Positions 1 to 64,000 of a DNA stretch of 64,000 nt are shown here, one piece after another; position 1 is the stretch's first letter, and each line of letters starts with the position of its first letter. The DNA comes from Chloroflexota bacterium. Its GTDB lineage: Bacteria > Chloroflexota > Anaerolineae > Anaerolineales > Anaerolineaceae. Made by a program: the position numbers and the translations under genes. Under the pieces are notes generated by a model. The model worked only from the letters and a program-made list of their open reading frames with translations, was not told where the DNA came from and made no database searches. The stretch is taken from contig JAJXZS010000031.1 in the NCBI GenBank assembly GCA_021779955.1, positions 1-64,000 of the forward strand. Direction: 5' to 3'.

Positions 1-570
1 GTCGCCATCATGGGGCCATCCGGCTCTGGCAAATCCACGTTCATGAACATGCTCGGCTGCCTCGACCGTCCCACCAGCGGGACCTATTCCCTGGATGGTG
101 AAGAAGTCTCGAAATTGAGCGACGACCAGCTTGCCGTTATCCGTAACCGCAAGGTGGGGTTCGTGTTCCAGAGCTTCAATTTACTGCCGCGCCAGACTTC
201 ACTGGCGAACGTCGAACTACCCATGCGCTACGCGGGTGTGGGCAAGGAAAAGCGCGAACGCGCCGAGGCGGCGCTTGTCTCGGTTGGATTGGCTGACAGG
301 ATCAACCACCGCCCGGCCGAATTGAGCGGCGGTCAACAGCAAAGGGTAGCCATTGCCCGCGCCCTGGTCAACCACCCGGCGATCCTGATGGCAGATGAAC
401 CTACCGGCAATCTCGATTCGAAATCCGGCAAAGAGATCATGCAACTGCTGCTCGATTTGAACAGCCAGGGCGTCACAGTGATCATCGTCACTCACGACCC
501 CACCGTTGCAGAACAGACCCGGCGCATCATCCGCCTGCGCGACGGCAAGATCGAAGGAGCCGCCGTATGA
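1..570 (+). CDS. ABC transporter ATP-binding protein (MacB/LolD type), 5' truncated by window edge
   Basis: ATPase subunit of a MacB/LolD-class ABC exporter. The reading frame is already open at base 1 (Val-Ala-Ile before the first Met at position 10), so the N-terminus lies outside the window. Visible are Walker A (GPSGSGKST), the Q-loop region ([10 protein letters not shown]), the ABC signature (LSGGQQQR), Walker B ([12 protein letters not shown]) and the switch His (VTHD). The LDRPTSG and FNLLP stretches are typical of MacB/LolD/FtsE ATPases. Its stop overlaps the start of the permease gene by 4 nt (ATGA), so the two are translationally coupled. Such pairs usually work with a periplasmic adaptor, which would be upstream and is not visible. 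The substrate cannot be inferred. Confidence 0.95.
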
Positions 571-1793
571 ACATCGGACAGGCCATCATCGAGGCTCTGG
601 ACAGCCTCAATTCCAATAAGCTGCGCTCTTCCCTCACCATCCTGGGCATCGTTATCGGGGTTGGAGCGGTCATCGCCATGCTCGCCATCGGAACCGGCGC
701 GCAGACGGCCATCACGGGTTCAATCAGCGGCATTGGCAGCAATTTGTTGTTCGTCTTCCGCGGCAACCGCAGCGCCAATTTGCAGGTGGTGAACGATCTC
801 ACGCTCGAGGATGCCAATGCTCTGCTGGATCAATTTCAGGCTCCCGACGTCAAGGCGGTCGCGCCTGTTGTGTCTGGGAGCGTTGCGCTGGTCTTTGGCA
901 GCGAAAAAATGACCTCGACCGTTTACGGCGTGACCCCGTCGTACCAGGAGGTTCGCAATTACGCGCTCACCGAGGGCACGTTTATCAGCGAGGATGAGAT
1001 TCTGGGCCAGGCGTCGGTTGCCCTGCTCGGCCCTGACGTGGCGAAGCAGCTCTTCGGTCGCACCGATGGCATTACGGGCGAATCCATCCGCATCGAAGGG
1101 CTGCCCTTCAAGGTCATCGGCCTTCTCGAATCCAAGGGAGGCGGTTCGTTTGGCTCTGAAGATAATGTCGTCCTGGTACCTCTCAGCACCGCCCAACTGC
1201 GGCTGCTGCACGGCAACCAGCAGCGTGTCGACATCATCTACGTTCAGGCGATCAGCCCAACAGCAGTCCAGGCTGCTTCTGACGAGGTGGCCCAGATCCT
1301 GCGTGTGCGGCATCACACCAAGATCGGGCAGGACGATTTCACCATCTACTCGCAGCAGGATTTCGTCCAAACAGCGCGGACCATCACCAGCGTGCTGACG
1401 ATTTTCCTGGGCGGCATCGCAGGCATTTCGCTCCTGGTTGGAGGCATCGGCATCATGAACATCATGCTTGTCTCTGTCACCGAGCGCACACGCGAGATCG
1501 GCCTGCGCAAAGCCCTTGGCGCGCGCAAGCGCGATATCCTCATCCAATTCCTGGCAGAATCATCGCTGCTCAGCCTGTTTGGAGGGGTTGTGGGCATTGG
1601 GCTGGGTTGGACGATCGCCTATATCGTCGGACGAATCGCCGCAGCCAACAACACCCCCCTGACCCCTTCCGTAGGGCTTAATGCCATTCTGCTTGCCACG
1701 CTCTTTTCGACAGCTGTGGGTCTCTTCTTTGGACTCTACCCGGCCAATCGCGCCGCCAACCTGGAGCCTGTTGAAGCGCTGAGATACGAATAA
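567..1793 (+). CDS. MacB-like ABC transporter permease (FtsX family)
   Basis: Membrane subunit of the exporter whose ATPase ends just upstream (4-nt overlap). It has the MacB architecture: an N-terminal membrane helix near residues 21-45, a large extracytoplasmic MacB_PCD-type domain to about residue 265, then three C-terminal FtsX helices. The conserved segments [21 protein letters not shown] (split here by the helix end) and LRKALGARK mark the FtsX coupling region, and the chain ends PVEALRYE as is usual for the family. At 408 aa it is a full-length permease of this class. Mechanotransmission (MacB) or lipoprotein/peptide export are the family roles; the substrate is unknown. A strong hairpin lies about 25 nt after the stop. 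Confidence 0.93.
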
Positions 1794-1819
1794 TCCGTTC
1801 ACCTTAATCCCCATGCGAA

Positions 1820-1856
1820 AAAGAGAATCGAGGGCTGTGAGCTCTCGACTCTCTTT
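1820..1856 (+). terminator. Hairpin terminator after the ABC permease gene
   Basis: Two 16-nt arms (1820-1835 and 1841-1856) pair at 14 of 16 positions around the 5-nt loop TGTGA. The stem ends in A-rich and T-rich flanks. It lies just after the permease stop at 1793. The arms themselves have a GAGAATC-like 7-bp rhythm, similar to the heptamer repeats elsewhere in the window. Confidence 0.65.
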
Positions 1857-1897
1857 ATAGCGATGCCCTGGGATTTGGCACGGAAAGGGGTTTTGAC

Positions 1898-1925
1898 CAC
1901 TCTCCATTCTCCACTCTCCACTCTC
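1898..1925. repeat. Degenerate heptamer tandem repeat, site A
   Basis: Four tandem 7-bp units: CACTCTC, CATTCTC, CACTCTC, CACTCTC. It lies in the gap between the convergent permease and PspC genes. Three other gaps carry related 7-bp periodic sequence. Confidence 0.7.
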
Positions 1926-1936
1926 GCTTTTTGCTC

Positions 1937-2134
1937 TCAAGCCACCGGCTCTTCCGGGATCACGATCATCATGATGATGTACGCCCAAAAGGTGCCGCCG
2001 TTCAGAAAGAGGCCAAGCACAAACAGTAATCGGACCAGTGTGGGATCGATGTTGAAATACCGTGCAATGCCGCCGCAGACTCCGGCGATGACACGATCGG
2101 TTCGAGAACGATATAAACGCTTTGATGGTTCCAT
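1937..2134 (-). CDS. PspC domain protein (minimal, 65 aa)
   Basis: A single PspC domain and nothing else. It begins KRLYRSRTDRVIAGVCGG, the family hallmark, followed by a short amphipathic segment (YFNIDPTLVRL) and one hydrophobic helix (about residues 37-60). PspC domains are inner-membrane modules linked in enterobacteria to the phage-shock response; in many other phyla they occur as stand-alone small proteins of unknown role. An SD-like GGAGA sits 4 nt before the ATG. It follows a second, very similar PspC gene 13 nt upstream, so the two form a small operon made by tandem duplication. Confidence 0.9.
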   Translation of the reverse strand: MEPSKRLYRSRTDRVIAGVCGGIARYFNIDPTLVRLLFVLGLFLNGGTFWAYIIMMIVIPEEPVA

Positions 2135-2147
2135 TTTATCTCCAGAT

Positions 2148-2345
2148 TTATAAAGGATTTTCGGGCACGATCAACCACAGGACAATATACAGCCAAAAAG
2201 TTGCGCTGCCCGTAAGAAAGAAGCCAAGCACAAAGATCAACCGCATGATCGTTGGATCGAAATTAAGGTACTCCGCCAATCCTCCGCAAACGCCTGCGAT
2301 CTGGCGCTCGGTTCTTGAGCGATATAATCTCTTCATGTTTTCCAT
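2148..2345 (-). CDS. PspC domain protein (paralogue of the adjacent gene)
   Basis: Second minimal PspC protein (65 aa from the chosen start), closely similar to its downstream neighbour: KRLYRSRTERQIAGVCGG, a YLNFDPTIMRL segment and a hydrophobic helix. The frame stays open upstream to 2411, but the ATG at 2345 has a good ribosome binding site (GGAGG, 5-nt spacing) and the upstream extension has no PspC similarity, so the shorter form is preferred. The pair probably acts at the membrane, possibly in envelope stress; no phage-shock regulator or PspA is visible nearby. Confidence 0.88.
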   Translation of the reverse strand: MENMKRLYRSRTERQIAGVCGGLAEYLNFDPTIMRLIFVLGFFLTGSATFWLYIVLWLIVPENPL

Positions 2346-2489
2346 TTTAGCCTCCCACATTAATTTATAAATGAATACGCTTAAACGAGCATGAGGTTGC
2401 AAAAGCATCAATTGGAATTCTGAGCTTCTCGCATTACAATTAGAGGAGAGATCAGTATTTCTACGGCAATGAAAGAATGGAGGTTAAGA

Positions 2490-2765
2490 ATGGCAGGCCA
2501 TAGAAGCCCTGAGGAAAAGAATGTCATTAAACTCGTCGAATCGACACCGTTTTCGGATGACGACAAAAAAGCCTGGACCGACCGGATCCAGGAGGATGGA
2601 TTGAGCGAAGAACTCCTGAACGAGATTCATGCGAAGCTGAAGGAAATCCCTGTGGATAAATTTAGCGGTGACTGGCAGCATGCCAAGATCAACATGGATT
2701 TTACGGGAATCGTCAAACGCTGGCAGATGGGCGAAGCCAGCAAGCATTTTCGGCACAATCGCTGA
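2490..2765 (+). CDS. Conserved-looking small hypothetical protein (91 aa)
   Basis: Not recognised. A small, highly charged, soluble protein with no signal peptide or membrane helix. The ATG at 2490 is chosen because GGAGG lies 6 nt before it; the frame extends 7 codons upstream to an ATG at 2469 without a comparable site. The sequence is mostly predicted helix (SPEEKNVIKLVE, DDDKKAWTDRIQE, LSEELLNEIHAKLKEI) followed by a C-terminal WQMGEASKHF segment. There are no cysteines and no obvious catalytic motif. It stands alone between the PspC pair (opposite strand) and an EamA permease. Confidence 0.7.
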   Translation: MAGHRSPEEKNVIKLVESTPFSDDDKKAWTDRIQEDGLSEELLNEIHAKLKEIPVDKFSGDWQHAKINMDFTGIVKRWQMGEASKHFRHNR

Positions 2766-2846
2766 TCGTTGGGCAATTCAACAGATGCCCGGGGAATGCT
2801 CCGGGCATCCGGCTTTAAAGACAATTTCTACACTTGTAGGGAATGG

Positions 2847-3791
2847 ATGAGATTACAATTCCCCGGTTCAACCAGCCGCACCAACAGCCGGGTCCTCTCC
2901 GACCTGGCGCTACTCGTCACAGCCATCATTTGGGGCGGCGGATTCGTGGCGCAGAGGCAGGCCGCTCCTTATTTGAGCTTTTTTGCCTTCAACGGCATCC
3001 GCTTCGTGCTGGCTGGGCTGGTCTTGCTGCCATTTGTTGCTCACAGCATCGGCAAGATTGACAGGCGTTTCCTGTGGATCCTGCCTGCGGGCGTGATCCT
3101 GTTCGCCGCCAGCGCGCTCCAGCAGGCGGGACTCGAAAGTACCAGTGCGGCTAACGGCGGTTTCCTCACCAGCGTTTACGTGGTGTTGGTTCCACTGATC
3201 ATGGCTCTTTTGTGGAAGAAGCAGAATCCTGTGGTCAACTGGATTGCGGCGCTCGCAGCGGTTGGCGGGAGTTATCTCCTCAGCACCGCCGGCAACCGGC
3301 TCACTCCCTCCAGCGGAGACCTGCTCGTCCTTGCGGGGTCGCTGCTGTGGGCTGTGCACGTGATCGTGGTCGGCCGGGCAGTATCCAGCCTGAATGCGTT
3401 CGTCTTTTCGGTAGGTCAATTCCTGCTCGCGGGCATCTTACATCTCGCCGCAGCAGCGATCACTGGAACGCTCGCGATAGGCGGTCTCTCATCTTCCTGG
3501 CTGTCGGTGCTGTATGCGGGGATCTTCTCGATTGGCGTTGGCTTTACTCTCCAGGCAGTCGGGCAGAAGCAGGCACCCGCATCCGATGCTGCGCTCATCC
3601 TCAGTCTGGAATCTGTGTTCGCTGCCACCGGCGGCTACCTGATCCTGGGCGAGGGCTTGAACCCGGTTCAGGTATTCGGAGCAGCGATCATCTTCATCTC
3701 GATCACTGCCGGGCAGTTCTTTCAACTCTTGAGGCGTACTGCCGGACCGGCAGCCGTCGATGAGAAAGTACCGATCGATCCCTTTTCTTGA
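2847..3791 (+). CDS. EamA/DMT-superfamily permease
   Basis: Drug/metabolite transporter superfamily protein with two EamA repeats and about ten hydrophobic helices (about 314 aa, normal for the family). The first repeat starts LALLVTAIIWGGGFVAQRQA and the second GDLLVLAGSLLWAVHVI; the second ends with a conserved ALILSLESVFAATGGYLILGE stretch, typical of EamA exporters. The ATG at 2847 is chosen because the first 26 codons of the longer frame from 2769 are not hydrophobic and lie in a likely promoter/leader. Substrate unknown. A paralogue lies at 18946-19863. Confidence 0.9.
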   Translation: MRLQFPGSTSRTNSRVLSDLALLVTAIIWGGGFVAQRQAAPYLSFFAFNGIRFVLAGLVLLPFVAHSIGKIDRRFLWILPAGVILFAASALQQAGLESTSAANGGFLTSVYVVLVPLIMALLWKKQNPVVNWIAALAAVGGSYLLSTAGNRLTPSSGDLLVLAGSLLWAVHVIVVGRAVSSLNAFVFSVGQFLLAGILHLAAAAITGTLAIGGLSSSWLSVLYAGIFSIGVGFTLQAVGQKQAPASDAALILSLESVFAATGGYLILGEGLNPVQVFGAAIIFISITAGQFFQLLRRTAGPAAVDEKVPIDPFS

Positions 3792-3860
3792 CACGTCAAA
3801 TTGCGTATGCTAAAGTAAATTGAATACCCAATTCAACATACTCCAGCTTAGAGGTGGGTT

Positions 3861-4247
3861 TTGGACCAAATTCGTATACAACTCTTGATCGACCGGATGC
3901 GCAAGCTGCAAGACGCATCTCCGAATATCGAAGCCTCGGCGGTGGTGAGTATAGACGGGCTGATCATCGCCTCGGCCCTGCCCGAGGAAGTCAGCCCCGA
4001 CCGGGTTTCCGCCATGTCGGCTGCCATGCTTTCGCTTGGCGAAGGCTTCTGCCGCGAACTCGCCCGAGGTTCCCTCGAGCAGGTGCATATCAAGGGCGAA
4101 AACGGCTATGTCATCCTTCTTTCGGCCGGCGAGAAGGCTGTGCTTACAGTATTGGTCAGCGCGCAATCGAAGCTCGGACTGATCTTCTTCGAACTTCGCC
4201 GCGCTGCAGCCGATCTTGAGCAAATTCTGGGCATAGGAAATGCATGA
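3861..4247 (+). CDS. Roadblock/LC7 domain protein (MglB-like)
   Basis: Small Roadblock/LC7-fold protein (128 aa). It starts at TTG 3861, supported by the SD-like GAGGTGGG just upstream. The sequence IEASAVVSIDGLIIASALPEE, then MSAAMLSLGEGFCREL, follows the Roadblock pattern seen in MglB and related regulators of small GTPases. In bacteria such proteins act as GTPase-activating partners (MglA/MglB) or as sensory modules. No MglA-type GTPase is in the window. The stop overlaps the next gene by 4 nt (ATGA), so it probably acts together with that V4R-like protein. Confidence 0.85.
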   Translation: MDQIRIQLLIDRMRKLQDASPNIEASAVVSIDGLIIASALPEEVSPDRVSAMSAAMLSLGEGFCRELARGSLEQVHIKGENGYVILLSAGEKAVLTVLVSAQSKLGLIFFELRRAAADLEQILGIGNA

Positions 4248-4900
4248 CCACTCTGCCTAAAAGCGGACGCTGTTTTCCCAATATTTTCGCCAGAATCACT
4301 TTCAGCTCGCTCATCGAAGTCGTCGGCGAAAACGGCATGCATGCCGTCTTCCGCATGGCGCATCTCCCCGAGCTGATCGATTGCCTTCCCCCTGCCAACG
4401 AGATCAAAGAATTCGACACGGCCGACTTTTCGTCGATCTTTCAAAATTTGGATGAGATCTTCGGCTACCACGGCGCGCGCGGGCTGGCCATCCGCGCCGG
4501 GCGCATAACCTTTTCCGAAGGGCTGAAGCAGTACGGCGAATCTCTGGGAGCTGAAAGCCTGGGGCTCCGCGATGTCACCTTTGCTGAGCGGGTGGAGCGC
4601 GGACTCGACACGATTGCCAGCGTGTTCAACCAGTTGACAGACCAGCGGATTGAAGTGACACGCGCCGCAGACAGTGAACGCTGGTCTTTCGTGGTACACC
4701 GCTGCGCGGTTTGCGAAGGGCGCCAGGCGGACCAACCTGCGTGTGCATTCACCGAAGGATTGATCGAGGAAGCGCTGTTTTACTACAGTGGCGGCTCCAA
4801 ATTCCGGGTTGAGGAAGTTGAATGCAGCGCCCAGGGCGCCGAAGCCTGCCTGTATACGATCGAAATTCCCGAGCCGGAAAACCCTCCTTTCAAAGTATAA
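4244..4900 (+). CDS. V4R-like (4-vinyl reductase) sensory-domain protein
   Basis: 218-aa soluble protein whose C-terminal half matches the V4R pattern: WSFVVHRCAVCEGRQ, then CAFTEGLIEEALFYYSGG and VEEVECSAQGAEACLYTIEI, with spaced conserved cysteines near residues 152-206. V4R domains are predicted small-molecule (possibly tetrapyrrole or hydrocarbon) binding modules, found in bacteriochlorophyll enzymes and signalling proteins. The N-terminal half is predicted helical and unassigned. It is translationally coupled to the upstream Roadblock gene and followed, 20 nt later, by a GT2 glycosyltransferase. A sensor role in regulating a small GTPase is an inference. Confidence 0.7.
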   Translation: MTTLPKSGRCFPNIFARITFSSLIEVVGENGMHAVFRMAHLPELIDCLPPANEIKEFDTADFSSIFQNLDEIFGYHGARGLAIRAGRITFSEGLKQYGESLGAESLGLRDVTFAERVERGLDTIASVFNQLTDQRIEVTRAADSERWSFVVHRCAVCEGRQADQPACAFTEGLIEEALFYYSGGSKFRVEEVECSAQGAEACLYTIEIPEPENPPFKV

Positions 4901-4920
4901 TTGTGCTGAAAGGCGGAAAT

Positions 4921-5637
4921 TTGAGTACAGCGATTGTCATTCCCACCTATAACGAAGCCGAAAATCTGCCGCGAATAATCGAGCGGCTTTTTTCACTCCC
5001 GATCGATGACCTCCGCGTCCTCATCATGGACGACAACAGTCCCGACGGCACAGGTCAGATCGCAGATGAGCTTGCCGCTGCAAAGCCTGCCAAGATCCAG
5101 GTCATCCACAGACCGGGCAAACGGGGTCTGGGAACAGCCTACATAACCGGTTTCAAGGAACTGATCAAAACCGGTATCGATTTCATCGTTCAGATGGACG
5201 CAGACTTCTCCCACCCGCCCGAGAAGGTTGTCGAGATGATCGAAGCCGCAAAAGGCGCCGATATTGTGCTCGGCTCACGCTACGTCAAGGGCGGCAGGCT
5301 CGACGACGAATGGCCGTTATGGCGGAAAGCGCTATCCTCGTTCGGCAATACCTATGCGCGCACAATCCTCAATTGCGGCGTGCACGATCTGACAGGCGGC
5401 TTCAGGTTGTGGAAGCGCGAGGTGCTTCAAGTCATGCCGCTGGACCGGATCCGTTCCAATGGCTATGTATTCCAGGTGGAAATGCTCTATGTGGCCGAAA
5501 AACTCGGCTTCAAAGTGGTCGAAATTCCCATTTACTTTGCCGAACGCAAATTTGGCGAATCGAAAATGAATCTCTCGATTCAGATCGAGGCCGCCACCCG
5601 GGTGTGGCAACTGCGGTCACGCTATCGAGATTTGTAA
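4921..5637 (+). CDS. Polyprenol-phosphate mannosyltransferase-like GT2 glycosyltransferase
   Basis: Family 2 glycosyltransferase resembling dolichol-phosphate mannose synthase (DPM1-like), which moves mannose or another hexose from a nucleotide sugar to polyprenyl phosphate. Motifs: AIVIPTYNEAENLPRI at the N-terminus, IMDDNSPDGTG, the DxD-type VQMDADFSHPP, and GSRYVKGG, ending near a typical FGESKMNL. No C-terminal membrane helices are present, as in soluble DPM1-type enzymes. The TTG at 4921 is chosen because AGGCGG precedes it and the frame upstream overlaps the V4R gene. It could supply lipid-linked sugar for protein O-glycosylation or glycolipids; the broken membrane-protein gene at 61030 might have used such a donor (speculative). 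Confidence 0.88.
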   Translation: MSTAIVIPTYNEAENLPRIIERLFSLPIDDLRVLIMDDNSPDGTGQIADELAAAKPAKIQVIHRPGKRGLGTAYITGFKELIKTGIDFIVQMDADFSHPPEKVVEMIEAAKGADIVLGSRYVKGGRLDDEWPLWRKALSSFGNTYARTILNCGVHDLTGGFRLWKREVLQVMPLDRIRSNGYVFQVEMLYVAEKLGFKVVEIPIYFAERKFGESKMNLSIQIEAATRVWQLRSRYRDL

Positions 5638-5657
5638 CCCCGGCTCGACCCGCATAC

Positions 5658-5709
5658 CCCTCCCCGCTCCCAGTTTCCATGATGTCGACTGCGCAAGGGA
5701 GGGTTTTTT
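5658..5709 (+). terminator. Probable intrinsic terminator after the GT2 gene
   Basis: CCCTCCC (5658-5664) pairs with GGGAGGG (5697-5703) across a long 32-nt loop and is followed directly by six T residues (5704-5709). The long loop lowers confidence but the T tract is clear. Confidence 0.55.
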
Positions 5710-5810
5710 GATTTAATGGCGTCCACAGAAGAGCTGCGGAAAAGGGCGCGTCAATCTTCAAACAAACAGCTTATCCCTCAGTTAGGTCATTGTTTTTAAT
5801 CTTATATTGT

Positions 5811-5845
5811 TGTAATATATATTTATATTCTTAATATATATTACA
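5811..5845. promoter_or_regulatory. 13-bp perfect AT-rich inverted repeat before a GGDEF gene
   Basis: TGTAATATATATT (5811-5823) is exactly mirrored by AATATATATTACA (5833-5845) with a 9-nt spacer. The right arm abuts the ribosome binding site AAGGAG (5845-5850) of the GGDEF gene starting at 5857. It may be an operator for a dimeric regulator or an RNA hairpin that occludes the ribosome binding site. Confidence 0.6.
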
Positions 5846-5856
5846 AGGAGATATTC

Positions 5857-6519
5857 ATGCCGGCCACCAGCGATCCCCTCACGGGTCTACTCACCCGAAA
5901 AGATTTCCAACCCATCATCGACGCCGAGATAGAGAAAATCAAAGGCAGCGAAACGCCTTTATCGCTTGCCTTCATCGATATCGACCACTTTTTCAAGCTC
6001 AACGAAGCCAGGGGCCATGTCGCGGGCGACGCCGTCCTGGTTGCGGTTGCAGACACCCTGCACGAGATGTCGCCTGCCGGGACGACGGTCTGCCGCTATG
6101 GCGGCGACGAGTTCGTGCTGCTGTTTCCGGGCATGGAACGCGAACAGGCTTTTCTGCTTGTGGAAAAGCTGCGCGTCACGCTCTCGGAAAAGCAGGTCAA
6201 AGCGCAGATGGATGCCGAACCTATTGGGGGCATCTCCATCAGCGCTGGGATTGCGTGCGCGCCGCTGGATGGGCGTTTGAAATCGGAAATCATACGCAAG
6301 GCGGACCAGGCGCTCTACCGGGCCAAAGTCACCGGCCGGGGCAAGGTCAGGCTTGCCACGGATGAGCGCATGCTGCCCAAAACCAGCCACTATACGCAGA
6401 CTCAACTCGAACGCCTGACCAACCTGGCCGCTGAGCGTCAGGCCGGCGAGGCCGAGCTTTTACGTGAAGCCCTGGATGATTTGATTGCCAAATATGGGGT
6501 CAACGAGATCGAACGTTGA
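5857..6519 (+). CDS. Stand-alone GGDEF-domain protein (probable diguanylate cyclase)
   Basis: A GGDEF domain fills nearly the whole 220-aa protein. It opens DPLTGLLTRKDFQ, continues with AFIDIDHFFKLNEARGH (metal-binding Asp) and has the active-site GGDEF at residues 82-86, so it should make cyclic di-GMP. The product-inhibition RxxD motif expected five residues before GGDEF is absent, so feedback inhibition may be missing. There is no sensory or membrane domain; the last 40 residues form a charged helical tail. A strong ribosome binding site (AAGGAG) is preceded by a perfect inverted repeat, suggesting control at the level of expression rather than by a sensor domain. Confidence 0.9.
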   Translation: MPATSDPLTGLLTRKDFQPIIDAEIEKIKGSETPLSLAFIDIDHFFKLNEARGHVAGDAVLVAVADTLHEMSPAGTTVCRYGGDEFVLLFPGMEREQAFLLVEKLRVTLSEKQVKAQMDAEPIGGISISAGIACAPLDGRLKSEIIRKADQALYRAKVTGRGKVRLATDERMLPKTSHYTQTQLERLTNLAAERQAGEAELLREALDDLIAKYGVNEIER

Positions 6520-6526
6520 ACGCCGG

Positions 6527-7393
6527 TTAAGCGATGCTTTTACCCGCGCCGCAACCCGGGTTTGACGCCAGGTACTCCCCCACCAGGGTGCGCCATTCGA
6601 TCAGGTCGAGCGTTTGAGCCCGCCTGTTTGGGTCGATGCCGGCCGACTTGAGCAGCGCTGCGGCTTCATCCCCACCGGTATGCAGCCCTGCAGAAAGCGA
6701 ATTCCGCAGGGTTTTCCGCTTTTGGCTGAAGCCGTGTTTTGCCAGCCTGAAGAAGCAGTCCAGTTGCGCGGGGGGAATGACCGGGGTTGGATACAGGTCG
6801 ATGCGCAGCGTCGCCGAATCAACGTTTGGTGAGGGGTAAAAAGAAGAAGCAGAGATATGTGCGGCGATGCTGGGCGCTCCGTAGACCTGCACGCTGAGCG
6901 CCAGAAGGCTCAACTCTCCGGGTTCGGCGCAGATGCGTTCCGCGACCTCGTTTTGCATCGTCAGCACGATGCGCGAAGGCTTTACAGGCGCATCGAGCAG
7001 GTGACGGATGAGCGCAGACGTAATGTAATATGGGATGTTTGCCACCACCAGGTAGCCGGGTGTCGAGACCAGCTCTGCGGGCGCGAGATCGAGCATGTCG
7101 CCCTGTACGATCCGTACATTTTGAAAACCCTTGAGCACTTCTTCCAGCACCGGAATCATGCGCCTGTCGATTTCGACGACGACGACCTGTGCAGCCTGGC
7201 CGGCGAGCAGGCGCGACAGGCTGCCCAACCCGCCCCCGATTTCGAGCACCGTATCCGAAGATTTGAGCTCAGCCGCGCTCACGATCTTGAGCAGCGCTGA
7301 ATGGTCCACAAGAAAATTCTGGCCAAGTCCCTTGTGAGGCTCCAGCTTATAGCGGCGCAGCAGGGCATGCACATCGAGCGGCGGAAGGTTCAA
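6527..7393 (-). CDS. rsmA: 16S rRNA (adenine1518/1519-N6) dimethyltransferase RsmA/KsgA
   Basis: Dimethylates two adjacent adenines in the 3' hairpin of 16S rRNA during 30S maturation. Motifs: LGQNFLVD at the N-terminus, the SAM-binding VLEIGGGLGSLSRLL, and the catalytic NIPYYITSALI (NLPY class), then a C-terminal helical domain with FSQKRKTLRNSL. The start is taken as TTG at 7393: it overlaps the upstream gene's TGA as TTGA, leaving a normal 288-aa protein, whereas the frame upstream lies inside that gene. The order yabE-like then ksgA recalls Bacillus, where yabE, rnmV and ksgA are adjacent. Confidence 0.95.
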   Translation of the reverse strand: MNLPPLDVHALLRRYKLEPHKGLGQNFLVDHSALLKIVSAAELKSSDTVLEIGGGLGSLSRLLAGQAAQVVVVEIDRRMIPVLEEVLKGFQNVRIVQGDMLDLAPAELVSTPGYLVVANIPYYITSALIRHLLDAPVKPSRIVLTMQNEVAERICAEPGELSLLALSVQVYGAPSIAAHISASSFYPSPNVDSATLRIDLYPTPVIPPAQLDCFFRLAKHGFSQKRKTLRNSLSAGLHTGGDEAAALLKSAGIDPNRRAQTLDLIEWRTLVGEYLASNPGCGAGKSIA

Positions 7394-8778
7394 GGCAGCA
7401 CCGCAGGAACGTTGGCAGGGACAGGCGTCAGGAAGTAAATGGTCACGGATCCCCACCAGTTGACCCAATCGGCGTCGCTGTAGCCAAGGTCGATCCAGTA
7501 GCTTCCCGGGATGCCGCCGCCCACGTCGGCGATGGTGCCAATGCCGTAACCGGGCACATAGATTTGCGAGCCCTTGAACAGGTGGTACCAGTCGCGTGTC
7601 ACGCCGATCACACCTTTTTGCACAGGCAAACCCGAAGATGTGCCATAGTAGCAGCGGTCTCCGGCCGAGCGGCAGGGCGAGTAGGAAGTCACCCTCACGG
7701 TTACGGCGCGGTAATAGCTGATCGTTCCGTCGGGGGTATCCAGCGTTTTGACCGTGTAGGTAGAACCGTAGGCTTCCTGCTGGCTCACGGGCGCCTTGAT
7801 CACCACTGCGTCCTCGGTGGTTCGCGAAACCTCTTTGCCGTCTTCATACCTTACGCGCACGCGGACTTCCTGCACACCGGGTGCGCCCAGGGAGATGACC
7901 CGCGTCTGGTCGAGGTCGAGGGTCGGGTCGGTGGTGTATTCAGTCTTGAAGGGGATGAGAGATTGCTCGACTTTGACCTCTTCACGAACCCTCACCACTT
8001 TGATCTTTCCATCCACGGGCAGCGGCTGACCATCCGCAGGCACGCTGTAATCGAGATCCTGAAGCGCGACCCCTGCGATGGCCAACGCCTGGCCGGTGGT
8101 GCCAACCGGAACGATCGTCTTGAGCTGCTGACCGTCCACATCGATCTCGACAGGCACCGCCGGTGTGATGGTGAGAACCAGAGGCGAATTCAGCAATTGG
8201 GTGAAGGAAGATGAGAGCAAATTTGCGCCGTGCAGTTGAATGCCGCTTTGCCATAGGCCTTTGCCCAGCCATCCCGCAGACGTTTGAAGGTCTTCTTTCT
8301 TTGCGCCGGTTGTAGACGCAACCGGGACAGCGGGTGTGTATTGCAGCACAATCCGTCCGCTTTGACCCAGCGGCGTGCCTGGTTCCACCACCCTGCCGTT
8401 CACCCGCAGCAAGTCACCGGGTTGGAGCGCGAAGCCTGCCGCCTGGACGATCTCGGCCGGGATGCGGCTGGTGGTTTGGACGGGAATCAACTCGCCCTGG
8501 GGGTCGAGCCAGACGTAGAGCGACCCGCTGCGCGAGACATCGATTTTCTTAACATTGGTCAGCAGTGCTCCGGCAGGCGGGTTGACGATATCGCCTTCGG
8601 CAAGCGAAATCCCTGCGTTGCGCAACGCGCCTTTAACTGTCAGAGCATGCGTCTTGAGCGTCTCCGAACTGCCGTCCACGGTGATGGTCACCGGCCGGTC
8701 CATCAACAGGTAACCCGCGACCAGGCCGGCGAGAGGGATCAGCAGCCAGATCCACTTTTTGATTGTTTTGGTGTGCAT
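7390..8778 (-). CDS. YabE-like cell-wall protein (DUF348, G5 and 3D domains)
   Basis: Secreted or membrane-anchored wall-active protein (462 aa). An N-terminal membrane segment (about 9-27) is followed by a DUF348 ubiquitin-like repeat (VTITVDGSSETLKTHALTV), a second near residue 205 (PVEIDVDGQQLKTIVPVG), a G5 domain (about 255-330) and a C-terminal 3D domain (VRVTSYSPCRS through GTIADVGGGIPG). In YabE/resuscitation-promoting factors the 3D domain (three conserved Asp) is a lytic-transglycosylase-like fold; here Asp residues appear at TIADVGG and WIDLGYSDADW. The start ATG lies 6 nt after a TAGAAT -10 box, so the mRNA is probably leaderless. It overlaps rsmA by 4 nt. Confidence 0.9.
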   Translation of the reverse strand: MHTKTIKKWIWLLIPLAGLVAGYLLMDRPVTITVDGSSETLKTHALTVKGALRNAGISLAEGDIVNPPAGALLTNVKKIDVSRSGSLYVWLDPQGELIPVQTTSRIPAEIVQAAGFALQPGDLLRVNGRVVEPGTPLGQSGRIVLQYTPAVPVASTTGAKKEDLQTSAGWLGKGLWQSGIQLHGANLLSSSFTQLLNSPLVLTITPAVPVEIDVDGQQLKTIVPVGTTGQALAIAGVALQDLDYSVPADGQPLPVDGKIKVVRVREEVKVEQSLIPFKTEYTTDPTLDLDQTRVISLGAPGVQEVRVRVRYEDGKEVSRTTEDAVVIKAPVSQQEAYGSTYTVKTLDTPDGTISYYRAVTVRVTSYSPCRSAGDRCYYGTSSGLPVQKGVIGVTRDWYHLFKGSQIYVPGYGIGTIADVGGGIPGSYWIDLGYSDADWVNWWGSVTIYFLTPVPANVPAVLP

Positions 8779-8784
8779 GCCACA

Positions 8785-8790
8785 ATTCTA
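8785..8790 (-). promoter_or_regulatory. -10 box of a probable leaderless promoter (YabE-like gene)
   Basis: TAGAAT on the minus strand ends 6 nt before the ATG at 8778, and no ribosome binding site fits between them. No strong -35 box is visible. Confidence 0.5.
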
Positions 8791-8908
8791 ACAGATAATT
8801 TTTGTGGATTTTTGAAGGCGATTTCAATGTCAAAGTCAAGGGTCGATGGCAGCTTGAACAAAAATACTACCCAATTGGTCAAAACCGATTATGATGTAAA
8901 AGTATCCA

Positions 8909-8925
8909 CTCCCTGAAACAGGGAG
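8909..8925. promoter_or_regulatory. Perfect 7-bp hairpin upstream of the CBS gene
   Basis: CTCCCTG and CAGGGAG pair around an AAA loop, 67 nt before the CBS gene start. There is no T tract, so it is not a clear terminator. A regulatory or mRNA-stability role is possible. Confidence 0.4.
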
Positions 8926-8991
8926 AACACAACAAGGCTGCTGCATCGGCGCCGTCTTATTCACTCTGGTAGATTCGAACAGGAGGAAGGT

Positions 8992-9432
8992 ATGGCAACG
9001 GTTGCGCACTTACTTACAAAGAAAGGCCGCCAGGTTTACTCGGTGGCGCCCCATCAGACGGTGATGGATGCTTTGCATCTGATGGATGAAAAGAATATCG
9101 GTGCGGTTTTGGTGATGGAAGGGCAGCATGTGGCGGGCATCTTCTCAGAACGCGATTATGCCAGGCGCGGCATCCTGAAGGGCAATTCCGAAAAGACACC
9201 TCTGCACCAGGTGATGTCGACCACAGTCTTTTTCATCGACCCCGACCAATCGGTGGGCGCCTGTCTTTCGATGATGACCGACAAGCACGTCCGCCATTTG
9301 CCTGTGATGAAAGACGATCAGGTGGTTGGGGTTATTTCGATAGGCGATGTGGTCAAGGCCATCATCGAGGAAAAGCAATCCACAATTGTCGGGTTGGAGA
9401 ACTTCCTGGTCTCCAAGGAGAACCCCTTCTAA
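8992..9432 (+). CDS. Tandem CBS-domain protein
   Basis: 146-aa protein made of two CBS domains (a Bateman module), which usually bind adenosine nucleotides and report energy status. The first covers about residues 8-65 (VAPHQTVMDALHLMDEKNIGAVLVM, then VAGIFSERDYARRGI) and the second 75-135 (DPDQSVGACLSMMTDKHVRHLPV, VVGVISIGDVVKAII). No catalytic domain is attached. Proteins with this layout are annotated as CBS-domain or, in some genomes, IMP dehydrogenase-like; the catalytic barrel is absent here. A strong ribosome binding site (AGGAGGAAGG) precedes the ATG. Monocistronic. Confidence 0.92.
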   Translation: MATVAHLLTKKGRQVYSVAPHQTVMDALHLMDEKNIGAVLVMEGQHVAGIFSERDYARRGILKGNSEKTPLHQVMSTTVFFIDPDQSVGACLSMMTDKHVRHLPVMKDDQVVGVISIGDVVKAIIEEKQSTIVGLENFLVSKENPF

Positions 9433-9478
9433 TCAATCTCAAATTCCACATTTGATCGTGTCCCCTGTGCGGAGATGC

Positions 9479-9484
9479 TATAAT
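9479..9484 (+). promoter_or_regulatory. Extended -10 promoter for the M20 peptidase gene
   Basis: TGC followed by TATAAT, an extended -10 element, 55 nt before the ATG at 9540. The -35 region is not convincing, as is common for extended -10 promoters. Confidence 0.5.
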
Positions 9485-9539
9485 CCAGGAGTCGAACCAC
9501 ATTTCTGGACATACATCCATTCTGCATAAAGGGACGCTT

Positions 9540-11030
9540 ATGACAACAGCCCTAACCATTACCATCGTAATTGTGGCAGTCCTGCTATTCTTGCTGGCTT
9601 TCATCCTGGTGCGCACCATGATCTATGCCAGCCAGGCTGCCGCTTCGCTTTCCGTCGATTTGCCGGCCCCAGAAACTCCAAAGCTTGAAATTGATATCAT
9701 GGAAGCAGCAAAACACCTTTCAGAGGTCGTTCAAGTGAAAACGATCTCGCATGAAGACCCCGCCGAAGACAACAAAGAGCTTTTTACGCTGATGCAAAAA
9801 GAACTCGAGATCCTGTACCCGCGCGTTCACCAGACCATGCACAAAGAGCTCGCAGGCGGATTCAGCCTGATCTATACATGGGTGGGCAAGAATCCTGAAC
9901 TTGACCCGGTGCTTTTTACATCCCACCAGGACGTCGTTCCAGCGGACCCCGATTCACTCGACCAATGGACTCACCCGCCCTTCTCCGGCGAGATTGCGGA
10001 CGGATTCATCTGGGGTCGCGGCACGCTGGATATCAAAAGCCAGTTAATTGCCATATTCGAAGCCGCAGAAAAACTTATCGCGAACGGTTACCAACCGGAG
10101 CGTACCGTGATCCTCGCCTTTGGTCACGATGAAGAAGTGGTCGGAAAGGGCGCCGAAGCCATCGTCGCCAACTTGCAGGAAAAGGGCATCCACCTCGCTG
10201 CGCTGATTGATGAGGGTGGAACAGTCCTCGACAATTGCCTCCCCGGCATTAAGGGGTTGGCAGCAACGATCGGCGTTGCCGAAAAAGGTTTCCTCTCCCT
10301 GAAATTCAAAGTGGAAAAGGAAGGCGGCCACAGTTCCACCCCCGATAGAGAATCTGCCATCGGCATTCTCTCGCGAGCGCTGGTGCGCCTCGAGTCGAAT
10401 CCATTCCCCGCGGATATTGCCAGCAGTCGACCGATGTTTCAGGCGCTCGCGCCTGCTTCCAGCGTCTGGATGCAGGTGGCATTCGCCAACCTGTGGCTTT
10501 TCAAAGGCCTGGTGATCAACCGGCTGAGTAAAACCGTTGAGACGGACGCTGCGCTGCGCACAACCACCGCGCTGACGATCATCCACAGCGGCGTCAAAGA
10601 TAACATCCTGCCGGGCAAAGCCGAAGCCGTGGTGAATTTCCGAATTCTGTCCGGTTCGACTATTGCTGAAACGTGCGAAAGGGTGCGCAGGGTCATCAAC
10701 GATGAGAAAGTGCATTTCGAGCCGATTTCTCACAGCGCCAAGGAACCCTCGCCGGTTTCTCCTTCGAATAGTGCGAGCTACATGCAAATCGTGGCAGCCA
10801 TCGGCGATTTCTTCCCGGGCACGATCGTCGCTCCTGAAATCGGCCTGGGCGGCACCGACGCGCGCAATTACTATCCCATTTGCGAGCAGGTTTACCGGTT
10901 CACACCCGTTCTCACCCAAAAAGAAGATTTGAACCGCGTGCACGGCATCAACGAACGCCTTTCCATCGACGGCCTGCATACCATGATCGGGTTCTTCTAC
11001 GAATTGATTGCACGCTGGTCTGCGGAATAA
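9540..11030 (+). CDS. M20-family metallopeptidase (carboxypeptidase S-like), membrane-anchored
   Basis: Zinc-dependent M20 exopeptidase/amidohydrolase (496 aa). An N-terminal membrane helix (about residues 4-26) should anchor it with the enzyme outside the cytoplasm. Metal-site motifs are intact: SHQDVVPAD (H129, D131), GRGTLDIKS (bridging D164), GHDEEVVG (E198/E199), and the dimerisation lid begins about residue 255. It resembles the CPS1/PM20D1 branch, which often carries an N-terminal hydrophobic segment, more than cytosolic dipeptidases. Substrate probably peptides or N-acyl amino acids. AAAGGGACG precedes the ATG. A strong intrinsic terminator follows the stop. Confidence 0.92.
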   Translation: MTTALTITIVIVAVLLFLLAFILVRTMIYASQAAASLSVDLPAPETPKLEIDIMEAAKHLSEVVQVKTISHEDPAEDNKELFTLMQKELEILYPRVHQTMHKELAGGFSLIYTWVGKNPELDPVLFTSHQDVVPADPDSLDQWTHPPFSGEIADGFIWGRGTLDIKSQLIAIFEAAEKLIANGYQPERTVILAFGHDEEVVGKGAEAIVANLQEKGIHLAALIDEGGTVLDNCLPGIKGLAATIGVAEKGFLSLKFKVEKEGGHSSTPDRESAIGILSRALVRLESNPFPADIASSRPMFQALAPASSVWMQVAFANLWLFKGLVINRLSKTVETDAALRTTTALTIIHSGVKDNILPGKAEAVVNFRILSGSTIAETCERVRRVINDEKVHFEPISHSAKEPSPVSPSNSASYMQIVAAIGDFFPGTIVAPEIGLGGTDARNYYPICEQVYRFTPVLTQKEDLNRVHGINERLSIDGLHTMIGFFYELIARWSAE

Positions 11031-11052
11031 TCCTTACCCGTTCTAAGAAAAC

Positions 11053-11084
11053 AAATAGGGCAATCCTGTGATTGCCCTATTTTT
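11053..11084 (+). terminator. Intrinsic terminator after the M20 peptidase gene
   Basis: Perfect 13-bp stem: AAATAGGGCAATC (11053-11065) and GATTGCCCTATTT (11070-11082) around a CTGT loop, with further T residues after. Because of the A-rich left flank it can also serve the minus strand, though no gene there ends at it. Confidence 0.9.
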
Positions 11085-11119
11085 ATGCCGGAAAGACGTT
11101 GCTGGTTCGATTGCAGAAT

Positions 11120-12142
11120 CTAAGCCCAAGATATCGTCACCCGGTTGACGAACCGGTCGACGGCGCCAAACTTGTATTTATAATCCTCATCGCCGCGCAT
11201 GAAATCGAACTCCGACCTGCCGTTCTCATTCGCCCAGCGCAGAAGGTAGCCAAGCAGTACCCAACCCGGACTGAAATCGGTGTAGTCGTAGTCCAGGCCT
11301 GAGTTATAGACCCAGATTCGGTTGCCATAATCGAAGTTCAAATAGGCGGCGGCGTAACTGCTGTTGACGGTTAGAAATGCCAGTTGCAGGCAGCCCATGT
11401 CGTACGCTTTGTGCATGATGTCTTTCATCTGCTTGCGCATGGCAGGGGTCAGGAAATCCTGCTTGTCCTTGTCCTGGTTCATCAGGTCAAGGAAGATCTC
11501 GCTCTCCTGGGCAAGCTGCTTTTCCGTCTCCACAATGTGCCAGTTAACCGCAAATTCCGATTCTTCAGCCCGGCGTATCTTGCGGCGGATCTCGTGGCGC
11601 TGTTTCTTGTCGATGCCGGCCAGGTAGGCGTCCCAATCGCCCGGAAGTTTGATGAAAGGCGAATGCTGCAACCGGGTCGATTCTGCTTTCCAACCCCGCT
11701 TTACAGCAGCGTTTTGAAGCAACTCCAGGCTGGGAGAAGCGTCCAGCAGATTGTAAAAATCGAGCGCATCCAGGTTCAGCCGGGATGCCAGCTCGCCCTG
11801 GATGTATCCCAGCAAGCCGTGGATGAATGATTCCGCGTCTGCAGGTCTGACGATGAGGTCGAGGAAATCGCTGATCTCGTAGCTTCCGAGCAGCATCAGG
11901 CTGGAGCGTTCTTCGTGACGCGTGGTAAAGCAGGGTGCGATTCCCACCAACCGCTCCCCTTCGCGGGCAATGACGATCGCCAGTTGCGCAGGCTCCTTCC
12001 ACTCCCCGCCTCCCAGGTGGTCCCACCAGACTTTCAGGTAGTCGTACTGCAGAAAAGGAACATCAGAAACGCTCTCGTGTAAGAGAGCGTTCCACTCGTC
12101 GCGGAGATTCCAGTCAAATTCCTGGCGGTACGTAAATTCCAT
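11120..12142 (-). CDS. BioF2-like GNAT acetyltransferase-fold protein
   Basis: About 340-aa protein of the GNAT acetyltransferase_6 (BioF2/CelD-like) group, related to FemAB-type amino-acyl or acyl transferases. The central region DKKQRHEIRRKIRRAEE and the later LNFDYGNRIWVYNSGLD, then FDFMRGDEDYKYKFG, are characteristic. Members are often linked to exopolysaccharide or cell-surface modification; the real substrate is unknown. The start is placed at ATG 12142, the third residue group of the longer frame, because TATAAT sits 7 nt before it with no ribosome binding site, pointing to a leaderless mRNA. It ends 36 nt after the M20 terminator on the other strand. Confidence 0.82.
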   Translation of the reverse strand: MEFTYRQEFDWNLRDEWNALLHESVSDVPFLQYDYLKVWWDHLGGGEWKEPAQLAIVIAREGERLVGIAPCFTTRHEERSSLMLLGSYEISDFLDLIVRPADAESFIHGLLGYIQGELASRLNLDALDFYNLLDASPSLELLQNAAVKRGWKAESTRLQHSPFIKLPGDWDAYLAGIDKKQRHEIRRKIRRAEESEFAVNWHIVETEKQLAQESEIFLDLMNQDKDKQDFLTPAMRKQMKDIMHKAYDMGCLQLAFLTVNSSYAAAYLNFDYGNRIWVYNSGLDYDYTDFSPGWVLLGYLLRWANENGRSEFDFMRGDEDYKYKFGAVDRFVNRVTISWA

Positions 12143-12149
12143 GCCTTGC

Positions 12150-12155
12150 ATTATA
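12150..12155 (-). promoter_or_regulatory. -10 box of a probable leaderless promoter (GNAT gene)
   Basis: TATAAT on the minus strand, 7 nt before the ATG at 12142. This would place the transcription start at or next to the start codon. Confidence 0.55.
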
Positions 12156-12181
12156 CCTTGCCGGGCGCGCTCGATGAACCC

Positions 12182-12916
12182 TTAATTCAAATTCGGTCGA
12201 AGCAAGCCGGTATTCCGTTTCAACCACAGGCGCGCTTCCCGATAGGTTGGGTACACATGCGCCACGACTTTCCAGAAAGCCGGAGAATGGTTCGGCTCGA
12301 CCAGATGTGAAAGCTCGTGAACAACGACGTAATTCAGCACTTCGGGTGGAGCCATGATCAGGCGCCAGTTGAATGAAAGGGTCCCCCGGGTGGAACAGCT
12401 TCCCCAACGGGTGCGCTGGTCGCGTACAGTCACCGAACCCGGATTCACATGCATTACCCTGGCATATGCAGCGACAGCCCGCTCGAGTTCGCTCCTTGCG
12501 ATCTCGCGCAGCGCCTTTTCGACCACTTCGCCTTTCTTCCCCTTTGCACCTTCGGGCAGATGCACCTGCAGCCTGCCCGCGGCCTCATGGATGAGTGCGC
12601 GCGACTTGCGGTCGGGTTCGATCACCACTTTTACCTGTGTGGGCTTTCCACGCAGCAGGATCACATCTTTGGGCAAGGTCTGGCGCGCCTGCTTTTGACG
12701 CGCCCTTTCCACTCTCTTCAACTGCCCGTCGACCCATCCCGCATTCTCCTGCATAAAACGCTCGGCATCCCTTGCGGCATAACCACGCGGCAGAGTCACC
12801 GTCACGCCTTCCGCCGATACGGAAATACGCAGGCGCCTGGCCCGCTCGGACCATTTCACCTGGTAAGCGACCGCCCTGCCCTCGATTCGGGTTGTGCACA
12901 TGCTGGATTGAACCAT
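12182..12916 (-). CDS. YgjP-like DUF45 (SprT/WLM-type) zinc metalloprotein
   Basis: 244-aa DUF45 protein. The zinc-binding helix VVHELSHLVEPNHSPAFW gives H200, E201, H204 with a third ligand at H210, matching the YgjP/WLM family consensus HELxHxxxxNHSxxFW. The preceding RTRWGSCSTRGTLSFNWRL is the other family hallmark. In E. coli YgjP was tied to restriction-modification loci in many genomes; no such locus is visible here, and its function remains unclear, a protease being the usual guess. The N-terminal 150 residues are basic, with a beta-rich then helical composition. A TATAAT box 8 nt before the ATG suggests leaderless transcription. Confidence 0.88.
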   Translation of the reverse strand: MVQSSMCTTRIEGRAVAYQVKWSERARRLRISVSAEGVTVTLPRGYAARDAERFMQENAGWVDGQLKRVERARQKQARQTLPKDVILLRGKPTQVKVVIEPDRKSRALIHEAAGRLQVHLPEGAKGKKGEVVEKALREIARSELERAVAAYARVMHVNPGSVTVRDQRTRWGSCSTRGTLSFNWRLIMAPPEVLNYVVVHELSHLVEPNHSPAFWKVVAHVYPTYREARLWLKRNTGLLRPNLN

Positions 12917-12924
12917 ATGCGAGG

Positions 12925-12930
12925 ATTATA
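12925..12930 (-). promoter_or_regulatory. -10 box of a probable leaderless promoter (DUF45 gene)
   Basis: TATAAT on the minus strand, 8 nt before the ATG at 12916, with no ribosome binding site between. Confidence 0.55.
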
Positions 12931-13074
12931 CCCGCTCCAGCTTCGATGCCAAAATGGCTTCCCAATTCATCGGGCACAAAAAAATTCCACTCTGTGGCTT
13001 TTGAATGGATAACCTCTCCAGGGATAGGTTCGATCATGGACCAAAAGGATATTCCGGGCTGTTCATTCCGATAT

Positions 13075-13098
13075 CCCGCAGAGGCTGCGGGGTTTTCT
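13075..13098 (+). terminator. Orphan intrinsic terminator
   Basis: CCCGCAG (13075-13081), AGG loop, CTGCGGG (13085-13091), then GTTTTCTT. It is oriented for plus-strand transcripts, yet the only gene upstream in this gap is on the minus strand. Some short plus-strand transcript between about 12930 and 13075 is implied, or it insulates the next promoter from read-through. Confidence 0.65.
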
Positions 13099-13115
13099 TT
13101 CACTCCCGCGCTTCA

Positions 13116-13144
13116 TTGACAAACCAGGTCAAGCGTGCCATAAT
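13116..13144 (+). promoter_or_regulatory. Sigma-70-type promoter with palindromic -35 region
   Basis: TTGACA (13116-13121), 17-nt spacer, CATAAT (13139-13144). The -35 box is half of an inverted repeat, TTGAC (13116-13120) and GTCAA (13128-13132), which could be an operator. It drives the LuxR-type gene that starts at 13171. Confidence 0.65.
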
Positions 13145-13170
13145 AATAGAAAACTTTTTCTATTGAGGCG

Positions 13171-13650
13171 GTGAGTACCGTATTCCTCGCAGAAAGCAGT
13201 TGCCATTTCATCATGATGACTCGAATGCTCTTCCTTCCGGACGACCAGACCGTCGTGCAGGTCGAAGTTGAAATCACGCCCCGCCAGCTTGTGGCTGCCA
13301 TCAACTCCGGCTTGCGCCCGCTGCCCATGCTGCGCGACGCTCCTTTCTTCAAGCTCACGGCCAACCAGCTTGGAAACACCGTTGTCGTGGCGCCTGCGGT
13401 CAAACGCGGCAGGCCCTCCCGCCTGGCGCCGCTCAAAACGCGCCTCACCCGGCGTCAGCGCCAGGTGCTCGAGTTAAAATCGATTGGTTTTACCACTTCG
13501 GAAATCGCCACAACGCTGGGAATCTCGCGCCGCTCGGTTAGCTACCATCTGACCCAATTGCGCGACAAGCTCAAGCAAGATATCAACGCGCTGACGCTCA
13601 ACCCCATCGAAATCCACAGGATCATCGAAGATGAATCCCCGCTGATCTGA
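13171..13650 (+). CDS. LuxR/sigma-like HTH transcriptional regulator
   Basis: 159-aa protein with a C-terminal helix-turn-helix of the LuxR/GerE type: LTRRQRQVLELKSIGFTTSEIA then ISRRSVSYHLTQLRDKL (split between helices), about residues 92-135. The N-terminal 85 residues have no recognised receiver or ligand domain; a basic linker VKRGRPSRLAPLKTR resembles an AT-hook (GRP core). The start is uncertain: GTG at 13171 abuts GAGGCG, while ATG at 13213 or 13216 would shorten the protein by 14-15 residues. The promoter just upstream carries a TTGAC/GTCAA palindrome, so autoregulation is possible. Targets unknown. Confidence 0.75.
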   Translation: MSTVFLAESSCHFIMMTRMLFLPDDQTVVQVEVEITPRQLVAAINSGLRPLPMLRDAPFFKLTANQLGNTVVVAPAVKRGRPSRLAPLKTRLTRRQRQVLELKSIGFTTSEIATTLGISRRSVSYHLTQLRDKLKQDINALTLNPIEIHRIIEDESPLI

Positions 13651-14406
13651 CTAGGCTTTTCGCCACAACTGGTACAGTCCCAGCCGGTCGCCCGTACCGT
13701 CCGAGGCAAATTCTCGTTCGATTGTGAAGCCGGCTTCCTTTGCCAATTCCTGCAGTTCTGCGCCTGAGAACAGATGCACATAGCGGAGACCTTCGGTTTC
13801 CGCCTGGCCAATCGCGGCATGACGCCAATCGAGCAACGTATCGCCCTCCTCCAGTTCACTCTCCGTCAATTCCACGCTGCTCCACGGCCGCACTCTCGCC
13901 ATCAGCTTCGGACTGTGCTGGAACTGCCACTCCGAGTGGATGAACACGCCCCGTGGCAAGAGCAATTCATGCACCTGGCGCAGAATACGCAGGCGGTTTT
14001 CCTTGCCCGGGATGTGATGCATCGAGGCAAATGCGAGCACGCCGTCCATTTTACGATTGCCAACTGCCTCCGGCCATGATTCATCCGCAAGATCTGCAAA
14101 TGCGAAGGCAATGGTCAGCCCGGGTTGCAGCTCCACTTTCGAGAGGTTCGACTGCGCTTCTGCAAGTAATTCTTTGCTGAAGTCCAGTCCAAGGTAACTT
14201 CCGCTCAACCCGCGTTTTGCCCACTCCACCGCAAGCACGCCGCTCCCGCAGCCCAGGTCGAGCCAGTTCCCCCCATCGATCCACTCGTCCAGCACGCGCC
14301 TGACTCCAGGCTGGATGCGCCTGCGGGTCTCGGCGAAAGCCCTGCCAAAACTCTGGTAAAATAGACAATTAATGTCAAATAATTTCCGGATGGTTTCCTG
14401 CTTCAT
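13651..14406 (-). CDS. Class I SAM-dependent methyltransferase
   Basis: About 251-aa methyltransferase. Motif I is WLDLGCGSGVLAVEWAKRG, with the acidic residue ending motif II in YLGLDFS, and MDGVLAFASMHHIPG marks motif IV and the post-IV region. The substrate is not evident; it resembles trans-aconitate/UbiE-type small-molecule methyltransferases and also the AlkB-associated tRNA methyltransferase group only in fold. The longer frame runs to 14586, overlapping the divergent elp3 gene. ATG 14406 is preferred because TATAAT lies exactly 7 nt upstream, as for other leaderless genes here; ATG 14415 overlaps that box. Confidence 0.85.
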   Translation of the reverse strand: MKQETIRKLFDINCLFYQSFGRAFAETRRRIQPGVRRVLDEWIDGGNWLDLGCGSGVLAVEWAKRGLSGSYLGLDFSKELLAEAQSNLSKVELQPGLTIAFAFADLADESWPEAVGNRKMDGVLAFASMHHIPGKENRLRILRQVHELLLPRGVFIHSEWQFQHSPKLMARVRPWSSVELTESELEEGDTLLDWRHAAIGQAETEGLRYVHLFSGAELQELAKEAGFTIEREFASDGTGDRLGLYQLWRKA

Positions 14407-14413
14407 TTCCACC

Positions 14414-14419
14414 ATTATA
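14414..14419 (-). promoter_or_regulatory. -10 box of a probable leaderless promoter (methyltransferase gene)
   Basis: TATAAT on the minus strand, 7 nt before ATG 14406. The divergent elp3 gene starts only 32 nt away, so both promoters share this short gap. Confidence 0.5.
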
Positions 14420-14437
14420 ACCGGGCAATAGACTCCC

Positions 14438-16075
14438 ATGGATCCCGAAAAGTGGCGCGCCAAACAGTTCACTACGCCTGAGCAAATGGCTCTGGCGAAA
14501 GTCATCCTTGAAGAGATGCGCATTGGACGCCGTCTCGACCGGGCTCTGCGCTCGCACCCACAGCCGGATGGCCGGTTAATGACCAAGCACGTGCTCGTGG
14601 CAGCCTATCGAGAGCTCGTTTCATCAGGCGAGTGGCAGGAAAACCCCGATTTCCTGGCCTCGATTCGGATGAAGCCCGTGCGCACGCTCTCTGGCGTCAC
14701 CACGGTTACCGTGCTGACCAAACCGTATCCATGCCCAGGGCGCTGCATCTTCTGCCCCACCGAATCGTACATGCCCAAAAGCTACCTCAAGGACGAACCG
14801 GGTGCAGCCCGCGCATTCCAGAACAAGTTCGATCCCTTCGAACAGGTTAGCTCGCGCATCGCCGAATACCGGGATGTCGGTCACCCCACTGACAAGATCG
14901 AATGCCTGATCCTGGGCGGCACATGGTCGGCCTACCGCCGCGATTACCAGGAGTGGTTCGTGCGCCGCTGTTTCGACGCCATGAACGGCACCAACTCGCT
15001 GGAACCCGAACCGGACGATCGTTCATCCGCACCCCTTTCGATCGAGAAGATGCGCATCGCCCAACACGTCAACGAGACCACCGAGCACCGCAATGTCGGC
15101 CTGGTCATCGAAACCCGCCCTGATGAGATCACGCCAGATGAGCTTTCCTGGCTGCGCAAATTAGGCGTGACGAAAGTGCAGATGGGCGCTCAAAGCCTGG
15201 ATAACCGCGTGCTTGCCCTCAACCAGCGCGGACACACCGCCGAAGATACCCTCCGTGCCACCACTCTCCTCCGCGCTGCCGGATTCAAGATCGTGCTGCA
15301 CTGGATGCCCAATCTCCTGGGCGCCACTCTCGAATCAGACCGCGCCGACTTCGAACGCCTGTGGCAGGATGGCTACGCACCGGACGAGATCAAAATCTAC
15401 CCAACCCAGCTCCTTGAATCTGCCGAGTTGTACCACCACTGGAAACGCGGCGAATATACGCCATACACGACGGATGAACTGATCCAGTTGATTGCCGACC
15501 TGAAGACCGGCATTCCGCGCTATTGCAGGGTCAACCGCATCATCCGCGACATTCCTTCCATCCATGTGATCGAAGGAAACAAGCGCACCAGCCTGCGCCA
15601 GGATGTATTGAGTGAGCTAAAACGGCGCGGCCGGGCCTGCAACTGCATCCGCTGCCGCGAGGTGCGCACTCAAAAGGTGGACACGCATTCGTTGCGCCTG
15701 GATGACCTGGTCTATCGCCCATCCTCAGCCGAAGAGCACTTCCTCTCCTTCGTCACGCCTGACGACCGCATAGCAGGCTACCTGCGTTTGAGCCTTCCCT
15801 CTGCGGAAGCGCCGAAACTGGGCATGGCCGACCTCGAGGGTGCAGCGTTGATCCGCGAAGTGCATGTTTACGGGCAGTCGCTGCCTGTTGGCTCAGAGCA
15901 ACTGGGCGCTGCGCAGCACATCGGCCTGGGCACACATCTGATCGAAGAGGCAGAGTCCATTGCGCGGGCTCACGGATTCGCGCGCATGGCAGTGATCGCA
16001 GCCGTAGGCACGCGTAACTACTATCAGAAGCGGGGCTTCGACCGCGGCGAGCTTTACATGGTAAGAAGCATCTAG
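14438..16075 (+). CDS. Elp3-family radical SAM tRNA uridine-34 modification enzyme
   Basis: 545-aa Elp3 homologue, fusing a radical SAM domain to a C-terminal GNAT acetyltransferase domain. Elp3 uses acetyl-CoA and SAM to build carboxymethyl-type modifications on wobble uridine of tRNA. The cluster motif CPGRCIFCP supplies C99, C103 and C106. GVTTVTVLTKPYPCPG and ESYMPKSYLKDEPGA match the family closely, as does the linker with VNRIIRDIP and CNCIRCRE (a Cys-rich zinc-like site). The GNAT part includes QHIGLGTHLIEEAE (acetyl-CoA loop) and AAVGTRNYYQKRGF. Stand-alone bacterial Elp3 is known from Dehalococcoides, a Chloroflexota member, in line with the suggested lineage. Confidence 0.93.
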   Translation: MDPEKWRAKQFTTPEQMALAKVILEEMRIGRRLDRALRSHPQPDGRLMTKHVLVAAYRELVSSGEWQENPDFLASIRMKPVRTLSGVTTVTVLTKPYPCPGRCIFCPTESYMPKSYLKDEPGAARAFQNKFDPFEQVSSRIAEYRDVGHPTDKIECLILGGTWSAYRRDYQEWFVRRCFDAMNGTNSLEPEPDDRSSAPLSIEKMRIAQHVNETTEHRNVGLVIETRPDEITPDELSWLRKLGVTKVQMGAQSLDNRVLALNQRGHTAEDTLRATTLLRAAGFKIVLHWMPNLLGATLESDRADFERLWQDGYAPDEIKIYPTQLLESAELYHHWKRGEYTPYTTDELIQLIADLKTGIPRYCRVNRIIRDIPSIHVIEGNKRTSLRQDVLSELKRRGRACNCIRCREVRTQKVDTHSLRLDDLVYRPSSAEEHFLSFVTPDDRIAGYLRLSLPSAEAPKLGMADLEGAALIREVHVYGQSLPVGSEQLGAAQHIGLGTHLIEEAESIARAHGFARMAVIAAVGTRNYYQKRGFDRGELYMVRSI

Positions 16076-16149
16076 CGGCTGTACTCAACCCTTTCCGGCC
16101 AACAGATCGTAAACGCGAATCATCCTATTCCCCCGCTGTCTTCCAATCG

Positions 16150-16177
16150 AAAGAAGAAACCAACCCGGTTGGGTTGG
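16150..16177 (-). terminator. Intrinsic terminator after the membrane GGDEF gene
   Basis: CCAACCC (16160-16166) and GGGTTGG (16171-16177) form a 7-bp stem around GGTT. Read on the minus strand it is followed by TTTCTTCTTT. It lies 42 nt past the stop of the leftward GGDEF gene. Confidence 0.65.
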
Positions 16178-16218
16178 CTCGAAGGGATGATTTCGGATTT
16201 ACGCCGGATCAATCTTGC

Positions 16219-17289
16219 TTATTCCGCAACGCTGACGCGGTTCTTGCCCGCCTGCTTGCCCTCGTAGAGGGCCTGGTCCGCTTTGCGGATGCAGTTGCCG
16301 ATGCCTGTGATCTGGTCGCAAAGGCCTACGCCGAGGGTAAGTGTCACCGGAATATCCAGCTCGTGATAAACGAATGGAGTGTGCAGGATCCTGGCGCGGA
16401 TTTTTTCCGCCACAACCCGTCCGCCATCGATGTCAGTCTCGGGCAGCATCACCAGAAATTCGTCTCCGCCCCAGCGCGCCACAAGGTCTTGCTTGCGGAT
16501 GGTGAGGCTGATAGTCTCGGCAATTGCCACCAGCACGTAATCGCCGCAATCGTGGCCGTACTCGTCGTTGACATGCTTGAAATTGTCGATATCGATCATC
16601 ACCAGGGCGAACGGTCTGCCGTTCAGATCGAGCTTCTCTTTTTCCTGTTCGATCCGCAGGATCATATTGCGGCGGTTGATCAAATTGGTCACCGGATCGG
16701 TGGTCGCCAGATTGAGCAGTTTGCGATTGGTGCTCAACAGCTCCGCTTCCGCTCCCCGCGCCGAGACCTCGAAGTAATGCCCGATGAATGCAAACAGCAT
16801 GACCACCCAACTGACGTTCATCAAGGTCAAATAGCGATCGATGACACCAAGCACGGGTTCAGGCGGCGAGAACATATACAGATAAAGTATCAGCGCGCCT
16901 GAAAAGATGCCGAGTAACACCTGCACCGGGGTGGATATTTTTGCGTTGACGAAGATCAATATCACAACGACGAAGACATACAGGAAGAACCCTGAAGGCC
17001 AGCCCAGCGCCATTGAAGTCAGCGCGCACAGTGCGAATGTTTCGAGCGCGCCCAAAGCAAAAGCGATCCGGTGATTCCCCCTGCGATTCAAGATAAAGAT
17101 GCCAAGCCAAAGCAGTGATGCTCCAGCGCAGTAAATTGCCAGGTCCCACAACTGCAGGTAAAAGAATACAGCCGTGAAGACCAGGTGATCGATGATGCTG
17201 ATGATAGAAAAACAATTCATCACAGCGTAGAAGCGATAACTCCTGGGCTGAATGCTCTCCTTGGGATTGGCACGCTTTTCAGTCTTCAA
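16219..17289 (-). CDS. Membrane-bound diguanylate cyclase (GGDEF)
   Basis: 356-aa protein with about six hydrophobic helices (residues 20-175) followed by a GGDEF domain. The domain opens ATTDPVTNLINRRNM, has VMIDIDNFKHVNDEYGH, and the active site RWGGDEF at 272-278. Unlike the small GGDEF protein at 5857, it keeps a canonical inhibitory I-site: RKQD at 265-268, exactly five residues before GGDEF. It therefore probably makes cyclic di-GMP with product feedback, in response to something sensed in the membrane. The start is a TTG at 17289, preceded by GGGGAG with 7-nt spacing. Confidence 0.92.
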   Translation of the reverse strand: MKTEKRANPKESIQPRSYRFYAVMNCFSIISIIDHLVFTAVFFYLQLWDLAIYCAGASLLWLGIFILNRRGNHRIAFALGALETFALCALTSMALGWPSGFFLYVFVVVILIFVNAKISTPVQVLLGIFSGALILYLYMFSPPEPVLGVIDRYLTLMNVSWVVMLFAFIGHYFEVSARGAEAELLSTNRKLLNLATTDPVTNLINRRNMILRIEQEKEKLDLNGRPFALVMIDIDNFKHVNDEYGHDCGDYVLVAIAETISLTIRKQDLVARWGGDEFLVMLPETDIDGGRVVAEKIRARILHTPFVYHELDIPVTLTLGVGLCDQITGIGNCIRKADQALYEGKQAGKNRVSVAE

Positions 17290-17624
17290 TCATATTCTCC
17301 CCTGCGCATTGGTTTAGCTGCGTCCCCTCGGCGATATTGTCTATACAAACCGCTTACCATTTTCAGGTAAAAAAACACGCGTTACGAATAAGAAATAAGT
17401 TCTGGTAAGAATTCCTTGCTTAATTGTATCTATTATATGATCAGATGGAACTGCAGGTCAACTAAAACCGCAAATGATTTATGTGGATTTTATCTACTGG
17501 TTTGATCAACCGGCATACCGTCAAAAGATCACGAGCAATACGATCCTGTGGATTTTCCCTGCTCAGGCAATCTTCTACAGGGATCCACAGGATCGATCAG
17601 GTGATATCTTATCTGGCAGACAAA
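17290..17624. other. Intergenic region with a long hairpin; no gene seen
   Basis: 335-nt gap between two leftward genes. It is AT-rich near the GGDEF start and carries the 13-bp inverted repeat at 17541-17595. A short hairpin TTACC/GGTAA lies in the probable GGDEF leader. No convincing ORF or tRNA. Confidence 0.6.
17541..17595. terminator. Long imperfect hairpin (13 + 5 bp stem)
   Basis: CGATCCTGTGGAT (17541-17553) mirrors ATCCACAGGATCG (17583-17595) perfectly; after a 3-nt bulge CCCTG (17557-17561) pairs with CAGGG (17578-17582). It lies 30 nt past the stop of the repeat-protein gene on the minus strand. No T tract follows, so it may be a Rho-type stop, a 3'-end stabiliser or a repeat element. 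Confidence 0.5.
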
Positions 17625-18728
17625 CTAATTGCTGGCTGTCGTGTTGTAGAACCAGTTGTAAGAGTAGAAATGCCCATCGGCAGTTTCCAGCCGAATCGCG
17701 ATCCTCGAGCTTCCCACCAGCGCGGATGGTATGGTGTAGGTTGCTGTAAACTTATCACCCTTGCCAGAATCGAACGTCGCCACCTGGATTCCGTTGACGC
17801 CCTTCGTCCCATATGCGCCCATGCGTACGGTAAAGGTCTGATTTGCGGGGAAGTTGCTGCCATTGATCGTGACAGAGGTATCCTTCACAACCGATTCGAT
17901 GAAAATAAGCGGTATGCCGCTGTAACCGGGGACGGGGGTTGGAGTAGGTCCCGGGGTCGCGGTCGCACTGGGAGTGCTCCCCGTGACCGGAATCGTCGCG
18001 TCGGCATTGTAAAACCAGTTGTAAGCAAAGAATCCCTGGGGACTGTCCAGGCGGATGGCGATGACTGAAAGCGAAGCCAGGTCAGAGGGAATGGTGTATG
18101 TCACGTCGAAAACACCGCCGCTGCCCGAAGCTGTGGTGCCAACGATCGTCCCTCCGATTGCCTTTGTCCCGAACTTGCCCATACGCGCCGTAAACGTCTG
18201 ACCGGCGGGGAAGTTGTTGGTGTGAATGGTCACGGTTGAGCCCTTCACCACCTTGATGATGCTAAAAGTCGGAATCCCCGTATATCCGCCGGTGGACGAA
18301 GTCGGCTGCGGCGTGGTGGTACCCGAGGGTGTGGCCGTACCGCCTGTGCTGTTGATGAACCAGTTATAACTGAAATATCCCTGCGGACTATCCACCCGAA
18401 TGGCAATCTGCGCAGCGCCCTTCAGGGCCGCAGGAATGCTAAACGTCTGCGTGAACGTGCTGCTCGATCCTGTATTGAAGGTGCCAACGATCGTTCCTCC
18501 AACACCTTCGGTGCCCATCGCTCCCATTCTGGCCGTGAATGTCTGATTGAGCGGGAAATTTGTCCCGGAAATCGTGACACTCGTATCTTTGACGACATTT
18601 GTGATGGAAATGAGAGGTACCGACGCGGCCTCGCCTGGCGTAAATGCGCTGAAGAGCAGGCCCGCTGCCAGCAGGATCGTCAAAAGCAGGCTGAATTTTA
18701 TCGGTCGTAAGCTTGCCTTGGCTGACAT
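17625..18728 (-). CDS. Secreted protein with three IPT-like repeats and Thr/Pro linkers
   Basis: 367-aa exported protein of unknown function. A signal peptide (about residues 10-35, cut near GEAAS) is followed by three copies of an approximately 90-residue beta-rich domain at about 37-125, 152-240 and 272-362. Each has the pattern VVKxTxVTI, NFPxxQTFTxRMG, GT, then IAIRxDSPQG and YNWF. The copies are joined by low-complexity Thr/Pro/Ser linkers (GTTTPQPTSST, ATPGPTPTPVPG). The pattern recalls cell-surface adhesive or IPT/TIG-like folds. The longer frame to 18914 is rejected: ATG 18728 has AAGGAGG with 5-nt spacing and opens the signal peptide. Confidence 0.85.
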   Translation of the reverse strand: MSAKASLRPIKFSLLLTILLAAGLLFSAFTPGEAASVPLISITNVVKDTSVTISGTNFPLNQTFTARMGAMGTEGVGGTIVGTFNTGSSSTFTQTFSIPAALKGAAQIAIRVDSPQGYFSYNWFINSTGGTATPSGTTTPQPTSSTGGYTGIPTFSIIKVVKGSTVTIHTNNFPAGQTFTARMGKFGTKAIGGTIVGTTASGSGGVFDVTYTIPSDLASLSVIAIRLDSPQGFFAYNWFYNADATIPVTGSTPSATATPGPTPTPVPGYSGIPLIFIESVVKDTSVTINGSNFPANQTFTVRMGAYGTKGVNGIQVATFDSGKGDKFTATYTIPSALVGSSRIAIRLETADGHFYSYNWFYNTTASN

Positions 18729-18945
18729 TATTACCTCCTTCCAAAGGTTCGTACTTCTCTTGCATGACGGACTATTCAAGTCCTTTTTATATGACGCTGG
18801 CTGCCATGAATTCGTTCCCCCAATTGCCTGACATTTATATATTATTTTACTGATAATTATCCAATTAAACAATCGGTACTTCTGGCACCCACAACCAATC
18901 CATCTGCGGTACAATGGCGCATACCAAAACTCAAGGTGCCATTGG

Positions 18946-19863
18946 ATGCCATTCCTCGCTCTAAGCTCGCTTCAATTTACCGGTGAAATTGCCGCCTTAT
19001 CCGCAGCTTTTCTTTGGGCGGTATCCTCCATTCTGTTCAGAAAGCTGGGAGAGACGATCCCTCCCATCGAAATGAACCTGCTCAAGGGGGTGCTGGCAAC
19101 TGTCCTGTTCTTCGCCACCCTCCTGCTTCTCAATGATCCGGTCACCAACGTTCCAATCATCGCTGTGCTGATGCTGGCCATCTCCGGAGCCATTGGCATC
19201 GGCTTCGGCGACACGGCCTATTTCCAGGGGTTGAATATCCTGGGCCCGCGACGCACCCTGCTCATCGTCATTCTCGCCCCCGCTTTTACCGCCATCCTGG
19301 CCGTGATCTTTCTGCACGAGAGCGTTCCGTGGACCGGTTGGCTCGGGATCCTGGTAACCATGGTCGGAATTGCCTGGGTGATCACCGAGCAGAAGAACGG
19401 CGCTGACGAAAATCGCAAAGACCTCTGGCGCGGTATCTTCTTTGGATTCATGGCTGCGCTTTCGCAGGCGATTGGAGCTGTGATCTCCCGCTGGGCGCTC
19501 ACCCAAACGAACGTCAGCGCGCTTCAAAGCGCTCTTATCCGCCTGATTGCCGGCGTGGCATTCATCCTGATTTGGATTTTGATCAAAAGGGCAAAGATCG
19601 CTCAATGGGTCAAGCCCGGGAGCACTCCGCGCCTATGGGGCACGGTGGTTATCGTGGTCATCATCGGCACTTACCTGGCGATCTGGCTGCAGCAAATCGC
19701 TTTCCAGTACACCGAGGTGGGCATAGCGCAAACGCTGCTTGCCACTGCGCCGCTATTTGTCCTGCCAATTGCGGTCCTGCAGGGAGAAAAATTGAGCCTG
19801 CGATCGATCGCAGGCGTGTTGTTGGCAGTCTCAGGAATTGGGATCCTCTTCCTGATCGGCTAA
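18946..19863 (+). CDS. EamA/DMT-superfamily permease
   Basis: 305-aa drug/metabolite-type transporter with about ten hydrophobic helices and two EamA repeats. The first repeat opens LSAAFLWAVSSILFRKLGE and the second GIFFGFMAALSQAIGAVISRWAL. It is a paralogue of 2847-3791 but from a different subgroup; substrate unknown. A TACAAT -10-like box lies 30 nt before the ATG, and AAGGTG could serve as a weak ribosome binding site. It converges with the cytochrome c maturation operon, whose last gene ends only 18 nt away. Confidence 0.9.
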   Translation: MPFLALSSLQFTGEIAALSAAFLWAVSSILFRKLGETIPPIEMNLLKGVLATVLFFATLLLLNDPVTNVPIIAVLMLAISGAIGIGFGDTAYFQGLNILGPRRTLLIVILAPAFTAILAVIFLHESVPWTGWLGILVTMVGIAWVITEQKNGADENRKDLWRGIFFGFMAALSQAIGAVISRWALTQTNVSALQSALIRLIAGVAFILIWILIKRAKIAQWVKPGSTPRLWGTVVIVVIIGTYLAIWLQQIAFQYTEVGIAQTLLATAPLFVLPIAVLQGEKLSLRSIAGVLLAVSGIGILFLIG

Positions 19864-19881
19864 TCGTTTGGCCTGCAAGGC

Positions 19882-19992
19882 TTATTTCTTCAGGCGCCTA
19901 AAACGCCACCACAGCACAAACGCATAAACCAGGATGCCGCCAAAAATGACGCCGAATCCCGCGATCATGTATGGGGTCGTATCAGGGGTCAT
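19882..19992 (-). CDS. ccmD: CcmD-like small membrane protein (36 aa)
   Basis: Small single-helix protein, easily missed. Translation: MTPDTTPYMIAGFGVIF, then GGILVYAFVLWWRFRRLKK. The tyrosine after a short polar N-terminus, one hydrophobic helix and a basic RFRRLKK tail fit the CcmD family, which stabilises the CcmABC heme-handling complex. Its ATG overlaps the ccmC stop as ATGA, so it is translationally coupled. It is the last gene of the operon, immediately after ccmC, the usual position for ccmD. Sequence conservation in CcmD is low, so position and topology carry most of the weight. Confidence 0.8.
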   Translation of the reverse strand: MTPDTTPYMIAGFGVIFGGILVYAFVLWWRFRRLKK

Positions 19993-20720
19993 TGCTCCGC
20001 CTCCGCTTCCAATTGAAGCTGCTCATCCGCTGCAGCCTGGTCTGCCAGGGCAAGGCGCAGCCGGTTCCAATAAAGAGCTGCAAAGAGCCAGGTGAATGCC
20101 GCAAGGCTGAGTAGGAATGAAGCGAGCATCCTGGGGGTCATCTGAAACACATCGCCGCCCGAGCCGCTTCCAAAGAGGACGGGGTGAATGGTGCGGAACA
20201 GGCGGATCGAAATGAAGGTGAGCGGAACGACCGTGAAGGCGACAATGGCAAAGATCCCAGAATAACGCGCTTTCTTCTCCACCTCATCCACGCTTGCGCG
20301 CAAGATGAAATAGCCCGCATACACCAGCAGCATCACAAAAGCGGTTGTCAACCGCGGCTCCCAGGTCCACCAGGTATTCCAGATCGGCCTTGCCCAGATC
20401 GAACCTGAGATCACAGCCAGCAGGGTGAACACAAAGCCGATTTCGACCCCTGCAATCCCCGCGGCATCCCAGACCATCCGCCTGGTGCGCAGATAGGCTA
20501 TACCGGAGATGAACGCGCCGAAGAATCCGAGCATGCCCACCCAGGCCGAGGACACGTGAAAGTAGAACACCTTTTGCACGTCGCCCATCACCGCTTCTCG
20601 CGGAGTGAAGAAAATCACCCAGACAAGGGCAAACCCGGTCAGCGCCAGGGCAAACACGTCCAGGGCGATCAAGAGCTTTGAGCTTGTGTTCCTCCGGCCG
20701 GCGTTTGGAGCATCTGCCAT
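19989..20720 (-). CDS. ccmC: Heme exporter protein CcmC
   Basis: Integral membrane protein of System I cytochrome c maturation that hands heme to CcmE. About six helices in 243 aa. The external heme-binding tryptophan-rich segment reads ARPIWNTWWTWEPRLTT; the family usually has WWxWD, and here the Asp is Glu. A conserved His precedes it in VFYFHVSSAWVGM, and another lies in RTIHPVLFG. A C-terminal charged tail (DEQLQLEAEAEQ) extends into the cytoplasm. It sits between ccmB (4 nt upstream) and the coupled ccmD-like gene, in the standard A-B-C-D order. Confidence 0.93.
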   Translation of the reverse strand: MADAPNAGRRNTSSKLLIALDVFALALTGFALVWVIFFTPREAVMGDVQKVFYFHVSSAWVGMLGFFGAFISGIAYLRTRRMVWDAAGIAGVEIGFVFTLLAVISGSIWARPIWNTWWTWEPRLTTAFVMLLVYAGYFILRASVDEVEKKARYSGIFAIVAFTVVPLTFISIRLFRTIHPVLFGSGSGGDVFQMTPRMLASFLLSLAAFTWLFAALYWNRLRLALADQAAADEQLQLEAEAEQ

Positions 20721-20724
20721 TTCT

Positions 20725-21396
20725 CTAATCCTCGATCACAGCATCGAATAACAGCCATCCCACAGTCGCAATGATCACATCGTATGCAATCAGCACGAGC
20801 AGCCAGGTTTGCAGTTCTGCGGCGTTGCCTGAAGTGAGCAAGAGGGTTGTCCCTCGCAGGCAGGCAAGCACCAGGGGAATCAATATCGGGAAAAGCAGCA
20901 CAGGCAGCAGCATCTCGCGGCTGCGAACGCGCACCGTCAACGTTGAAAGCAGCGTGCCAATGAAGACATACCCGAATGTCCCAAGCAATACGACTGCCAT
21001 CAGGTCAAACCGCAACAGGTTCACGCCGCTGAAGAAGGTATATACGGGCAGCAGGATCGCGCACACGATGAGCAAAAACACCCAATTCGCCATCGCCTTG
21101 CCAAAATAGATGGCCGTTCGATCGGCCGGCAGCAGCATCAGCCCGTCCAGGCAGCCCTGTTCACGCTCGGCAGCCATCGACCGGCCAAGTCCCAGGGTTC
21201 CCGCAAATACGATCGTCGCCCAAAGCACACCGGGCACTGCCTCATCGCGCAGGCCGACATTCAGGTCGAAAGCAAACACATAAACCAGGATCACCTGCAA
21301 GCCGAACACAAGCATGGTCAGCACAAGCTCCCTGGCGCGCCTTTCGGCTGTAAGGTCTTTGCGGAAAATGGCGAACGCCGCGGTACCGGTGTTCAT
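20725..21396 (-). CDS. ccmB: Heme exporter protein CcmB
   Basis: ABC-type membrane subunit that pairs with CcmA; with CcmC and CcmD it releases holo-CcmE. 223 aa with about six helices, opening AFAIFRKDLTAERRARE, the usual short cytoplasmic start, and containing GRSMAAEREQGCLDGLMLLP, a well conserved CcmB stretch. Family length is normal. It overlaps ccmA by 4 nt (start ATG inside the ccmA stop region) and lies 4 nt before ccmC, so all are in one transcript. Confidence 0.92.
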   Translation of the reverse strand: MNTGTAAFAIFRKDLTAERRARELVLTMLVFGLQVILVYVFAFDLNVGLRDEAVPGVLWATIVFAGTLGLGRSMAAEREQGCLDGLMLLPADRTAIYFGKAMANWVFLLIVCAILLPVYTFFSGVNLLRFDLMAVVLLGTFGYVFIGTLLSTLTVRVRSREMLLPVLLFPILIPLVLACLRGTTLLLTSGNAAELQTWLLVLIAYDVIIATVGWLLFDAVIED

Positions 21397-22130
21397 GGTG
21401 AAACCGGCTCTTTCCCGGTTGTCGCCACCGCGTTGCCTCTTTCGATCTCGGCGATCCGCCCACTCAATAATGATGGATTTAGTTCATCACCCTGAAAAGA
21501 ACGGCAGATTTTGCCTTGGAAGAGATAATCGATTCGCGTGGCGATTCGCACCGCCCTGCCAGGGTCGTGATCGGTCGCCAGGATCGTTTTACCGCTTTCT
21601 CTCAGCCTCACCAGGAGGTCGATGAACCTGTCCTGGTTCAGCGCATCCAACCCTGTGAAAGGTTCGTCCAGCAGGAGCACCGCAGGGTCACATAACAATG
21701 CCCTGGCAATCGACAGGCGCTGCTGCATTCCCCTGGAATAGTTGCGCACAGGCCTGGTATTCGCTGGGTCGAGCCCGACCTCGACCAGCCTGCCGCTAAT
21801 TTGTGCTCCGAAATCTTTCCTGCCTGAAAGCGCGGCTTGAAAACGCAGATTTTCAGCGGCGCTCAAATCGCCATAGACCATGGGGTGATGCAGCATGACC
21901 CCAATCTGACAGCGTACGAGCTCCGGGTCTGAGACACCAGAGATTCCCCCAACCGTGAAATCCCCTGACGTGGGCCGTGTCAGCGTGCTGAGAATGCGGA
22001 TCAGCGTTGTCTTGCCTGCCCCGTTGGCGCCCTGGACAACGACCAATTCTCCGGGTCTGACCTGCAGGTCGAGCCCGGCAAGCACAGGTCTCCTCTGAAA
22101 TTGTTTTCCCAGGCTGAAGATCTGGATCAT
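21393..22130 (-). CDS. ccmA: Heme ABC exporter ATP-binding protein CcmA
   Basis: ATPase of the CcmAB complex, 245 aa. Motifs in order: Walker A GANGAGKTT (about residues 35-43), the Q-loop GVMLHHPMVYGDLSA, ABC signature YSRGMQQRLSIARALL, Walker B AVLLLDEPFTGLD and the His switch ATDHDPG. The opening IQIFSLGKQFQRRPVLAGLDLQ (split by the strand) matches this group. ATP hydrolysis by CcmA is needed to release heme-loaded CcmE from CcmCD. It begins directly after the stop of the unassigned lipoprotein gene, and overlaps ccmB by 4 nt. Confidence 0.92.
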   Translation of the reverse strand: MIQIFSLGKQFQRRPVLAGLDLQVRPGELVVVQGANGAGKTTLIRILSTLTRPTSGDFTVGGISGVSDPELVRCQIGVMLHHPMVYGDLSAAENLRFQAALSGRKDFGAQISGRLVEVGLDPANTRPVRNYSRGMQQRLSIARALLCDPAVLLLDEPFTGLDALNQDRFIDLLVRLRESGKTILATDHDPGRAVRIATRIDYLFQGKICRSFQGDELNPSLLSGRIAEIERGNAVATTGKEPVSP

Positions 22131-23513
22131 CTAATCCTTGCCGTGGTCTCTCAAGGCTTCCAATTTGTCCACATACTCGGCGCGTGCCCGCTTGTAGGCG
22201 TCCTCTGCGATGTCACCATGTCTGTAGCGGTCGTCGAGCGCAATGATCGCATCCAGAATAGTATCTACATTTTCCCCATTTTCTGCAACCGCAGGAATAT
22301 CCGCTGCCCTGTTACCAATATGATTGGCGCGGATGATCCAAAGCAGCGCAAACAGGATCGTCGCCGTGAAGATGCCGATGCCGAGCCAGATGCGTTGAAT
22401 CTGATCCTGGGTGGTAAAGATAATCGAAATATTCCGGCCCGATTCGATGCTCGAGGCAGCATAGACTGTTGTCGAACTGGACGGGTCGCTCTGGGCAGCA
22501 CTCAACTGGAGTCCGTTGCTGGTTGTAATAATCCCGGAAGCCTTGACCATTACCATAAGTGAATCGATCGCAATGGGTGAGGTCAGATTGGAATGCCATG
22601 AATTGGTAAAAGGAATCGAATATTCAACAAGCACCAGGTGACCGTTGCCTGGCATGACAGGCTGCCAGTCGCCAAATCCGTTGCTTGTCAAACGGAATCG
22701 ATTGGTTCCATTTCCGTCTGGAAAGTCAACGTTTGTGGCCGATTTGGGTAGAGGGAAATCAAGGATCGGTGTGCTGTTGTCGGGGGACACAACCACCAGC
22801 GAAGTGGGGTTTGATATCAGAATGCTTTCAGCAATATGCACCCAGCCGGGGCTTGTGAAATCGTAGATCACTCGCATGCGCACCGCTTCGATGAACTGCG
22901 AATTGGTGGTTACTTCATATACAGGTAGCGACAGGTGGACCGCCGCGCCGGGAAGGAGAATTCCCGCGTCGACCAGTTCCGAATCGAATTCGATGCCGTT
23001 GTACATGACCGATGCCTGGTAGGCAAAATTCGGATTCCAGGGCACCGTATCAAACTCGAATAACCCCATTCCATCCAGAGGTATCTTGATTGTGTTGATG
23101 ATCTGGTCATTCTCAAAGATGACGAGCGTCACGAAAACATTCGTGGGGTTCCTGCCGCCGGAAGCATTGACCACGTGCCCCGCGATGGTGATCTCTCCAA
23201 GGATTGGACTATCCTTTGTATCGGAGAAAATGCCTGTCGTTATCTTGGAGGTTTTGACGTAAGCCGCATTTAAAGTCAGGGGTTTCACTGCTGCAGAGCG
23301 GACAAATGCCGAGGGTTCGAGGGTGCCTGCCAACAGGTACAGCGTTGCCGTTTTGGCAGTGAGCATGCCGGGGTGCAGCGAAACGGCCGAGGCAGGGGGC
23401 ATCGAAGCTGTCCATTTGGCGGGCGTTCCAACACTCTGAAATGCACCGGCAAAATGGGTACATCCGGTCAGCACGAGGGCAAAAACAATAAGATGAAGCG
23501 CCTTAATTTTCAA
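22131..23513 (-). CDS. Unassigned lipoprotein with C-terminal membrane helix, within the ccm operon
   Basis: Not recognised. About 460 aa. It has a lipoprotein-type signal (HLIVFALVLTGC), a large extracytoplasmic beta-rich region (about 20-370), one helix (IWLGIGIFTATILFALLWII) and a short charged cytoplasmic tail (ILDAIIALDDRYRHGDI) like those of SHOCT-type or CcmI-like helices. The region around IAGHVVNASGGRNPTNVFV resembles a carboxypeptidase-regulatory-like beta domain. Start chosen at TTG 23513 (AGGA, 6-nt spacing); GTG 23516 is an alternative. It lies between the zinc-ribbon gene and ccmA, touching both, so a part in cytochrome c maturation is likely but inferred only from position. Confidence 0.75.
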   Translation of the reverse strand: MKIKALHLIVFALVLTGCTHFAGAFQSVGTPAKWTASMPPASAVSLHPGMLTAKTATLYLLAGTLEPSAFVRSAAVKPLTLNAAYVKTSKITTGIFSDTKDSPILGEITIAGHVVNASGGRNPTNVFVTLVIFENDQIINTIKIPLDGMGLFEFDTVPWNPNFAYQASVMYNGIEFDSELVDAGILLPGAAVHLSLPVYEVTTNSQFIEAVRMRVIYDFTSPGWVHIAESILISNPTSLVVVSPDNSTPILDFPLPKSATNVDFPDGNGTNRFRLTSNGFGDWQPVMPGNGHLVLVEYSIPFTNSWHSNLTSPIAIDSLMVMVKASGIITTSNGLQLSAAQSDPSSSTTVYAASSIESGRNISIIFTTQDQIQRIWLGIGIFTATILFALLWIIRANHIGNRAADIPAVAENGENVDTILDAIIALDDRYRHGDIAEDAYKRARAEYVDKLEALRDHGKD

Positions 23514-23521
23514 CACGGGTC

Positions 23522-23980
23522 CTATAAATACAAATGCGTCTGCTCTCCACAAGAAGGGCAAAACTGATCAGATTTTTGCACGGGTTTTCCGCATTTGGGG
23601 CAAAAACCCGCGGTTTGCTCCTGGCGTACCTGCCGCCGTGTATGGATCATCGCCTCGATCTCTCGTTCATGGTTTTCCTTGACCCTGTTACCAGATTTAC
23701 TCGGTTCGTTCAGCTTTTCAAGCAAGGCCAGGGCCTGTTCCTCCAGGATAGCTTTCTGCACATCATAATCTGCCTGGCTCAATTTGCCTTGCTGAAAATC
23801 ACCATTGAGTTCGCGTATGCTTCCGAGCGCTGCCTGATAGTCGTCTTGAACGCGCTCCAGCGGTGCAAAATAGCTTTCGTCCTTCACCGTCTCCTCCCGC
23901 TTCCTGGCAAAAGGCTGAGTGATGATCAACAACACGATCACAACAATGGCGAGAAGAAAGAAGACTGATCCTGAATCCAT
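23522..23980 (-). CDS. Membrane-anchored zinc-ribbon protein in the ccm operon
   Basis: 152-aa protein: an N-terminal helix (about 4-22), then a charged coiled-coil-like region (LERVQDDYQAALGSIREL through ALLEKLNEP), and a C-terminal zinc ribbon with two CxxC pairs, FCPKCGKPV and FCPSCGEQ. The helical middle resembles the part of CcmI/CycH that precedes its TPR region (DYDVQKAILEEQALALLEKL). It may be the CcmI substitute that holds apocytochrome, but this is inference. The start at ATG 23980 is preferred; the frame upstream overlaps the ccmG-like gene. It lies 10 nt after that gene and 8 nt before the lipoprotein gene. Confidence 0.75.
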   Translation of the reverse strand: MDSGSVFFLLAIVVIVLLIITQPFARKREETVKDESYFAPLERVQDDYQAALGSIRELNGDFQQGKLSQADYDVQKAILEEQALALLEKLNEPSKSGNRVKENHEREIEAMIHTRRQVRQEQTAGFCPKCGKPVQKSDQFCPSCGEQTHLYL

Positions 23981-23990
23981 AGTTCCGATC

Positions 23991-24563
23991 CTATCCTTCC
24001 GGCAGCAATCCTTCAATGATCGAACGGATCTCTGTCTCCGATTCGAAAGGCCCGATCTTTACTGCTGCCAGGTTTCCGGCAGTGTCGTAAATATAAGTTT
24101 CAGGCACACCGCTGATCCTATATAATTGCGACACTTTGGTTCCAAGGTCCGGCCCGCTAGGGTAGGTAATGCCAAACCGGTCCATGTAAGCGAGAGCGTC
24201 CACTTCAGTATCGGTCCAGGCGATCCCCAGGAAAAGGACATTTCCGCCTGGCTGCATTTCAGTCCAAACCTTCTGAAGAGCAGCAGCTTCATCTGCGCAG
24301 GTCACGCACCATGAAGCCCAGAAATTAAGCACGACAACCTTGCCTTGCAGTTCAGAAGAGTTGTAGGTCTCGCCGGAAAAAGACGTCAGCGTGAATTCTG
24401 GTATCGGGTCACCGATTTTGAATGCGGGCGTGCTCTTCTTATTGAGGCTGCTCCCGATGATCGCCAGGAAGCCCACCAGGGCTGCCAGCGACAGTACGAT
24501 CACCCAGCCGGGCAGGCGATTGGGTTCCACCTTCTTAGTGAGAGTGGGCTCGTCCGGCATCAT
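23991..24563 (-). CDS. ccmG: TlpA/CcmG-like membrane-anchored thioredoxin
   Basis: Thiol-disulfide oxidoreductase that keeps apocytochrome cysteines reduced for heme attachment. 190 aa with one N-terminal helix (about 19-40) and a thioredoxin fold. The active site is WASWCVTCADE, with C86 and C89, and the cis-Pro loop lies in RISGVPETYIYD. The segment EFTLTSFSGETYNSSELQGK matches the TlpA/ResA/CcmG group. In operon position it stands for CcmG/DsbE. It overlaps ccmH by 4 nt. It is equally close to ResA of System II, but the neighbours are System I genes. Confidence 0.9.
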   Translation of the reverse strand: MMPDEPTLTKKVEPNRLPGWVIVLSLAALVGFLAIIGSSLNKKSTPAFKIGDPIPEFTLTSFSGETYNSSELQGKVVVLNFWASWCVTCADEAAALQKVWTEMQPGGNVLFLGIAWTDTEVDALAYMDRFGITYPSGPDLGTKVSQLYRISGVPETYIYDTAGNLAAVKIGPFESETEIRSIIEGLLPEG

Positions 24564-25063
24564 CGTTCGAGCTCCTTTTCGATATCGTCTTCCAGTTTCT
24601 TCCGGTAACCGTCGCTGCGGGCAGCGGCCGGGCTTGCGGGGCTCGTGGCAGCAGGCTTTACCGCCTTGTACTTCCGGACGATCAAAAATCCGCCGGCCAG
24701 TAGAAGCACGGCAGCCGCGGGGGGAACCCCGTAGAGCAGCATGCTCAACCCCTCTTTAGGCGGTATGCCGCTGACGCTGGCGCCATATTGCGCCACGAAA
24801 TAATCGATCACTTGCTGATCGGTCCAACCCAGGGCAAGTTTCCCGCGGAGGCTCTCTCTCCAGCGAGCACAGATATCCGTCGGGCATACGTCAAGTGTCA
24901 CATTCTCGCACACGGGGCAGTAAAGCTGGCTGGCTACCCGGTTGACGTCATCATCCGTAACGCTGACGGGCGACTGCGCAAGCGCCTGCGATGCGTTGGC
25001 AGCCAACAAGGCAAGCATGAGCATCACACTGAAAGATGAAAGCACTCTTCGCGATTTCATCAT
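24560..25063 (-). CDS. ccmH: Cytochrome c maturation protein CcmH (CycL type)
   Basis: 167-aa CcmH N-domain protein: signal peptide (about 1-30), then the three-helix thioredoxin-like CcmH domain with the redox motif LYCPVCENV (C49, C52), and GKLALGWTDQQVIDYFVAQYG (split), then a C-terminal membrane helix and basic-acidic tail. CcmH reduces apocytochrome together with CcmG and CcmF. Two further cysteines (C60, C65, in LDVCPTDICARW) are unusual; the classical proteins have Ser/Asn/Ala there. No C-terminal TPR domain (CcmI) is fused. Overlaps by 4 nt with both ccmF and ccmG genes. Confidence 0.9.
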   Translation of the reverse strand: MMKSRRVLSSFSVMLMLALLAANASQALAQSPVSVTDDDVNRVASQLYCPVCENVTLDVCPTDICARWRESLRGKLALGWTDQQVIDYFVAQYGASVSGIPPKEGLSMLLYGVPPAAAVLLLAGGFLIVRKYKAVKPAATSPASPAAARSDGYRKKLEDDIEKELER

Positions 25064-27090
25064 TGCTCTTCCTTCTTTTCGCCGGCCTTTGGCCTTGATG
25101 GAATATATGCAAGAATACTACCAAGTACCATCACCACCGATCCGATCCAAAACCAGTTGATCAGCGGGTTGTAGTAGACGTGGAAAGTTGCAGCGTCTGC
25201 GCTGATCGGCTGCCAATCCACCAGGACAACATAGAGATCCTCCGCGAGCGAGCTGTACACACCCGGAACCGTCACGGATTGCTGGTAAAGCGGATAATAG
25301 TCACGCCTCGGGCTGAGCGCTGCGATCGTCTTCCCGTTGCGGCTGACCGTGACATCTGCCCTGGCGATATCGACACCGTCCGCAGTCGCCGATTCGGTCA
25401 GATTCTTATAGGTAACCTGGAATCCCTCAAGGTTTATGGATGAGTTCAACCCGACGGTCACCTGCGTTTGCGCCTGGTAGAACTCGATCCCTACCACGCC
25501 CAGAGCGATCATCACGATGCCGATATGAACGATGTAACCGCCGTAACGGTGATGGTCACGTGCGGTGACTTTTGCCAGTGCGACCAAAATATCCTCATCC
25601 TGACCTCGCGCCCGCAGGAACACCGCGTTCCCATAATCGAAGAGCGTCACTGCTGTGATCAGGCTTAGCAGCCACAACGCCAGGATACCCGCCCAATTGA
25701 GCGCTGTGGTCAAAATCAGGATCAGGGGGACCAGGAGCGATACGACGGCAGGTTTCCAGATCTTCTTTCCAAGGCTCTTTGCCGCCGTGCTGCCCCAGGC
25801 AGTCAACGGCACGATACCCATCAAGAGGAGCAATGCGGCGAACACCGGGCCTGTGGTTTGCTTGTACCAGGCGGGTCCAACGGTGAGTTTGGTGGAATTA
25901 AACAAATCGCTCATTACCGGCAGAAGAATTCCTGTGAGGCAGATGAGCGTCAGCAGCACAAAGAGCAGGTTGTTGAACAGAAAAGCCGACTCGCGCGAGA
26001 AGAACGACTCCATCTTCCCTTCGGATTCGAGCAGCTTCCAGCGCCATAGGATCAATCCAAGCGACGCGATGAACACGATGCAGATGAAGCCAAAGAACAT
26101 CGGACCGATGCTCGATTGGGTGAAAGCGTGCACTGAATCGAGGATCCCGGATCGTGTAAGGAAAGTGCTGAAGATCACAAGGCAGAACGTCAGCACGATC
26201 AGCGCAATATTCCAGCGCTTGAAAATGTGGCGTTTCTCCTGGATCGACATCGAATGCACGAAAGCGGTACCGGTGAGCCATGGAATCAGGGCTGCCACTT
26301 CAACAGGGTCCCAGCCCCAATATCCGCCCCAGCCAAGCACGGTATACGCCCACCGGCTGCCGAGCACCAGGCCAATGCCCAGGAATACCCAGGCTACCAG
26401 AGCCCACTTGCTTGCCAGCCTGAGCCAGGCAGAATCGCTGCGACCTGTCACCAACGCCGCCATGGCAAACGAAAACGGGATGACAAAGCCCACAAATCCA
26501 AGGTAAAGCATGGGGGGATGGAATACCATGCCCGGGTCGCGCAGCAACGGATTCAAGCCGAGTCCATTCGGCGGATAGATCAAAAAGCTGCCAGCGGGCT
26601 GAATCATCGACTGAACAACCTGACCATCGCTCAATGCCCAAATGCGGGCGAATGGATTATCGACAAACGTGACTATCAGCAAAAAGAACGCCAGGGTGAA
26701 CATCGTAACCACCACCACCCATGGCGTGAAGGGTTTCTCGTGCTTCCAGGCCTGTCGCACTGCGATGGCAGATGCTCCAGAGAGCAGCCACGCCCAAAAA
26801 AGCAGCGAACCCGATTGCCCGCCCCACAGGGCAGTGATATTCAGATAGAGCGGCATTTGAAGGCTTGCCTGCCTGTAGACATAGGCGAATTCGAAATGAC
26901 CGGTCGCCAGCAGGTAGACCATGATCAGAATAACAACCGTCAGGAGAGGGAAAGTGATTGTAGTAGCCAGCCTCGCCGAATCGATCAACTGGGCGCTGTG
27001 CATCCGCGTCCCCGCAATCGCTGCCCCTACAGCGTAGAGCGAGATGATGAGTGTGAGGACGAGGATTCCCAATCCCAGGCTAGCTGACAT
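25060..27090 (-). CDS. ccmF: Heme lyase subunit CcmF
   Basis: 676-aa polytopic protein (about 15 helices) that ligates heme to the CxxCH motif of apocytochromes. The external WWD heme-binding segment reads WGGYWGWDPVEVAALIPW, and PPMLYLGFVGFVIPFSFA with a conserved His (FHPPML) lies before it. The large C-terminal extracytoplasmic domain begins near residue 530 (YQAQTQVTVGLNSSINLEG). Family length is normal (about 640-680 aa). It follows ccmE after a 54-nt gap and overlaps ccmH by 4 nt. Confidence 0.95.
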   Translation of the reverse strand: MSASLGLGILVLTLIISLYAVGAAIAGTRMHSAQLIDSARLATTITFPLLTVVILIMVYLLATGHFEFAYVYRQASLQMPLYLNITALWGGQSGSLLFWAWLLSGASAIAVRQAWKHEKPFTPWVVVVTMFTLAFFLLIVTFVDNPFARIWALSDGQVVQSMIQPAGSFLIYPPNGLGLNPLLRDPGMVFHPPMLYLGFVGFVIPFSFAMAALVTGRSDSAWLRLASKWALVAWVFLGIGLVLGSRWAYTVLGWGGYWGWDPVEVAALIPWLTGTAFVHSMSIQEKRHIFKRWNIALIVLTFCLVIFSTFLTRSGILDSVHAFTQSSIGPMFFGFICIVFIASLGLILWRWKLLESEGKMESFFSRESAFLFNNLLFVLLTLICLTGILLPVMSDLFNSTKLTVGPAWYKQTTGPVFAALLLLMGIVPLTAWGSTAAKSLGKKIWKPAVVSLLVPLILILTTALNWAGILALWLLSLITAVTLFDYGNAVFLRARGQDEDILVALAKVTARDHHRYGGYIVHIGIVMIALGVVGIEFYQAQTQVTVGLNSSINLEGFQVTYKNLTESATADGVDIARADVTVSRNGKTIAALSPRRDYYPLYQQSVTVPGVYSSLAEDLYVVLVDWQPISADAATFHVYYNPLINWFWIGSVVMVLGSILAYIPSRPKAGEKKEEQ

Positions 27091-27144
27091 GATCGAATCC
27101 TGACAAGATGAAATGTAGTAATACGCGCATAGGGTTGCCGGCGC

Positions 27145-27657
27145 CTAGTTCAGGGGCGCTTCCTGGTATTTGGATGGACATTTAAGCAATAGTTCGCCTG
27201 CCAGGAACGTTCCGTCCGGTTGCATCCTGCCGGTCATAATTGCCTGCGCTTCATCTTTGAGCAAATCGGGTTTGACCCCATGATAGATGATCGTCAACGG
27301 CATGGCTTTCGGATCGGTCGCTGCCTGGTGCAAAACTGCTGCAATCCCTCCCATCGCTTCGATGGTGTTCATGTCTCCAGGAATGTTAACCACCTGGAAG
27401 GTGATCTCGTCAGAACCAGGAACGAGCCTGATCGTATCCCCCAGGACGACCCCCGAAATACGAAGATTCTGGTTCCATTTCTCTGGCGAAACCCTGAGCT
27501 CGTCGATCGTCAGGTAGTACTGGGCATTCCCCTTAATGCTGATGGCCACCAGTATGCTGGTAGCCACAAAAATGAGGAGCCCGCCAATAATGAATTTATT
27601 CGGTTTCGTTTTTGTTAGAGGTTTTGGCGTATTTCCCTTGGGAACTTCCTCTACCAT
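27145..27657 (-). CDS. ccmE: Heme chaperone CcmE, cysteine (CxxxY) variant
   Basis: 170-aa periplasmic heme chaperone with an N-terminal membrane helix (about 22-42) and an OB-fold (YYLTIDELRVSPEKW onwards). Classical CcmE binds heme covalently through the His of an HxxxY motif. Here the equivalent segment is LLLKCPSKYQEA, so C160 replaces His and Y164 is kept. This CxxxY form is known from archaea and some bacteria. The protein ends only six residues after the Tyr. The start is the ATG at 27657, with GGAGG 8 nt upstream; it is the first gene of the ccm operon. Confidence 0.93.
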   Translation of the reverse strand: MVEEVPKGNTPKPLTKTKPNKFIIGGLLIFVATSILVAISIKGNAQYYLTIDELRVSPEKWNQNLRISGVVLGDTIRLVPGSDEITFQVVNIPGDMNTIEAMGGIAAVLHQAATDPKAMPLTIIYHGVKPDLLKDEAQAIMTGRMQPDGTFLAGELLLKCPSKYQEAPLN

Positions 27658-27790
27658 GTGCACAACCTCCACAGGACCGATTGCGCTATCACAAGTTTTA
27701 TGCTTGCCAGAGTCGATTTATTCTCTCATATTGAGATTAATCCACCGTTAGAAGTTGAATTCATTTCACTTTACTTATCAATCCCTAACC

Positions 27791-28141
27791 TTACTTGACG
27801 CGGTCGAAGACCGTGCTTACGCCGTCCTCCGTCAGGGTCAGTTGATCGGCAGTTGCCACGTAGGTGAGACGCTGCTCGGGTACCGAACCGTCCTTGCTGC
27901 CATCAAGGATCAAAACATCCGGGACTTCGAGAGAATACTGCATTGTGACCGTCGTCCCGTTCACGGTTGTGATCATCTGGCCGTTGTTCTTGATCTCCAG
28001 AATGACACCCGAGTTTGGCTCTTCCCATTTTCCATACAGCGGATCGCTTCCGCTGCACGCGCTCAGGCCGGTCAGCCCGATCAGCAGAATTACGATCCCT
28101 GCCAACAATCGCATCTTCGATGTGGTGTCCCTGGAAATCAT
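27791..28141 (-). CDS. Small secreted lipoprotein (116 aa), function unknown
   Basis: Not recognised. A lipoprotein signal with lipobox LSAC (cleavage before Cys about residue 29) leads to a beta-rich 85-residue domain: LYGKWEEPNSGVILEIKNNG through TLTEDGVSTVFDRVK. The pattern YGKWE...LEIKNNGQ...Y.V is that of small lipocalin/DUF5640-like lipoproteins, which are widespread and uncharacterised. The ATG at 28141 is kept rather than the internal one at 28114, because a TAAACT -10 box ends 6 nt before it and a TTGTAC -35 lies 17 nt further up, so the mRNA is probably leaderless. Confidence 0.82.
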   Translation of the reverse strand: MISRDTTSKMRLLAGIVILLIGLTGLSACSGSDPLYGKWEEPNSGVILEIKNNGQMITTVNGTTVTMQYSLEVPDVLILDGSKDGSVPEQRLTYVATADQLTLTEDGVSTVFDRVK

Positions 28142-28147
28142 ACGCTG

Positions 28148-28176
28148 AGTTTACTCAAAGCGCGATTTTTGTACAA
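28148..28176 (-). promoter_or_regulatory. Sigma-70-type leaderless promoter (small lipoprotein)
   Basis: On the minus strand TTGTAC (28176-28171), 17-nt spacer, TAAACT (28153-28148), then 6 nt to the ATG at 28141. This is one of the best-matched leaderless promoters in the window. Confidence 0.65.
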
Positions 28177-28269
28177 GTCTATACATATTAAACTCATTTT
28201 TATATATGTTTGCAGAAATTTTGTGATTAAAGTATTACCTGGATGCCATGAAATAGGAAATAATACCCA

Positions 28270-28297
28270 TTGGACTGACTGCGTCTCACGGTATACT
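28270..28297 (+). promoter_or_regulatory. Sigma-70-type promoter of the degV gene
   Basis: TTGGAC (28270-28275), 16-nt spacer, TATACT (28292-28297). The degV ATG is at 28326, after AGGAG with a 5-7 nt spacing, so this gene has a leader. Confidence 0.65.
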
Positions 28298-28325
28298 AGA
28301 ATGATCGAGCACCCAGGAGAAATGC

Positions 28326-29174
28326 ATGTCAAATGTAACCATTATCACGGATTCGAGCGCTAATATTCCGCAAGAATTGATCGTCGATCTACCTGTTGAG
28401 GTTGTTCCGCTCACGCTAACTTGGGATGGAGCTACCTACCGGGACGGCATCGACATTCAGCCCGAAGAATTCTATGCGCGCTTGCGCACCAGCAATACCC
28501 TGCCTGTGACCAGCCAGGTCAACGCGAGCACATACATCGATATGTATAAACGCCTTCTCGATCGCGGAGATTCGATTCTGGTACTACCCATTTCATCCGG
28601 CATTTCAGGAACCATCTATTCCGCCATTCAGGCAAAAGAGAGCTTCCCTGACGCGCCCATCCAGATCCTCGACACGAGGCTCGTCTCTATGGCGCTGACC
28701 TTCCAGGTGCTTACCGTTGCACGAGCCGCCAAACAGGGCGCTTCACTTGCAGAGTGCAAAGATCTGGCCGAGGAAGCCTATAAGCACATCGGCGTCTATT
28801 TTGTAGTGGATACCCTCAAGTATCTTCACGCTGGGGGGCGAATCGGCGGAGCACAACGCCTGATGGGCACTGCCCTCAAGATCAAACCCATCCTTATGAT
28901 CAAGGACGGCAAGATCGACGCTGTAAAAAGCGTCATCACCATGCGCAAAGCCGTCTCTTCGATGATCGATCTTGTCGAAGCGGGCATCGATGGACGAAAA
29001 CCGGTGCGGATATCGGTCTTTCATGCAGGGGTGCACGATGCTGCGGTCGAACTCCTCGACAGGGTAAACAAGCGCTTCGAACCGGTGGAAAGCATCCTCA
29101 GCCACGTCAGCCCAGTGGTCGGCTCGCACGTGGGTCCGGGCACCATGTCCATCGCCTACATGGCAGGCATGTAG
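28326..29174 (+). CDS. DegV family fatty-acid-binding protein
   Basis: 282-aa DegV-fold protein, a family that binds fatty acids; in Firmicutes homologues (FakB) they deliver fatty acids to the kinase FakA. The N-terminal VTIITDSSANIPQEL and the pocket segments LPISSGISGTIYSAIQAKES and ILDTRLVSMAL are typical, as is DTLKYLHAGGRIGGAQRLMG in the C-terminal domain. No FakA/DhaK-like kinase is seen in the window, so a kinase partner elsewhere is assumed. A clear promoter precedes it and a strong intrinsic terminator follows, making it monocistronic. Confidence 0.93.
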   Translation: MSNVTIITDSSANIPQELIVDLPVEVVPLTLTWDGATYRDGIDIQPEEFYARLRTSNTLPVTSQVNASTYIDMYKRLLDRGDSILVLPISSGISGTIYSAIQAKESFPDAPIQILDTRLVSMALTFQVLTVARAAKQGASLAECKDLAEEAYKHIGVYFVVDTLKYLHAGGRIGGAQRLMGTALKIKPILMIKDGKIDAVKSVITMRKAVSSMIDLVEAGIDGRKPVRISVFHAGVHDAAVELLDRVNKRFEPVESILSHVSPVVGSHVGPGTMSIAYMAGM

Positions 29175-29194
29175 GTTCGTCATAAACACCATCG

Positions 29195-29230
29195 AAGGGT
29201 TTTGATGTTCCCCCATCAAAACCCTTTTTT
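29195..29230 (+). terminator. Intrinsic terminator after degV
   Basis: Perfect 13-bp stem AAGGGTTTTGATG (29195-29207) and CATCAAAACCCTT (29214-29226) with loop TTCCCC, followed by TTTT. Confidence 0.92.
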
Positions 29231-29280
29231 ATTTCATCATATAATAGAGCATCGAAAACGATCATTCACAGGAGCGTTCA

Positions 29281-30612
29281 ATGAGCGAAGCGACCTTTCA
29301 CTTTCCACGCGGATTTCTTTGGGGCACTGCAACTTCTTCTCACCAGGTAGAAGGGAATAACACCAATAACAACTGGTACGTGTGGGAAAACACGCCGGGA
29401 AAAATCATCGAAGGCCAAAAGGCAGGCCTTGCCTGCGACTGGTGGGGCGGTCGCTGGAAGGAAGATTTCGACAGGGCGCAGGAAACAGGGCAAAACGCCC
29501 ACCGCTTCTCCATCGAGTGGTCGCGTATTCAGCCCAAACCTGATGAATGGGACGAGGATGCGCTGCACGTCTATGGTGATATGGCCCGCGATCTCGCCCA
29601 CCGCGGTATGGCCCCCCTGGTCACCCTGCATCACTTCACAGATCCCATCTGGCTGACAGAGAAAGGCGGGTGGGAAAATCCGGAAACGGTCAACCTTTTT
29701 GCGGCGTACGTGCGCAAGGTCGCCAGCGCGCTGAAAGAATATGCCAGCCTTTGGGTGACTATCAACGAGCCCAACGTTTTTGTAGTCAGCGGTTGGGTGG
29801 AAGGCGCTTTTCCGCCCGGAAAGCACGATCTCAATCTCGCGATGCGTGTCTATGCGAATCTCGTGCGCGCGCATGCCGCGGCTTATAAGATCATTCACGA
29901 ACTCCAGCCTGAAGCCCAGGTCGGCATGGCCATCAACTACCGCAGCCTCGTGCCTGCCCGCAAATGGATGCCTCTCGACGGCTTGCTGGCAAATATCCAA
30001 AACCAATTCTTCAACAATGCCTTTCCGGCTGCCATCACTACAGGAAAGCTCGACATGTACCTGAAGAAGATTTCGATCCCTGAAGCAGCCAAAACGCAGG
30101 ATTTTATCGGCGTGAATTATTACTCGCGCGATATTGTGAAGCTGAACCTGCTTGGCGGGAATATCCTTCTTGACTCCCGCATCGCCCCTGAAGGCGCTGC
30201 AATGAGCCCGACCGGCTTCATTGCCAATGTGCCTGCAGGCATGTACGAATCGCTCCAATGGGCGCACGGATTTAACCTGCCCATCCTCGTCACTGAGAAT
30301 GGTATCGAAGACGAACCGGATACCCTGCGCCCACGCTACACGGCTGAGCATCTGCACCAGGTCTGGCGGGCTGCCAATTTCAACTGGCGCATCAAAGGCT
30401 ACTTCCACTGGTCGCTCGTCGATAATTTCGAGTGGGAGCGCGGCTGGACCCAGAGATTTGGCCTCTGGGGATTGGATACCGCGACCCAGAAGCGCATTCG
30501 CCGCCCGAGCGTCGATCTCTATGCAGAGATCTGCAAAGAGAACGGCATTTCGAGCGAAATGGTGCGCAAATACGCCCCTGAAGCGCTCGAAACCATCTTT
30601 CCGCCTGCGTGA
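29281..30612 (+). CDS. Family 1 glycoside hydrolase (beta-glucosidase/beta-glycosidase)
   Basis: 443-aa GH1 enzyme, a TIM-barrel retaining beta-glycosidase. The N-terminal signature FLWGTATSSHQVEG is clear. The acid/base Glu is E163 in TINEPNVF and the nucleophile is E339 in LVTENGIED; NWYVWENTPG, TLHHFTDPIWL and WSLVDNFEWERGW also match. No signal peptide, so it acts in the cytoplasm on imported oligosaccharides or glycosides. Aglycone and sugar preference cannot be read from sequence. AGGAGCG precedes the ATG; a TATAAT box at 29240-29245 is the likely promoter. It is followed by a glycan phosphorylase gene but a 317-nt gap separates them. Confidence 0.94.
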   Translation: MSEATFHFPRGFLWGTATSSHQVEGNNTNNNWYVWENTPGKIIEGQKAGLACDWWGGRWKEDFDRAQETGQNAHRFSIEWSRIQPKPDEWDEDALHVYGDMARDLAHRGMAPLVTLHHFTDPIWLTEKGGWENPETVNLFAAYVRKVASALKEYASLWVTINEPNVFVVSGWVEGAFPPGKHDLNLAMRVYANLVRAHAAAYKIIHELQPEAQVGMAINYRSLVPARKWMPLDGLLANIQNQFFNNAFPAAITTGKLDMYLKKISIPEAAKTQDFIGVNYYSRDIVKLNLLGGNILLDSRIAPEGAAMSPTGFIANVPAGMYESLQWAHGFNLPILVTENGIEDEPDTLRPRYTAEHLHQVWRAANFNWRIKGYFHWSLVDNFEWERGWTQRFGLWGLDTATQKRIRRPSVDLYAEICKENGISSEMVRKYAPEALETIFPPA

Positions 30613-30929
30613 ATCCGGTCACCACCCGTACGGAAGTAGAAGCGAGTCACCCCAACTGCGATTTGGAGAACTCATCCAATCGCGCTGCTTCATCCCGCCT
30701 GTGAATTGATCCTGGCCGCTCAGTCTATCCCCCCGGGAGGGTTTCGCTGAATTGATGACTCCACAGATTAAGCCTGAACCTGATGGTTTTTCCTGATTAC
30801 CGGTCACTAATCACTATTCTCAATTCTCCGCTCTCCATTTTCCGGCTTGTAATTCTTACTCTTTCCTCATATAAATTAGATATAATTAACGCTCCGTGTC
30901 TTTATACTGTAATCTTCGAAAGGCATCTC
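30613..30929. other. Intergenic gap holding a heptamer repeat and a promoter
   Basis: No gene or tRNA seen. It contains degenerate heptamers (30804-30848) and a TATAAT box at 30881-30886, 43 nt before the phosphorylase start; no good -35 was found. Confidence 0.6.
30804..30848. repeat. Degenerate heptamer tandem repeat, site B
   Basis: 7-bp periodic units including TCACTAA, TCACTAT, TCTCAAT, TCTCCGC, TCTCCAT, TTTCCGG. It lies upstream of the glucan phosphorylase promoter. Confidence 0.6.
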
Positions 30930-33089
30930 ATGACCAAGATCATTCGCGAATACCCCAATTCCTTTAACCTGCCAAAGCGCATCGAAGGCCTCAGCCGCCT
31001 GGCGCACAACCTTTGGTGGGTATGGAATATCGAAGCGCAGCGATTGTTTCAATACATCGATACACAACTCTGGGACAACGTAAACCATAACCCCATCAGC
31101 TTCATGCACCACGTCGATCGCACCCGCGTCAACCTTGCCATCAATGAACCCACGTATCTCGAACAATACGATCGCACCATTGCCCGCTTCGACCAATACA
31201 TGGCCGATCAGAACACCTGGTTCCACCAGAGCTATCCAGACCTGCTCACCAGGCAGATCGCCTACCTTTCCTTTGAATTCGGCATCCACGAATCCATTCC
31301 CGTTTATGCCGGCGGTCTTGGAGTGCTTTCAGGCGATCACCTCAAAGAATCCTCAGACCTCGGGCTGCCCCTCACAGCGGTGGGCTTCATCTACAACCAG
31401 GGCTACTTCGTCCAGCATCTCTCTGAAGACGGCTGGCAGGAGACGCGCAACGCCCTCCTCGACTTCAGCGAGATGCCTGTCGTCGAGCTGCTCGATGAGA
31501 ACCGCAAACCTCTTCAGATCTCTGTCGAACTGCCAGGCCGCAAGGTCTACGCACGCATCTGGGAACTCGAGGTCGGCCGCATCGCCCTTTACCTTCTCGA
31601 CTCGAATGTCGAAGGCAACTCTCCGGCGGACCGTCAGCTTACTGCCCGTCTCTACTCGAACGATCCGGAAATTCGCATCTCGCAGGAAATCCTGCTTGGC
31701 ATGGGCGGCGTACGAGCGCTGAGCCTGCTTGGCATCACACCTGATATCTGGCATATGAATGAAGGCCACTCGGCATTCCTGACCATCGAACGCCTGCGCG
31801 ATTTGGTCAAGGCCGGAACGCCGCTCAACGTTGCCATGGAGAAGGTTCGTGCCGGCAACATCTTTACCACTCACACACCTGTCCCCGCCGGCAACGACCA
31901 GTTCCCACTCTGGCTGCTCGACAAATACTTCAGCCAGGTCTGGACAGAACTCGGCATGACCCGCGATCAATTCATCGATCTGGGCCGCCAGGCTCAACCC
32001 TGGGGCGAGATGTTCGTGATGCCCGTTCTGGCACTTCACCTCTCTGAGCGCGCAAATGCCGTTTCCGAGCTTCACGGCCGGGTTTCGCGCAAGATGTGGA
32101 ATTTCCTCTGGCCAGACAAAGCCGAGCGCGACGTTCCAATCGGCTATGTCACCAACGGTGTTCACACCAAGACCTGGCTCGCCCGCCGGATGGGATTGCT
32201 TTTCGATGCCTATCTTCCCACGGGTTGGCTCAACCACATCGATGAACTGGCTTATTGGGAAGACATCCGCAGTATTCCGGATGATGAGCTTTGGGGAGTT
32301 CTGCGCCATCTCAAGAACAAGCTGGTCAGCTTTGCAAATGAGCAAACCCGCCAGGCATGGTTGAACGGCAGGATCACTCCGGCGCAGGCCGTCGCAGGCG
32401 GCGTCTTCATGGAACCCTATGCCCTGACGATCGGTTTTGCCCGCCGCTTTGCAACATACAAGCGGGCCAACCTCATTTTCCACGATCTTGACCGACTCAC
32501 CCGCATTTTGACAGACACGCACATGCCTGTTCAAATCGTCTTCGCGGGCAAAGCCCACCCTGCCGACGAACCCGGGAAATTGATCATCCAGGAAGTCTAC
32601 CGCGCGGTGAAAGATTCGCGCTCTGGCGGCCGCCTGGTCTTCATCGAAGATTACGACATGAACATCGCCCGCTACCTGGTGCAGGGCGTCGACGTTTGGA
32701 TGAACACTCCGCGCCGGCCGAACGAAGCCTCAGGCACCTCTGGCATGAAAGCTGCCCTCAACGGCACACTCAACTTCTCAGTCCTGGACGGTTGGTGGCG
32801 CGAGGGCTACAACGGTCAAAACGGATGGGCTATCGGCTCTGAACGCGAATTCGCCAATCCCGATGAGCAGGACGCTGCAGATGCCGCCAGCATCTACGAT
32901 TTGCTCGAAAACCAGGTCATCCCTCTCTATTACGACCGCAACCCCGAGAAAATCCCCACCGGGTGGCTCGAAATGGTGAAGGAATCCATGCGTACACTGA
33001 TCCCTCAATTCAGCCTGTGCCGGATGCTCAAAGAATATATGACCGACTATTATGTGCCGGCCATTACCGAAAACGGCGGGAGTAAATAA
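30930..33089 (+). CDS. glgP: Alpha-glucan phosphorylase (GlgP-type, GT35)
   Basis: 719-aa pyridoxal-phosphate enzyme that releases glucose-1-phosphate from glycogen or maltodextrins. It belongs to the short bacterial/archaeal alpha-glucan phosphorylases with an N-terminal DUF3417 segment (LSRLAHNLWWVWN). Other markers: YLSFEFGIHESIPVYAGGLG, NEGHSAF, ATYKRANL, and the PLP lysine region EASGTSGMKAALNG. The frame is open back to 30783, but the ATG at 30930 has AAAGG with 6-nt spacing and starts the recognisable domain. It overlaps the next gene's ATG by one base (TAATG). It fits storage-glycan breakdown together with the GH1 enzyme upstream. Confidence 0.94.
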   Translation: MTKIIREYPNSFNLPKRIEGLSRLAHNLWWVWNIEAQRLFQYIDTQLWDNVNHNPISFMHHVDRTRVNLAINEPTYLEQYDRTIARFDQYMADQNTWFHQSYPDLLTRQIAYLSFEFGIHESIPVYAGGLGVLSGDHLKESSDLGLPLTAVGFIYNQGYFVQHLSEDGWQETRNALLDFSEMPVVELLDENRKPLQISVELPGRKVYARIWELEVGRIALYLLDSNVEGNSPADRQLTARLYSNDPEIRISQEILLGMGGVRALSLLGITPDIWHMNEGHSAFLTIERLRDLVKAGTPLNVAMEKVRAGNIFTTHTPVPAGNDQFPLWLLDKYFSQVWTELGMTRDQFIDLGRQAQPWGEMFVMPVLALHLSERANAVSELHGRVSRKMWNFLWPDKAERDVPIGYVTNGVHTKTWLARRMGLLFDAYLPTGWLNHIDELAYWEDIRSIPDDELWGVLRHLKNKLVSFANEQTRQAWLNGRITPAQAVAGGVFMEPYALTIGFARRFATYKRANLIFHDLDRLTRILTDTHMPVQIVFAGKAHPADEPGKLIIQEVYRAVKDSRSGGRLVFIEDYDMNIARYLVQGVDVWMNTPRRPNEASGTSGMKAALNGTLNFSVLDGWWREGYNGQNGWAIGSEREFANPDEQDAADAASIYDLLENQVIPLYYDRNPEKIPTGWLEMVKESMRTLIPQFSLCRMLKEYMTDYYVPAITENGGSK

Positions 33090-33616
33090 TGGAATTCTTA
33101 TCTGGATTGAATCCCTACCTGTACGCTTTCATCATCATGCTTCTTCGTGTCTGCGATATGTCGCTGGATACGATCCGCGTGCTTTTTGTTGTGCGCAGCA
33201 AGAAATTGCTCGTCTTTATCCTGGGGTTCTTCCAGAGCGTGATCTTCGTCGTCGCCATCTCTTCGGTTCTAACCAAGATGAACAACATCCTCAACGTCCT
33301 GGGTTACGCCCTGGGTTTTGCCACGGGTAACGTGGTTGGCATGCTGATCGAAAACCGCCTGGCGATTGGGCACATCCTGGTCACCATCATCAGCTCCAAC
33401 CGTGGGGCCTACATTGCCGAACGCCTGCGCGCCGGCGGATATGCCGTTACCGAGATCTCAGGCCGGGGTAAAGACGGTACGGTCTTCGAACTGCACGCTT
33501 CCGTCAACCGCAAGGATGTAGATACGGTCGAAACAATCGTCCTCGAAACCGACCCCCAGGCATTCGTTACTGCTGAAGACGTCCGCCCCGTCCGCCGCGG
33601 CTTCTTCCGCTCCTGA
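33089..33616 (+). CDS. DUF5698/DUF2179 membrane protein (UPF0316 type)
   Basis: 175-aa protein with three N-terminal hydrophobic helices (about 8-90; RVCDMSLDTIRVLFVVRS is the family mark) and a C-terminal soluble DUF2179 domain (VTIISSNRGAYIAERLRAGGYAVTEI split across, GRGKDGTVFELHASVNRKD). DUF2179 resembles cyclic-nucleotide-type or ferredoxin-like regulatory domains found in YitT proteins; the precise function is unknown. It starts one base inside the glgP stop, so it is co-translated with the phosphorylase, though the meaning of that link is unclear. A strong terminator follows. Confidence 0.88.
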   Translation: MEFLSGLNPYLYAFIIMLLRVCDMSLDTIRVLFVVRSKKLLVFILGFFQSVIFVVAISSVLTKMNNILNVLGYALGFATGNVVGMLIENRLAIGHILVTIISSNRGAYIAERLRAGGYAVTEISGRGKDGTVFELHASVNRKDVDTVETIVLETDPQAFVTAEDVRPVRRGFFRS

Positions 33617-33635
33617 TAAGTTGACTTAAGAATAA

Positions 33636-33669
33636 AGGGACAGGCTCATCGCCTGTCCCTAAAGTTTTT
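33636..33669. terminator. Terminator between DUF5698 gene and lysS (convergent)
   Basis: Perfect 10-bp stem AGGGACAGGC (33636-33645) and GCCTGTCCCT (33651-33660) with loop TCATC, followed on the plus strand by AAAGTTTTT. It serves the plus-strand glgP operon; lysS ends at 33701 on the other strand and may share it. Confidence 0.85.
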
Positions 33670-33683
33670 CCCAGGTCAATCAT

Positions 33684-33735
33684 TACCAATCACCGCTGAC
33701 TCATTTTTCCGGTTCTCGATTCTCAGCTTTCGATT
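33684..33735. repeat. Degenerate heptamer repeat, site C, running into lysS 3' end
   Basis: On the minus strand 7-bp units GGGAATC, GAAAGCT, GAGAATC, GAGAACC, GGAAAAA pass through the last codons of lysS and its stop, then continue with a GTGATTG-like heptamer phase. The encoded lysS tail is RESKAENREPEK. Confidence 0.6.
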
Positions 33736-35248
33736 CCCGCTCCTGCTCCCTCAAATGCGGGAACAAGATCACTTCGCGAATGGTGTGCCTGTCTGTGAGC
33801 AGCATCACCAGGCGGTCGATGCCGATGCCGAATCCGCCGCACGGGGGCATGCCGTAAGACATGGCGCGCAGATAATCCTCGTCCATGGGCTGGCGCTCTT
33901 CATCTTCAGCCTCGTACTCCCGCCCCATCTCCAGGAAACGCGCTTCCTGATCCAACGGGTCGTTGAGCTCAGTGAAGGCGTTGCAGAGTTCCATCCCACC
34001 CACGAATCCCTCGAAGCGTTCCACCATGCCCGGTTCTCCCGGTTTCATCTTGGCCAGCGGCGAAATGTCGCGCGGGTAGTCGTACATGAACGTCGGCTGG
34101 ATGAAGATTGGCTCAAGGTACTCGCTCAACAGGTGGTCGATCAACTTGCCGCGCGCCTGGCCGGGTTTGAACTTCATGCCTTTCTCGAGCATTACCTTCT
34201 CAAGCGATTCCGAATCGGGGTACTGGTGGATGTCGATGCCGGTGGCATCGATGAGCGCCTGACGCAGTTCAACGCGTCTCCAGGGTGGCGTAAAATCGAC
34301 CTCGTTGCCGTTGTACATCACCTTTCTGGTCCCGAGCACTCTGTCGCAAACGTAGGCGATCATCTGCTCGGTCAGTTCCATCACTTTGAGGTAGTCGGCA
34401 TAAGCCCAATAGAATTCGAGCTGAGTAAACTCCGGGTTGTGCTTATACGAAACACCCTCGTTTCGGAAATCCCTGCCAATCTCGTAGACCCTGTCGAAGC
34501 CGCCGACGAGCAGGCGTTTCAGGTAGAGTTCGAATGAAATCCGCAGGTAGAGATCTTGTTTGAGCTGGTTGTGATGCGTGATAAAGGGTTTTGCGGCGGC
34601 GCCTCCATAGATCGGCTGCAGGATGGGCGTTTCGACCTCCAGAAAGTCGTGGCCGTCCAGGAATTCACGGGCTGCCTTGACCACGCCGGCTCGCGTGCGG
34701 AAGATTTTGCGCACATCGCTGTTGACCGCGAGGTCTGCATAACGCTGGCGATAGCGCGTTTCCGGGTCTGCGAGCACCGAATGCCGCACCACCTGCCCAT
34801 CGACCACTTCGTCTTTGGCCGCGGGCAAAGGTGAGATCGCTTTTGCCAACATGCGAAATTCATTGAGGATCAGGCTGATCTCGCCGGTACGCGTGCGCGT
34901 GAGTGTCCCGCTGCCCTGGATGTAATCTCCAAGGTCGAAATCTTCCTTGAAGCGTGTCATCTCGGCTTCACCCAACTCATTCACGCGCAGAAAGAACTGG
35001 ATTCTGCCCGTCCCATCTTCGACATGGGCGAAGGCAAGTTTACCCATCAGGCGAATTGCGCGCAGCCTGCCCGCCAGCGAAGCGCTGATCGGTTCGGTGG
35101 TCCCTGCCTTCTCGGCTTCCTCGAACGCGCTGACTGCTTCGGCAATCGTCATGGTCACTTCAGAGCGCGTGGGATATGGCTCGATGCCATTCTCGCGCAT
35201 GCTGAGTATTTTGTTGTACCGTAGTTTTTCGAGATCAGAAAATTCCAT
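33701..35248 (-). CDS. lysS: Lysyl-tRNA synthetase, class II
   Basis: 515-aa class II aminoacyl-tRNA synthetase attaching lysine to tRNA-Lys. An N-terminal OB-fold anticodon-binding domain (residues about 50-150; LAGRLRAIRLMGKLAFAHV) precedes the catalytic core. Motif 2 reads FRNEGVSYKHNPEFTQLE and motif 3 GFGIGIDRLVMLLT. The chain would normally end near VILFPHLR, but continues about 17 residues into a charged tail (REQERESKAENREPEK) encoded by heptamer-repeat DNA, so the tail is probably a late, non-conserved addition. AAGGAAGGG lies 5-8 nt before the ATG. It follows greA, separated by that gene's terminator. Confidence 0.96.
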   Translation of the reverse strand: MEFSDLEKLRYNKILSMRENGIEPYPTRSEVTMTIAEAVSAFEEAEKAGTTEPISASLAGRLRAIRLMGKLAFAHVEDGTGRIQFFLRVNELGEAEMTRFKEDFDLGDYIQGSGTLTRTRTGEISLILNEFRMLAKAISPLPAAKDEVVDGQVVRHSVLADPETRYRQRYADLAVNSDVRKIFRTRAGVVKAAREFLDGHDFLEVETPILQPIYGGAAAKPFITHHNQLKQDLYLRISFELYLKRLLVGGFDRVYEIGRDFRNEGVSYKHNPEFTQLEFYWAYADYLKVMELTEQMIAYVCDRVLGTRKVMYNGNEVDFTPPWRRVELRQALIDATGIDIHQYPDSESLEKVMLEKGMKFKPGQARGKLIDHLLSEYLEPIFIQPTFMYDYPRDISPLAKMKPGEPGMVERFEGFVGGMELCNAFTELNDPLDQEARFLEMGREYEAEDEERQPMDEDYLRAMSYGMPPCGGFGIGIDRLVMLLTDRHTIREVILFPHLREQERESKAENREPEK

Positions 35249-35260
35249 TCGTTCCCTTCC

Positions 35261-35297
35261 TTAAAAAAACCTGCCCGGGAGACGTGGGGCAGGTTTT
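35261..35297 (-). terminator. Intrinsic terminator after greA, in the lysS leader
   Basis: AAAACCTGCCC (35266-35276) and GGGCAGGTTTT (35287-35297) form an 11-bp stem; on the minus strand it runs into further T residues. It lies between the greA stop (35351) and the lysS ATG (35248), so lysS needs its own promoter or is attenuated. Confidence 0.85.
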
Positions 35298-35350
35298 GAG
35301 TTCCAATTCCGTGGTAGCCGGGGAATTTCTCGGAACACGTCCTGCGTGTC

Positions 35351-35818
35351 CTAGCTCACCTTGAGCACCTTCACAAAGAAAGGTCCTGCAGGCGCATCGA
35401 CCTGAACCTTATCGCCTTCCTTATGGTTGAGCAGAGCCTTTCCCAGCGGGCTCTCGTTCGAAATCTTGCCTTCGTTGGGTGAAGCTTCAGCCGCGCCGAC
35501 GATAGTGTACTCTTCATTTTGCGTGGTGCCTTCTTCGACGATTTTAACTGTCGAACCGACCACAACACAATCTTCGCCCGCGGGTTTTTCTTCGATCACT
35601 CGCGCGGTCGCCAGTAAGATTTCCAGTTCTTTGATCCGGCCTTCTACAAAAGCTTGCTCGTTCTTAGCAGCTTCATATTCAGCGTTTTCGATTAATTCGC
35701 CACCCTCCATGGCTTCGTGCAGTCGGTTGGCAATCTCTTCGCGCTTTCGGGTCCGCAAGAAGTCAAGTTCTTCCTGCAATTTTTGATACCCTTCACGAGT
35801 CAAAAATGAGGTTGTCAT
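35351..35818 (-). CDS. greA: Transcription elongation factor GreA
   Basis: 155-aa GreA, which restarts backtracked RNA polymerase by stimulating cleavage of the transcript. The N-terminal antiparallel coiled coil holds LTREGYQKLQEELDFLRT and RLHEAMEGGELIENAEYEAAK with the acidic tip residues (in GELIENAEY); the C-terminal FKBP-like domain has VVVGSTVKIVEEGT and ISNESPLGKALLNHKEGDKV (split). The start is ATG 35818 (AAGGA, 6-nt spacing); the TTG two codons earlier is less likely. It has a promoter about 150 nt upstream and a leader that contains a possible attenuator hairpin. Confidence 0.95.
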   Translation of the reverse strand: MTTSFLTREGYQKLQEELDFLRTRKREEIANRLHEAMEGGELIENAEYEAAKNEQAFVEGRIKELEILLATARVIEEKPAGEDCVVVGSTVKIVEEGTTQNEEYTIVGAAEASPNEGKISNESPLGKALLNHKEGDKVQVDAPAGPFFVKVLKVS

Positions 35819-35902
35819 ATCCAATCCTTCTTTTGCTATAGTGAATTATGAAATATTACGCCCCAGATTTCGTGCGGATAACGATTAGCAAGTAACAAAA
35901 AC

Positions 35903-35918
35903 CACTCCGGGCGGAGCG
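35903..35918 (-). promoter_or_regulatory. Possible attenuator hairpin in the greA leader
   Basis: On the minus strand CGCTCC, loop GCCC, GGAGTG (one G-U pair), then GTTTTTGTT. It is a short terminator-like hairpin about 85 nt ahead of the greA start codon. Confidence 0.4.
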
Positions 35919-35965
35919 ATTTATCAGGGGTTTGTCCAGGTGTCAGCCTTTTTGTACGTGGAATT

Positions 35966-35994
35966 ACTATAACATAAACAACATTTGAATGCAA
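35966..35994 (-). promoter_or_regulatory. Sigma-70-type promoter of greA
   Basis: On the minus strand TTGCAT (35994-35989), 17-nt spacer, TATAGT (35971-35966). The leader to greA would be about 140 nt. Confidence 0.6.
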
Positions 35995-36063
35995 GTAAGC
36001 CCCAATCGAGCCTGTTCCCCGGCTTCGAACCGGCTCGAGAAGCAACTCTTCCCCGCTTTTGGC

Positions 36064-36825
36064 TTATTTCGCCAGAAAGAACTCCTTCAGAACGGGTGCG
36101 ACAACCGCCGGAACAATCTCATGCGTCTGACCCTTCAATTGGATCGAGCGTCCTTTGGGCAATGCATCGGCCAGTGTTTTGGCATTTTGCCACATGACGC
36201 CGCTGCTTTTCTCGCCATACAAAATCAGCGTGGGGATGCGGATCGAAGGGATCAGCCCGGTCGGCAGCGATTTGAGGATATCCGATTCATATACCAGCGT
36301 CTGCGCAATCTTTTCGAGCGCGGGTCGAAATGGCGCATTGCGTAACCGCGCGACAAGCTCGGCCGGCATGCCAATTGCCTCGGTTTGAAAAAGTTCCACC
36401 GCGTCTCCACGCCGCCCTGCGCTGATGAACTCGGTCAGTTCGGGCTCGATATCGCCTGCTCTGGCTCCTGCCGGGGGCGGCTCGTACAATCCAAGTTTCG
36501 TAATATCCAAACCATACGCGGCAGCCCGTAAGGCAAGCACCGCGCCTGACGAATGCCCGAATACCAGCGCTCTTCCACCCGCGCGGAGGATCAGGGCATC
36601 CAAATCTTCGATCTCGCGTTCGACCGTATATCTGGGGGCATCTCCGCTTTCTCCCTTACCTCTGCGATCATAATTGTAAACGGTGAAATGACTCTTCAAC
36701 GCCTCGGCTAAGCCCGTACCCGCGGTATGATCGTTGAATGCGCCGAGTACCAGGATGAGAGCAGGACCTTCCCCAGATCGATCGAATGCGATTTTAGTTC
36801 CGTCATTCGAGACAACAGTTTCCAT
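36064..36825 (-). CDS. Alpha/beta hydrolase
   Basis: 253-aa alpha/beta hydrolase-fold protein. The nucleophile elbow is FGHSSG (S92) and the catalytic His is probably in GQTHEIVP near the C-terminus; the acid is likely in the LILYGEKSSGV strand region. The oxyanion region holds LVLGAFNDHTAG and NYDRRGKGESG, close to small esterases/haloperoxidase-like hydrolases. The frame is open back to 36936 but METVVSNDGTKIAFDRSG is the natural start. The region just upstream holds a terminator-like hairpin and possible structured RNA, so read-through control is conceivable. Substrate unknown. Confidence 0.88.
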   Translation of the reverse strand: METVVSNDGTKIAFDRSGEGPALILVLGAFNDHTAGTGLAEALKSHFTVYNYDRRGKGESGDAPRYTVEREIEDLDALILRAGGRALVFGHSSGAVLALRAAAYGLDITKLGLYEPPPAGARAGDIEPELTEFISAGRRGDAVELFQTEAIGMPAELVARLRNAPFRPALEKIAQTLVYESDILKSLPTGLIPSIRIPTLILYGEKSSGVMWQNAKTLADALPKGRSIQLKGQTHEIVPAVVAPVLKEFFLAK

Positions 36826-36848
36826 TTTGGATGACCCTTCTTCGGCAT

Positions 36849-36889
36849 TAAAAAGACAGGCAACCTTCGATCTTGAGATTGCCTGCCTT
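36849..36889 (-). terminator. Intrinsic terminator-like hairpin just before the hydrolase gene
   Basis: AAGACAGGCAA (36853-36863) and TTGCCTGCCTT (36879-36889) pair at 10 of 11 positions; read on the minus strand the hairpin is followed by TTTTT. It ends only about 24 nt before the hydrolase ATG, so it may be an expression platform rather than a simple end of transcript. Confidence 0.7.
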
Positions 36890-37052
36890 CCTATGAACTC
36901 GCCCCAATTGCTGCTTCGATTTCGTGCTATTTGCACGCAGTCGTTCTTGAATTTGCAACTCAGCGGAATGATTGCCCGAACTTTGTGTCGTCAGTAGGCA
37001 CCCTCTGTTACCCTGTCGCGATATCCAAATCGTCCGCTCGACAGAAACGGGT
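36890..37052 (-). ncRNA. Candidate structured leader or small RNA
   Basis: Between a small membrane ORF and the terminator-like hairpin there is no gene. Read leftward it holds CTGTCG...CGACAG enclosing CGAT...ATCG, and later GTGC-AAATA-GCAC, then the terminator. This could be a riboswitch-like leader for the hydrolase, or an sRNA. No known class was recognised. Confidence 0.3.
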
Positions 37053-37190
37053 TTAGAGATCGTCGTCATCTTCTTCCACCCGGATAGGTTCCATTTCATC
37101 GAACTTATCCCTGGTGGAATTGGAGATGTGTTGCACGTACAGGTAACCAAATATGAGTAAAGCGGTAATAGTCAATATTATTTGTATCAT
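37053..37190 (-). CDS. Small single-pass membrane protein (45 aa), hypothetical
   Basis: Small ORF: MIQIILTITALLIFGYLYV, then a polar stretch (QHISNSTRDKFDEMEP) and an acidic tail (EEDDDDL). One N-terminal hydrophobic helix of about 17 residues with a short charged tail fits small membrane regulators. Support: a TATATT -10 box ends 6 nt before the ATG, the spacing seen at other leaderless genes here, and composition is coherent. Against: no ribosome binding site, no known family and no conservation data. It lies between the greA-side hydrolase and the vor operon, with terminators on both sides. Confidence 0.5.
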   Translation of the reverse strand: MIQIILTITALLIFGYLYVQHISNSTRDKFDEMEPIRVEEDDDDL

Positions 37191-37196
37191 GCTGAT

Positions 37197-37202
37197 AATA
37201 TA
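37197..37202 (-). promoter_or_regulatory. -10 box of a probable leaderless promoter (45-aa ORF)
   Basis: TATATT on the minus strand, 6 nt before the ATG at 37190; -35 weak. Confidence 0.4.
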
Positions 37203-37308
37203 TCCTGTCCTTATTAGATGTGCGTTAGAATCAAATGCAAAAATTGTGCAGCTGTTCTTCTTTTTTGACGATGAGGGAAAATGCAGCGCCTATCCTGGGC
37301 CGCAGCGA

Positions 37309-37349
37309 AAAGAAAGGAATCCGGTTTCTTTGATCGAAACCGGATTCCT
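37309..37349 (-). terminator. Intrinsic terminator of the vor operon
   Basis: Perfect 14-bp stem AGGAATCCGGTTTC (37315-37328) and GAAACCGGATTCCT (37336-37349), loop TTTGATC, then TTTCTTTT on the minus strand. It lies 13 nt past the stop of the gamma-subunit gene. Confidence 0.9.
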
Positions 37350-37362
37350 CTGATAGATCGGG

Positions 37363-37908
37363 CTAAATCTCGACGACCTGGAACCGTGCGCCCTCGTGCA
37401 GCGCTTCGTAGTTCTGAGGAAGCAGCTTGTGGTGGCGCTCCGGAAGATGGGATCTCAAAGCCTTCTCGATCGCCTCTGCAGGCATCACACCGAGTTGATG
37501 CAGCAGCGCGCCGAGCAGAACCATATTCGACAGGCGTTTGTCGCCCAACTTTTCTGCCACGACATTGGCATCCACTTCGACCACTTTGATATCGGTACGG
37601 GTTGCCTTTCGGTCGACCATTGAACTGTTGATAATGAGCACTCCGCCCGGCTTGATCATGGGTTCGTACTTGTCGAGTGAAGGCCGGTTCATGGCAATGA
37701 CCGCTTTGGGATGAAAAACCAACGGCGAGCCGATCTCTTCATCTGAAATGATGACCGTGCAGTTGGCCGTGCCGCCGCGCATTTCAGGACCGTATGACGG
37801 AATCCAGGTGACCTGCTTGCCCTCGTCCATGGCAGCATAGGCCAGCAATTGACCGGCGAAGAGAACACCCTGACCACCAAAGCCTGCAATGATTACTTCT
37901 GTTTGCAT
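37363..37908 (-). CDS. vorC: 2-oxoacid:ferredoxin oxidoreductase, gamma subunit
   Basis: 181-aa gamma subunit of a four-subunit ketoacid:ferredoxin oxidoreductase. The N-terminal GFGGQGVLFAGQLLAYAA and GPEMRGGTANCTVIIS identify the POR_gamma domain. It contributes to CoA binding and the intersubunit interface. It is the last gene of the D-A-B-C operon, 12 nt after the beta subunit gene, and is followed by a strong terminator. The symbol follows the VorB-like alpha subunit; 2-oxoglutarate (Kor) specificity is also possible. Confidence 0.92.
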   Translation of the reverse strand: MQTEVIIAGFGGQGVLFAGQLLAYAAMDEGKQVTWIPSYGPEMRGGTANCTVIISDEEIGSPLVFHPKAVIAMNRPSLDKYEPMIKPGGVLIINSSMVDRKATRTDIKVVEVDANVVAEKLGDKRLSNMVLLGALLHQLGVMPAEAIEKALRSHLPERHHKLLPQNYEALHEGARFQVVEI

Positions 37909-37920
37909 GGGTTCTCCTCC

Positions 37921-38703
37921 TTAGATCTTGATTTCTGCGACCGCGGGATGCACTTTGTAATCACCCAGCGGATAATAGGGGATCATGTTGTTCTCGAGCC
38001 ATGTCATGGATGCGCTGGCAGACATTCCCCAATTGGTCGGGCAGATCGAAAGGAATTCGATCATCGAGAATCCCAGGCCGCGCAGTTGAACTTCGAACGC
38101 CATGCGGATGGCTTTCTTTGCCAGCCGGATGTTCTTGGGGTCATTCAACGAACGACGTACGACGTAGCTCGAGCCATCCAGTTGGGAGAGCAGTTCGGCA
38201 GCCCGGATGGGATATCCCTGGGTTTCCACGTCGCGCCCGTTCTGCGATGAAGTGGTCTTCTGGCCTGGAAGGGTAGTCGGGGCCATCTGCCCGCCGGTCA
38301 TGCCGTAGTTGGTGTTATTGATGAAGAAAACCGTGATGTTCTCACCACGGGTGGCTGCGTGGACGATTTCAGCCATGCCGATCGAAGCCATGTCGCCGTC
38401 GCCCTGGTAGGTCATCACGACCTTTTCGGGCAGCACGCGTTTGACGCCCGTTGCCATTGCCGGCGCGCGTCCGTGAGGCGCCTGCACAAAGTCAAAGTTG
38501 AAGTAATTGTAGGCAAACACCGAACAGCCCACTGAAGCCACGCCGATCATCTTTTCCCGAATATTCATCTCATCGATCACTTCTGCGATCAACCGGTGCG
38601 CAATACCGTGCGTGCATCCGGGGCAATAATGGGTGCTCACATCGGTGAGAGAATTCGGTCGTGAATAAACCAAAGTTTCGGTATCGTTATCGATCATATC
38701 CAT
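37921..38703 (-). CDS. vorA: 2-oxoacid:ferredoxin oxidoreductase, beta subunit (TPP-binding)
   Basis: 260-aa thiamine-diphosphate-binding subunit. The segments [18 protein letters not shown] and the [16 protein letters not shown]-NxT type TPP motif ([11 protein letters not shown], then [17 protein letters not shown]) are clear, and [13 protein letters not shown] precedes them. It performs the oxidative decarboxylation with the alpha subunit. The start is ATG 38703 because AGGAG lies 8 nt before it; a GTG at 38712 directly abuts that site. It begins shortly after the alpha-subunit stop and shares the operon. Confidence 0.92.
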
Positions 38704-38714
38704 GGGGCACACTC

Positions 38715-39827
38715 CTAGTTCCTTTCCGCCATGCGCTTGAGCCAGCGATCTCTTGGGTGACCCTCGGTCGTGAGCGGTCCTTTGACCAGATTGCGGATCG
38801 AATCCAATACTTCATCGGGATAGGGCACGACTCCGCCGATGCGTGCGCAAAACTCGGTCGGTACCGTAAATCGGGTCGCAGCCAACACGTCATCGAGCAT
38901 CTGCCCCGAACTCATTTCCACCACGAGCATGCCGTCCAGCTTCCTGCTGGCCTGGTAAATGGCTTCCCTGGGGAACGGGCTCAGGGTGATCGGACGGAGC
39001 AGTCCAACTTTGATGCCTTCGGCTCGCGCAGTCCTGACCGCCGAGAGCGAGATTCTACCCGCCGATCCATACGCCACAACTGCGTATTTGGCATCTTCCA
39101 TGAAGTATTCCCTGTAGCGGATTTCGTTCGCTTCGACCTGCGCCCAACGGTTGAGCATGCGTAAATTTGTAATTTCCTGCTGGGTGGGATTGAGATTGAT
39201 CGAGGTCAGAAATCTGCGCTCGCGCCCTTTGGCTCCGGTGACAGCCCAATCGGGGAATTCCGTCTTCATCGGTAGCATCGCAGGCAGCTCGCAGGGTTCC
39301 ATCATTTGGCCCAGCATACCATCCATCAAAACCACGGTCACTGACCGGTATTTTTCAGCTAAATCGAACGCCAATGCCATGAAGTCGACGGCTTCCTGTA
39401 CATTCGCCGGCGCAAGCACGATGCTGTGATAATCACCATGGCCGCCGCCATGTACGATCTGGTTGTAATCTCCCTGGGCGGGAGCAATGTTACCCAAACC
39501 GGGTCCGCCCCGCATGACGTCCACCAACACCATCGGAAGTTCCGTGCCTGCAATATAAGACACGCCTTCCATCATCAAGCTCACGCCGGGGCTCGACGAA
39601 GAGCTCATCACCCTCTGGCCTGTACAGGCAGCGCCATACACCATATTGACTGCGGCCAGTTCACTCTCTGCCTGAACGAACGCACGACCCAGTTCCGGCA
39701 TCCGCCGCGACATGTACTCAAGTAATTCAGTTTGTGGAGTAATTGGATAGCCAAAATAAGCAGCTACTCCCGCGCGAACAGCGGCTTCTGCAACAGCCTC
39801 ATTGCCTTTCATCAATTCTCGAGCCAT
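38715..39827 (-). CDS. vorB: 2-oxoacid:ferredoxin oxidoreductase, alpha subunit (VorB-like)
   Basis: 370-aa alpha subunit, matching the 3-methyl-2-oxobutanoate dehydrogenase VorB group: [56 protein letters not shown] and [19 protein letters not shown]. These enzymes oxidise branched-chain or other 2-oxoacids to acyl-CoA plus CO2, reducing ferredoxin, and work reversibly in anaerobes. Substrate specificity cannot be settled by eye; 2-oxoglutarate is the alternative. GGAGG precedes the ATG with 6-nt spacing. Transcribed after the ferredoxin gene. Confidence 0.93.
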
Positions 39828-39837
39828 TCATTTCCTC

Positions 39838-40080
39838 CTATGAGGTCGCCCGGACTACACCGGTCTTTTCACGGTAGATGGTAATCGCTGCTTCCGGGCA
39901 GATGATTCCGCAAATTCCACAACCGGTGCAGCCTTCAGAAATGAGGGTAGCCGGATGGTACCCTTTGGCCGTGATGTGATCGGCAGCGAGTCCCAATACG
40001 TTTTGCGGGCAGGCACCAACGCACAACTCACATCCCTTGCAGTAGGCCTCGTTCACTACTATTCGTCCCTTTGGGGGCAT
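39838..40080 (-). CDS. vorD: 2-oxoacid:ferredoxin oxidoreductase, delta (2x[4Fe-4S]) subunit
   Basis: 80-aa ferredoxin-like subunit with two complete CxxCxxCxxxCP motifs, YCKGCELCVGACP and GCTGCGICGIICP, each binding one [4Fe-4S] cluster. It passes electrons from the TPP site to external ferredoxin. First gene of the vorDABC operon; AAAGGAGG precedes the ATG. A TATAAT-like -10 (minus strand, 40150-40145) lies about 65 nt upstream without a clear -35. Confidence 0.93.
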   Translation of the reverse strand: MPPKGRIVVNEAYCKGCELCVGACPQNVLGLAADHITAKGYHPATLISEGCTGCGICGIICPEAAITIYREKTGVVRATS

Positions 40081-40144
40081 TCATTCCTCCTTTTCGGAAA
40101 CCTGGGTAGGATTATTACATTGAATTTGGACAAAAGCAGTTGTA

Positions 40145-40150
40145 ATTATA
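40145..40150 (-). promoter_or_regulatory. Candidate -10 box of the vor operon
   Basis: TATAAT on the minus strand, 65 nt before the vorD ATG. The -35 region is weak; an imperfect ACACTTT...AAAGTGT hairpin lies just upstream and may bear on regulation or termination of the neighbour. Confidence 0.4.
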
Positions 40151-40221
40151 GCATTATTATTATCCACACTTTTTAAGACAACTTAAAGTGTCATGCATCA
40201 CATGGATGCTTGTAGATTTTC

Positions 40222-41235
40222 CTAACTTTGTCCAGACAAATAAGGCGCTCCGATGGGATGATTGAACCAACTGTTCGCTTCGCGGACCGCACTTTCGATC
40301 GTGTGCACCGGCTCCCAGCCAAGCTCCCTTTTAGCCCTGGCATTGCTGTAATAGAAGTACCTGCCCACTTGATAGAGAAGCTCAGATCCCACGGGCAAAT
40401 CGAGCACATGTTCAATGGCCTTGTAGCTACCCCGCACCACTCTCAACAAACCCGGCGGGATGATCAATTGAGGGGCTGGCACCCCTGTCACATTGGCGAC
40501 CAACCTGACAAAGTTCGTGATGGTAACGTTGAGATTGCCGAGGATGTAGCGCTCTCCGGTTCTGCCGTGTTCATACGCCGCCAGAACTCCGCTGACCAGG
40601 TCTTCCACGTGGATCAGGTTCAGTCCGCCATCTGTTGAGACGTGCAGCTTGCCTTTGGCGATCTTCTGAATGATCGAGCTGTTCTGCCTGTAAATGTCGC
40701 CCGCGCCAAGAATGACGCTCGGGTTGACGATCACTGCATCCAACCCGCGGCTGACCGCTTTTTGCACTTCCATCTCTGCAAGATATTTTGCATATCCGTA
40801 CGTCCAGTGCGAAGGCAGTTCGTTCCAGGTGTGGGTTTCGTCCATTTCCATCGCCTTGACCCCTGCCGGAAGCGCAACGGGTACTCCAAGCGCAGCCACC
40901 GAACTGATGTACAGCGCGCGTTTGACACCCTTCTGCAGAGCTGCATCGAGTACATTTCGCGTGCCTTCTACAGTGATCTTGATTGCGGCGTTGAGATCGC
41001 TCCCGCCGTTCATCATTGCCGCGGCATGAAAGACGGCATCCATGCCGTCGGATGCCGTTAAAATGGACGCGGGATCGCTCACATCGCCAATGAAATGCTC
41101 TACTGGAAGCCCGTTGAGCAACGTCAACAGGCTGTTCTCCCGCCTGAACGCGCGAACCTGCCATCCCTGCCTGATCAGACCCCTGCAGATGGACCCGCCG
41201 ACAAAACCGGTTGAACCGGTGACAAGTGCCCTCAC
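40222..41235 (-). CDS. NAD-dependent epimerase/dehydratase-family protein (extended SDR)
   Basis: About 337-aa extended short-chain dehydrogenase. The Rossmann motif is [17 protein letters not shown], the NAD-site SSVAALG follows, and the catalytic YGYAKYLAE carries the YxxxK pair. It resembles dihydroflavonol reductase/3-beta-hydroxysteroid dehydrogenase-like SDRs rather than sugar epimerases; in bacteria such proteins include hopanoid-associated HpnA. The GTG at 41235 is the start: its GTGA overlaps the thiolase stop, while the longer frame begins inside the thiolase gene. Co-transcribed with the thiolase, so a role in lipid, isoprenoid or beta-oxidation chemistry is possible. Confidence 0.88.
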
Positions 41236-42452
41236 TTGCCTACCCACTCGACGATGGTCGCCTCACCCTGGCCCACTCCAACGCATAATGTTGCCGCGCC
41301 GTAGAACGGCTTTGGCATTTCAGGCGCGCGGCGTTTCATCTCGTGGACCAACGTGGTCAGTATGCGTGCTCCGGAACACCCCAGCGGATGGCCCAGGGCA
41401 ATCGCTCCGCCGTTGACGTTCGTGATTTCCTGACTGATGCCCAGCTCACGGATCACTGCCAGGGATTGCACAGCAAAGGCTTCATTCAATTCCACCAAAC
41501 CCAGATCGGCGACTTCGATACCGGCACGCGTGAGCGCTTTGCGCATCGCAGGTACGGGGCCGAACCCCATCACCCTGGGTTCTACGCCTGCAGCTGCTGC
41601 CGAGCGAATGCGTACCATGGGCATCAGGTTCAGTTCTTTTGCCTTATCGGCGCTCATCACAAGCAAGGCTGCTGCGCCGTCATTCAGACCCGAGGAATTA
41701 CCTGCCGTTACGCTGCCGTTGGCGCGAAACGCCGGTTTGAGCTTTGCCAGCGATTCGAGCGTCGTATCCCTGCGCGGCCGCTCGTCTGTGGCGACCACCA
41801 GGGTTTCCTGCTTCTTTTGCGGCACAACGACCGGAACGATCTCTTCAGCGAACCTGCCGGCGTCGATCGCCGCAACTGCCCGCCTGTGGCTCTCGACTGC
41901 AAACGCATCCTGCTCTTCGCGTGTGATGCCCGTCTGCGCTGCGATGTTTTCAGCTGTCTCGCCCATCGCTTCAGTGCCGTATAACTCAGCCATTCGCAGG
42001 TTTGGATAACGCCAGCCCAGCGCGGTATCGTATGCCGTCAGGTTCCCAAACGGAAAACCTTGCTCGGCTTTTGGCAGTGAATAGGGAGCGCGCGACATGC
42101 TTTCCACCCCGCCCGCAATATAGACCTCGCCATCGCCAGCTTTGATCGCCCGGTAAGCTGTGTTCACGGCAGCCAGCCCTGATGCGCAAAGGCGGTTGAA
42201 TGTCAGCGCAGGCACACTGACCGGGAACCCGGCCAGAAGCGATGCCATCCTGGCAACATTACGGTTGTCCTCACCGGCCTGATTGGCGCAGCCCATATAT
42301 ACTTCTTCAACGATCTCCGGGGAAATACCTGTCCGCCTGGCCAGTTCCTGCAAAACGAGTGCTGCCAAATCGTCCGGGCGCACCTTCGAAAGTGCGCCGC
42401 CCAATGCTCCGATCGGTGTCCGCACAGCTTCCACGATCACAACATCGTTCAT
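41232..42452 (-). CDS. Acetyl-CoA C-acyltransferase (thiolase)
   Basis: 406-aa type II thiolase that makes or cleaves 3-ketoacyl-CoA. The acyl-accepting cysteine is C89 in [11 protein letters not shown]. The active-site His is in [11 protein letters not shown], and the second Cys in [25 protein letters not shown] also fits. Degradative (FadA-like) or biosynthetic (acetoacetyl-CoA) use cannot be told apart by eye. GGAGG lies 5 nt before the ATG at 42452, which is preferred over 42464. It is translationally coupled to the SDR gene downstream. Confidence 0.93.
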
Positions 42453-42585
42453 CGATTCCTCCAAATACGGGGTGTCAGAAAAATTTTACCACCGAAACAT
42501 TTTTGATCCTTGTTCCAGATTGGCTCGCTAATGGGCAGCGCTTAATCATGAGATTCATTTATAATCTAAGAAGGTCTATTGTTAA

Positions 42586-44091
42586 TTGGGGTCTTATTTG
42601 ACTGCAGTCCAAAATGGAGACTTGAACCTGGTGTTTCGCCGCTGCCGCGCTCTCAAATGGATGCTGTTGTTCGTTTTAAGCCTGATGCTGGCTGCGTGCT
42701 CGGGCAATGGAAACAACGGAGTACTGGCTGCGGGCAAAACTTACGAGGTTGCTCCCGGTTTTCGCGAGTTCTACCAGACCTTGGGCGGAGAAGACGTGCT
42801 CGGCCCAGCCATTTCCGAGAATTTCTCCTTCCAGTCGCTCCAGTGCCAGTACACCGTCAATACGCTCCTGTGCATGAACCCCGCCGCCACCGACGCGTCG
42901 CGGTTCAGCCTCTATCCCCTCGGCATCCCCATGAATGTCCGCGAAGATCCGGCTGCCAGCCCCACCCAGGGCAGTGGGGTCGTTGTCAATGGCTACGAGA
43001 TCTATGAAGAGTTCCTGACGCTTTACGAAAAACTTTCAGGCAGCCAGTATGCCGGAGCCCCTCTGACCCAGGTGCGTCTGAACTATTCCCAGCAGCGCAT
43101 CGAGCAATTCTTCGAGAATGTCGGCTTCTATCGGAAATTCAGCGATCCTCCGGGTCAGGTCCACCTTCTGGCGTACGGCGCATTTTCCTGCGAAAAGAAC
43201 TGCAACTACAGTCCGAGTGTGGATGCGCTGATCATCAGCTCGACTCAAGCGGTTGATGACGAGCCATTCCTCGCCGGCCTGGGCAAGATCGGCGGCGCAA
43301 CCATCTTCGGTCGTCCTCTCACCCAACCCTACATCGCTTCCGATGGCTTCGAAGAGCAGGTCTACGAAAACGCCGTGCTCTACGCGCCACCTGGCAACAC
43401 CTCGGCAGTCAAGCTGCGCCCGCTTTCGATCCTGCTCAATCTGAATCGTACAGATCCCGGGCCAAAAATCTACGGCAGCCAGGATGGTGTCGTCTTCTAT
43501 CCCACTTCGGGCGAACTCGGTTATCACGTGCCGCTCGATTTCGACCGCTTCATCACCGCCCACGGCGGTCTGGATGTCTCGGGCAATCCCATCGCTGAAG
43601 TATACGAAGTGGCACCAGGGACTTACCGTCAATGCTTCGAGAATTATTGCCTCGATTACAATCCGTTGGCAGAATCAGATAAAGTAACTCTCGCCCCCCT
43701 GGGCAAATCCTACCTCGACCAGCTCCAAAAACAGACGACCTCGCAGGAGCTGTTCACCTTCAGCCCCGATACGGTCTCCCTGCAAGCGTCCGAGCAATCC
43801 AAGCAGATCGCACCCGACGCATCGCAGACAATTCAAATCCTGGTCAGTCGCAAGTCCGACGGGCAGCCGCTCGCCAACCTCGAAGCCGATCTCGATGTCA
43901 CCCTGCCGGTTGACACACACTACACCGCTGCGTTCCCCGCAACCCAATCCGATGGAAAATCTACGGTCACAGTTCCTGCGATGACCGGTTATCCGAACGG
44001 ATCGATCCTTGTTTATCGCGTTTGTCTGAAAACTGCCACAACCGACCCGGTCTGCGCGACGGGCAGCTACATCCTCTGGAAAACTCCCTGA
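42586..44091 (+). CDS. Secreted lipoprotein with LGFP-like repeats
   Basis: About 500-aa lipoprotein of unknown function. A signal with lipobox LAAC (MLLFVLSLMLAACSGN) is followed by several repeats of the type FREFYQTLGGEDVLGPAIS, LSGSQYAGAPLTQV, IGGATIFGRPLTQP and ITAHGGLDVSGNPIAEV, each followed by a QQRIEQFFENVGFYR-like strand. This LG-x-P-[IL] pattern recalls LGFP/wall-binding repeats. A C-terminal beta domain of about 120 residues (VSLQASEQSKQIAPDA onward) looks like an Ig or carboxypeptidase-regulatory fold. The start is uncertain: TTG 42586 has AAGAAGG upstream, but ATG 42660 directly precedes the signal core. Confidence 0.75.
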   Translation: MGSYLTAVQNGDLNLVFRRCRALKWMLLFVLSLMLAACSGNGNNGVLAAGKTYEVAPGFREFYQTLGGEDVLGPAISENFSFQSLQCQYTVNTLLCMNPAATDASRFSLYPLGIPMNVREDPAASPTQGSGVVVNGYEIYEEFLTLYEKLSGSQYAGAPLTQVRLNYSQQRIEQFFENVGFYRKFSDPPGQVHLLAYGAFSCEKNCNYSPSVDALIISSTQAVDDEPFLAGLGKIGGATIFGRPLTQPYIASDGFEEQVYENAVLYAPPGNTSAVKLRPLSILLNLNRTDPGPKIYGSQDGVVFYPTSGELGYHVPLDFDRFITAHGGLDVSGNPIAEVYEVAPGTYRQCFENYCLDYNPLAESDKVTLAPLGKSYLDQLQKQTTSQELFTFSPDTVSLQASEQSKQIAPDASQTIQILVSRKSDGQPLANLEADLDVTLPVDTHYTAAFPATQSDGKSTVTVPAMTGYPNGSILVYRVCLKTATTDPVCATGSYILWKTP

Positions 44092-45060
44092 TTACGGCCG
44101 GGTTTCGGCGAAAACTGCAACCCTGGCTATGACACCCTGAATCGAATAGACATTCAGAGAAAAAGGCACGCCGCTTCCGCTCGAAGTGTCGATCGCGATA
44201 TCCAGCCTGCGCACGCCGTTCACTTTTCCCTGGTCATCATAGCTGACCGCTGTGATGGTGAGTGTCTTGGCGCCTCCTGCTGCCTCTGTATAAACGCCCT
44301 GCCCTGTGATCGAAGCTGAATAACCATCCGGAGAAATGACGATCTCAGGATTGCCAGGCTGGATACCTGGCGCCCCCGGCGTGGATTCGACATTGCTTGC
44401 AGTCAACACGTTCAGCGTGATCGAATATTGTGAAGCCACCGGAGGTGGGAAGTATGCATACAAGGGCAGGCTTGCGCCTGATGCCAGTTCAGCAATCGGG
44501 AACAGGGCATTTTGGGTTACAGCGGTGCCGGTCTGCGTATCCGTAAGCTGGAATTCAGCCGAGAAGTTGGTCAACGCGTTTTCCTGCTGATTGTTCACCT
44601 GGGCAAAGCAATACAAACCGCCGCTGGCCGCGGGGACGCACTCTGTCGATGCTACCGCGACCGGGACCGTCGTAGCCTCAAGCGGCGAAGGAGTAAGTTG
44701 ATTTTGCTGCGGCTGGGGAATGATCAACTTGGTGCCCACCGGCATCATATACGGATCGACGGTCGGATTGGCTGCTTTCAGTTCATCGACGGTGATCCCA
44801 TTCTTCCAGGCGATCACACCCAGAGTATCCTTCTCTTTTACAACGTATATGACAGGAGTGGGAGAAGGTGTTGGCGATGGCGTGGCGGTGGGAGCATTCT
44901 TTGGCGTGGCCGTGACGGTGGGCGTTTGGGTGATCGTAGAATAGGCCGTCAGGTTGCCCGGCTGAGTTGATTGGGCGGGATTTTGCGATGGTACAGGCGA
45001 GCAGGCGCCCGCGAATAGACCGGCAAGTATCAATGTTGTAAGGATTTTCAAGGTTCTCAT
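44092..45060 (-). CDS. LysM-domain lipoprotein
   Basis: 322-aa lipoprotein. Lipobox AGAC gives C20. A Thr/Pro-rich linker (about 24-68, with TATPSPTPSPTP) leads to a LysM domain (71-116, IYVVKEKDTLGVIAWKNGIT to VGTKLIIPQP) that binds peptidoglycan or chitin-like glycans. A C-terminal FxLYD-like beta domain covers about 130-225 (YCFAQVNNQQENALTNFSAEF) and further beta-rich sequence to the end. ATG 45060 is chosen because TATAAT lies 7 nt before it (leaderless) and it opens the signal. It is divergent from the TPR gene, 66 nt away. Confidence 0.87.
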   Translation of the reverse strand: MRTLKILTTLILAGLFAGACSPVPSQNPAQSTQPGNLTAYSTITQTPTVTATPKNAPTATPSPTPSPTPVIYVVKEKDTLGVIAWKNGITVDELKAANPTVDPYMMPVGTKLIIPQPQQNQLTPSPLEATTVPVAVASTECVPAASGGLYCFAQVNNQQENALTNFSAEFQLTDTQTGTAVTQNALFPIAELASGASLPLYAYFPPPVASQYSITLNVLTASNVESTPGAPGIQPGNPEIVISPDGYSASITGQGVYTEAAGGAKTLTITAVSYDDQGKVNGVRRLDIAIDTSSGSGVPFSLNVYSIQGVIARVAVFAETRP

Positions 45061-45067
45061 AGGCTGG

Positions 45068-45073
45068 ATTATA
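45068..45073 (-). promoter_or_regulatory. -10 box of a probable leaderless promoter (LysM gene)
   Basis: TATAAT on the minus strand, 7 nt before ATG 45060. Confidence 0.55.
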
Positions 45074-45091
45074 CCTCGACACGCCTCTCGC

Positions 45092-45120
45092 TTGCTGCGT
45101 GCCAAAGGCTATGCTAAACT
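45092..45120 (+). promoter_or_regulatory. Leaderless sigma-70-type promoter (TPR gene)
   Basis: TTGCTG (45092-45097), 17-nt spacer, TAAACT (45115-45120), then 6 nt to the ATG at 45127. No ribosome binding site fits. Confidence 0.6.
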
Positions 45121-45126
45121 ACTGGA

Positions 45127-46860
45127 ATGAATCGTGAGGAGAGGATTTTAGAGGACGCCAAAACAGCAGTCAAGGCCGGCGATCTCGCCCGAGCCCGCGA
45201 ACTGCTCACCGAATACTTCAAAACTCAGCCTAAAAATCCTGATGCCTGGCTGTGGATGAGCGCAGCTGTCACCACGGATGCTGACCGCCTCGCCTGCCTG
45301 AAGCGCGCGCTGGCCATCGACCCCAAAAATCAGGCTGCAATTGCCGGCTTGCGCATGATGGGCGAAAAGGTGGGAAAGCCTCTCCGTCTCATCCGCACAG
45401 AGCCGGTCATCGAAAAAGTAAGCGCCTTCCAAAAGTTTCTGGATGAAAAGCTGCCTGTATTTCTGGCCACCGCGAAAGAAAAGCCGGTGCTTTACGGCGT
45501 TTCAGCATTCGCGCTGCTGGTTCTCTTCATTGTAGGAGTATTCTCGCTCTTCGCACCCAAAAATCAAAATGATCCCAATGACATTATGCGCTGGGCGACC
45601 CCACTGCCAACGAACACACCCACCCCGGTCCCCACTCCAACCTACATCGGTCCCCAACCACTTTGGATGAAGTTGGAAGCTACCTTCACCCCAACAGCCA
45701 TGTTCGTGGCCACGCCGCATAGCCGCATGGAAGCTTATTCAGCCGGAATGAAGGCGTACGAGCAGCAGAATTGGCCCAGGGCGGTTGAGTATCTCAACCA
45801 GGCCCTCGCCTCGGAACCTAACTCGCCTGACATTCTCTACCATCTTGGGGATGCTTATCGCTTTTTGGATCGCTACCCTGATGCTGAAACAGCCTACAAC
45901 AAAGCAATTGATGTCGATGCTTCATTCGCCCCTGCCTATCTTGGTCTTGGGAGAGTTTATATCTATGGGCCTTCACCTGATCTCAACCAGGCTCAAGTAA
46001 TGCTGGAGCAGGCGATCGTCCTCAACAACACCTTGTTCGAGGCTTATCTCGAACTTGCGCACGTCGCCATCCTGAATAAAGACCCGGACCTGGCGTTAAA
46101 CTGGATCAGCCGCCTCAATGGCTTGCTTCCCGAAACCGCCCAGGCTGATTACTATCTCGCATACGCTTATTATCTTAAAGGCGATCCGGCTCAGGCGTTG
46201 CCTGCCATTCAGAAAGCCAATCAATTGGATCTGACGCTCCTGCCGGTTTATCTCTTGTGGGGACAGATCCTTCAGCAGAATGGCGATTTCAAAGCATCGC
46301 TTGATCCGACCAGCACATACCTTACCTATGCGCCAACCGATACCAGCGGCATACTCACGCTGGCGTCCGGCTACTTCCATATCGGCGAATATGACCCTGC
46401 GATGACTGCACTGACCACGGTTATCGACACCCGCCCCGATATCATCGAAGCTTACCTCATGCGGGCTCAGATCTACATGGCCAGGCAGGATTATCCAAAC
46501 GCCCAGGCTGATTACGAAGCGGTTCTCAAAATCGATCCAAACTCCTTCGATGCCAGCCTTGGACGTGGATTGGCGCTATTTGAAAACAACAATCCGGGAA
46601 GCGCGTACATGCAGTTCACCCACATGGACAAAACGCCAACCAATGATTCCCAAAGGGCACAGCTTGTTTACTGGCAGGCGATGTGCCTGTATACATTAGG
46701 CGAAACGGATAAGGCCATTTCCGCTTTTGAGGCATACCTGGCTTATCCGGTTGAAATTCAAGACCTCAAGGCGCGCGAGAATGCTGAGGCAATTTACCAG
46801 GTATTGACCGCGCCTACACCCACTCCTACTCTTTCTGCTTCTCCATCGCCCACTCCTTAA
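45127..46860 (+). CDS. Membrane TPR-repeat protein with Thr/Pro-rich tail
   Basis: 577-aa protein: an N-terminal cytoplasmic TPR-like pair (residues about 5-75, DLARARELLTEYFKTQPKNPDAW split), a membrane helix (about 120-142) and a long outside region with about nine TPR units between 195 and 555, e.g. WPRAVEYLNQALASEPNSPDI and YPDAETAYNKAIDVDASF. The C-terminus is a low-complexity Thr/Pro/Ser tail (TPTPTLSASPSPTP). TPRs mediate protein-protein contact. It is followed 18 nt later by a PBP-like protein gene on the same strand, suggesting they work together at the envelope. Confidence 0.88.
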   Translation: MNREERILEDAKTAVKAGDLARARELLTEYFKTQPKNPDAWLWMSAAVTTDADRLACLKRALAIDPKNQAAIAGLRMMGEKVGKPLRLIRTEPVIEKVSAFQKFLDEKLPVFLATAKEKPVLYGVSAFALLVLFIVGVFSLFAPKNQNDPNDIMRWATPLPTNTPTPVPTPTYIGPQPLWMKLEATFTPTAMFVATPHSRMEAYSAGMKAYEQQNWPRAVEYLNQALASEPNSPDILYHLGDAYRFLDRYPDAETAYNKAIDVDASFAPAYLGLGRVYIYGPSPDLNQAQVMLEQAIVLNNTLFEAYLELAHVAILNKDPDLALNWISRLNGLLPETAQADYYLAYAYYLKGDPAQALPAIQKANQLDLTLLPVYLLWGQILQQNGDFKASLDPTSTYLTYAPTDTSGILTLASGYFHIGEYDPAMTALTTVIDTRPDIIEAYLMRAQIYMARQDYPNAQADYEAVLKIDPNSFDASLGRGLALFENNNPGSAYMQFTHMDKTPTNDSQRAQLVYWQAMCLYTLGETDKAISAFEAYLAYPVEIQDLKARENAEAIYQVLTAPTPTPTLSASPSPTP

Positions 46861-46878
46861 GGGTCTCCCGGGCAGCCT

Positions 46879-49752
46879 GTGCAAAAATCCGACATTTATT
46901 TCTTGCTGAAGCGGCGCCGTAACCAAAAACTCCGGGCCAGGTCGAAAACCCGGGGATTTGCTTCGTATTTCGTCAAAGGACTGCTCGCCGCGGTACTCGT
47001 TGCGATTACCGGCCTGCTCATCTGGGGCACATGGGAATATTCGCGGATCACCGCCAATCTCCCATCCACCGGCGAGCTAGCCCTTCTCCTGGACCGAACG
47101 CATGGCGAACTGCTGACCCCAACCCGAATTGTCGATCGCACGGGAAGCGTCGTTCTGGCCGAACTGGGCAATCCGGGAATTCCACAGCAATTCCTCTCCA
47201 TCGACCCCGCTGCAGCTCCCCATTTCAGCCCCAATCTTCTTGATGTCGTCATCCAGGTGATCCAACCGGATTTCTGGCAAAGCAGCGGCGTCGACTTTCC
47301 GACGCTCACCAACCCTGACGCCCGCACCATCGCAGAGCGCCTGGTTCTGGGCATTCTGCTGCCCGGTGAACCGGCATCCCCCTTGCGCGGCTTGCGCATG
47401 CGCCTGCTTGCCGCGCAGGTAGTCCATGACTACGGACGCGCGCAGCTGCTCGAGTGGTATCTCAACAGCGTCTACCTTGGGCACGATGTCTATGGTGTCG
47501 ATGCAGCTTCGCGCCTGTATCTCGGCAAATCCGCTCAGGAGCTCAGCCTGGCGCAGTCCGCGCTCATCGCTGGCCTGATGGATGCCCCTGCCTTGAACCC
47601 TCTCGATTCGCCTGCGGCATCCATCGATCTGCAGCGTGGAATCCTCGCCTGGTTGCAGCAGAATGGCAAATTGGACTCTGCCGCAGTTGCTCTTGCTTTG
47701 CAAGAGAAGCTGGAATTTCAAGCAGCTTCTGCGTCCGCCAGGTCATCAAATTCCGGCCTTGCCGATCATGTAATCGACCAGCTTGGGCCTGTTCTGGGAA
47801 TCGATCGTCTCAAGCGTGGAGGGTTGACCATAATCACCACCATCGACGCAGAGTTGCAGGCGCAATTGAACTGCACGGCCATCACTCAACTGGAGCGGAT
47901 CGAGAATTCGTCCACAGGCCAGGCTTCAAATGAAAATGACTGCCCTGCCTCAACTTTGCTTCCCACCCAGAACTTTTCAACCTCGTCCTACTCAGGCCTT
48001 GCCGCGCGAGGAATCGTTGCGGATCCGAAAACCGGCGAAGTATTGGCATACCTGGCGCCTACGCTGCGATCTGGTGAATCTCTATCAGATGGTGATACCG
48101 AAGCTGGCTCTTTGCTTTCTCCCGTGGTCGCGCTGGCAGGATTTGCCAGGGGAGAGTCGCCCGCCAGCTTGATGTGGGACATCCCAAGCTCACTGCCCGC
48201 CAACCTCAGCGGCTCTGCCAACCCGGACGGCGCTTCGCACGGACCGGTGAGCCTCCGGTCTGCAATTGCCAATGACTATGTGGTGCCCATCGCCCAACTC
48301 GCCCAGCAGATCAGCCCCGCAGTCACATGGCAAATGGCTTCTTCTCTTGGCCTGGATTCTTACCTCACCTCGCCCGATTCCGCCGAACCTTTGTTCAGAG
48401 GCAGCGATGTGCCGCTTCTTGAGCTTGCGCAAGTCTATGCGACGCTCGCAAATGCCGGCACCCGCACCGGCGTGGAAAACGTTGCGTCCGGCCAGATAGA
48501 CCTCAATCTCGTGATGCGGGTCGAAACCGCTTCGCATCGTGTACTCATAGATAACTCAAATCCTCAAAAACTCGCTGTCGTCAGTGAATCGCTGGCCTAC
48601 CTGATCAACAACGTTCTCTCGGATGCTGCTGCCCGCTATCCCAGCCTTGGAAATCCCAATGCACTCGAGATTGACCGGCCTGCGGCAGCCAAGATCGGAC
48701 AGACGCAATCTGGCAACCGGGTATGGACCGCAGGCTACACTCCGCAGCGTGTGGTTATCATCGGCGTTCAAACCGCCGTCGAGCCTGCATCTGCGGCGCT
48801 CCAGCCGGTGATGGCTGCGGGATTGTGGAACGCGATGATGCAATATTCAAGCGCATCCCTTCCTGCCGAGGATTGGGCGCGGCCGCCAGACATCAGCGAA
48901 ATGCAGGTCTGTTACCCATCCGGGCTTTTGCCCACAGCTGCCTGCCCTGAAGTTGTACGTGAAGTCTTCCTTTCAGGCAACGAGCCCACTTACCCGGATA
49001 ATTTATATCAGAAGGTAAAGATCAATCGCGAGACGGGCTTGCTGGCAACCGTCTTTACTCCCTCCGACCTCGTTGATGAAAAATTGACCATGGATGTGCC
49101 TGCAGCAGCCCGAGAATGGGCGCTTGCTGCCGGTTTGCCTCTTACGCCAGGTGGCTATGACGCGATTCAAGCCGTTTCTCAAGACCCCCAGGTGAAGATC
49201 AGTTCTCCGCTTCTTTTCGCTCCCGTGCACGGCAAGGTCGAAATTCGCGGCACCGCAAACAATTCTGCCTTCAAGTCCTATTCGATTCAGGTCGGCGAGG
49301 GCATCAATCCATCCGAATGGATCCAGATCGGAGAATCCGGGTCGACCCCCGTGACTGATGGCGTTCTTGCCACCTGGGATACCCAGGGGTCGAATGGCCT
49401 TTACGCAGTGCGTTTATCCGTCATCGACCAATCCAACCAGGTCAAAACCGCGATCATCCAGGTGACGGTGGACAACGTCGCGCCCCAGGTCACCATTCTT
49501 TATCCGCAGCCTGATGCCGTGGTAACACCCGTCAATGGCATGGTCACATTCAATGCCGAAGCCGAAGATGACATCGCGGTCGCTCGCGTTGAATGGTGGC
49601 TGGACGGCAAGAAAGTCAACGAATCGACCGCTGCGCCGTTCTACTTTATCTGGCAAGCCACTCCCGGAAAGCACAAGCTCAGTCTCATGGTTTGGGATAC
49701 TGCGGGCAACCAATCCACATCCGCCGAACTGAACTATACTGTTGCCAAATAG
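46879..49752 (+). CDS. PBP1-type protein with catalytic residues lost (GT51 + transpeptidase + Ig-like)
   Basis: 957-aa class A penicillin-binding-protein homologue starting at GTG 46879. N-terminal helix about 33-52, GT51 domain about 70-280, transpeptidase-like domain about 375-650, C-terminal Ig-like domains to 957. The GT51 fold is recognisable (LEWYLNSVYLGHDVYGVDAA; YLGKSAQELSLAQSALIAGL), but the EDxxFW motif is IQPDFW (residues 128-133), so the first catalytic Glu is gone, and RKxxE is RGLRM (170-174), so the second is gone too. In the transpeptidase the SxxK motif is SLLS (411-414) and KTG is KIG (605-607). It is most likely an inactive scaffold or sensor. It follows a TPR gene by 18 nt. 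Confidence 0.88.
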   Translation: MQKSDIYFLLKRRRNQKLRARSKTRGFASYFVKGLLAAVLVAITGLLIWGTWEYSRITANLPSTGELALLLDRTHGELLTPTRIVDRTGSVVLAELGNPGIPQQFLSIDPAAAPHFSPNLLDVVIQVIQPDFWQSSGVDFPTLTNPDARTIAERLVLGILLPGEPASPLRGLRMRLLAAQVVHDYGRAQLLEWYLNSVYLGHDVYGVDAASRLYLGKSAQELSLAQSALIAGLMDAPALNPLDSPAASIDLQRGILAWLQQNGKLDSAAVALALQEKLEFQAASASARSSNSGLADHVIDQLGPVLGIDRLKRGGLTIITTIDAELQAQLNCTAITQLERIENSSTGQASNENDCPASTLLPTQNFSTSSYSGLAARGIVADPKTGEVLAYLAPTLRSGESLSDGDTEAGSLLSPVVALAGFARGESPASLMWDIPSSLPANLSGSANPDGASHGPVSLRSAIANDYVVPIAQLAQQISPAVTWQMASSLGLDSYLTSPDSAEPLFRGSDVPLLELAQVYATLANAGTRTGVENVASGQIDLNLVMRVETASHRVLIDNSNPQKLAVVSESLAYLINNVLSDAAARYPSLGNPNALEIDRPAAAKIGQTQSGNRVWTAGYTPQRVVIIGVQTAVEPASAALQPVMAAGLWNAMMQYSSASLPAEDWARPPDISEMQVCYPSGLLPTAACPEVVREVFLSGNEPTYPDNLYQKVKINRETGLLATVFTPSDLVDEKLTMDVPAAAREWALAAGLPLTPGGYDAIQAVSQDPQVKISSPLLFAPVHGKVEIRGTANNSAFKSYSIQVGEGINPSEWIQIGESGSTPVTDGVLATWDTQGSNGLYAVRLSVIDQSNQVKTAIIQVTVDNVAPQVTILYPQPDAVVTPVNGMVTFNAEAEDDIAVARVEWWLDGKKVNESTAAPFYFIWQATPGKHKLSLMVWDTAGNQSTSAELNYTVAK

Positions 49753-49772
49753 ATTTCGGGTCGGGCCAATCG

Positions 49773-50450
49773 TTATCCTTTGAACGCTTCGATCACTTCG
49801 TGCAGATCCTTGAGGATCAAATCTGCGCCAGCTTTGCGCAATTCGCCTGCCCCGCCGAAACCACAGAGCACTCCGATTGTCTGGGCTCCCACCGCCTTGC
49901 CTGCCAGGATATCCACCGTGGTGTCTCCAATCATCACGCACTCCTCCGGTTTTACCCCCATAGCTTGAGCCGCGTACAACATGGGATCGGGGAACGGCTT
50001 CGTATGTCCACAGGTTTGGGCTGAAACCACGACGCGAAAGAACCTGGCAAGCTGGAACTGATCCACGAATCGCATTGTTGAAAGCTCATCCCTGGCGCTG
50101 ACGATGCTGCATTGAAAACGACTTGAGGCCAGCTCCAACAGCTCAGTGGCATGATCCATCAAAATGAATGACTGCTTGGTACTCCGCCTGGCACGCACGA
50201 ATCGTTCGTACAACGATGCAAACGTATCATCCAGGCTCAAGTGATCCATCAGGTGATAAATCGCATTCGCCGGCGACTCCGAGCTCATCACCACCCAACG
50301 CGCAAACGAAGTCGGATCCTGGTTCTTGAAGAGAAAACGAACCGCATGCAGCCTGTGCTGCAAGCGGTTCGTCCATTCATCGTCGGTATCGCTTAATGTG
50401 CCATCGAGGTCGAAACACACCCCTTTGATGCGAGAGAGATCGAGGGGCAT
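49773..50450 (-). CDS. HAD-superfamily phosphatase
   Basis: 225-aa haloacid dehalogenase-type hydrolase. Motif I is VCFDLDGTLSD (nucleophile D14, D16); motif II is probably CSIVSARDELS, and motif III/IV lies in KPFPDPMLYAAQAMGVKPEECVMIGDT (split), with VDILAGKAVGAQTIGV. A helical cap lies between motifs I and II, so it is a subfamily I HAD such as phosphoglycolate phosphatase or beta-phosphoglucomutase; the exact substrate is unknown. Its ATG is 2 nt after the stop of the gluzincin gene, so the two are co-transcribed. Confidence 0.9.
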   Translation of the reverse strand: MPLDLSRIKGVCFDLDGTLSDTDDEWTNRLQHRLHAVRFLFKNQDPTSFARWVVMSSESPANAIYHLMDHLSLDDTFASLYERFVRARRSTKQSFILMDHATELLELASSRFQCSIVSARDELSTMRFVDQFQLARFFRVVVSAQTCGHTKPFPDPMLYAAQAMGVKPEECVMIGDTTVDILAGKAVGAQTIGVLCGFGGAGELRKAGADLILKDLHEVIEAFKG

Positions 50451-50452
50451 GC

Positions 50453-51877
50453 TTAACTGCCGAAAGTCCCGATCTGTGACAGGATGGTCGACTGAACATT
50501 AGCCGAAGGTGTCATCAGCCACAGCACATTCGAGCCGGAGATGCGCATGGTCATCAAGCCGACGTCACTGGTTTGCCAGGTCGAACTCGTGCTTGTGCTT
50601 GATTGCGCATTGCCCCAGCGCTGTGAGCCGTACTTCAGGCTGGCATTCCAGAATTCGGTGGCATCGTTACTTGTGTCCCAGGTGCTCTCCCAGACCATGG
50701 CGATATTGCTGTTGTTCTGATCGGTGTAGAAGAGATAAGTATCCCCGCCCCATCCGGCTGCGGCAGCGTTGGCAGTAGTTGTATCCAACCGGTAGGATGG
50801 CTGAATTCCATATCCCAGGATGAGAGAGATGTACCACTCGCCCATCACATTGCGGTCGATTTCACTCCAACCGGAGCCCAATGTGGACGTAAAGTCCGGA
50901 AGATCGACGGTAACCGGCGTGTCACTGGGGTACTTTTCAGGGTGAAGGATTTGCTCTGTGCTGACAGGCGGATTCTTGTACGCCTCATCCACGCCGTTCC
51001 AACCGTTGGCTGTATACAGCGACTGGACAAACGCCAACCCTTGCACGTATGGAAAGACAAAATCCTGTTTCATGAATGCGGGCGCTGAATCGTACACGGG
51101 CGTCGTCAAGTTTTGATAAAAGGTCTGGATTTGCTGTTTGTCGGTCGATGTGCTGTCGAAAGTGACCCAATACGTCTCGGAAAGCGTCGCGTCGCCTTCC
51201 ATCAAGGCGGTGACAGCCGCGCAGTACTCGGTGTTTACCTTACAATTGTCCGTGTTCACCTTCAAGCCGTTTTCGATATCATAGTTCTGGTCCTGCAATG
51301 TGTGCGTGAATTCGTGCGAGTAAGTCATCTTTTCGGGTCCGCCAAACGACTCGTTTGAGATCACATACATCGTCTTGGTTTTGTCGTCATAATATCCGGC
51401 AACTTGCTCAGAGTAAAGCTTGATATAGAACTGGCGCAAATCGAAGTTCGGTGCAAGTAGCCCAAACGCAGCAAGGGTGGTCTCATCGCGCTGGGCATCC
51501 TGGGCCGTGTAGTCGGCAAAGAATTCGTTGATCACGTTCTCCTTGAGTTGTGAAGAGGTCAACAACTCGCGGTTGAACGGACCCTTCAACTGCAACCCTC
51601 GATAGCTGATCACCTGTTGCTGGATCTTATCCATCGCGCTGGCAATATCGGCTGGAAGTGTAGCTCCAGGTGTGGGAATCACGGATGTTCCGCCCGGCGT
51701 TTCGCTTTGAGACGTTTGAGTTTCCAGGGTGATCGACTGTGTGGGCGATGCGGCCGGCACAAGCGGTTGGTTGATCGGAATCCTCAAAACAAAAATCCCG
51801 ACAATCAGGGCAATACTGATCAGTACGCAAGCACTCAAAACAATGATAATGATCGTAAGTACCGGTTTATTTTTCAT
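50453..51877 (-). CDS. Membrane-anchored gluzincin-type metallopeptidase, unknown family
   Basis: 474-aa protein with an N-terminal helix (about 8-33), a Ser/Thr/Pro-rich spacer (about 38-75) and an extracytoplasmic domain. It holds a zinc-peptidase signature: SHEFTHTLQDQ (H188, E189, H192) and, 35 residues later, LMEGDATLSE (E227), the third ligand spacing and EGDA motif of gluzincins. The rest is aromatic-rich with many W, Y and N residues. No precise family is recognised. It is followed by the HAD gene. GGAGG precedes the ATG. Possible role: processing of surface proteins or wall peptides. Confidence 0.8.
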   Translation of the reverse strand: MKNKPVLTIIIIVLSACVLISIALIVGIFVLRIPINQPLVPAASPTQSITLETQTSQSETPGGTSVIPTPGATLPADIASAMDKIQQQVISYRGLQLKGPFNRELLTSSQLKENVINEFFADYTAQDAQRDETTLAAFGLLAPNFDLRQFYIKLYSEQVAGYYDDKTKTMYVISNESFGGPEKMTYSHEFTHTLQDQNYDIENGLKVNTDNCKVNTEYCAAVTALMEGDATLSETYWVTFDSTSTDKQQIQTFYQNLTTPVYDSAPAFMKQDFVFPYVQGLAFVQSLYTANGWNGVDEAYKNPPVSTEQILHPEKYPSDTPVTVDLPDFTSTLGSGWSEIDRNVMGEWYISLILGYGIQPSYRLDTTTANAAAAGWGGDTYLFYTDQNNSNIAMVWESTWDTSNDATEFWNASLKYGSQRWGNAQSSTSTSSTWQTSDVGLMTMRISGSNVLWLMTPSANVQSTILSQIGTFGS

Positions 51878-51940
51878 CGGTATCCTCCAGGTGCGAATTA
51901 CTTTTATTTTACATGGTTTCCCCCTGATTCTGCACCGGGT

Positions 51941-53212
51941 TTATGGAGAGTTCAGTGATTTCAAGCCGGCTTCAGCTTCCGCGTATCCCGGGTGCGCTTC
52001 AAGAGCCCTTTCGAATGATTTCCTGGCATAGTCCACCTGGCCGCTCAAGATGTAGGCATGGCCCTTCCAGGTGAGAGCCTCTTCCGAATTGGGCGTCCGG
52101 TCGAGCGCATAATTTGCAAGCACGAACAGGTCATCGATGTTGCCGGTCTTGTAAGCTGCTTCGAGCGGCCCGAATTGATAGCGCAGCATCCGCTGTGGAA
52201 GGCCAATCCCGCGCGCCCTGGCAAACGCCGCTGCAGCCGCATCGAAATCCTTGGCGCCGAGCAGGGAATCGCCCAGGTTGAACCAGGCGAAGGCATCGTT
52301 TGGATTGGAGTCAGTTTCCCGCTTTGCTGCTGCCGCTGCGATGTTCATATTCGAGACCGCGTCCCAATCAGCCCCGAATGCTCCCCTCACCTTCGACTCG
52401 TCGGTTGTTTTGTACACGACGAAAACCAGGCGATTGAACGGCTTCCAGGTTTGGGCAAGCAGATCCATGGCGATTTTTCTGTTGGGACCGTAATACGAAT
52501 CCTGGACACTCCATTCTCGGGTTCCGAGGTCGTAGCCCGTAATGAGCAGATAATGAGCTGCCCAGAGATCGTCACCAGGCCAGAAGCTTTCCTCCAGCTT
52601 GAATGATTCTTCGATAATCACTGGCGTGCCGGCAGCAAGCAGCCGCATGACCAGTTCATCCGTCCCGTTGACCCGCACGATTGTCGATAACCCCAATCCG
52701 GTCTGCGCAACGTAATCTGCCATCTCAGACGGGTTGACATTCTTATCGGTATCCAGGGGTTTGATCACCGTCGAAATGTCGTACTGATCGCCCTTCCATC
52801 CAAATATGCGCAGTCCAAGCGCCAGCGTAGCCGGGCCGCAATTGTTCCAGCCCTGGATATCTTTTTTCACATCGAATTCGGGCGGAGTGAGCGTGACCGA
52901 TTGGGGGAGCGCTTGCGCTGTCGCGGTAAGGTCCGCTGCGTCGGTAATTACATCGATTGCCGACCCGCTGCCTCCGGGCGCGAAGAGACCTGATTGTCCG
53001 CTCTCGAACCCGCCTGCCACGGGAATTCCACCCTTGGGAAGGAGCACCCCCCGCGCATAGGCCTTGGCCTCGTCGATCTTCCAGGTGATCGTCTCGCGCA
53101 ATTCCGAATCGAAGATCACCAGGCCTGTTGCAGCGATCAGCAGCACGATCTTTACCGCTAATACCGCCTTCTTATGCTTATTCGTCTTTGCTTCCAGGGC
53201 ACTCTCGCTCAT
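51941..53212 (-). CDS. C39-like peptidase domain protein with TPR tail
   Basis: 423-aa protein with an N-terminal helix (about 18-35), a papain-like C39 domain (about 115-265) and a C-terminal TPR region (about 295-420). The presumed catalytic triad is C125 in NNCGPATL, H220 in WAAHYLLITGYD and D238 in SVQDSYYG, all in normal order for the C39_2 family, so it is likely active. C39-like proteins cleave double-glycine leaders in bacteriocin export, but the secreted stand-alone type is mostly of unknown target. A TAAAAT box 6 nt before the ATG suggests a leaderless mRNA. It precedes miaB, divergently. Confidence 0.85.
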   Translation of the reverse strand: MSESALEAKTNKHKKAVLAVKIVLLIAATGLVIFDSELRETITWKIDEAKAYARGVLLPKGGIPVAGGFESGQSGLFAPGGSGSAIDVITDAADLTATAQALPQSVTLTPPEFDVKKDIQGWNNCGPATLALGLRIFGWKGDQYDISTVIKPLDTDKNVNPSEMADYVAQTGLGLSTIVRVNGTDELVMRLLAAGTPVIIEESFKLEESFWPGDDLWAAHYLLITGYDLGTREWSVQDSYYGPNRKIAMDLLAQTWKPFNRLVFVVYKTTDESKVRGAFGADWDAVSNMNIAAAAAKRETDSNPNDAFAWFNLGDSLLGAKDFDAAAAAFARARGIGLPQRMLRYQFGPLEAAYKTGNIDDLFVLANYALDRTPNSEEALTWKGHAYILSGQVDYARKSFERALEAHPGYAEAEAGLKSLNSP

Positions 53213-53218
53213 ATCACA

Positions 53219-53224
53219 ATTTTA
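53219..53224 (-). promoter_or_regulatory. -10 box of a probable leaderless promoter (C39-like gene)
   Basis: TAAAAT on the minus strand, 6 nt before ATG 53212. Confidence 0.5.
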
Positions 53225-53279
53225 CCCGCTCCCGCATTTAATCAGACTATTTCAGGAAGAGTTGCGGTCCTTTTCTTGT

Positions 53280-53285
53280 TATAAT
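53280..53285 (+). promoter_or_regulatory. -10 box of a probable leaderless promoter (miaB)
   Basis: TATAAT, 7 nt before the miaB ATG at 53293. No ribosome binding site fits in the gap, and no good -35 was found. Confidence 0.55.
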
Positions 53286-53292
53286 CGGACGC

Positions 53293-54618
53293 ATGAAATA
53301 CCACGTCTGGACAGAAGGCTGCCAGATGAACGTGGCTGATTCGGAACGTGTCGCTTCAGCCCTCGAACATCTGGGTTATGAATACTCTCCGCAGATTGAA
53401 AAAGCGGATGTGATCGTGCTCAACACCTGTGTCGTGCGCCAATCTGCCGAAGAAAAGGCATATGGGCGTCTTACCACGCTGCTTCCGGTCAAACGCGCCA
53501 GGCCCGATGTCGTGATCAACCTGATGGGCTGCCTGGTAGGCATCAAGGAAAACAATCCCCTGCACAAACGTTTTCCATATGTAGACGTTTTTTCCCCGCC
53601 CTCCGATCCCGCTCCGCTGGTCGAATTTCTGATTTCGCGCGGAGATCACCGGCAGGAAGAAATCGAGACCGCGCGCCGCTATGCCTTGATGGATGGCGAT
53701 CTGCTTCTGCCCAACTTTTCCCAGGGAAAACAGGTCATCGGCTGGATTCCCATCGTGTACGGCTGCTCGCATGCATGCGCGTACTGTATCATTCCTTACA
53801 AACGCGGCATCGAACGCAGCCGCCCGCCTGAAGAGATCCTCAAGGAAGCCAACTCTCTGGCTTCGCAAGGGGTCAAAGAGGTCACCTTGCTCGGTCAAAT
53901 CGTCGACCGCTACGGCAAGGATCGACCTGAATACCCCTCGCTTGCAAGTCTGCTTGCGCAGACCAGCGAGATCGAAGGCATCGAAAGGATCCGCTTCCTC
54001 ACATCCCATCCCAATTGGATGAACGACGAACTCCTCGAAGCCGTTGCCACCCTGCCCAAGGTAATGCCGCACATCGAAATCCCCAACCAGGCCGGAGACG
54101 ATGAGGTTCTGGCGAACATGAGGCGCGGCTACACTGCCGACCAGTACCGCCGCCTGGTGGAAAAGATCCGCAACCGCATTCCAGGCGTTTCGATCGCCAC
54201 GGACATCATCGTCGGCTTTCCTGGCGAGACAGACGCCCAATTCCAGCACACTTACGACCTTCTGGCCGAACTCAAACTCGACATGGTCCATCTCGCCCGC
54301 TACTCACCCCGCAAAGGCACCGTCTCGCAGCGCACGATGGCGGACGACGTGCCGAACGATGAAAAATGGCGCCGCTTCCGTGCTATCGAGAAACTCCAGG
54401 AAGCCGTTCAGCGCGAAATCTATGCCAGCTACCAGGATCGCACCGTGCCCATTCTCTTCGAAGAAAAGCTCAAGAAGCGCTGGAAGGGACGCACACCCAC
54501 CAACAAGCTCGTCTTTGTCGAAACCGAGCGAGACCTTCTCGGCAGGGTGCTTCCCGTCAGGATCACCTGGACTGGCCCCTGGTCGGCGCGCGGTGAACTC
54601 GTCGAAAACAAAGAATGA
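53293..54618 (+). CDS. miaB: tRNA-2-methylthio-N6-dimethylallyladenosine synthase MiaB
   Basis: 441-aa methylthiotransferase that adds a methylthio group to position 37 of tRNAs. The N-terminal UPF0004 domain supplies the auxiliary-cluster cysteines C10 (TEGCQMN), C46 (LNTCVV) and C80 (LMGCLV). The radical SAM cluster is CSHACAYC (C158, C162, C165), followed by IPYKRGIERSRPPEEI. A C-terminal TRAM region (residues about 375-438) ends the protein. MiaB rather than MtaB/RimO is chosen because of the GCQMNVADSE start and the IPYxRG motif. The next gene starts 4 nt before its stop (ATGA). Confidence 0.92.
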   Translation: MKYHVWTEGCQMNVADSERVASALEHLGYEYSPQIEKADVIVLNTCVVRQSAEEKAYGRLTTLLPVKRARPDVVINLMGCLVGIKENNPLHKRFPYVDVFSPPSDPAPLVEFLISRGDHRQEEIETARRYALMDGDLLLPNFSQGKQVIGWIPIVYGCSHACAYCIIPYKRGIERSRPPEEILKEANSLASQGVKEVTLLGQIVDRYGKDRPEYPSLASLLAQTSEIEGIERIRFLTSHPNWMNDELLEAVATLPKVMPHIEIPNQAGDDEVLANMRRGYTADQYRRLVEKIRNRIPGVSIATDIIVGFPGETDAQFQHTYDLLAELKLDMVHLARYSPRKGTVSQRTMADDVPNDEKWRRFRAIEKLQEAVQREIYASYQDRTVPILFEEKLKKRWKGRTPTNKLVFVETERDLLGRVLPVRITWTGPWSARGELVENKE

Positions 54619-55322
54619 AACGCCTCCCCTTCATTGTTATCGCCCTCGGCGTAGCCCTCGCCGTCGCAGCGGGCTACCTCTACCTCCGCTTCGGCGGAGA
54701 CCAATCCAAACGCTCAGGTCTCGTCCGCCAGTGGATTCTCGATCCCCAATCGCATTCTGACTGGGCCGTGCGTGCCGGGGAGCACTGCGGCGGCGCCCCG
54801 TTTGCTTTTCCCTCCGCCGGCTTCATCGGATACCTCTGGCGTGACACCTTCCAGGCCAACCACCCGCACACAGGCATCGATCTCTTCGCAGGCACTGCGC
54901 CCAACGTCACCCCTGTCTACGCCGTGTATGACGGCTACCTCACCCGCCTGGCGGATTGGAAATCCACCGTCATCATCCGCATCCCCTCCGATCCACTCCA
55001 TCCGGGCGCCCAAATCTGGACCTATTACACTCACATGGCAGACGTCCAGGGGAACAGCACCGTCTCCTCGGATTTCCCTCAAGGTACGAGCGAGGTCTTC
55101 GTCAAAGCGGGCACGCTGCTTGGCTACCAGGGGAACTACTCGGGCACCCCGGGCAGCCCCACCGGTGTGCACCTGCACTTCTCCATCGTCAAGAGCGATG
55201 CGTCCGGTTCCTTCACCAACGAGAGCCTCATCCAGAACACCCTCGATCCCTCCCCCTACTTCGGCCTCGATCTGAATGCTGTAGAAGGTAGTGACGAAGT
55301 CATTGTTTGCAAAACGGATTAG
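54615..55322 (+). CDS. M23 (LytM-type) peptidase-fold protein
   Basis: 235-aa secreted or membrane-anchored protein. N-terminal helix (about 4-24) and a LytM/M23 domain. The zinc-binding HxxxD motif is HTGIDLF (H85, D89), H140 lies in TYYTHMAD, and the HxH motif is VHLHFSIV (H186, H188). All expected ligands are present, so it is probably an active peptidoglycan endopeptidase. The first His-Thr-Gly-Ile-Asp is a good match to HxGxD of the family. It overlaps miaB by 4 nt, so it is co-expressed despite the unrelated function. Confidence 0.85.
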   Translation: MKRLPFIVIALGVALAVAAGYLYLRFGGDQSKRSGLVRQWILDPQSHSDWAVRAGEHCGGAPFAFPSAGFIGYLWRDTFQANHPHTGIDLFAGTAPNVTPVYAVYDGYLTRLADWKSTVIIRIPSDPLHPGAQIWTYYTHMADVQGNSTVSSDFPQGTSEVFVKAGTLLGYQGNYSGTPGSPTGVHLHFSIVKSDASGSFTNESLIQNTLDPSPYFGLDLNAVEGSDEVIVCKTD

Positions 55323-55332
55323 GGGGCTCAGT

Positions 55333-55446
55333 TTGCATCAGCCGAATTCTCTATTAATTGACCTCGTTATGCCCGGTGGATCACAATCCAGTGTCAATAA
55401 GCTGATGAAACAGGCCGCAGATTCCCTATTTGCCGAAAAAACATAA
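55333..55446 (+). CDS. Possible 37-aa protein after the M23 gene
   Basis: Short ORF opening at TTG 55333 with GGGGG 6 nt before it, directly after the M23 stop. Translation starts LHQPNSLLIDLVMPGG and ends KLMKQAADSLFAEKT. Not recognised, no homologue known to me; it may be a gene remnant or chance. Confidence 0.3.
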   Translation: MHQPNSLLIDLVMPGGSQSSVNKLMKQAADSLFAEKT

Positions 55447-55643
55447 ACACCAAAATGACGGATTACCTCGAGAGAACAATATCGATAAAAAGATTGCAGA
55501 ATTCATCACGGGAAAATCCGGGGAACATGAAGACTGTAGTCGAAATTCCGCATTTTTGTTATGGGGTAGCTGCTACTTTGATGAATCTTCCGGCAGCAGA
55601 GATAATAGCATCGTCTGCAGCAATTCGAATTTCCTTCTTTGTC

Positions 55644-55671
55644 AAACCCCAAGGATAAATATTGGGGTTTT
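55644..55671. terminator. Hairpin before the NYN gene
   Basis: AAACCCCAA (55644-55652) and TTGGGGTTT (55662-55670), loop GGATAAATA, then TT. Could terminate a transcript from the M23 side. Confidence 0.55.
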
Positions 55672-55752
55672 ACTAGAATATATTTAACTGGCGTGTTAGT
55701 ATTTAAGTAGGCAACTTCAAAACATCGTTCACTAAGAGGGTGGAGTTCATAG

Positions 55753-56283
55753 ATGGCAAATAACCAAAACACTGTTTATGCGTTTATTGATAGCCAAAAT
55801 TTAAACCTGGGCACGAGAAATGATATTGTCAAAAATGATATTAAAGTATATTCAGGCTGGAAATTGGATTACGAAAAGTTCTATAGATATTTGGGGGATA
55901 AGTTTCATGTGAGCAAGGCTTATATTTTTATCGGCTATGTGGAAAAGTATGAAGAAATGTACAAAAACCTGAGTCACTATGGTTACGAATTGGTATTTAA
56001 GCCAACGATAACTGACGATCATGGTAAACCAAAAGGCAATGTTGATGCAGAACTTGTTCTGTATTCATCTGCGATTGAATATGGAAATTATGACAAGGGG
56101 GTTTTTGTCGCTGGAGATGGGGATTATTATTGCTTGTATAAATACCTTGCTAGTAAGGAAAAATTGCTAAAGATAATAATCCCCAATAAGAAGAGCGAAT
56201 CTTCATTATTGAAAGAATTTCAAGCGTATAAAGTTTTTCTTGAATTTGAGCGGCCTAAGCTTGAGTACATTGAGAAGAGTTAA
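55753..56283 (+). CDS. NYN-domain protein (LabA/DUF88-like, putative RNase)
   Basis: 176-aa PIN-like NYN protein. The N-terminal YAFIDSQNLNLG carries the first acidic residue, then KPKGNVDAELVLYSSA and FVAGDGDYYCLYKYL supply the other acidic positions (FVAGDGDF-type motif), consistent with a metal-dependent RNase. LabA-like proteins are often linked to phage defence or stress; none of the usual partners is seen. A GTGGAG lies about 9 nt before the ATG. Its base composition is unlike its neighbours: the line 55801-55860 has 20 G+C of 60, against 33 of 60 in 57001-57060 of thrC, so horizontal acquisition is likely. Confidence 0.88.
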   Translation: MANNQNTVYAFIDSQNLNLGTRNDIVKNDIKVYSGWKLDYEKFYRYLGDKFHVSKAYIFIGYVEKYEEMYKNLSHYGYELVFKPTITDDHGKPKGNVDAELVLYSSAIEYGNYDKGVFVAGDGDYYCLYKYLASKEKLLKIIIPNKKSESSLLKEFQAYKVFLEFERPKLEYIEKS

Positions 56284-56304
56284 ATAAAAATGAGAGGCGT
56301 AGCT

Positions 56305-56323
56305 CATAGACACGCAGTCTATG
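56305..56323 (+). terminator. Hairpin after the NYN gene
   Basis: CATAGAC (56305-56311) and GTCTATG (56317-56323) around ACGCA, followed by GTTCGTTTTC. It lies 22 nt past the NYN stop and is probably its terminator. Confidence 0.55.
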
Positions 56324-56362
56324 GTTCGTTTTCTCCCTAATGATGTCAATAGTCTATCATAG

Positions 56363-56386
56363 AAACATATTGTTTTCAATATGTTT
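56363..56386. terminator. Perfect 10-bp hairpin, possible terminator or boundary element
   Basis: AAACATATTG (56363-56372) and CAATATGTTT (56377-56386), loop TTTT. No T tract follows on either strand. Confidence 0.45.
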
Positions 56387-56523
56387 GACAATCCTACATC
56401 CCTGAAGATCAACTTTATTTACTTGCATTTTCTTGATCATTCTTCCCAACTATTCCCGCGTAAAAATTCCATAAAAAACTCACTCCTTCCGCTTCTGCAA
56501 ACCGGGCGCTAACCACGCTATGC

Positions 56524-56529
56524 TATACT
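56524..56529 (+). promoter_or_regulatory. -10 box of a probable leaderless promoter (thrC)
   Basis: TATACT, 6 nt before the thrC ATG at 56536. Confidence 0.5.
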
Positions 56530-56535
56530 CGTAAT

Positions 56536-57708
56536 ATGCCAATTCATACAACCGACTATACACAGACATTACTTTGCCCTGTCTGCGGCGAGCAATACGA
56601 CCCCAATCAGGTGCAGACCTACTGCAAACACTGCAATTCGCCTCTCCTCACCCGTTACGACCTCCCCAGGGTTCGCCAGTCTCTCACCCGCGAAGCCCTG
56701 CGAGCTCGACCTCGCGGCCTCTGGCGCTGGGCCGAACTGCTTCCGGTGCATGACCCTGAATATCGCTTTTCGCTCGGTGAAGGCGACACTCCGCTGCTGC
56801 ATTCCGAACGCCTCGGCGCGAGCCTGGGCCTTTCTCACCTTTACATCAAGGATGAATCCTCGAACGCCACGGGCACCTTCAAGGCGCGCGGCCTTGTCGT
56901 TGCGGTCTCAAGGGCGTTCGAACTCGGTATCCGCGAGTTCGTGGTGCCCACCGCTGGAAACGCCGGCGGGGCGCTCGCAGCCTATGCCGCGCGCGCCGGA
57001 GCCATCTCTCATATCTACATGCCTGCCGATACGCCGGTTGCCAACCAGGTCGAAGTCAAGATGGCAGGCGCCGACCTGCACCTTGTCGACGGCCTGATCA
57101 ATGACGCAGGTCGCCAGGCTGCTGCAGATGCCGCCTTGCACGGCTGGTTCGACGTCTCCACCTTCAAGGAACCGTACCGCGTGGAAGGCAAGAAGACCAT
57201 GGGCTTTGAACTCGCTGAAGCTTTCGATTGGACACTGCCGGACGTGATCCTCTACCCCACGGGCGGCGGCACCGGCCTTGTGGGGATGTGCAAAGCTTTT
57301 GACGAACTCGAGGCGCTCGGCTGGATCGACTCCCGCAGGCCGCGCATGGTCAGCGTGCAGGCAGCGGGGTGCGCACCGGTTGTCAAAGCCTTCCAATCCG
57401 GCGCAGAACGGACCGAGCTTTGGCCAAATGCCGCCACGATCGCCAGCGGACTGCGCGTACCGAATCCGTTTGCCGACCGGTTGATCTTGAGCGCGCTGCG
57501 CGAATCACAGGGTACTGCCGTAAGCGTAACCGATGAAGAGATCCTCGCCGCTCAGCGCGAAATCGGCGCGAAGGAAGGCATCTTTTGCGCTCCCGAGGGA
57601 GCAGCCACATTTGCCGCGCTCCGACACCTTGTTTCGAGCGCCTGGATCAAACCGGATGAAACGATCGTATTGTTCAACACAGGCACAGGCCTGAAGTACA
57701 TCCAATAA
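56536..57708 (+). CDS. thrC: Threonine synthase
   Basis: 390-aa pyridoxal-phosphate enzyme turning O-phosphohomoserine into threonine. An N-terminal zinc-ribbon-like start (LLCPVCGEQYDPNQVQTYCKHC, cysteines in two CxxC pairs) is usual in the archaeal/plant-like type. The PLP lysine is K116 in ATGTFKARG; TPTAGNAGGALAAYAA and GGTGLVGM bind the cofactor phosphate. Length fits the class. It heads a probable operon with a histidine kinase (10 nt later), an MBL-fold protein and endonuclease III, although the functions differ. The TATACT box ends 6 nt before the ATG. Confidence 0.94.
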   Translation: MPIHTTDYTQTLLCPVCGEQYDPNQVQTYCKHCNSPLLTRYDLPRVRQSLTREALRARPRGLWRWAELLPVHDPEYRFSLGEGDTPLLHSERLGASLGLSHLYIKDESSNATGTFKARGLVVAVSRAFELGIREFVVPTAGNAGGALAAYAARAGAISHIYMPADTPVANQVEVKMAGADLHLVDGLINDAGRQAAADAALHGWFDVSTFKEPYRVEGKKTMGFELAEAFDWTLPDVILYPTGGGTGLVGMCKAFDELEALGWIDSRRPRMVSVQAAGCAPVVKAFQSGAERTELWPNAATIASGLRVPNPFADRLILSALRESQGTAVSVTDEEILAAQREIGAKEGIFCAPEGAATFAALRHLVSSAWIKPDETIVLFNTGTGLKYIQ

Positions 57709-57717
57709 GAGGTAGTC

Positions 57718-59277
57718 ATGCAGAAGCAGGACACGCGCACTTCCCTGGAAATCCTCCTCGATATCAGCCGAGAGCTTGCCACCACGCTGGATCTGCACAC
57801 TGTCCTTTCCCGCATCCTCACCCTGTCCACAGAGAATATCGGCGCAGAGCGCGCCAGCCTGGTGGTGCTTGACGAGAATGCCAAGCCCATCGATGCTGCC
57901 ATCATCTATGATGGACGGCTCACGCCTAACACGGTCAGCCAGCTCCAGGACGTGGTCGCAAACGGCCTTGCGGGGTGGGTGATCCGCAACAAGAAAGCGG
58001 CGCTCGTTCCCGATACATCCAATGACATTCGCTGGCTCGCCCGCTCAACAGACTCGAGCGAGATTGTCCAGGGAAAATCGGCGTTGTGCGTGCCCTTGAT
58101 GGCGATGGACGAGCTCGTGGGTGTGCTCACCATCGTCCATGCGGAAATCGAATTCTTCACCGAAGCCGACCTTTCACTTCAACAGGCTATCGCAGGCCTT
58201 GCCGGTATCGCCATCCGCAATGCCCGGCTCTACGAATACTCTGAAGCCGTCCAGAAGCGCTACCAGGAACTCTTCGAAGATTCCATCGACCCCATAATGA
58301 TTACCGATCTGGATGGCAGGATCCTCGAAGTCAACCATAAAGCCATCCAGGTGAGTGGCTATACCGGTAAAGACCTGCTAAAGATGAATATCAAGAACCT
58401 GCATGTGCTCCACGACGAGGTCACAGGCAGCCACTTCGACAGCATCCCGCTCGTTGGGACGGTCTCATACGAGAGCGTGCTGCATTGTGAAGGCAACCGC
58501 CTGCTGCCCATCGAGGTGTACGTCTCCAAGATCACCACGCTCGGCACTCCAATCCTCCAGTGGATCGTCCGCGACATCGAAGTGCGCAAAGACCTCGACA
58601 CGCTGCGCAGCGATCTTACGGCCATGATCTACCACGACCTGCGCTCCCCCCTGGCAAACATCGTCTCCAGCCTCGAGATCCTCTCCACGCTCGTGCCCAT
58701 GGAGGACGATTCGGCCATCAAATCGGTTTACCAGATTGCCAGCCGCTCCACCGACCGCATGCAGCGCCTGATCAACTCGCTGCTCGACATCAACCGGATC
58801 GAGGCGGGTATGCAAGTCACGGAGAAGAACGCCGTTCAGATCCCGGTGCTTGTGGATGACGCCGTCGAAACCACACTACCGAATATCTTGAGCAAGAATC
58901 AGCGCATCTCAAAGCAAGTGGCGCAGGGTTTGCCCGAACTTTGCGTCGATGAAGACATGATCAAACGCGTGCTCATCAACCTGATCGAGAATGCCTCAAA
59001 GTACTCGCCTTCCCGCTCCGAAATACTGGTCACTGCCAATCACGTTTCCGGCTCAGTGGAGTTCTGCGTCGACGATAACGGCCCTGGCATCCCCGAAGAT
59101 TTCAAGGAACGCATCTTCGAAAAATTCAACCGCGTCAACTCCTTTTCCACCCGCAAAGGCCTCGGGCTTGGTCTCGCCTTTTGCCGTCTCGCGGTGACTG
59201 CCCATGGTGGTAAAATCTGGGTTGAGAATAAGCCGGAGATGGGCTCCCGCTTCATCTTCACCATTCCCATCGACTGA
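57718..59277 (+). CDS. GAF-PAS sensor histidine kinase
   Basis: 519-aa soluble histidine kinase with no membrane helix. GAF domain about 20-175, PAS domain about 180-290 (FEDSIDPIMITDLDGRILEV), then HisKA with the phospho-acceptor H306 in MIYHDLRSPLANI. The ATP-binding domain has the N box NLIENASKYSP, G1 DNGPGIP and G2 GLGLGLAF, ending KPEMGSRFIFTIP. No cognate response regulator is adjacent; it is probably an orphan acting on a distant partner. GAF/PAS sensing in the cytoplasm suggests a redox or small-molecule signal. GAGGTAG lies before the ATG. Confidence 0.94.
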   Translation: MQKQDTRTSLEILLDISRELATTLDLHTVLSRILTLSTENIGAERASLVVLDENAKPIDAAIIYDGRLTPNTVSQLQDVVANGLAGWVIRNKKAALVPDTSNDIRWLARSTDSSEIVQGKSALCVPLMAMDELVGVLTIVHAEIEFFTEADLSLQQAIAGLAGIAIRNARLYEYSEAVQKRYQELFEDSIDPIMITDLDGRILEVNHKAIQVSGYTGKDLLKMNIKNLHVLHDEVTGSHFDSIPLVGTVSYESVLHCEGNRLLPIEVYVSKITTLGTPILQWIVRDIEVRKDLDTLRSDLTAMIYHDLRSPLANIVSSLEILSTLVPMEDDSAIKSVYQIASRSTDRMQRLINSLLDINRIEAGMQVTEKNAVQIPVLVDDAVETTLPNILSKNQRISKQVAQGLPELCVDEDMIKRVLINLIENASKYSPSRSEILVTANHVSGSVEFCVDDNGPGIPEDFKERIFEKFNRVNSFSTRKGLGLGLAFCRLAVTAHGGKIWVENKPEMGSRFIFTIPID

Positions 59278-59299
59278 GCCATCTTATCCAGGAGTCCGC

Positions 59300-60157
59300 A
59301 TGCAAGAGATCTCGCCTCACGTGTTTATCGAAACCGGTTATCCCGGCGTCACACTCGGCGCCATTGCCTGGGCCCATGGCCTGATCCTCGTGGATGCACC
59401 CTTCCGCCCGGACGACGTGCGGCTCTGGCGCACCACGCTGCTCAACATGTCTGGCGGGGTCGACCGACTCCTCGTCAACCTCGACGCGCATTTCGACCGC
59501 ACCCTTGGCGCCCGTCTCATGGAATGCACCGTTGCAGGCCATGAGAAGATGGTTCAGGTCTTCCGCGATCGTCCTGTCACCTTCAAGCCCCAGACGATCG
59601 AGACCGGCTCGGAGTGGGAACTCTACAATGGCCTTGGATCGGTGCGCTGGGCGCCCCCTGAGATCACATTCAGCGACAGTATGAAGCTCTTCTGGGACGA
59701 CAAGCCCCTTATCCTCGAGTATCACCCGGGTCCTTCCCCTGAATCGATCTGGCTCAAGCTTCCCGAGGAAAAGGTCGTCTTTGTCGGCGATACGATCGTC
59801 CCCAATGCTCCGCCCTTCCTTTTCTGCGCCACTATCCTCGATTGGCTCGCTGCGCTCAACTTGCTGCTTTCTCACGAATACTCCGATTACACGGTTATCT
59901 CGGGCCGCGACGGCGTGGTCACTACCCGCGACATCCAGCGCCAGGCCGGGTTCCTGGAAATTGTCGACAGCATCATTCAGCGCGCCATGGACGACAAGAT
60001 CCCTGCCGACGATCTGGAAAAGGCTATCCCCGACCTGCTCAAACACTTCGAAATCCCGGCAGGCAAGCGCGAGCACTTCTGGATGCGCCTCAAATACGGA
60101 TTGCAGCATTATTACAGCAATCACTCCAAGCTGCGCTCATCAGCCCAGTGCGAGTGA
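59300..60157 (+). CDS. MBL-fold protein with incomplete metal site
   Basis: 285-aa metallo-beta-lactamase fold protein. ATG 59300 begins MQEISPHVFIETGYPG; the frame upstream is within the kinase gene. The usual HxHxDH motif reads DAHFDR (within VNLDAHFDRTLGARL), so one metal-binding His is Asp and the last is Arg. Other elements are present: VAGHEKM (third ligand), EYHPGPSPESIW and FVGDTIVPN (bridging Asp), but the terminal GHG-like position is SGRDG. It is either a single-metal variant or a non-catalytic fold user. It follows the kinase gene by 22 nt. Confidence 0.82.
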   Translation: MQEISPHVFIETGYPGVTLGAIAWAHGLILVDAPFRPDDVRLWRTTLLNMSGGVDRLLVNLDAHFDRTLGARLMECTVAGHEKMVQVFRDRPVTFKPQTIETGSEWELYNGLGSVRWAPPEITFSDSMKLFWDDKPLILEYHPGPSPESIWLKLPEEKVVFVGDTIVPNAPPFLFCATILDWLAALNLLLSHEYSDYTVISGRDGVVTTRDIQRQAGFLEIVDSIIQRAMDDKIPADDLEKAIPDLLKHFEIPAGKREHFWMRLKYGLQHYYSNHSKLRSSAQCE

Positions 60158-60844
60158 GTGCCATCTATGGAAGACACAACCCAAGCTTTCAAGGCTCAAT
60201 CTGACCTTGTACTTGCGCGCCTCAGCCAGGTGTATGGCTCGCCAAACTGGCGTGATCCTTTGCCTGCCCTGGACGAGCTCGTCTCGACCATCCTTTCACA
60301 GAACACGAACGACCGCAACCGCGATGTCGCATTCCGCGCCCTCAAGCGCCGCTTCCCCGCCTGGGAGCAGGCGCGCGATGCCGGCGTCGAGCAGATCGTC
60401 GATGCCATCCGTCCTGCCGGGCTTGCCAACCAGAAAGGCGCGCGGATCAAGCAGGTTCTCCAGGAAATCACCGCTGAACGCGGCTCGCTGGATCTCTCCT
60501 TCCTCTCCGGGATGCCCATCGAGGATGCCCGCGAGTGGCTGATGCATTTCAAGGGCGTCGGCCGCAAGACCGCGGCCATCGTGCTCCAGTTTTCGCTTGG
60601 CCGCCCGGCCTTTCCCGTGGACACGCACGTCTACCGCGTCACCGGACGCCTGGGTATGCGTCCTGCCAGCCTGACCGTCGAAAAGACACACCAATTCCTC
60701 GAATCCATCCTCCCGCCCGGGCAGTATACCTCCGCCCACCTCAATCTCATCCGCCTGGGGCGTGAACTGTGCCACGCCCGCAAGCCTGATTGCGCGCACT
60801 GCCCGCTCACAGACATCTGCCCATCTGCATTCAGTTTCCTGTAG
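60158..60844 (+). CDS. nth: Endonuclease III-like DNA glycosylase
   Basis: About 228-aa HhH-GPD DNA glycosylase/AP lyase for oxidised pyrimidines. The helix-hairpin-helix reads LMHFKGVGRKTAAIVLQF with the catalytic Lys in GRKTA, and VDTHVYRVTGRLG gives the catalytic Asp. The [4Fe-4S] motif is complete: LCHARKPDCAHCPLTDIC (C-x6-C-x2-C-x5-C). GTG at 60158 directly follows the previous stop; ATG 60167 is an equally good start and would remove three residues. EndoIII homologue is certain; pairing with thrC and the kinase may be only transcriptional. Confidence 0.92.
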   Translation: MPSMEDTTQAFKAQSDLVLARLSQVYGSPNWRDPLPALDELVSTILSQNTNDRNRDVAFRALKRRFPAWEQARDAGVEQIVDAIRPAGLANQKGARIKQVLQEITAERGSLDLSFLSGMPIEDAREWLMHFKGVGRKTAAIVLQFSLGRPAFPVDTHVYRVTGRLGMRPASLTVEKTHQFLESILPPGQYTSAHLNLIRLGRELCHARKPDCAHCPLTDICPSAFSFL

Positions 60845-61029
60845 AGAACAGCGAGCCCGGAGTGGAGTATGGCCAAGGTTCACCCCAAATGGCCGGGGTT
60901 CTGCTCATGCGTTCGCATAAATGGAATAGACCGGCTTGAGACAGCTCCTTGGCTTTCGCTGGCTCCCGCTTTTGGACTACAATATCCTTGTAAGCACATT
61001 TGCTCAACCAGGTTGCTGAGACCACATTC

Positions 61030-62598
61030 ATGATCATCCAATCGATCCATAAACATCGCCGACTCCTGGGATGGCTGCTTATCCTCCTCTCCTTCTGTAT
61101 CGGAATGATGCTTCTGCGGGTGGGCATCTTCAACGATGAGGCAGATAACCTCGTTGCCGGAAGGCTTATCCTGCAGGGTCAACAGCTTTACACCAACATC
61201 TTTTCGCATCATTTCCCATTTGCCTACTATTGGACGGCATTTTCGATTCTTATCTTTGGCCAATCCATCAGCCTGCTTCGCCTCTCGATACTCATTTTCC
61301 AGACCGCAGCTTTCATCACAGCCATGCTTGTGACGGAAGTATATATTTCCGTCGGCCTGGTTGCCGTGTTCTAGGCCTGCATCAAGTTCATCTTCTTCGG
61401 CAACATGGTGCTTTACAGCTCCTTCGCCGGAGTCTCCACCGCCGTCGTCTTCATCATCGTCCTGAATCTGCTCCTGTCCGCCGAAAAGACCTCCGCCTGG
61501 AGAGACATCCTGGCGATCAGCCTGTTTTCGCTGATCGCCATACTCTCTGACCCGCTGACCGTCTACCCGATCGCGATTGCCTATCTCGCCCTCCTGATCA
61601 AGAATCCTCCAAGAGCGGTTTATGCTGCGATCATTCCAGCCGCCGGGATTGTGTCGTATATGGTTTACCTGCTTACCTCTGGCAACTTTGCCAGTTTTCT
61701 CGACGAGGCGATCCTCTTCAATGTGCAGATCTACGCCCAGTACAAGTTCGCTTTGCCGTTCAGCTTCGAGAATCTGTTCCACGCGCTGATCAGCGGCCTG
61801 GGCATTCTTGACATGCCCGTGCTCACTCCCCTTTCACCCGAATCGACATTCAGCGGCCTGCTGAATTGGTTCTTCATCCAGTCGAATACCATCGCGGTGA
61901 TCAGCGTCTTCTTCAAAGCTGTAGTTCTGTCGCTGATTCTCTACCTGGCGTTCAATAAAAAGATTCTTCAGGCGGTCTTTGTCTACGTTTTCACCGCTGC
62001 AACGCTGATCTTCAATAATTCGTCCTTCAATTCTCAAGCATTCATCGTCTCAGCGCTCGCCGCGACCACCCTGTTTTTCGTCATGGTCGCCACTTCACCG
62101 TCGAGGCATCGCCTGGTTGCCGTTCCCGGGCTGGTCGTATCGAGCCTCGCGACAGGGATCGTTGGAGTGATCGCGGTCCTGGCGATTTTCAATGTGCAGG
62201 CCAATTTTCCGCAGTACAAAAGCAGCAGCCAACTCGCCAGCTATATCGCCATGGATACGCATTACCGCGAGATCACCTGCAATCTGCCCGACATCAAGTT
62301 CGCGCTATATCCGGTTGGGGGCTACCACTACTGGTTCACGCAGCTTCCGCCTGTTTCACGCTACCTGTACATGTGGCCCTGGGTGGCAGAATACGGCCAA
62401 AATGAGGTGATCCAGGAGCTCGCCAATCCCGATGAGCGTGCACTGGTCGTCATTCAGGACAGCACCATCTGGCAAATATATGACTCTGAAGATTATCTCA
62501 AGCCCCTGGCCGATTACCTCGACGCCAATTACCGCAAGGTCGAGGATCATACCTACATTTCGCCGGCGCTGGCTGCTGCATGCCCGCTCTATAAATAA
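61030..62598 (+). pseudogene. Polytopic membrane protein (ArnT/GT39-like) interrupted by an in-frame TAG
   Basis: One frame runs from ATG 61030 to 62598 with a single TAG at 61372-61374 about 114 codons in. The N-terminal part (MIIQSIHKHRRLLGWLLIL, then RVGIFNDEADNLVAGRLILQGQ, FSHHFPFAYYWTAF) resembles the first helices and loop of dolichyl-phosphate-mannose mannosyltransferase-like GT39/GT83 enzymes, where a DE motif (here NDEADN) is catalytic. Downstream the frame continues with helices and an extracytoplasmic tail. A G-to-A change at a Trp codon (TGG to TAG in FWACIKF) would explain it. An ATG at 61405 could start a shorter product of 397 aa, but without the DE loop. Confidence 0.8.
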
Positions 62599-62599
62599 C

Positions 62600-62634
62600 C
62601 GAATTCCGAGATTCGAGAGTCGAGAACCGTTTGT
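62600..62634. repeat. Degenerate heptamer tandem repeat, site D
   Basis: Units CGAATTC, CGAGATT, CGAGAGT, CGAGAAC, CGTTTGT, directly after the stop of the interrupted membrane protein gene. Confidence 0.65.
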
Positions 62635-62657
62635 TGAGCGGATGCAATCCGCTCAGC

Positions 62658-63530
62658 TTATTGTGCCAGACGGACGCAGGCGCCCGCTTTGAGCACCGCC
62701 GAACCGGAGGATCGGTCGACCAGAACGCTGCACTGCGCCCACCCCCCGCTGAAATCCGCAAGCACGGATGTCTGATTGACCAGATCGTCATACCCCATCA
62801 GGGCGAGGCGGTAGGGCTCGCTCACCAGCCCGGCCACAGGGTCGATGGCTGCCATGTTGGCAGCGGCTGCCTGGTCCGCCGAAAGCGGTGTCGCGTCATT
62901 GCCAAGCTTCGCCTGCACCAGCGAGTTGACGACCTCGACCGGGCGCAGGAAGGGCATTTGCAGAGTCTGGTGGATGATCCAGGCGCTGCCGAAGAAAAAG
63001 ATGCTCCAGACAAGCATGGTGAGGACGGCTCCGCTGCGGCGGGTATTGCTGCTGGCGTTCTCGAGCATGCGGCGAAAGAGGATACCGCTGACGCCTGCGA
63101 GCAGCGCGACGATCACCACCAGGCTGAGCACCCGGGTGGATATCGCCGCATTGAACGGCAGCGACACCTTGGCGGCGATTTGCGGGTCGAAGAGGCTGTA
63201 GAAGAGGGTGAGACCTTCGAAGGGCAGGTGGCCCGCGAAGAGGGCGATCAGCCCGCCCGCGCCGAGCCAGAGCAGGATGCTCAAGCCGGCCCTGGCCAGG
63301 CGGTTGGCGTACCATGCGACGAACGTGCACAGGGCAGTGACCGGCAGTATACCCATCGCCAGCCTGGCGAATGGGTCGGCTGCGTGGGCCGACATCAGGC
63401 TGAGAGCTTCATTCCCCCATAGGGTGATGGAGAACACCAGCCCGGCGATAACGCCCGACCAGATGGCGAGCCGTTCCTTGCGCTTTTTGAGTTCGAGCGT
63501 GTTGTCTACCGCTTTTTTCTTCTTAGGCAT
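62658..63530 (-). CDS. Hypothetical polytopic membrane protein
   Basis: 290-aa protein, not recognised. A basic N-terminus (MPKKKKAVDNTLELKKRKER) is followed by about five helices (31-55, 60-80, 90-112, 138-155, 175-195) and an external C-terminal region (about 200-290; ATPLSADQAAAANMAAIDPV) ending ACVRLAQ. It contains SVLVDRSSGSAVLKAGACV, possibly a small beta domain. Start at ATG 63530 with AGGA/GAGG before it; the frame upstream to 63551 is less likely. An extended -10 element lies 35 nt upstream. Confidence 0.75.
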   Translation of the reverse strand: MPKKKKAVDNTLELKKRKERLAIWSGVIAGLVFSITLWGNEALSLMSAHAADPFARLAMGILPVTALCTFVAWYANRLARAGLSILLWLGAGGLIALFAGHLPFEGLTLFYSLFDPQIAAKVSLPFNAAISTRVLSLVVIVALLAGVSGILFRRMLENASSNTRRSGAVLTMLVWSIFFFGSAWIIHQTLQMPFLRPVEVVNSLVQAKLGNDATPLSADQAAAANMAAIDPVAGLVSEPYRLALMGYDDLVNQTSVLADFSGGWAQCSVLVDRSSGSAVLKAGACVRLAQ

Positions 63531-63564
63531 ACCTCGTCCTTGTTTACGCAAATGGATTACAGGG

Positions 63565-63570
63565 ATTATA
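63565..63570 (-). promoter_or_regulatory. Extended -10 promoter of the polytopic membrane protein
   Basis: TGC-TATAAT read on the minus strand; the ATG at 63530 follows about 35 nt later. Confidence 0.5.
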
Positions 63571-63839
63571 GCAAATTACCGCGCCCACCGTCTCGCGCCC
63601 TCTCCCATGTCTGAATAGAGCCGCCAGGATCCTTAATCTCCCTCTCCCACGCTATATTGACCGGGGCAAGGGGAACCTGCGGCGATCGCGCGACCTGCAT
63701 TGAATTGTTTTTTGAATTGATTCTTCAATTCAATTCCTCTGCGCGAGGGATCAGGGACGCTGGATGAGTAACCGGTGACGAGGAATCGAAATTTATACAT
63801 ACAACCCCTGTCAAGGGGATGCTATACGCATTAAATAAT

Positions 63840-63870
63840 CGGGCGGGCGTTTCAATCTTCGGCCTGCCCG
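63840..63870 (-). terminator. Possible terminator of the gene entering from the right
   Basis: CGGGCGGGC (63840-63848) pairs with most of GGCCTGCCCG (63861-63870), one mismatch. On the minus strand ATTATTTAA follows. It lies 40 nt past a TGA that ends a frame open to the window edge. Confidence 0.45.
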
Positions 63871-63910
63871 GCCAGTCCTCCCGGGATGAAGAAGGCAAAT
63901 CAGGAGTGAA

Positions 63911-64000
63911 TCAATAGCACAGGGTCAGGGTCCAGACGGCGACATCCAGGTCGGCGGGACTCTGGGAACCTTCGATGCCGTTGATGGTGTATGTGTAAGT
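63911..64000 (-). CDS. C-terminal fragment of a gene extending beyond the window
   Basis: Frame open from the right edge to TGA at 63911-63913. The 29 residues end TYTYTINGIEGSQSPADLD then VAVWTLTLCY. The Thr/Tyr-rich beta-like composition suggests a secreted protein. Too short to identify; supported by the hairpin just past the stop. Confidence 0.4.
   Translation of the reverse strand, partial: TYTYTINGIEGSQSPADLDVAVWTLTLCY

Follow-up and report, generated by a model that had tools for sequence, protein, structure and literature searches.

A class A penicillin-binding protein lineage of Anaerolineales lacking both catalytic sets: a candidate non-catalytic scaffold

The closest described systems are the class A penicillin-binding proteins (PBPs) PBP1A and PBP1C and, for a role apart from catalysis, PBP 2B of B. 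subtilis, which belongs to a class other than the class A PBPs. A structural, catalysis-independent role has been reported for PBP 2B (PMC5656894). PBP 2B is normally active and is inactive only as a made mutant, whereas the protein described here would be a permanent pseudoenzyme. Pseudoenzymes are well known among kinases. In the open-access full-text literature, a scope outside which most subscription journals fall, we found no family of naturally inactive class A PBPs. In their accessible parts, the papers on inactive PBPs concern made mutants or other subjects, those joining "pseudoenzyme" and "penicillin-binding protein" are not about PBPs, and the main text on the Chloroflexota envelope (PMC13319060) does not contain "penicillin," "PBP," or "transpeptidase."

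Architecture and predicted fold

The window, a stretch of 64,000 nucleotides from a Chloroflexota bacterium of the Anaerolineaceae, carries a gene whose product joins a TM anchor, a GT51 domain, and a transpeptidase domain in one chain (Table 1), the architecture of a class A PBP, with Pfam matches above the cut-offs (Transgly, 67 bits; Transpeptidase, 27.5 bits; plus Big_7 and BiPBP_C). In its order of TM helix, GT51, linker, transpeptidase, and C-terminal module, the protein resembles PBP1A and PBP1C. Unlike them, it has neither catalytic set, its GT jaw is shorter, and its scores lie far below the cut-offs: 186.5 bits against 508.75 for TIGR02074 (PBP1A subfamily) and 129 bits against the NCBIfam cut-off of 494.2 for TIGR02073 (PBP1C equivalog). 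Three intact relatives, at 476–499 bits, also all remain below the TIGR02074 cut-off, and one reaches that of TIGR02073.

The full-length AlphaFold2 model has a class A PBP fold (mean pLDDT, 90.5), with a long helix spanning residues 4–58 at the N terminus, and its best VIA-align match is a solved PBP1A chain (Z 39.9, rmsd 4.9, 482 aligned). Together with the Pfam matches, the model bears out, at the level of prediction, the claim of a preliminary description of this DNA that the GT51 and transpeptidase folds are retained; the open frame, the gene coordinates, and the 18-nt gap given there were also right, the start codon being GTG. The C-terminal module comprises residues 661–770, with invariant C678 and C689, followed by Ig-like domain 1 (771–867); Ig-like domain 2 is absent in some shorter orthologues (e.g., L032 and L034).

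Table 1. Features of the locus (coordinates in the window)
Feature	Coordinates	Strand	Basis or remark
LysM protein gene, divergent neighbour	44092..45105	-	neighbourhood comparison
Membrane TPR protein gene	45127..46860	+	ends 18 nt upstream of the degenerate PBP gene
Degenerate class A PBP gene	46879..49752	+	GTG start, 957 aa; neither active site intact
N-terminal TM helix, ~residues 31-50, behind a short basic tail	46969..47028	+	hydropathy; topology inferred
GT51 domain, ~residues 111-260, jaw ~11 residues shorter	47209..47658	+	Pfam, alignment
Motif I, catalytic Glu1 and next Asp: I128-Q129	47260..47265	+	alignment
Motif II columns, (G/A)STITQQ: A148-R-T-I-A-E-R154	47320..47340	+	alignment
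Motif III, RKxxE: R170-G-L-R-M174 (Glu2 = Met174)	47386..47400	+	alignment
Transpeptidase-fold domain, ~residues 376-660	48004..48858	+	Pfam, model, structure comparison
SxxK: S411-L-L-S414 (Ser retained, Lys lost)	48109..48120	+	alignment
SxN: D466-Y-V468	48274..48282	+	alignment; Asp here in 34/42 rows
KTG: K605-I-G607	48691..48699	+	alignment
C-terminal module, residues 661-867	48859..49479	+	slow relative to transpeptidase in degenerate clade
Ig-like domain 2 (Big_7/BiPBP_C)	49480..49749	+	Pfam

The two active sites

Catalytic columns were set by a MAFFT alignment against seven intact orthologues and, from related genomes, 21 intact class A PBPs. The 42 scored degenerate rows come from 41 genomes, which span 10 family groups within the order, and from one Anaerolineaceae record (L033). 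The window protein has neither the GT51 catalytic Glu pair nor the motif II of a class A PBP. The alignment confirms the previously described changes of EDxxFW to IQPDFW and of RKxxE to RGLRM, with I128 and M174 in the columns of the two Glu. No degenerate row (0/42) has both Glu; Glu1 is retained in two and Glu2 in five, with a gap in three at each. The TITQQ of motif II reads TIAER at 150–154, with Gln replaced by Glu153. Neither of these last changes nor that of the motif I Asp is clade-wide, since 25 of the 42 rows retain this Asp and seven retain the Gln of motif II. The jaw, counted between Glu1 and the Ile of motif II, is 23 residues long in the window protein and 21–25 in 38 of 45 degenerate rows (28–29 in three, 7–16 in four); among the controls, all 20 canonical rows have 35 residues and 17 of 18 intact orthologues have 34–35.

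In the transpeptidase domain, SLLS, DYV, and KIG stand in place of the SxxK, SxN, and KTG of class A PBPs. The SxxK Lys is absent from all 42 degenerate rows, which have T, S, L, A, N, D, P, or H instead, and the SxN Ser is likewise absent from all 42. The catalytic residues are present in all seven intact orthologues and, wherever the column is not a gap, in all 20–21 canonical controls. The preliminary description held that every key residue had been replaced; this is true of the SxxK Lys, the KTG Thr, and the GT Glu pair, but Ser411, at the nucleophile position, and Lys605 are retained. The loss of SxN, the motif II change, and the shortened jaw were not part of that description.

Misalignment, a refutation proposed earlier, is ruled out: The columns are bracketed by intact orthologues and canonical PBPs, and the chain offers no substitute SxxK or active-site KTG. 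No second transpeptidase site was found in the window protein; its sole SxxK string (796) lies inside an Ig domain and its sole K[ST]G string, a KTG at 384, outside the active-site column.

Two former catalytic positions carry new conserved residues, Asp at 466 (34/42) and Glu at 153 (29/42). Asp466 and Lys605 occur together in 32 of the 42 rows, neither occurs in seven, and one alone in three (Fisher 1e-5, with relatedness retained in the test). On the tree, three independent pairs (starred branches) give two changes in the same direction, none in the opposite, and one without difference, too few to prove a D466–K605 salt bridge.

Distribution of the losses and selective constraint

Both active sites are lost in all 42 scored rows of the order, which answers the earlier question of whether Chloroflexota orthologues have the losses in common. 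In the tree, a single branch (SH-aLRT 99) sets the 41 degenerate rows included there apart from the rest, and their neighbors are orthologues with intact sites (7/7, from five other families). Including these seven of the order (L037, L039–L043, and L045) and those of other orders in the class (L095–L097 and L100–L107), all 18 intact orthologues have GT Glu1 and Glu2, the SxxK Ser and Lys, the SxN Ser and Asn, and the KTG Lys. These tree neighbors are of comparable length and have the same C-terminal module as the degenerate rows, but the complete catalytic sets are present only in the intact proteins. The cysteines C332/C355 and C678/C689 are also found in all seven intact orthologues of the order.

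Outside the order, five of 16 fetched loci are degenerate (L094, L098, L099, L108, and L109), a set hand-picked mostly by score from a longer list and thus no estimate of prevalence. The class-wide tree with these loci requires at least two changes of state. Ancestors of the lineage would have lost both catalytic activities once or a few times, a step of the scaffold interpretation given below, which as a whole we hold with even confidence for and against. By GT51 score, a phylum sample of 61 genomes (53 outside the class) yielded no further clear degenerate case; four of its genomes (G249, G222, G237, and G212) gave split or short GT51 matches.

A sequencing or frame error is ruled out, because 41 genomes of the order as well as a further record show the losses. 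Internal stops appeared in G057, G044, and G119; L051, L052, and L109 have frames that stay open as far as query position 866, and we therefore take these stops as alignment overrun past the gene end.

Of 40 genomes that encode a degenerate GT51, 38 also encode an intact-scoring one, and those that do not are 84% complete; in a further set, all eight degenerate-bearing genomes have one. Besides one intact class A PBP, the window's own genome has three SEDS proteins and four more transpeptidase matches. An intact PBP1 is therefore also encoded, as the preliminary description had asked, and its presence rules out an organism without any class A PBP activity.

The degenerate protein evolves under constraint. 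Omega over residues 61–957 is 0.077–0.152 in the six measurable of seven degenerate pairs, and reading frames are open across orthologues of 10 family groups. The GT domain has an omega of 0.035–0.079 in four close genus pairs, the lowest or near-lowest value, unlike the C-terminal module; in the pair L032/L034 it is 0.227. The rate of the C-terminal module relative to the transpeptidase is 1.76 in intact (seven rows) and 0.59 in degenerate proteins (35 rows), a ratio of 0.33 with all 60 column bootstraps within 0.26–0.40. As a between-clade ratio, this is an approximately threefold shift of relative constraint from transpeptidase to C-terminal module. A retained fold, lost catalytic residues, and a sequence under selection would, on sequence grounds, make the protein a pseudoenzyme. 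The common losses, open frames, and low omega give good support to the earlier proposal of selection on a non-catalytic role, as do the intact GT51 PBPs of the 38 genomes and the new conserved residues.

Possible roles of the degenerate protein

Loss of both active sites in a protein retained under selection suggests a role by binding rather than catalysis. We propose that this doubly degenerate class A PBP may be retained at the membrane as an anchored scaffold or regulator of wall synthesis that acts without catalysis, a reading that we consider the most likely of those weighed here, though evenly balanced. The former enzyme would be kept as an extracytoplasmic binding protein, in which the first Ig domain and the segment that follows the transpeptidase, probably with a disulfide, might dock onto the wall itself or onto a partner in wall synthesis such as the intact PBP1 or a SEDS/class B pair. 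The dead GT and transpeptidase body would be a rigid spacer or allosteric body, and the mode of action could be like the structural role of PBP 2B. We infer that the function is directed at synthesis regulation rather than, for example, surface anchoring. Weighing against the scaffold reading are the eight of 37 family genomes with no orthologue among the matches listed, the lack of a neighbor shared across families, the between-clade nature of the constraint ratio, and the four genus pairs in which omega is lowest or nearly so in the GT domain rather than the C-terminal module. More tentatively, the protein possibly serves the peptidoglycan machinery as a dedicated subunit for allostery or assembly (e.g., in a heteromer with the intact PBP1), its pocket re-wired as a D466–K605 salt bridge and its binding centred on the C-terminal module.

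The PBP body could instead be a mere anchor for an envelope structural or surface protein whose C-terminal module binds wall glycan, S-layer, or sheath, apart from any regulation of synthesis. The increased relative constraint on that module is consistent with this, as are a LysM gene nearby in seven of 13 long family neighborhoods (L033 counted in) and Foldseek matches of the module, mostly to Ig/FnIII/cadherin-like modules of surface and glycan-active proteins. However, these matches are unspecific and point to no specific ligand, intact orthologues carry the same module, and the low GT-domain omega in the four close pairs implies more constraint than a mere anchor should need; we regard this alternative as rather unlikely. 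Less probable again is a ligand sensor whose dead pockets bind lipid II or stem peptides without turnover and relay a signal, for which the family would use the TPR membrane protein. The conserved pocket substitutions at 466 and 153 would suit such a sensor, and, among the 24 family genomes whose flank could be read, 17 have the TPR gene adjacent. But it was not found beside two further family copies (L046 and L050), so that pairing was seen in 17 and not found in nine of 26 family genomes, nor was it found at any of five loci of other families; in addition, the jaw that is shortened here takes part in lipid II recognition (PMC6053601), and Pfam and NCBIfam scans of the window protein returned no membrane protease or other signaling domain.

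A different or residual activity, in which the retained Ser411 and Lys605 serve other acyl-transfer chemistry, seems very improbable. Ser or Thr occupies the nucleophile position in 37 of the 42 rows and Lys that of KTG in 33, but the uniform loss of the SxxK Lys, with mixed replacements, and of the SxN Ser speaks against it. Gene decay after loss of need is largely disfavored by the present results and hardly credible: The degenerate clade has long branches, and eight of 37 family genomes have no orthologue among the matches listed, so that the gene is dispensable in some lineages; yet frames are open across the 10 family groups, omega is low in the pairs measured, and four cysteines are conserved in 39 to 42 of the 42 rows.

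Of the earlier interpretation, the non-catalytic role under selection is well supported, and three further elements are weak or unsupported. There is no support for an antibiotic sensor: The residues needed for acylation have been lost, with the SxxK Lys of a BlaR1/MecR1-type acylatable sensor domain absent from 42/42 rows, and only ~30 residues of cytosolic tail precede the TM helix, which makes a beta-lactam sensor unlikely as judged from sequence. The TPR neighbor, said to support an assembly platform, is weak evidence, since the losses extend more widely than the pairing; not being universal, it lies outside the core function. The extra C-terminal Ig-like domains, cited for the same platform, were not gained after the loss, because intact orthologues carry Ig domains too. 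Across families, the locus neighborhoods compared had no neighbor in common.

A conserved class A PBP family without polymerase and crosslinking sites would be a natural separation-of-function experiment on the tasks of a PBP other than catalysis. Neighboring families supply intact orthologues as ready controls, and the shift in constraint points to the module to test. Counts of GT51 and transpeptidase domains can overstate the number of wall synthases, because both GT51 genes of the window's own genome exceed the Pfam cut-off and only one has the catalytic residues.

Catalytic sites and fold of the degenerate protein

In an alignment of 70 rows, comprising 42 degenerate orthologues (the window protein included), seven intact orthologues, and 21 canonical class A PBPs, the window protein has I128 and M174 at the positions of the first and second glycosyltransferase (GT) glutamates (Glu1 and Glu2), Q129 at that of the motif I Asp, and E153 at that of the motif II Gln. 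In the transpeptidase domain, S414 replaces the SxxK Lys, D466 and V468 stand at the Ser and Asn of SxN, and KTG reads K605-I-G. The claim of the preliminary description that every key residue it could locate had been replaced is right for I128, M174, S414, and KIG, but Ser411 and Lys605 are retained.

The interval between motifs I and II is ~11 residues shorter in the window protein and contains the jaw and flap, which have a role in lipid II recognition according to PMC6053601. The same paper reports that D101N and Q136E abolish polymerisation in S. aureus MGT. By motif order Q129 and E153 occupy these sites, so that Q129 is a change at the D101 site and E153 the same Gln-to-Glu substitution as Q136E. 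I128, Q129, E153, M174, and the shortened stretch together give five reasons to expect no activity from the GT domain.

Pfam places Transgly at residues 151-255 and Transpeptidase at 379-623, with further Big_7 and BiPBP_C matches, and the top NCBIfam model is PBP1A (186 bits vs. a cut-off of 508.75). Since the AlphaFold2 model (built with 55 aligned sequences) has a mean pLDDT of 90.5 (pTM 0.75), class A PBPs are the leading PDB rows in Foldseek, and VIA-align matches it to A. baumannii PBP1A over 482 residues (Z 39.9, rmsd 4.9), the class A PBP fold is kept in the predicted structure. The Pfam matches, the model, and this Z score bear out the earlier statement that the GT51 and transpeptidase fold persists; the open 957-codon frame and the 18-nt gap after the TPR gene had also been called correctly. 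We judge the protein to be a pseudoenzyme that arose from the class A PBPs.

Features in and around the degenerate PBP gene (window coordinates)
Feature	Position	Strand	Remark
Protein gene	42586-44088	+	no Pfam match at 0.01
TPR protein gene	45127-46860	+	ends 18 nt upstream of the degenerate PBP gene
Degenerate class A PBP gene	46879-49752	+	GTG start, 957 aa
Protein gene	50456-51877	-	no Pfam match at 0.01
Protein gene	51944-53212	-	C39-like peptidase match, then TPRs

Spread and history of the loss

The 42 degenerate rows derive from a search of 61 genomes, one named Anaerolineaceae record, and stretches fetched afterwards. Besides the named record they represent 10 family groups of the order (f1, f2, f5-f9, f12-f14); the order's seven intact orthologues belong to f3, f4, f10, f11, and f15. 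The check proposed at the outset, for losses shared among orthologues, shows that they are shared by a lineage: the SxxK Lys and the SxN Ser are missing in 42 out of 42 rows. Glu1 is missing in 40 and Glu2 in 37 (three gaps in each case), and none of the 42 rows has both. The changes at the motif I Asp and motif II Gln are not clade-wide, since 25 and seven rows, respectively, keep these residues. A motif II Gln-to-Glu change occurs in 29 degenerate rows, in none of the seven intact orthologues, and in none of the 21 canonical PBPs. All four later-fetched f12 rows (L090-L093) are degenerate, and three of them keep Glu2.

In a tree built by a quick method with the motif columns removed, and containing several long branches, all of its 41 degenerate rows form one side of one branch (SH-aLRT 99); the intact orthologues adjoin that side, and the canonical PBPs lie apart from both. 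Among 16 hand-picked loci from outside the order, 11 are intact and five degenerate. A tree including these loci needs no fewer than two changes of state; in it, the 32 rows used from the order share one branch (support 88). The loss may have happened once, before the order arose, or two or more times.

The five degenerate loci from outside the order, L094, L098, L099, L108, and L109, hold orthologues from three further family groups of the class (f33, f46, and f58). The SxxK Lys is Arg in L099, L108, and L109, and Glu1 is retained in L094, L098, and L099. Because these five have changes of their own, independent losses are possible.

Constraint, gene neighborhood, and possible role

We estimated omega (NG86) over residues 61-957 for seven degenerate pairs, one of which (L024/L033) is saturated. 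Four close pairs of the genus give 0.077-0.099, the f12 pair L032/L034 0.152, and L007/L009 0.090 at a dS of 2.75, near saturation; for the intact pair L039/L040 the value is 0.179. Taken by itself, the GT domain, dead in the degenerate pairs, shows an omega of 0.035-0.079 in the four genus pairs but 0.227 in L032/L034; the intact pair has 0.218. All scored frames are open, L044 being cut by a contig end.

With the transpeptidase domain as reference, the evolutionary rate of the C-terminal module (661-867) is 1.76 in intact vs. 0.59 in degenerate orthologues (35 degenerate and seven intact rows, after exclusion of seven that were fast or partial). The degenerate/intact ratio is 0.33 (0.26-0.40 over 60 column bootstraps) for this module and 0.82 (0.60-1.14) for the GT domain. 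The shift has no counterpart in within-genus omega, where the GT domain, and not the C-terminal module, tends to be lowest.

C678 and C689, in the C-terminal module, are present in all degenerate, intact, and canonical rows (42, seven, and 21); C332 and C355 are found in 39 out of 42 degenerate rows, all seven intact orthologues, and none of the 21 canonical PBPs. As these are the protein's only four cysteines, two disulfides are likely. In the dead pocket, Asp replaces the SxN Ser in 34 of the 42 degenerate rows and the KTG Lys is retained in 33; both occur together in 32 rows, both are missing in seven, and one is missing in three. The SxN Ser sits beside the two Lys in PBPs, so an Asp-Lys structural bridge replacing the catalytic network is plausible, a hypothesis for which well-supported branches give only three independent pairs.

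The TPR protein has one hydrophobic segment near residues 120-144, with TPR matches on either side. Its gene adjoins the PBP gene in 17 of the 24 family genomes with a readable flank; the named record has the same arrangement. The gene is not adjacent in seven family loci (L010, L011, L013, L014, L020, L025, and L029) or in five loci of other families (L022, L026, L028, L031, and L032); two further family copies without it (L046 and L050) bring the total to 17/26, and L015 is located at the end of a contig. In L076, L077, and L080 the two genes stay together with none of the window's other genes seen alongside, and pairing is therefore probably functional within the family. The catalytic loss is, however, spread wider than the pairing, and the TPR gene is weak support for the assembly platform of the preliminary description. 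A divergent LysM gene occurs in seven of 13 long neighborhoods, and reading the listed other-family flanks by eye gave no obvious shared neighbor. Relatives of the two proteins without Pfam matches lie beside the PBP gene in several fetched neighborhoods.

The protein is best read as a scaffold or regulator of wall synthesis that acts without catalysis and would bind through a surface including the C-terminal module. The main rival is a structural role in the envelope; less likely are a sensor, a residual chemistry, or decay of the gene. B. subtilis PBP 2B, described in PMC5656894 as having a crucial structural role without catalysis, is a precedent for a PBP role independent of catalysis. Full-text searches of an open-access library gave no described family of this kind.

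Other synthases in the same cells

The preliminary description had raised the matter of a co-encoded intact PBP1, and there is one: the source genome has two GT51 genes, the degenerate gene, which scores 69 bits, and an intact frame of 1227 aa at 202 bits, with six transpeptidase-fold matches in all and three SEDS matches. Across the 61 genomes GT51 scores are bimodal (intact copies at least 175 bits, degenerate at most 103.4), with four matches set aside: G038:C354, G008:C175, and G023:C4 at contig starts, and G041:C712 at 134 bits. Of the 40 genomes that carry a degenerate copy, 38 also have an intact-scoring GT51; the remaining two, G002 and G013, are each 84% complete. Eight of another 11 genomes hold a degenerate copy (five from outside the order), and each of the eight also has at least one high-scoring GT51.

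A full-length orthologue is found in 27 of 37 family genomes and fragments in two (G015 and G016); eight (G007, G008, G017, G024, G029, G030, G033, and G036) have none among the matches listed, where weak pieces could be missed.

Five small genomes of f64, a family group of the same phylum (G211, G221, G229, G236, and G243; 1.4-1.9 Mb, one contig each), have no GT51 match over the cut-off, which fits the expectation that lineages without peptidoglycan have no GT51.

Outside the window, the source genome has an 888-aa frame (L119; G000:C39:8000-12000, minus strand) that fuses SEDS (PF01098, 235 bits) and transpeptidase (PF00905, 38 bits) matches. Read by eye and unaligned, it has GTGVTAF at the expected place of SxxK, so its transpeptidase may be degenerate as well, making it a second candidate pseudo-PBP of this genome, fused to its polymerase.
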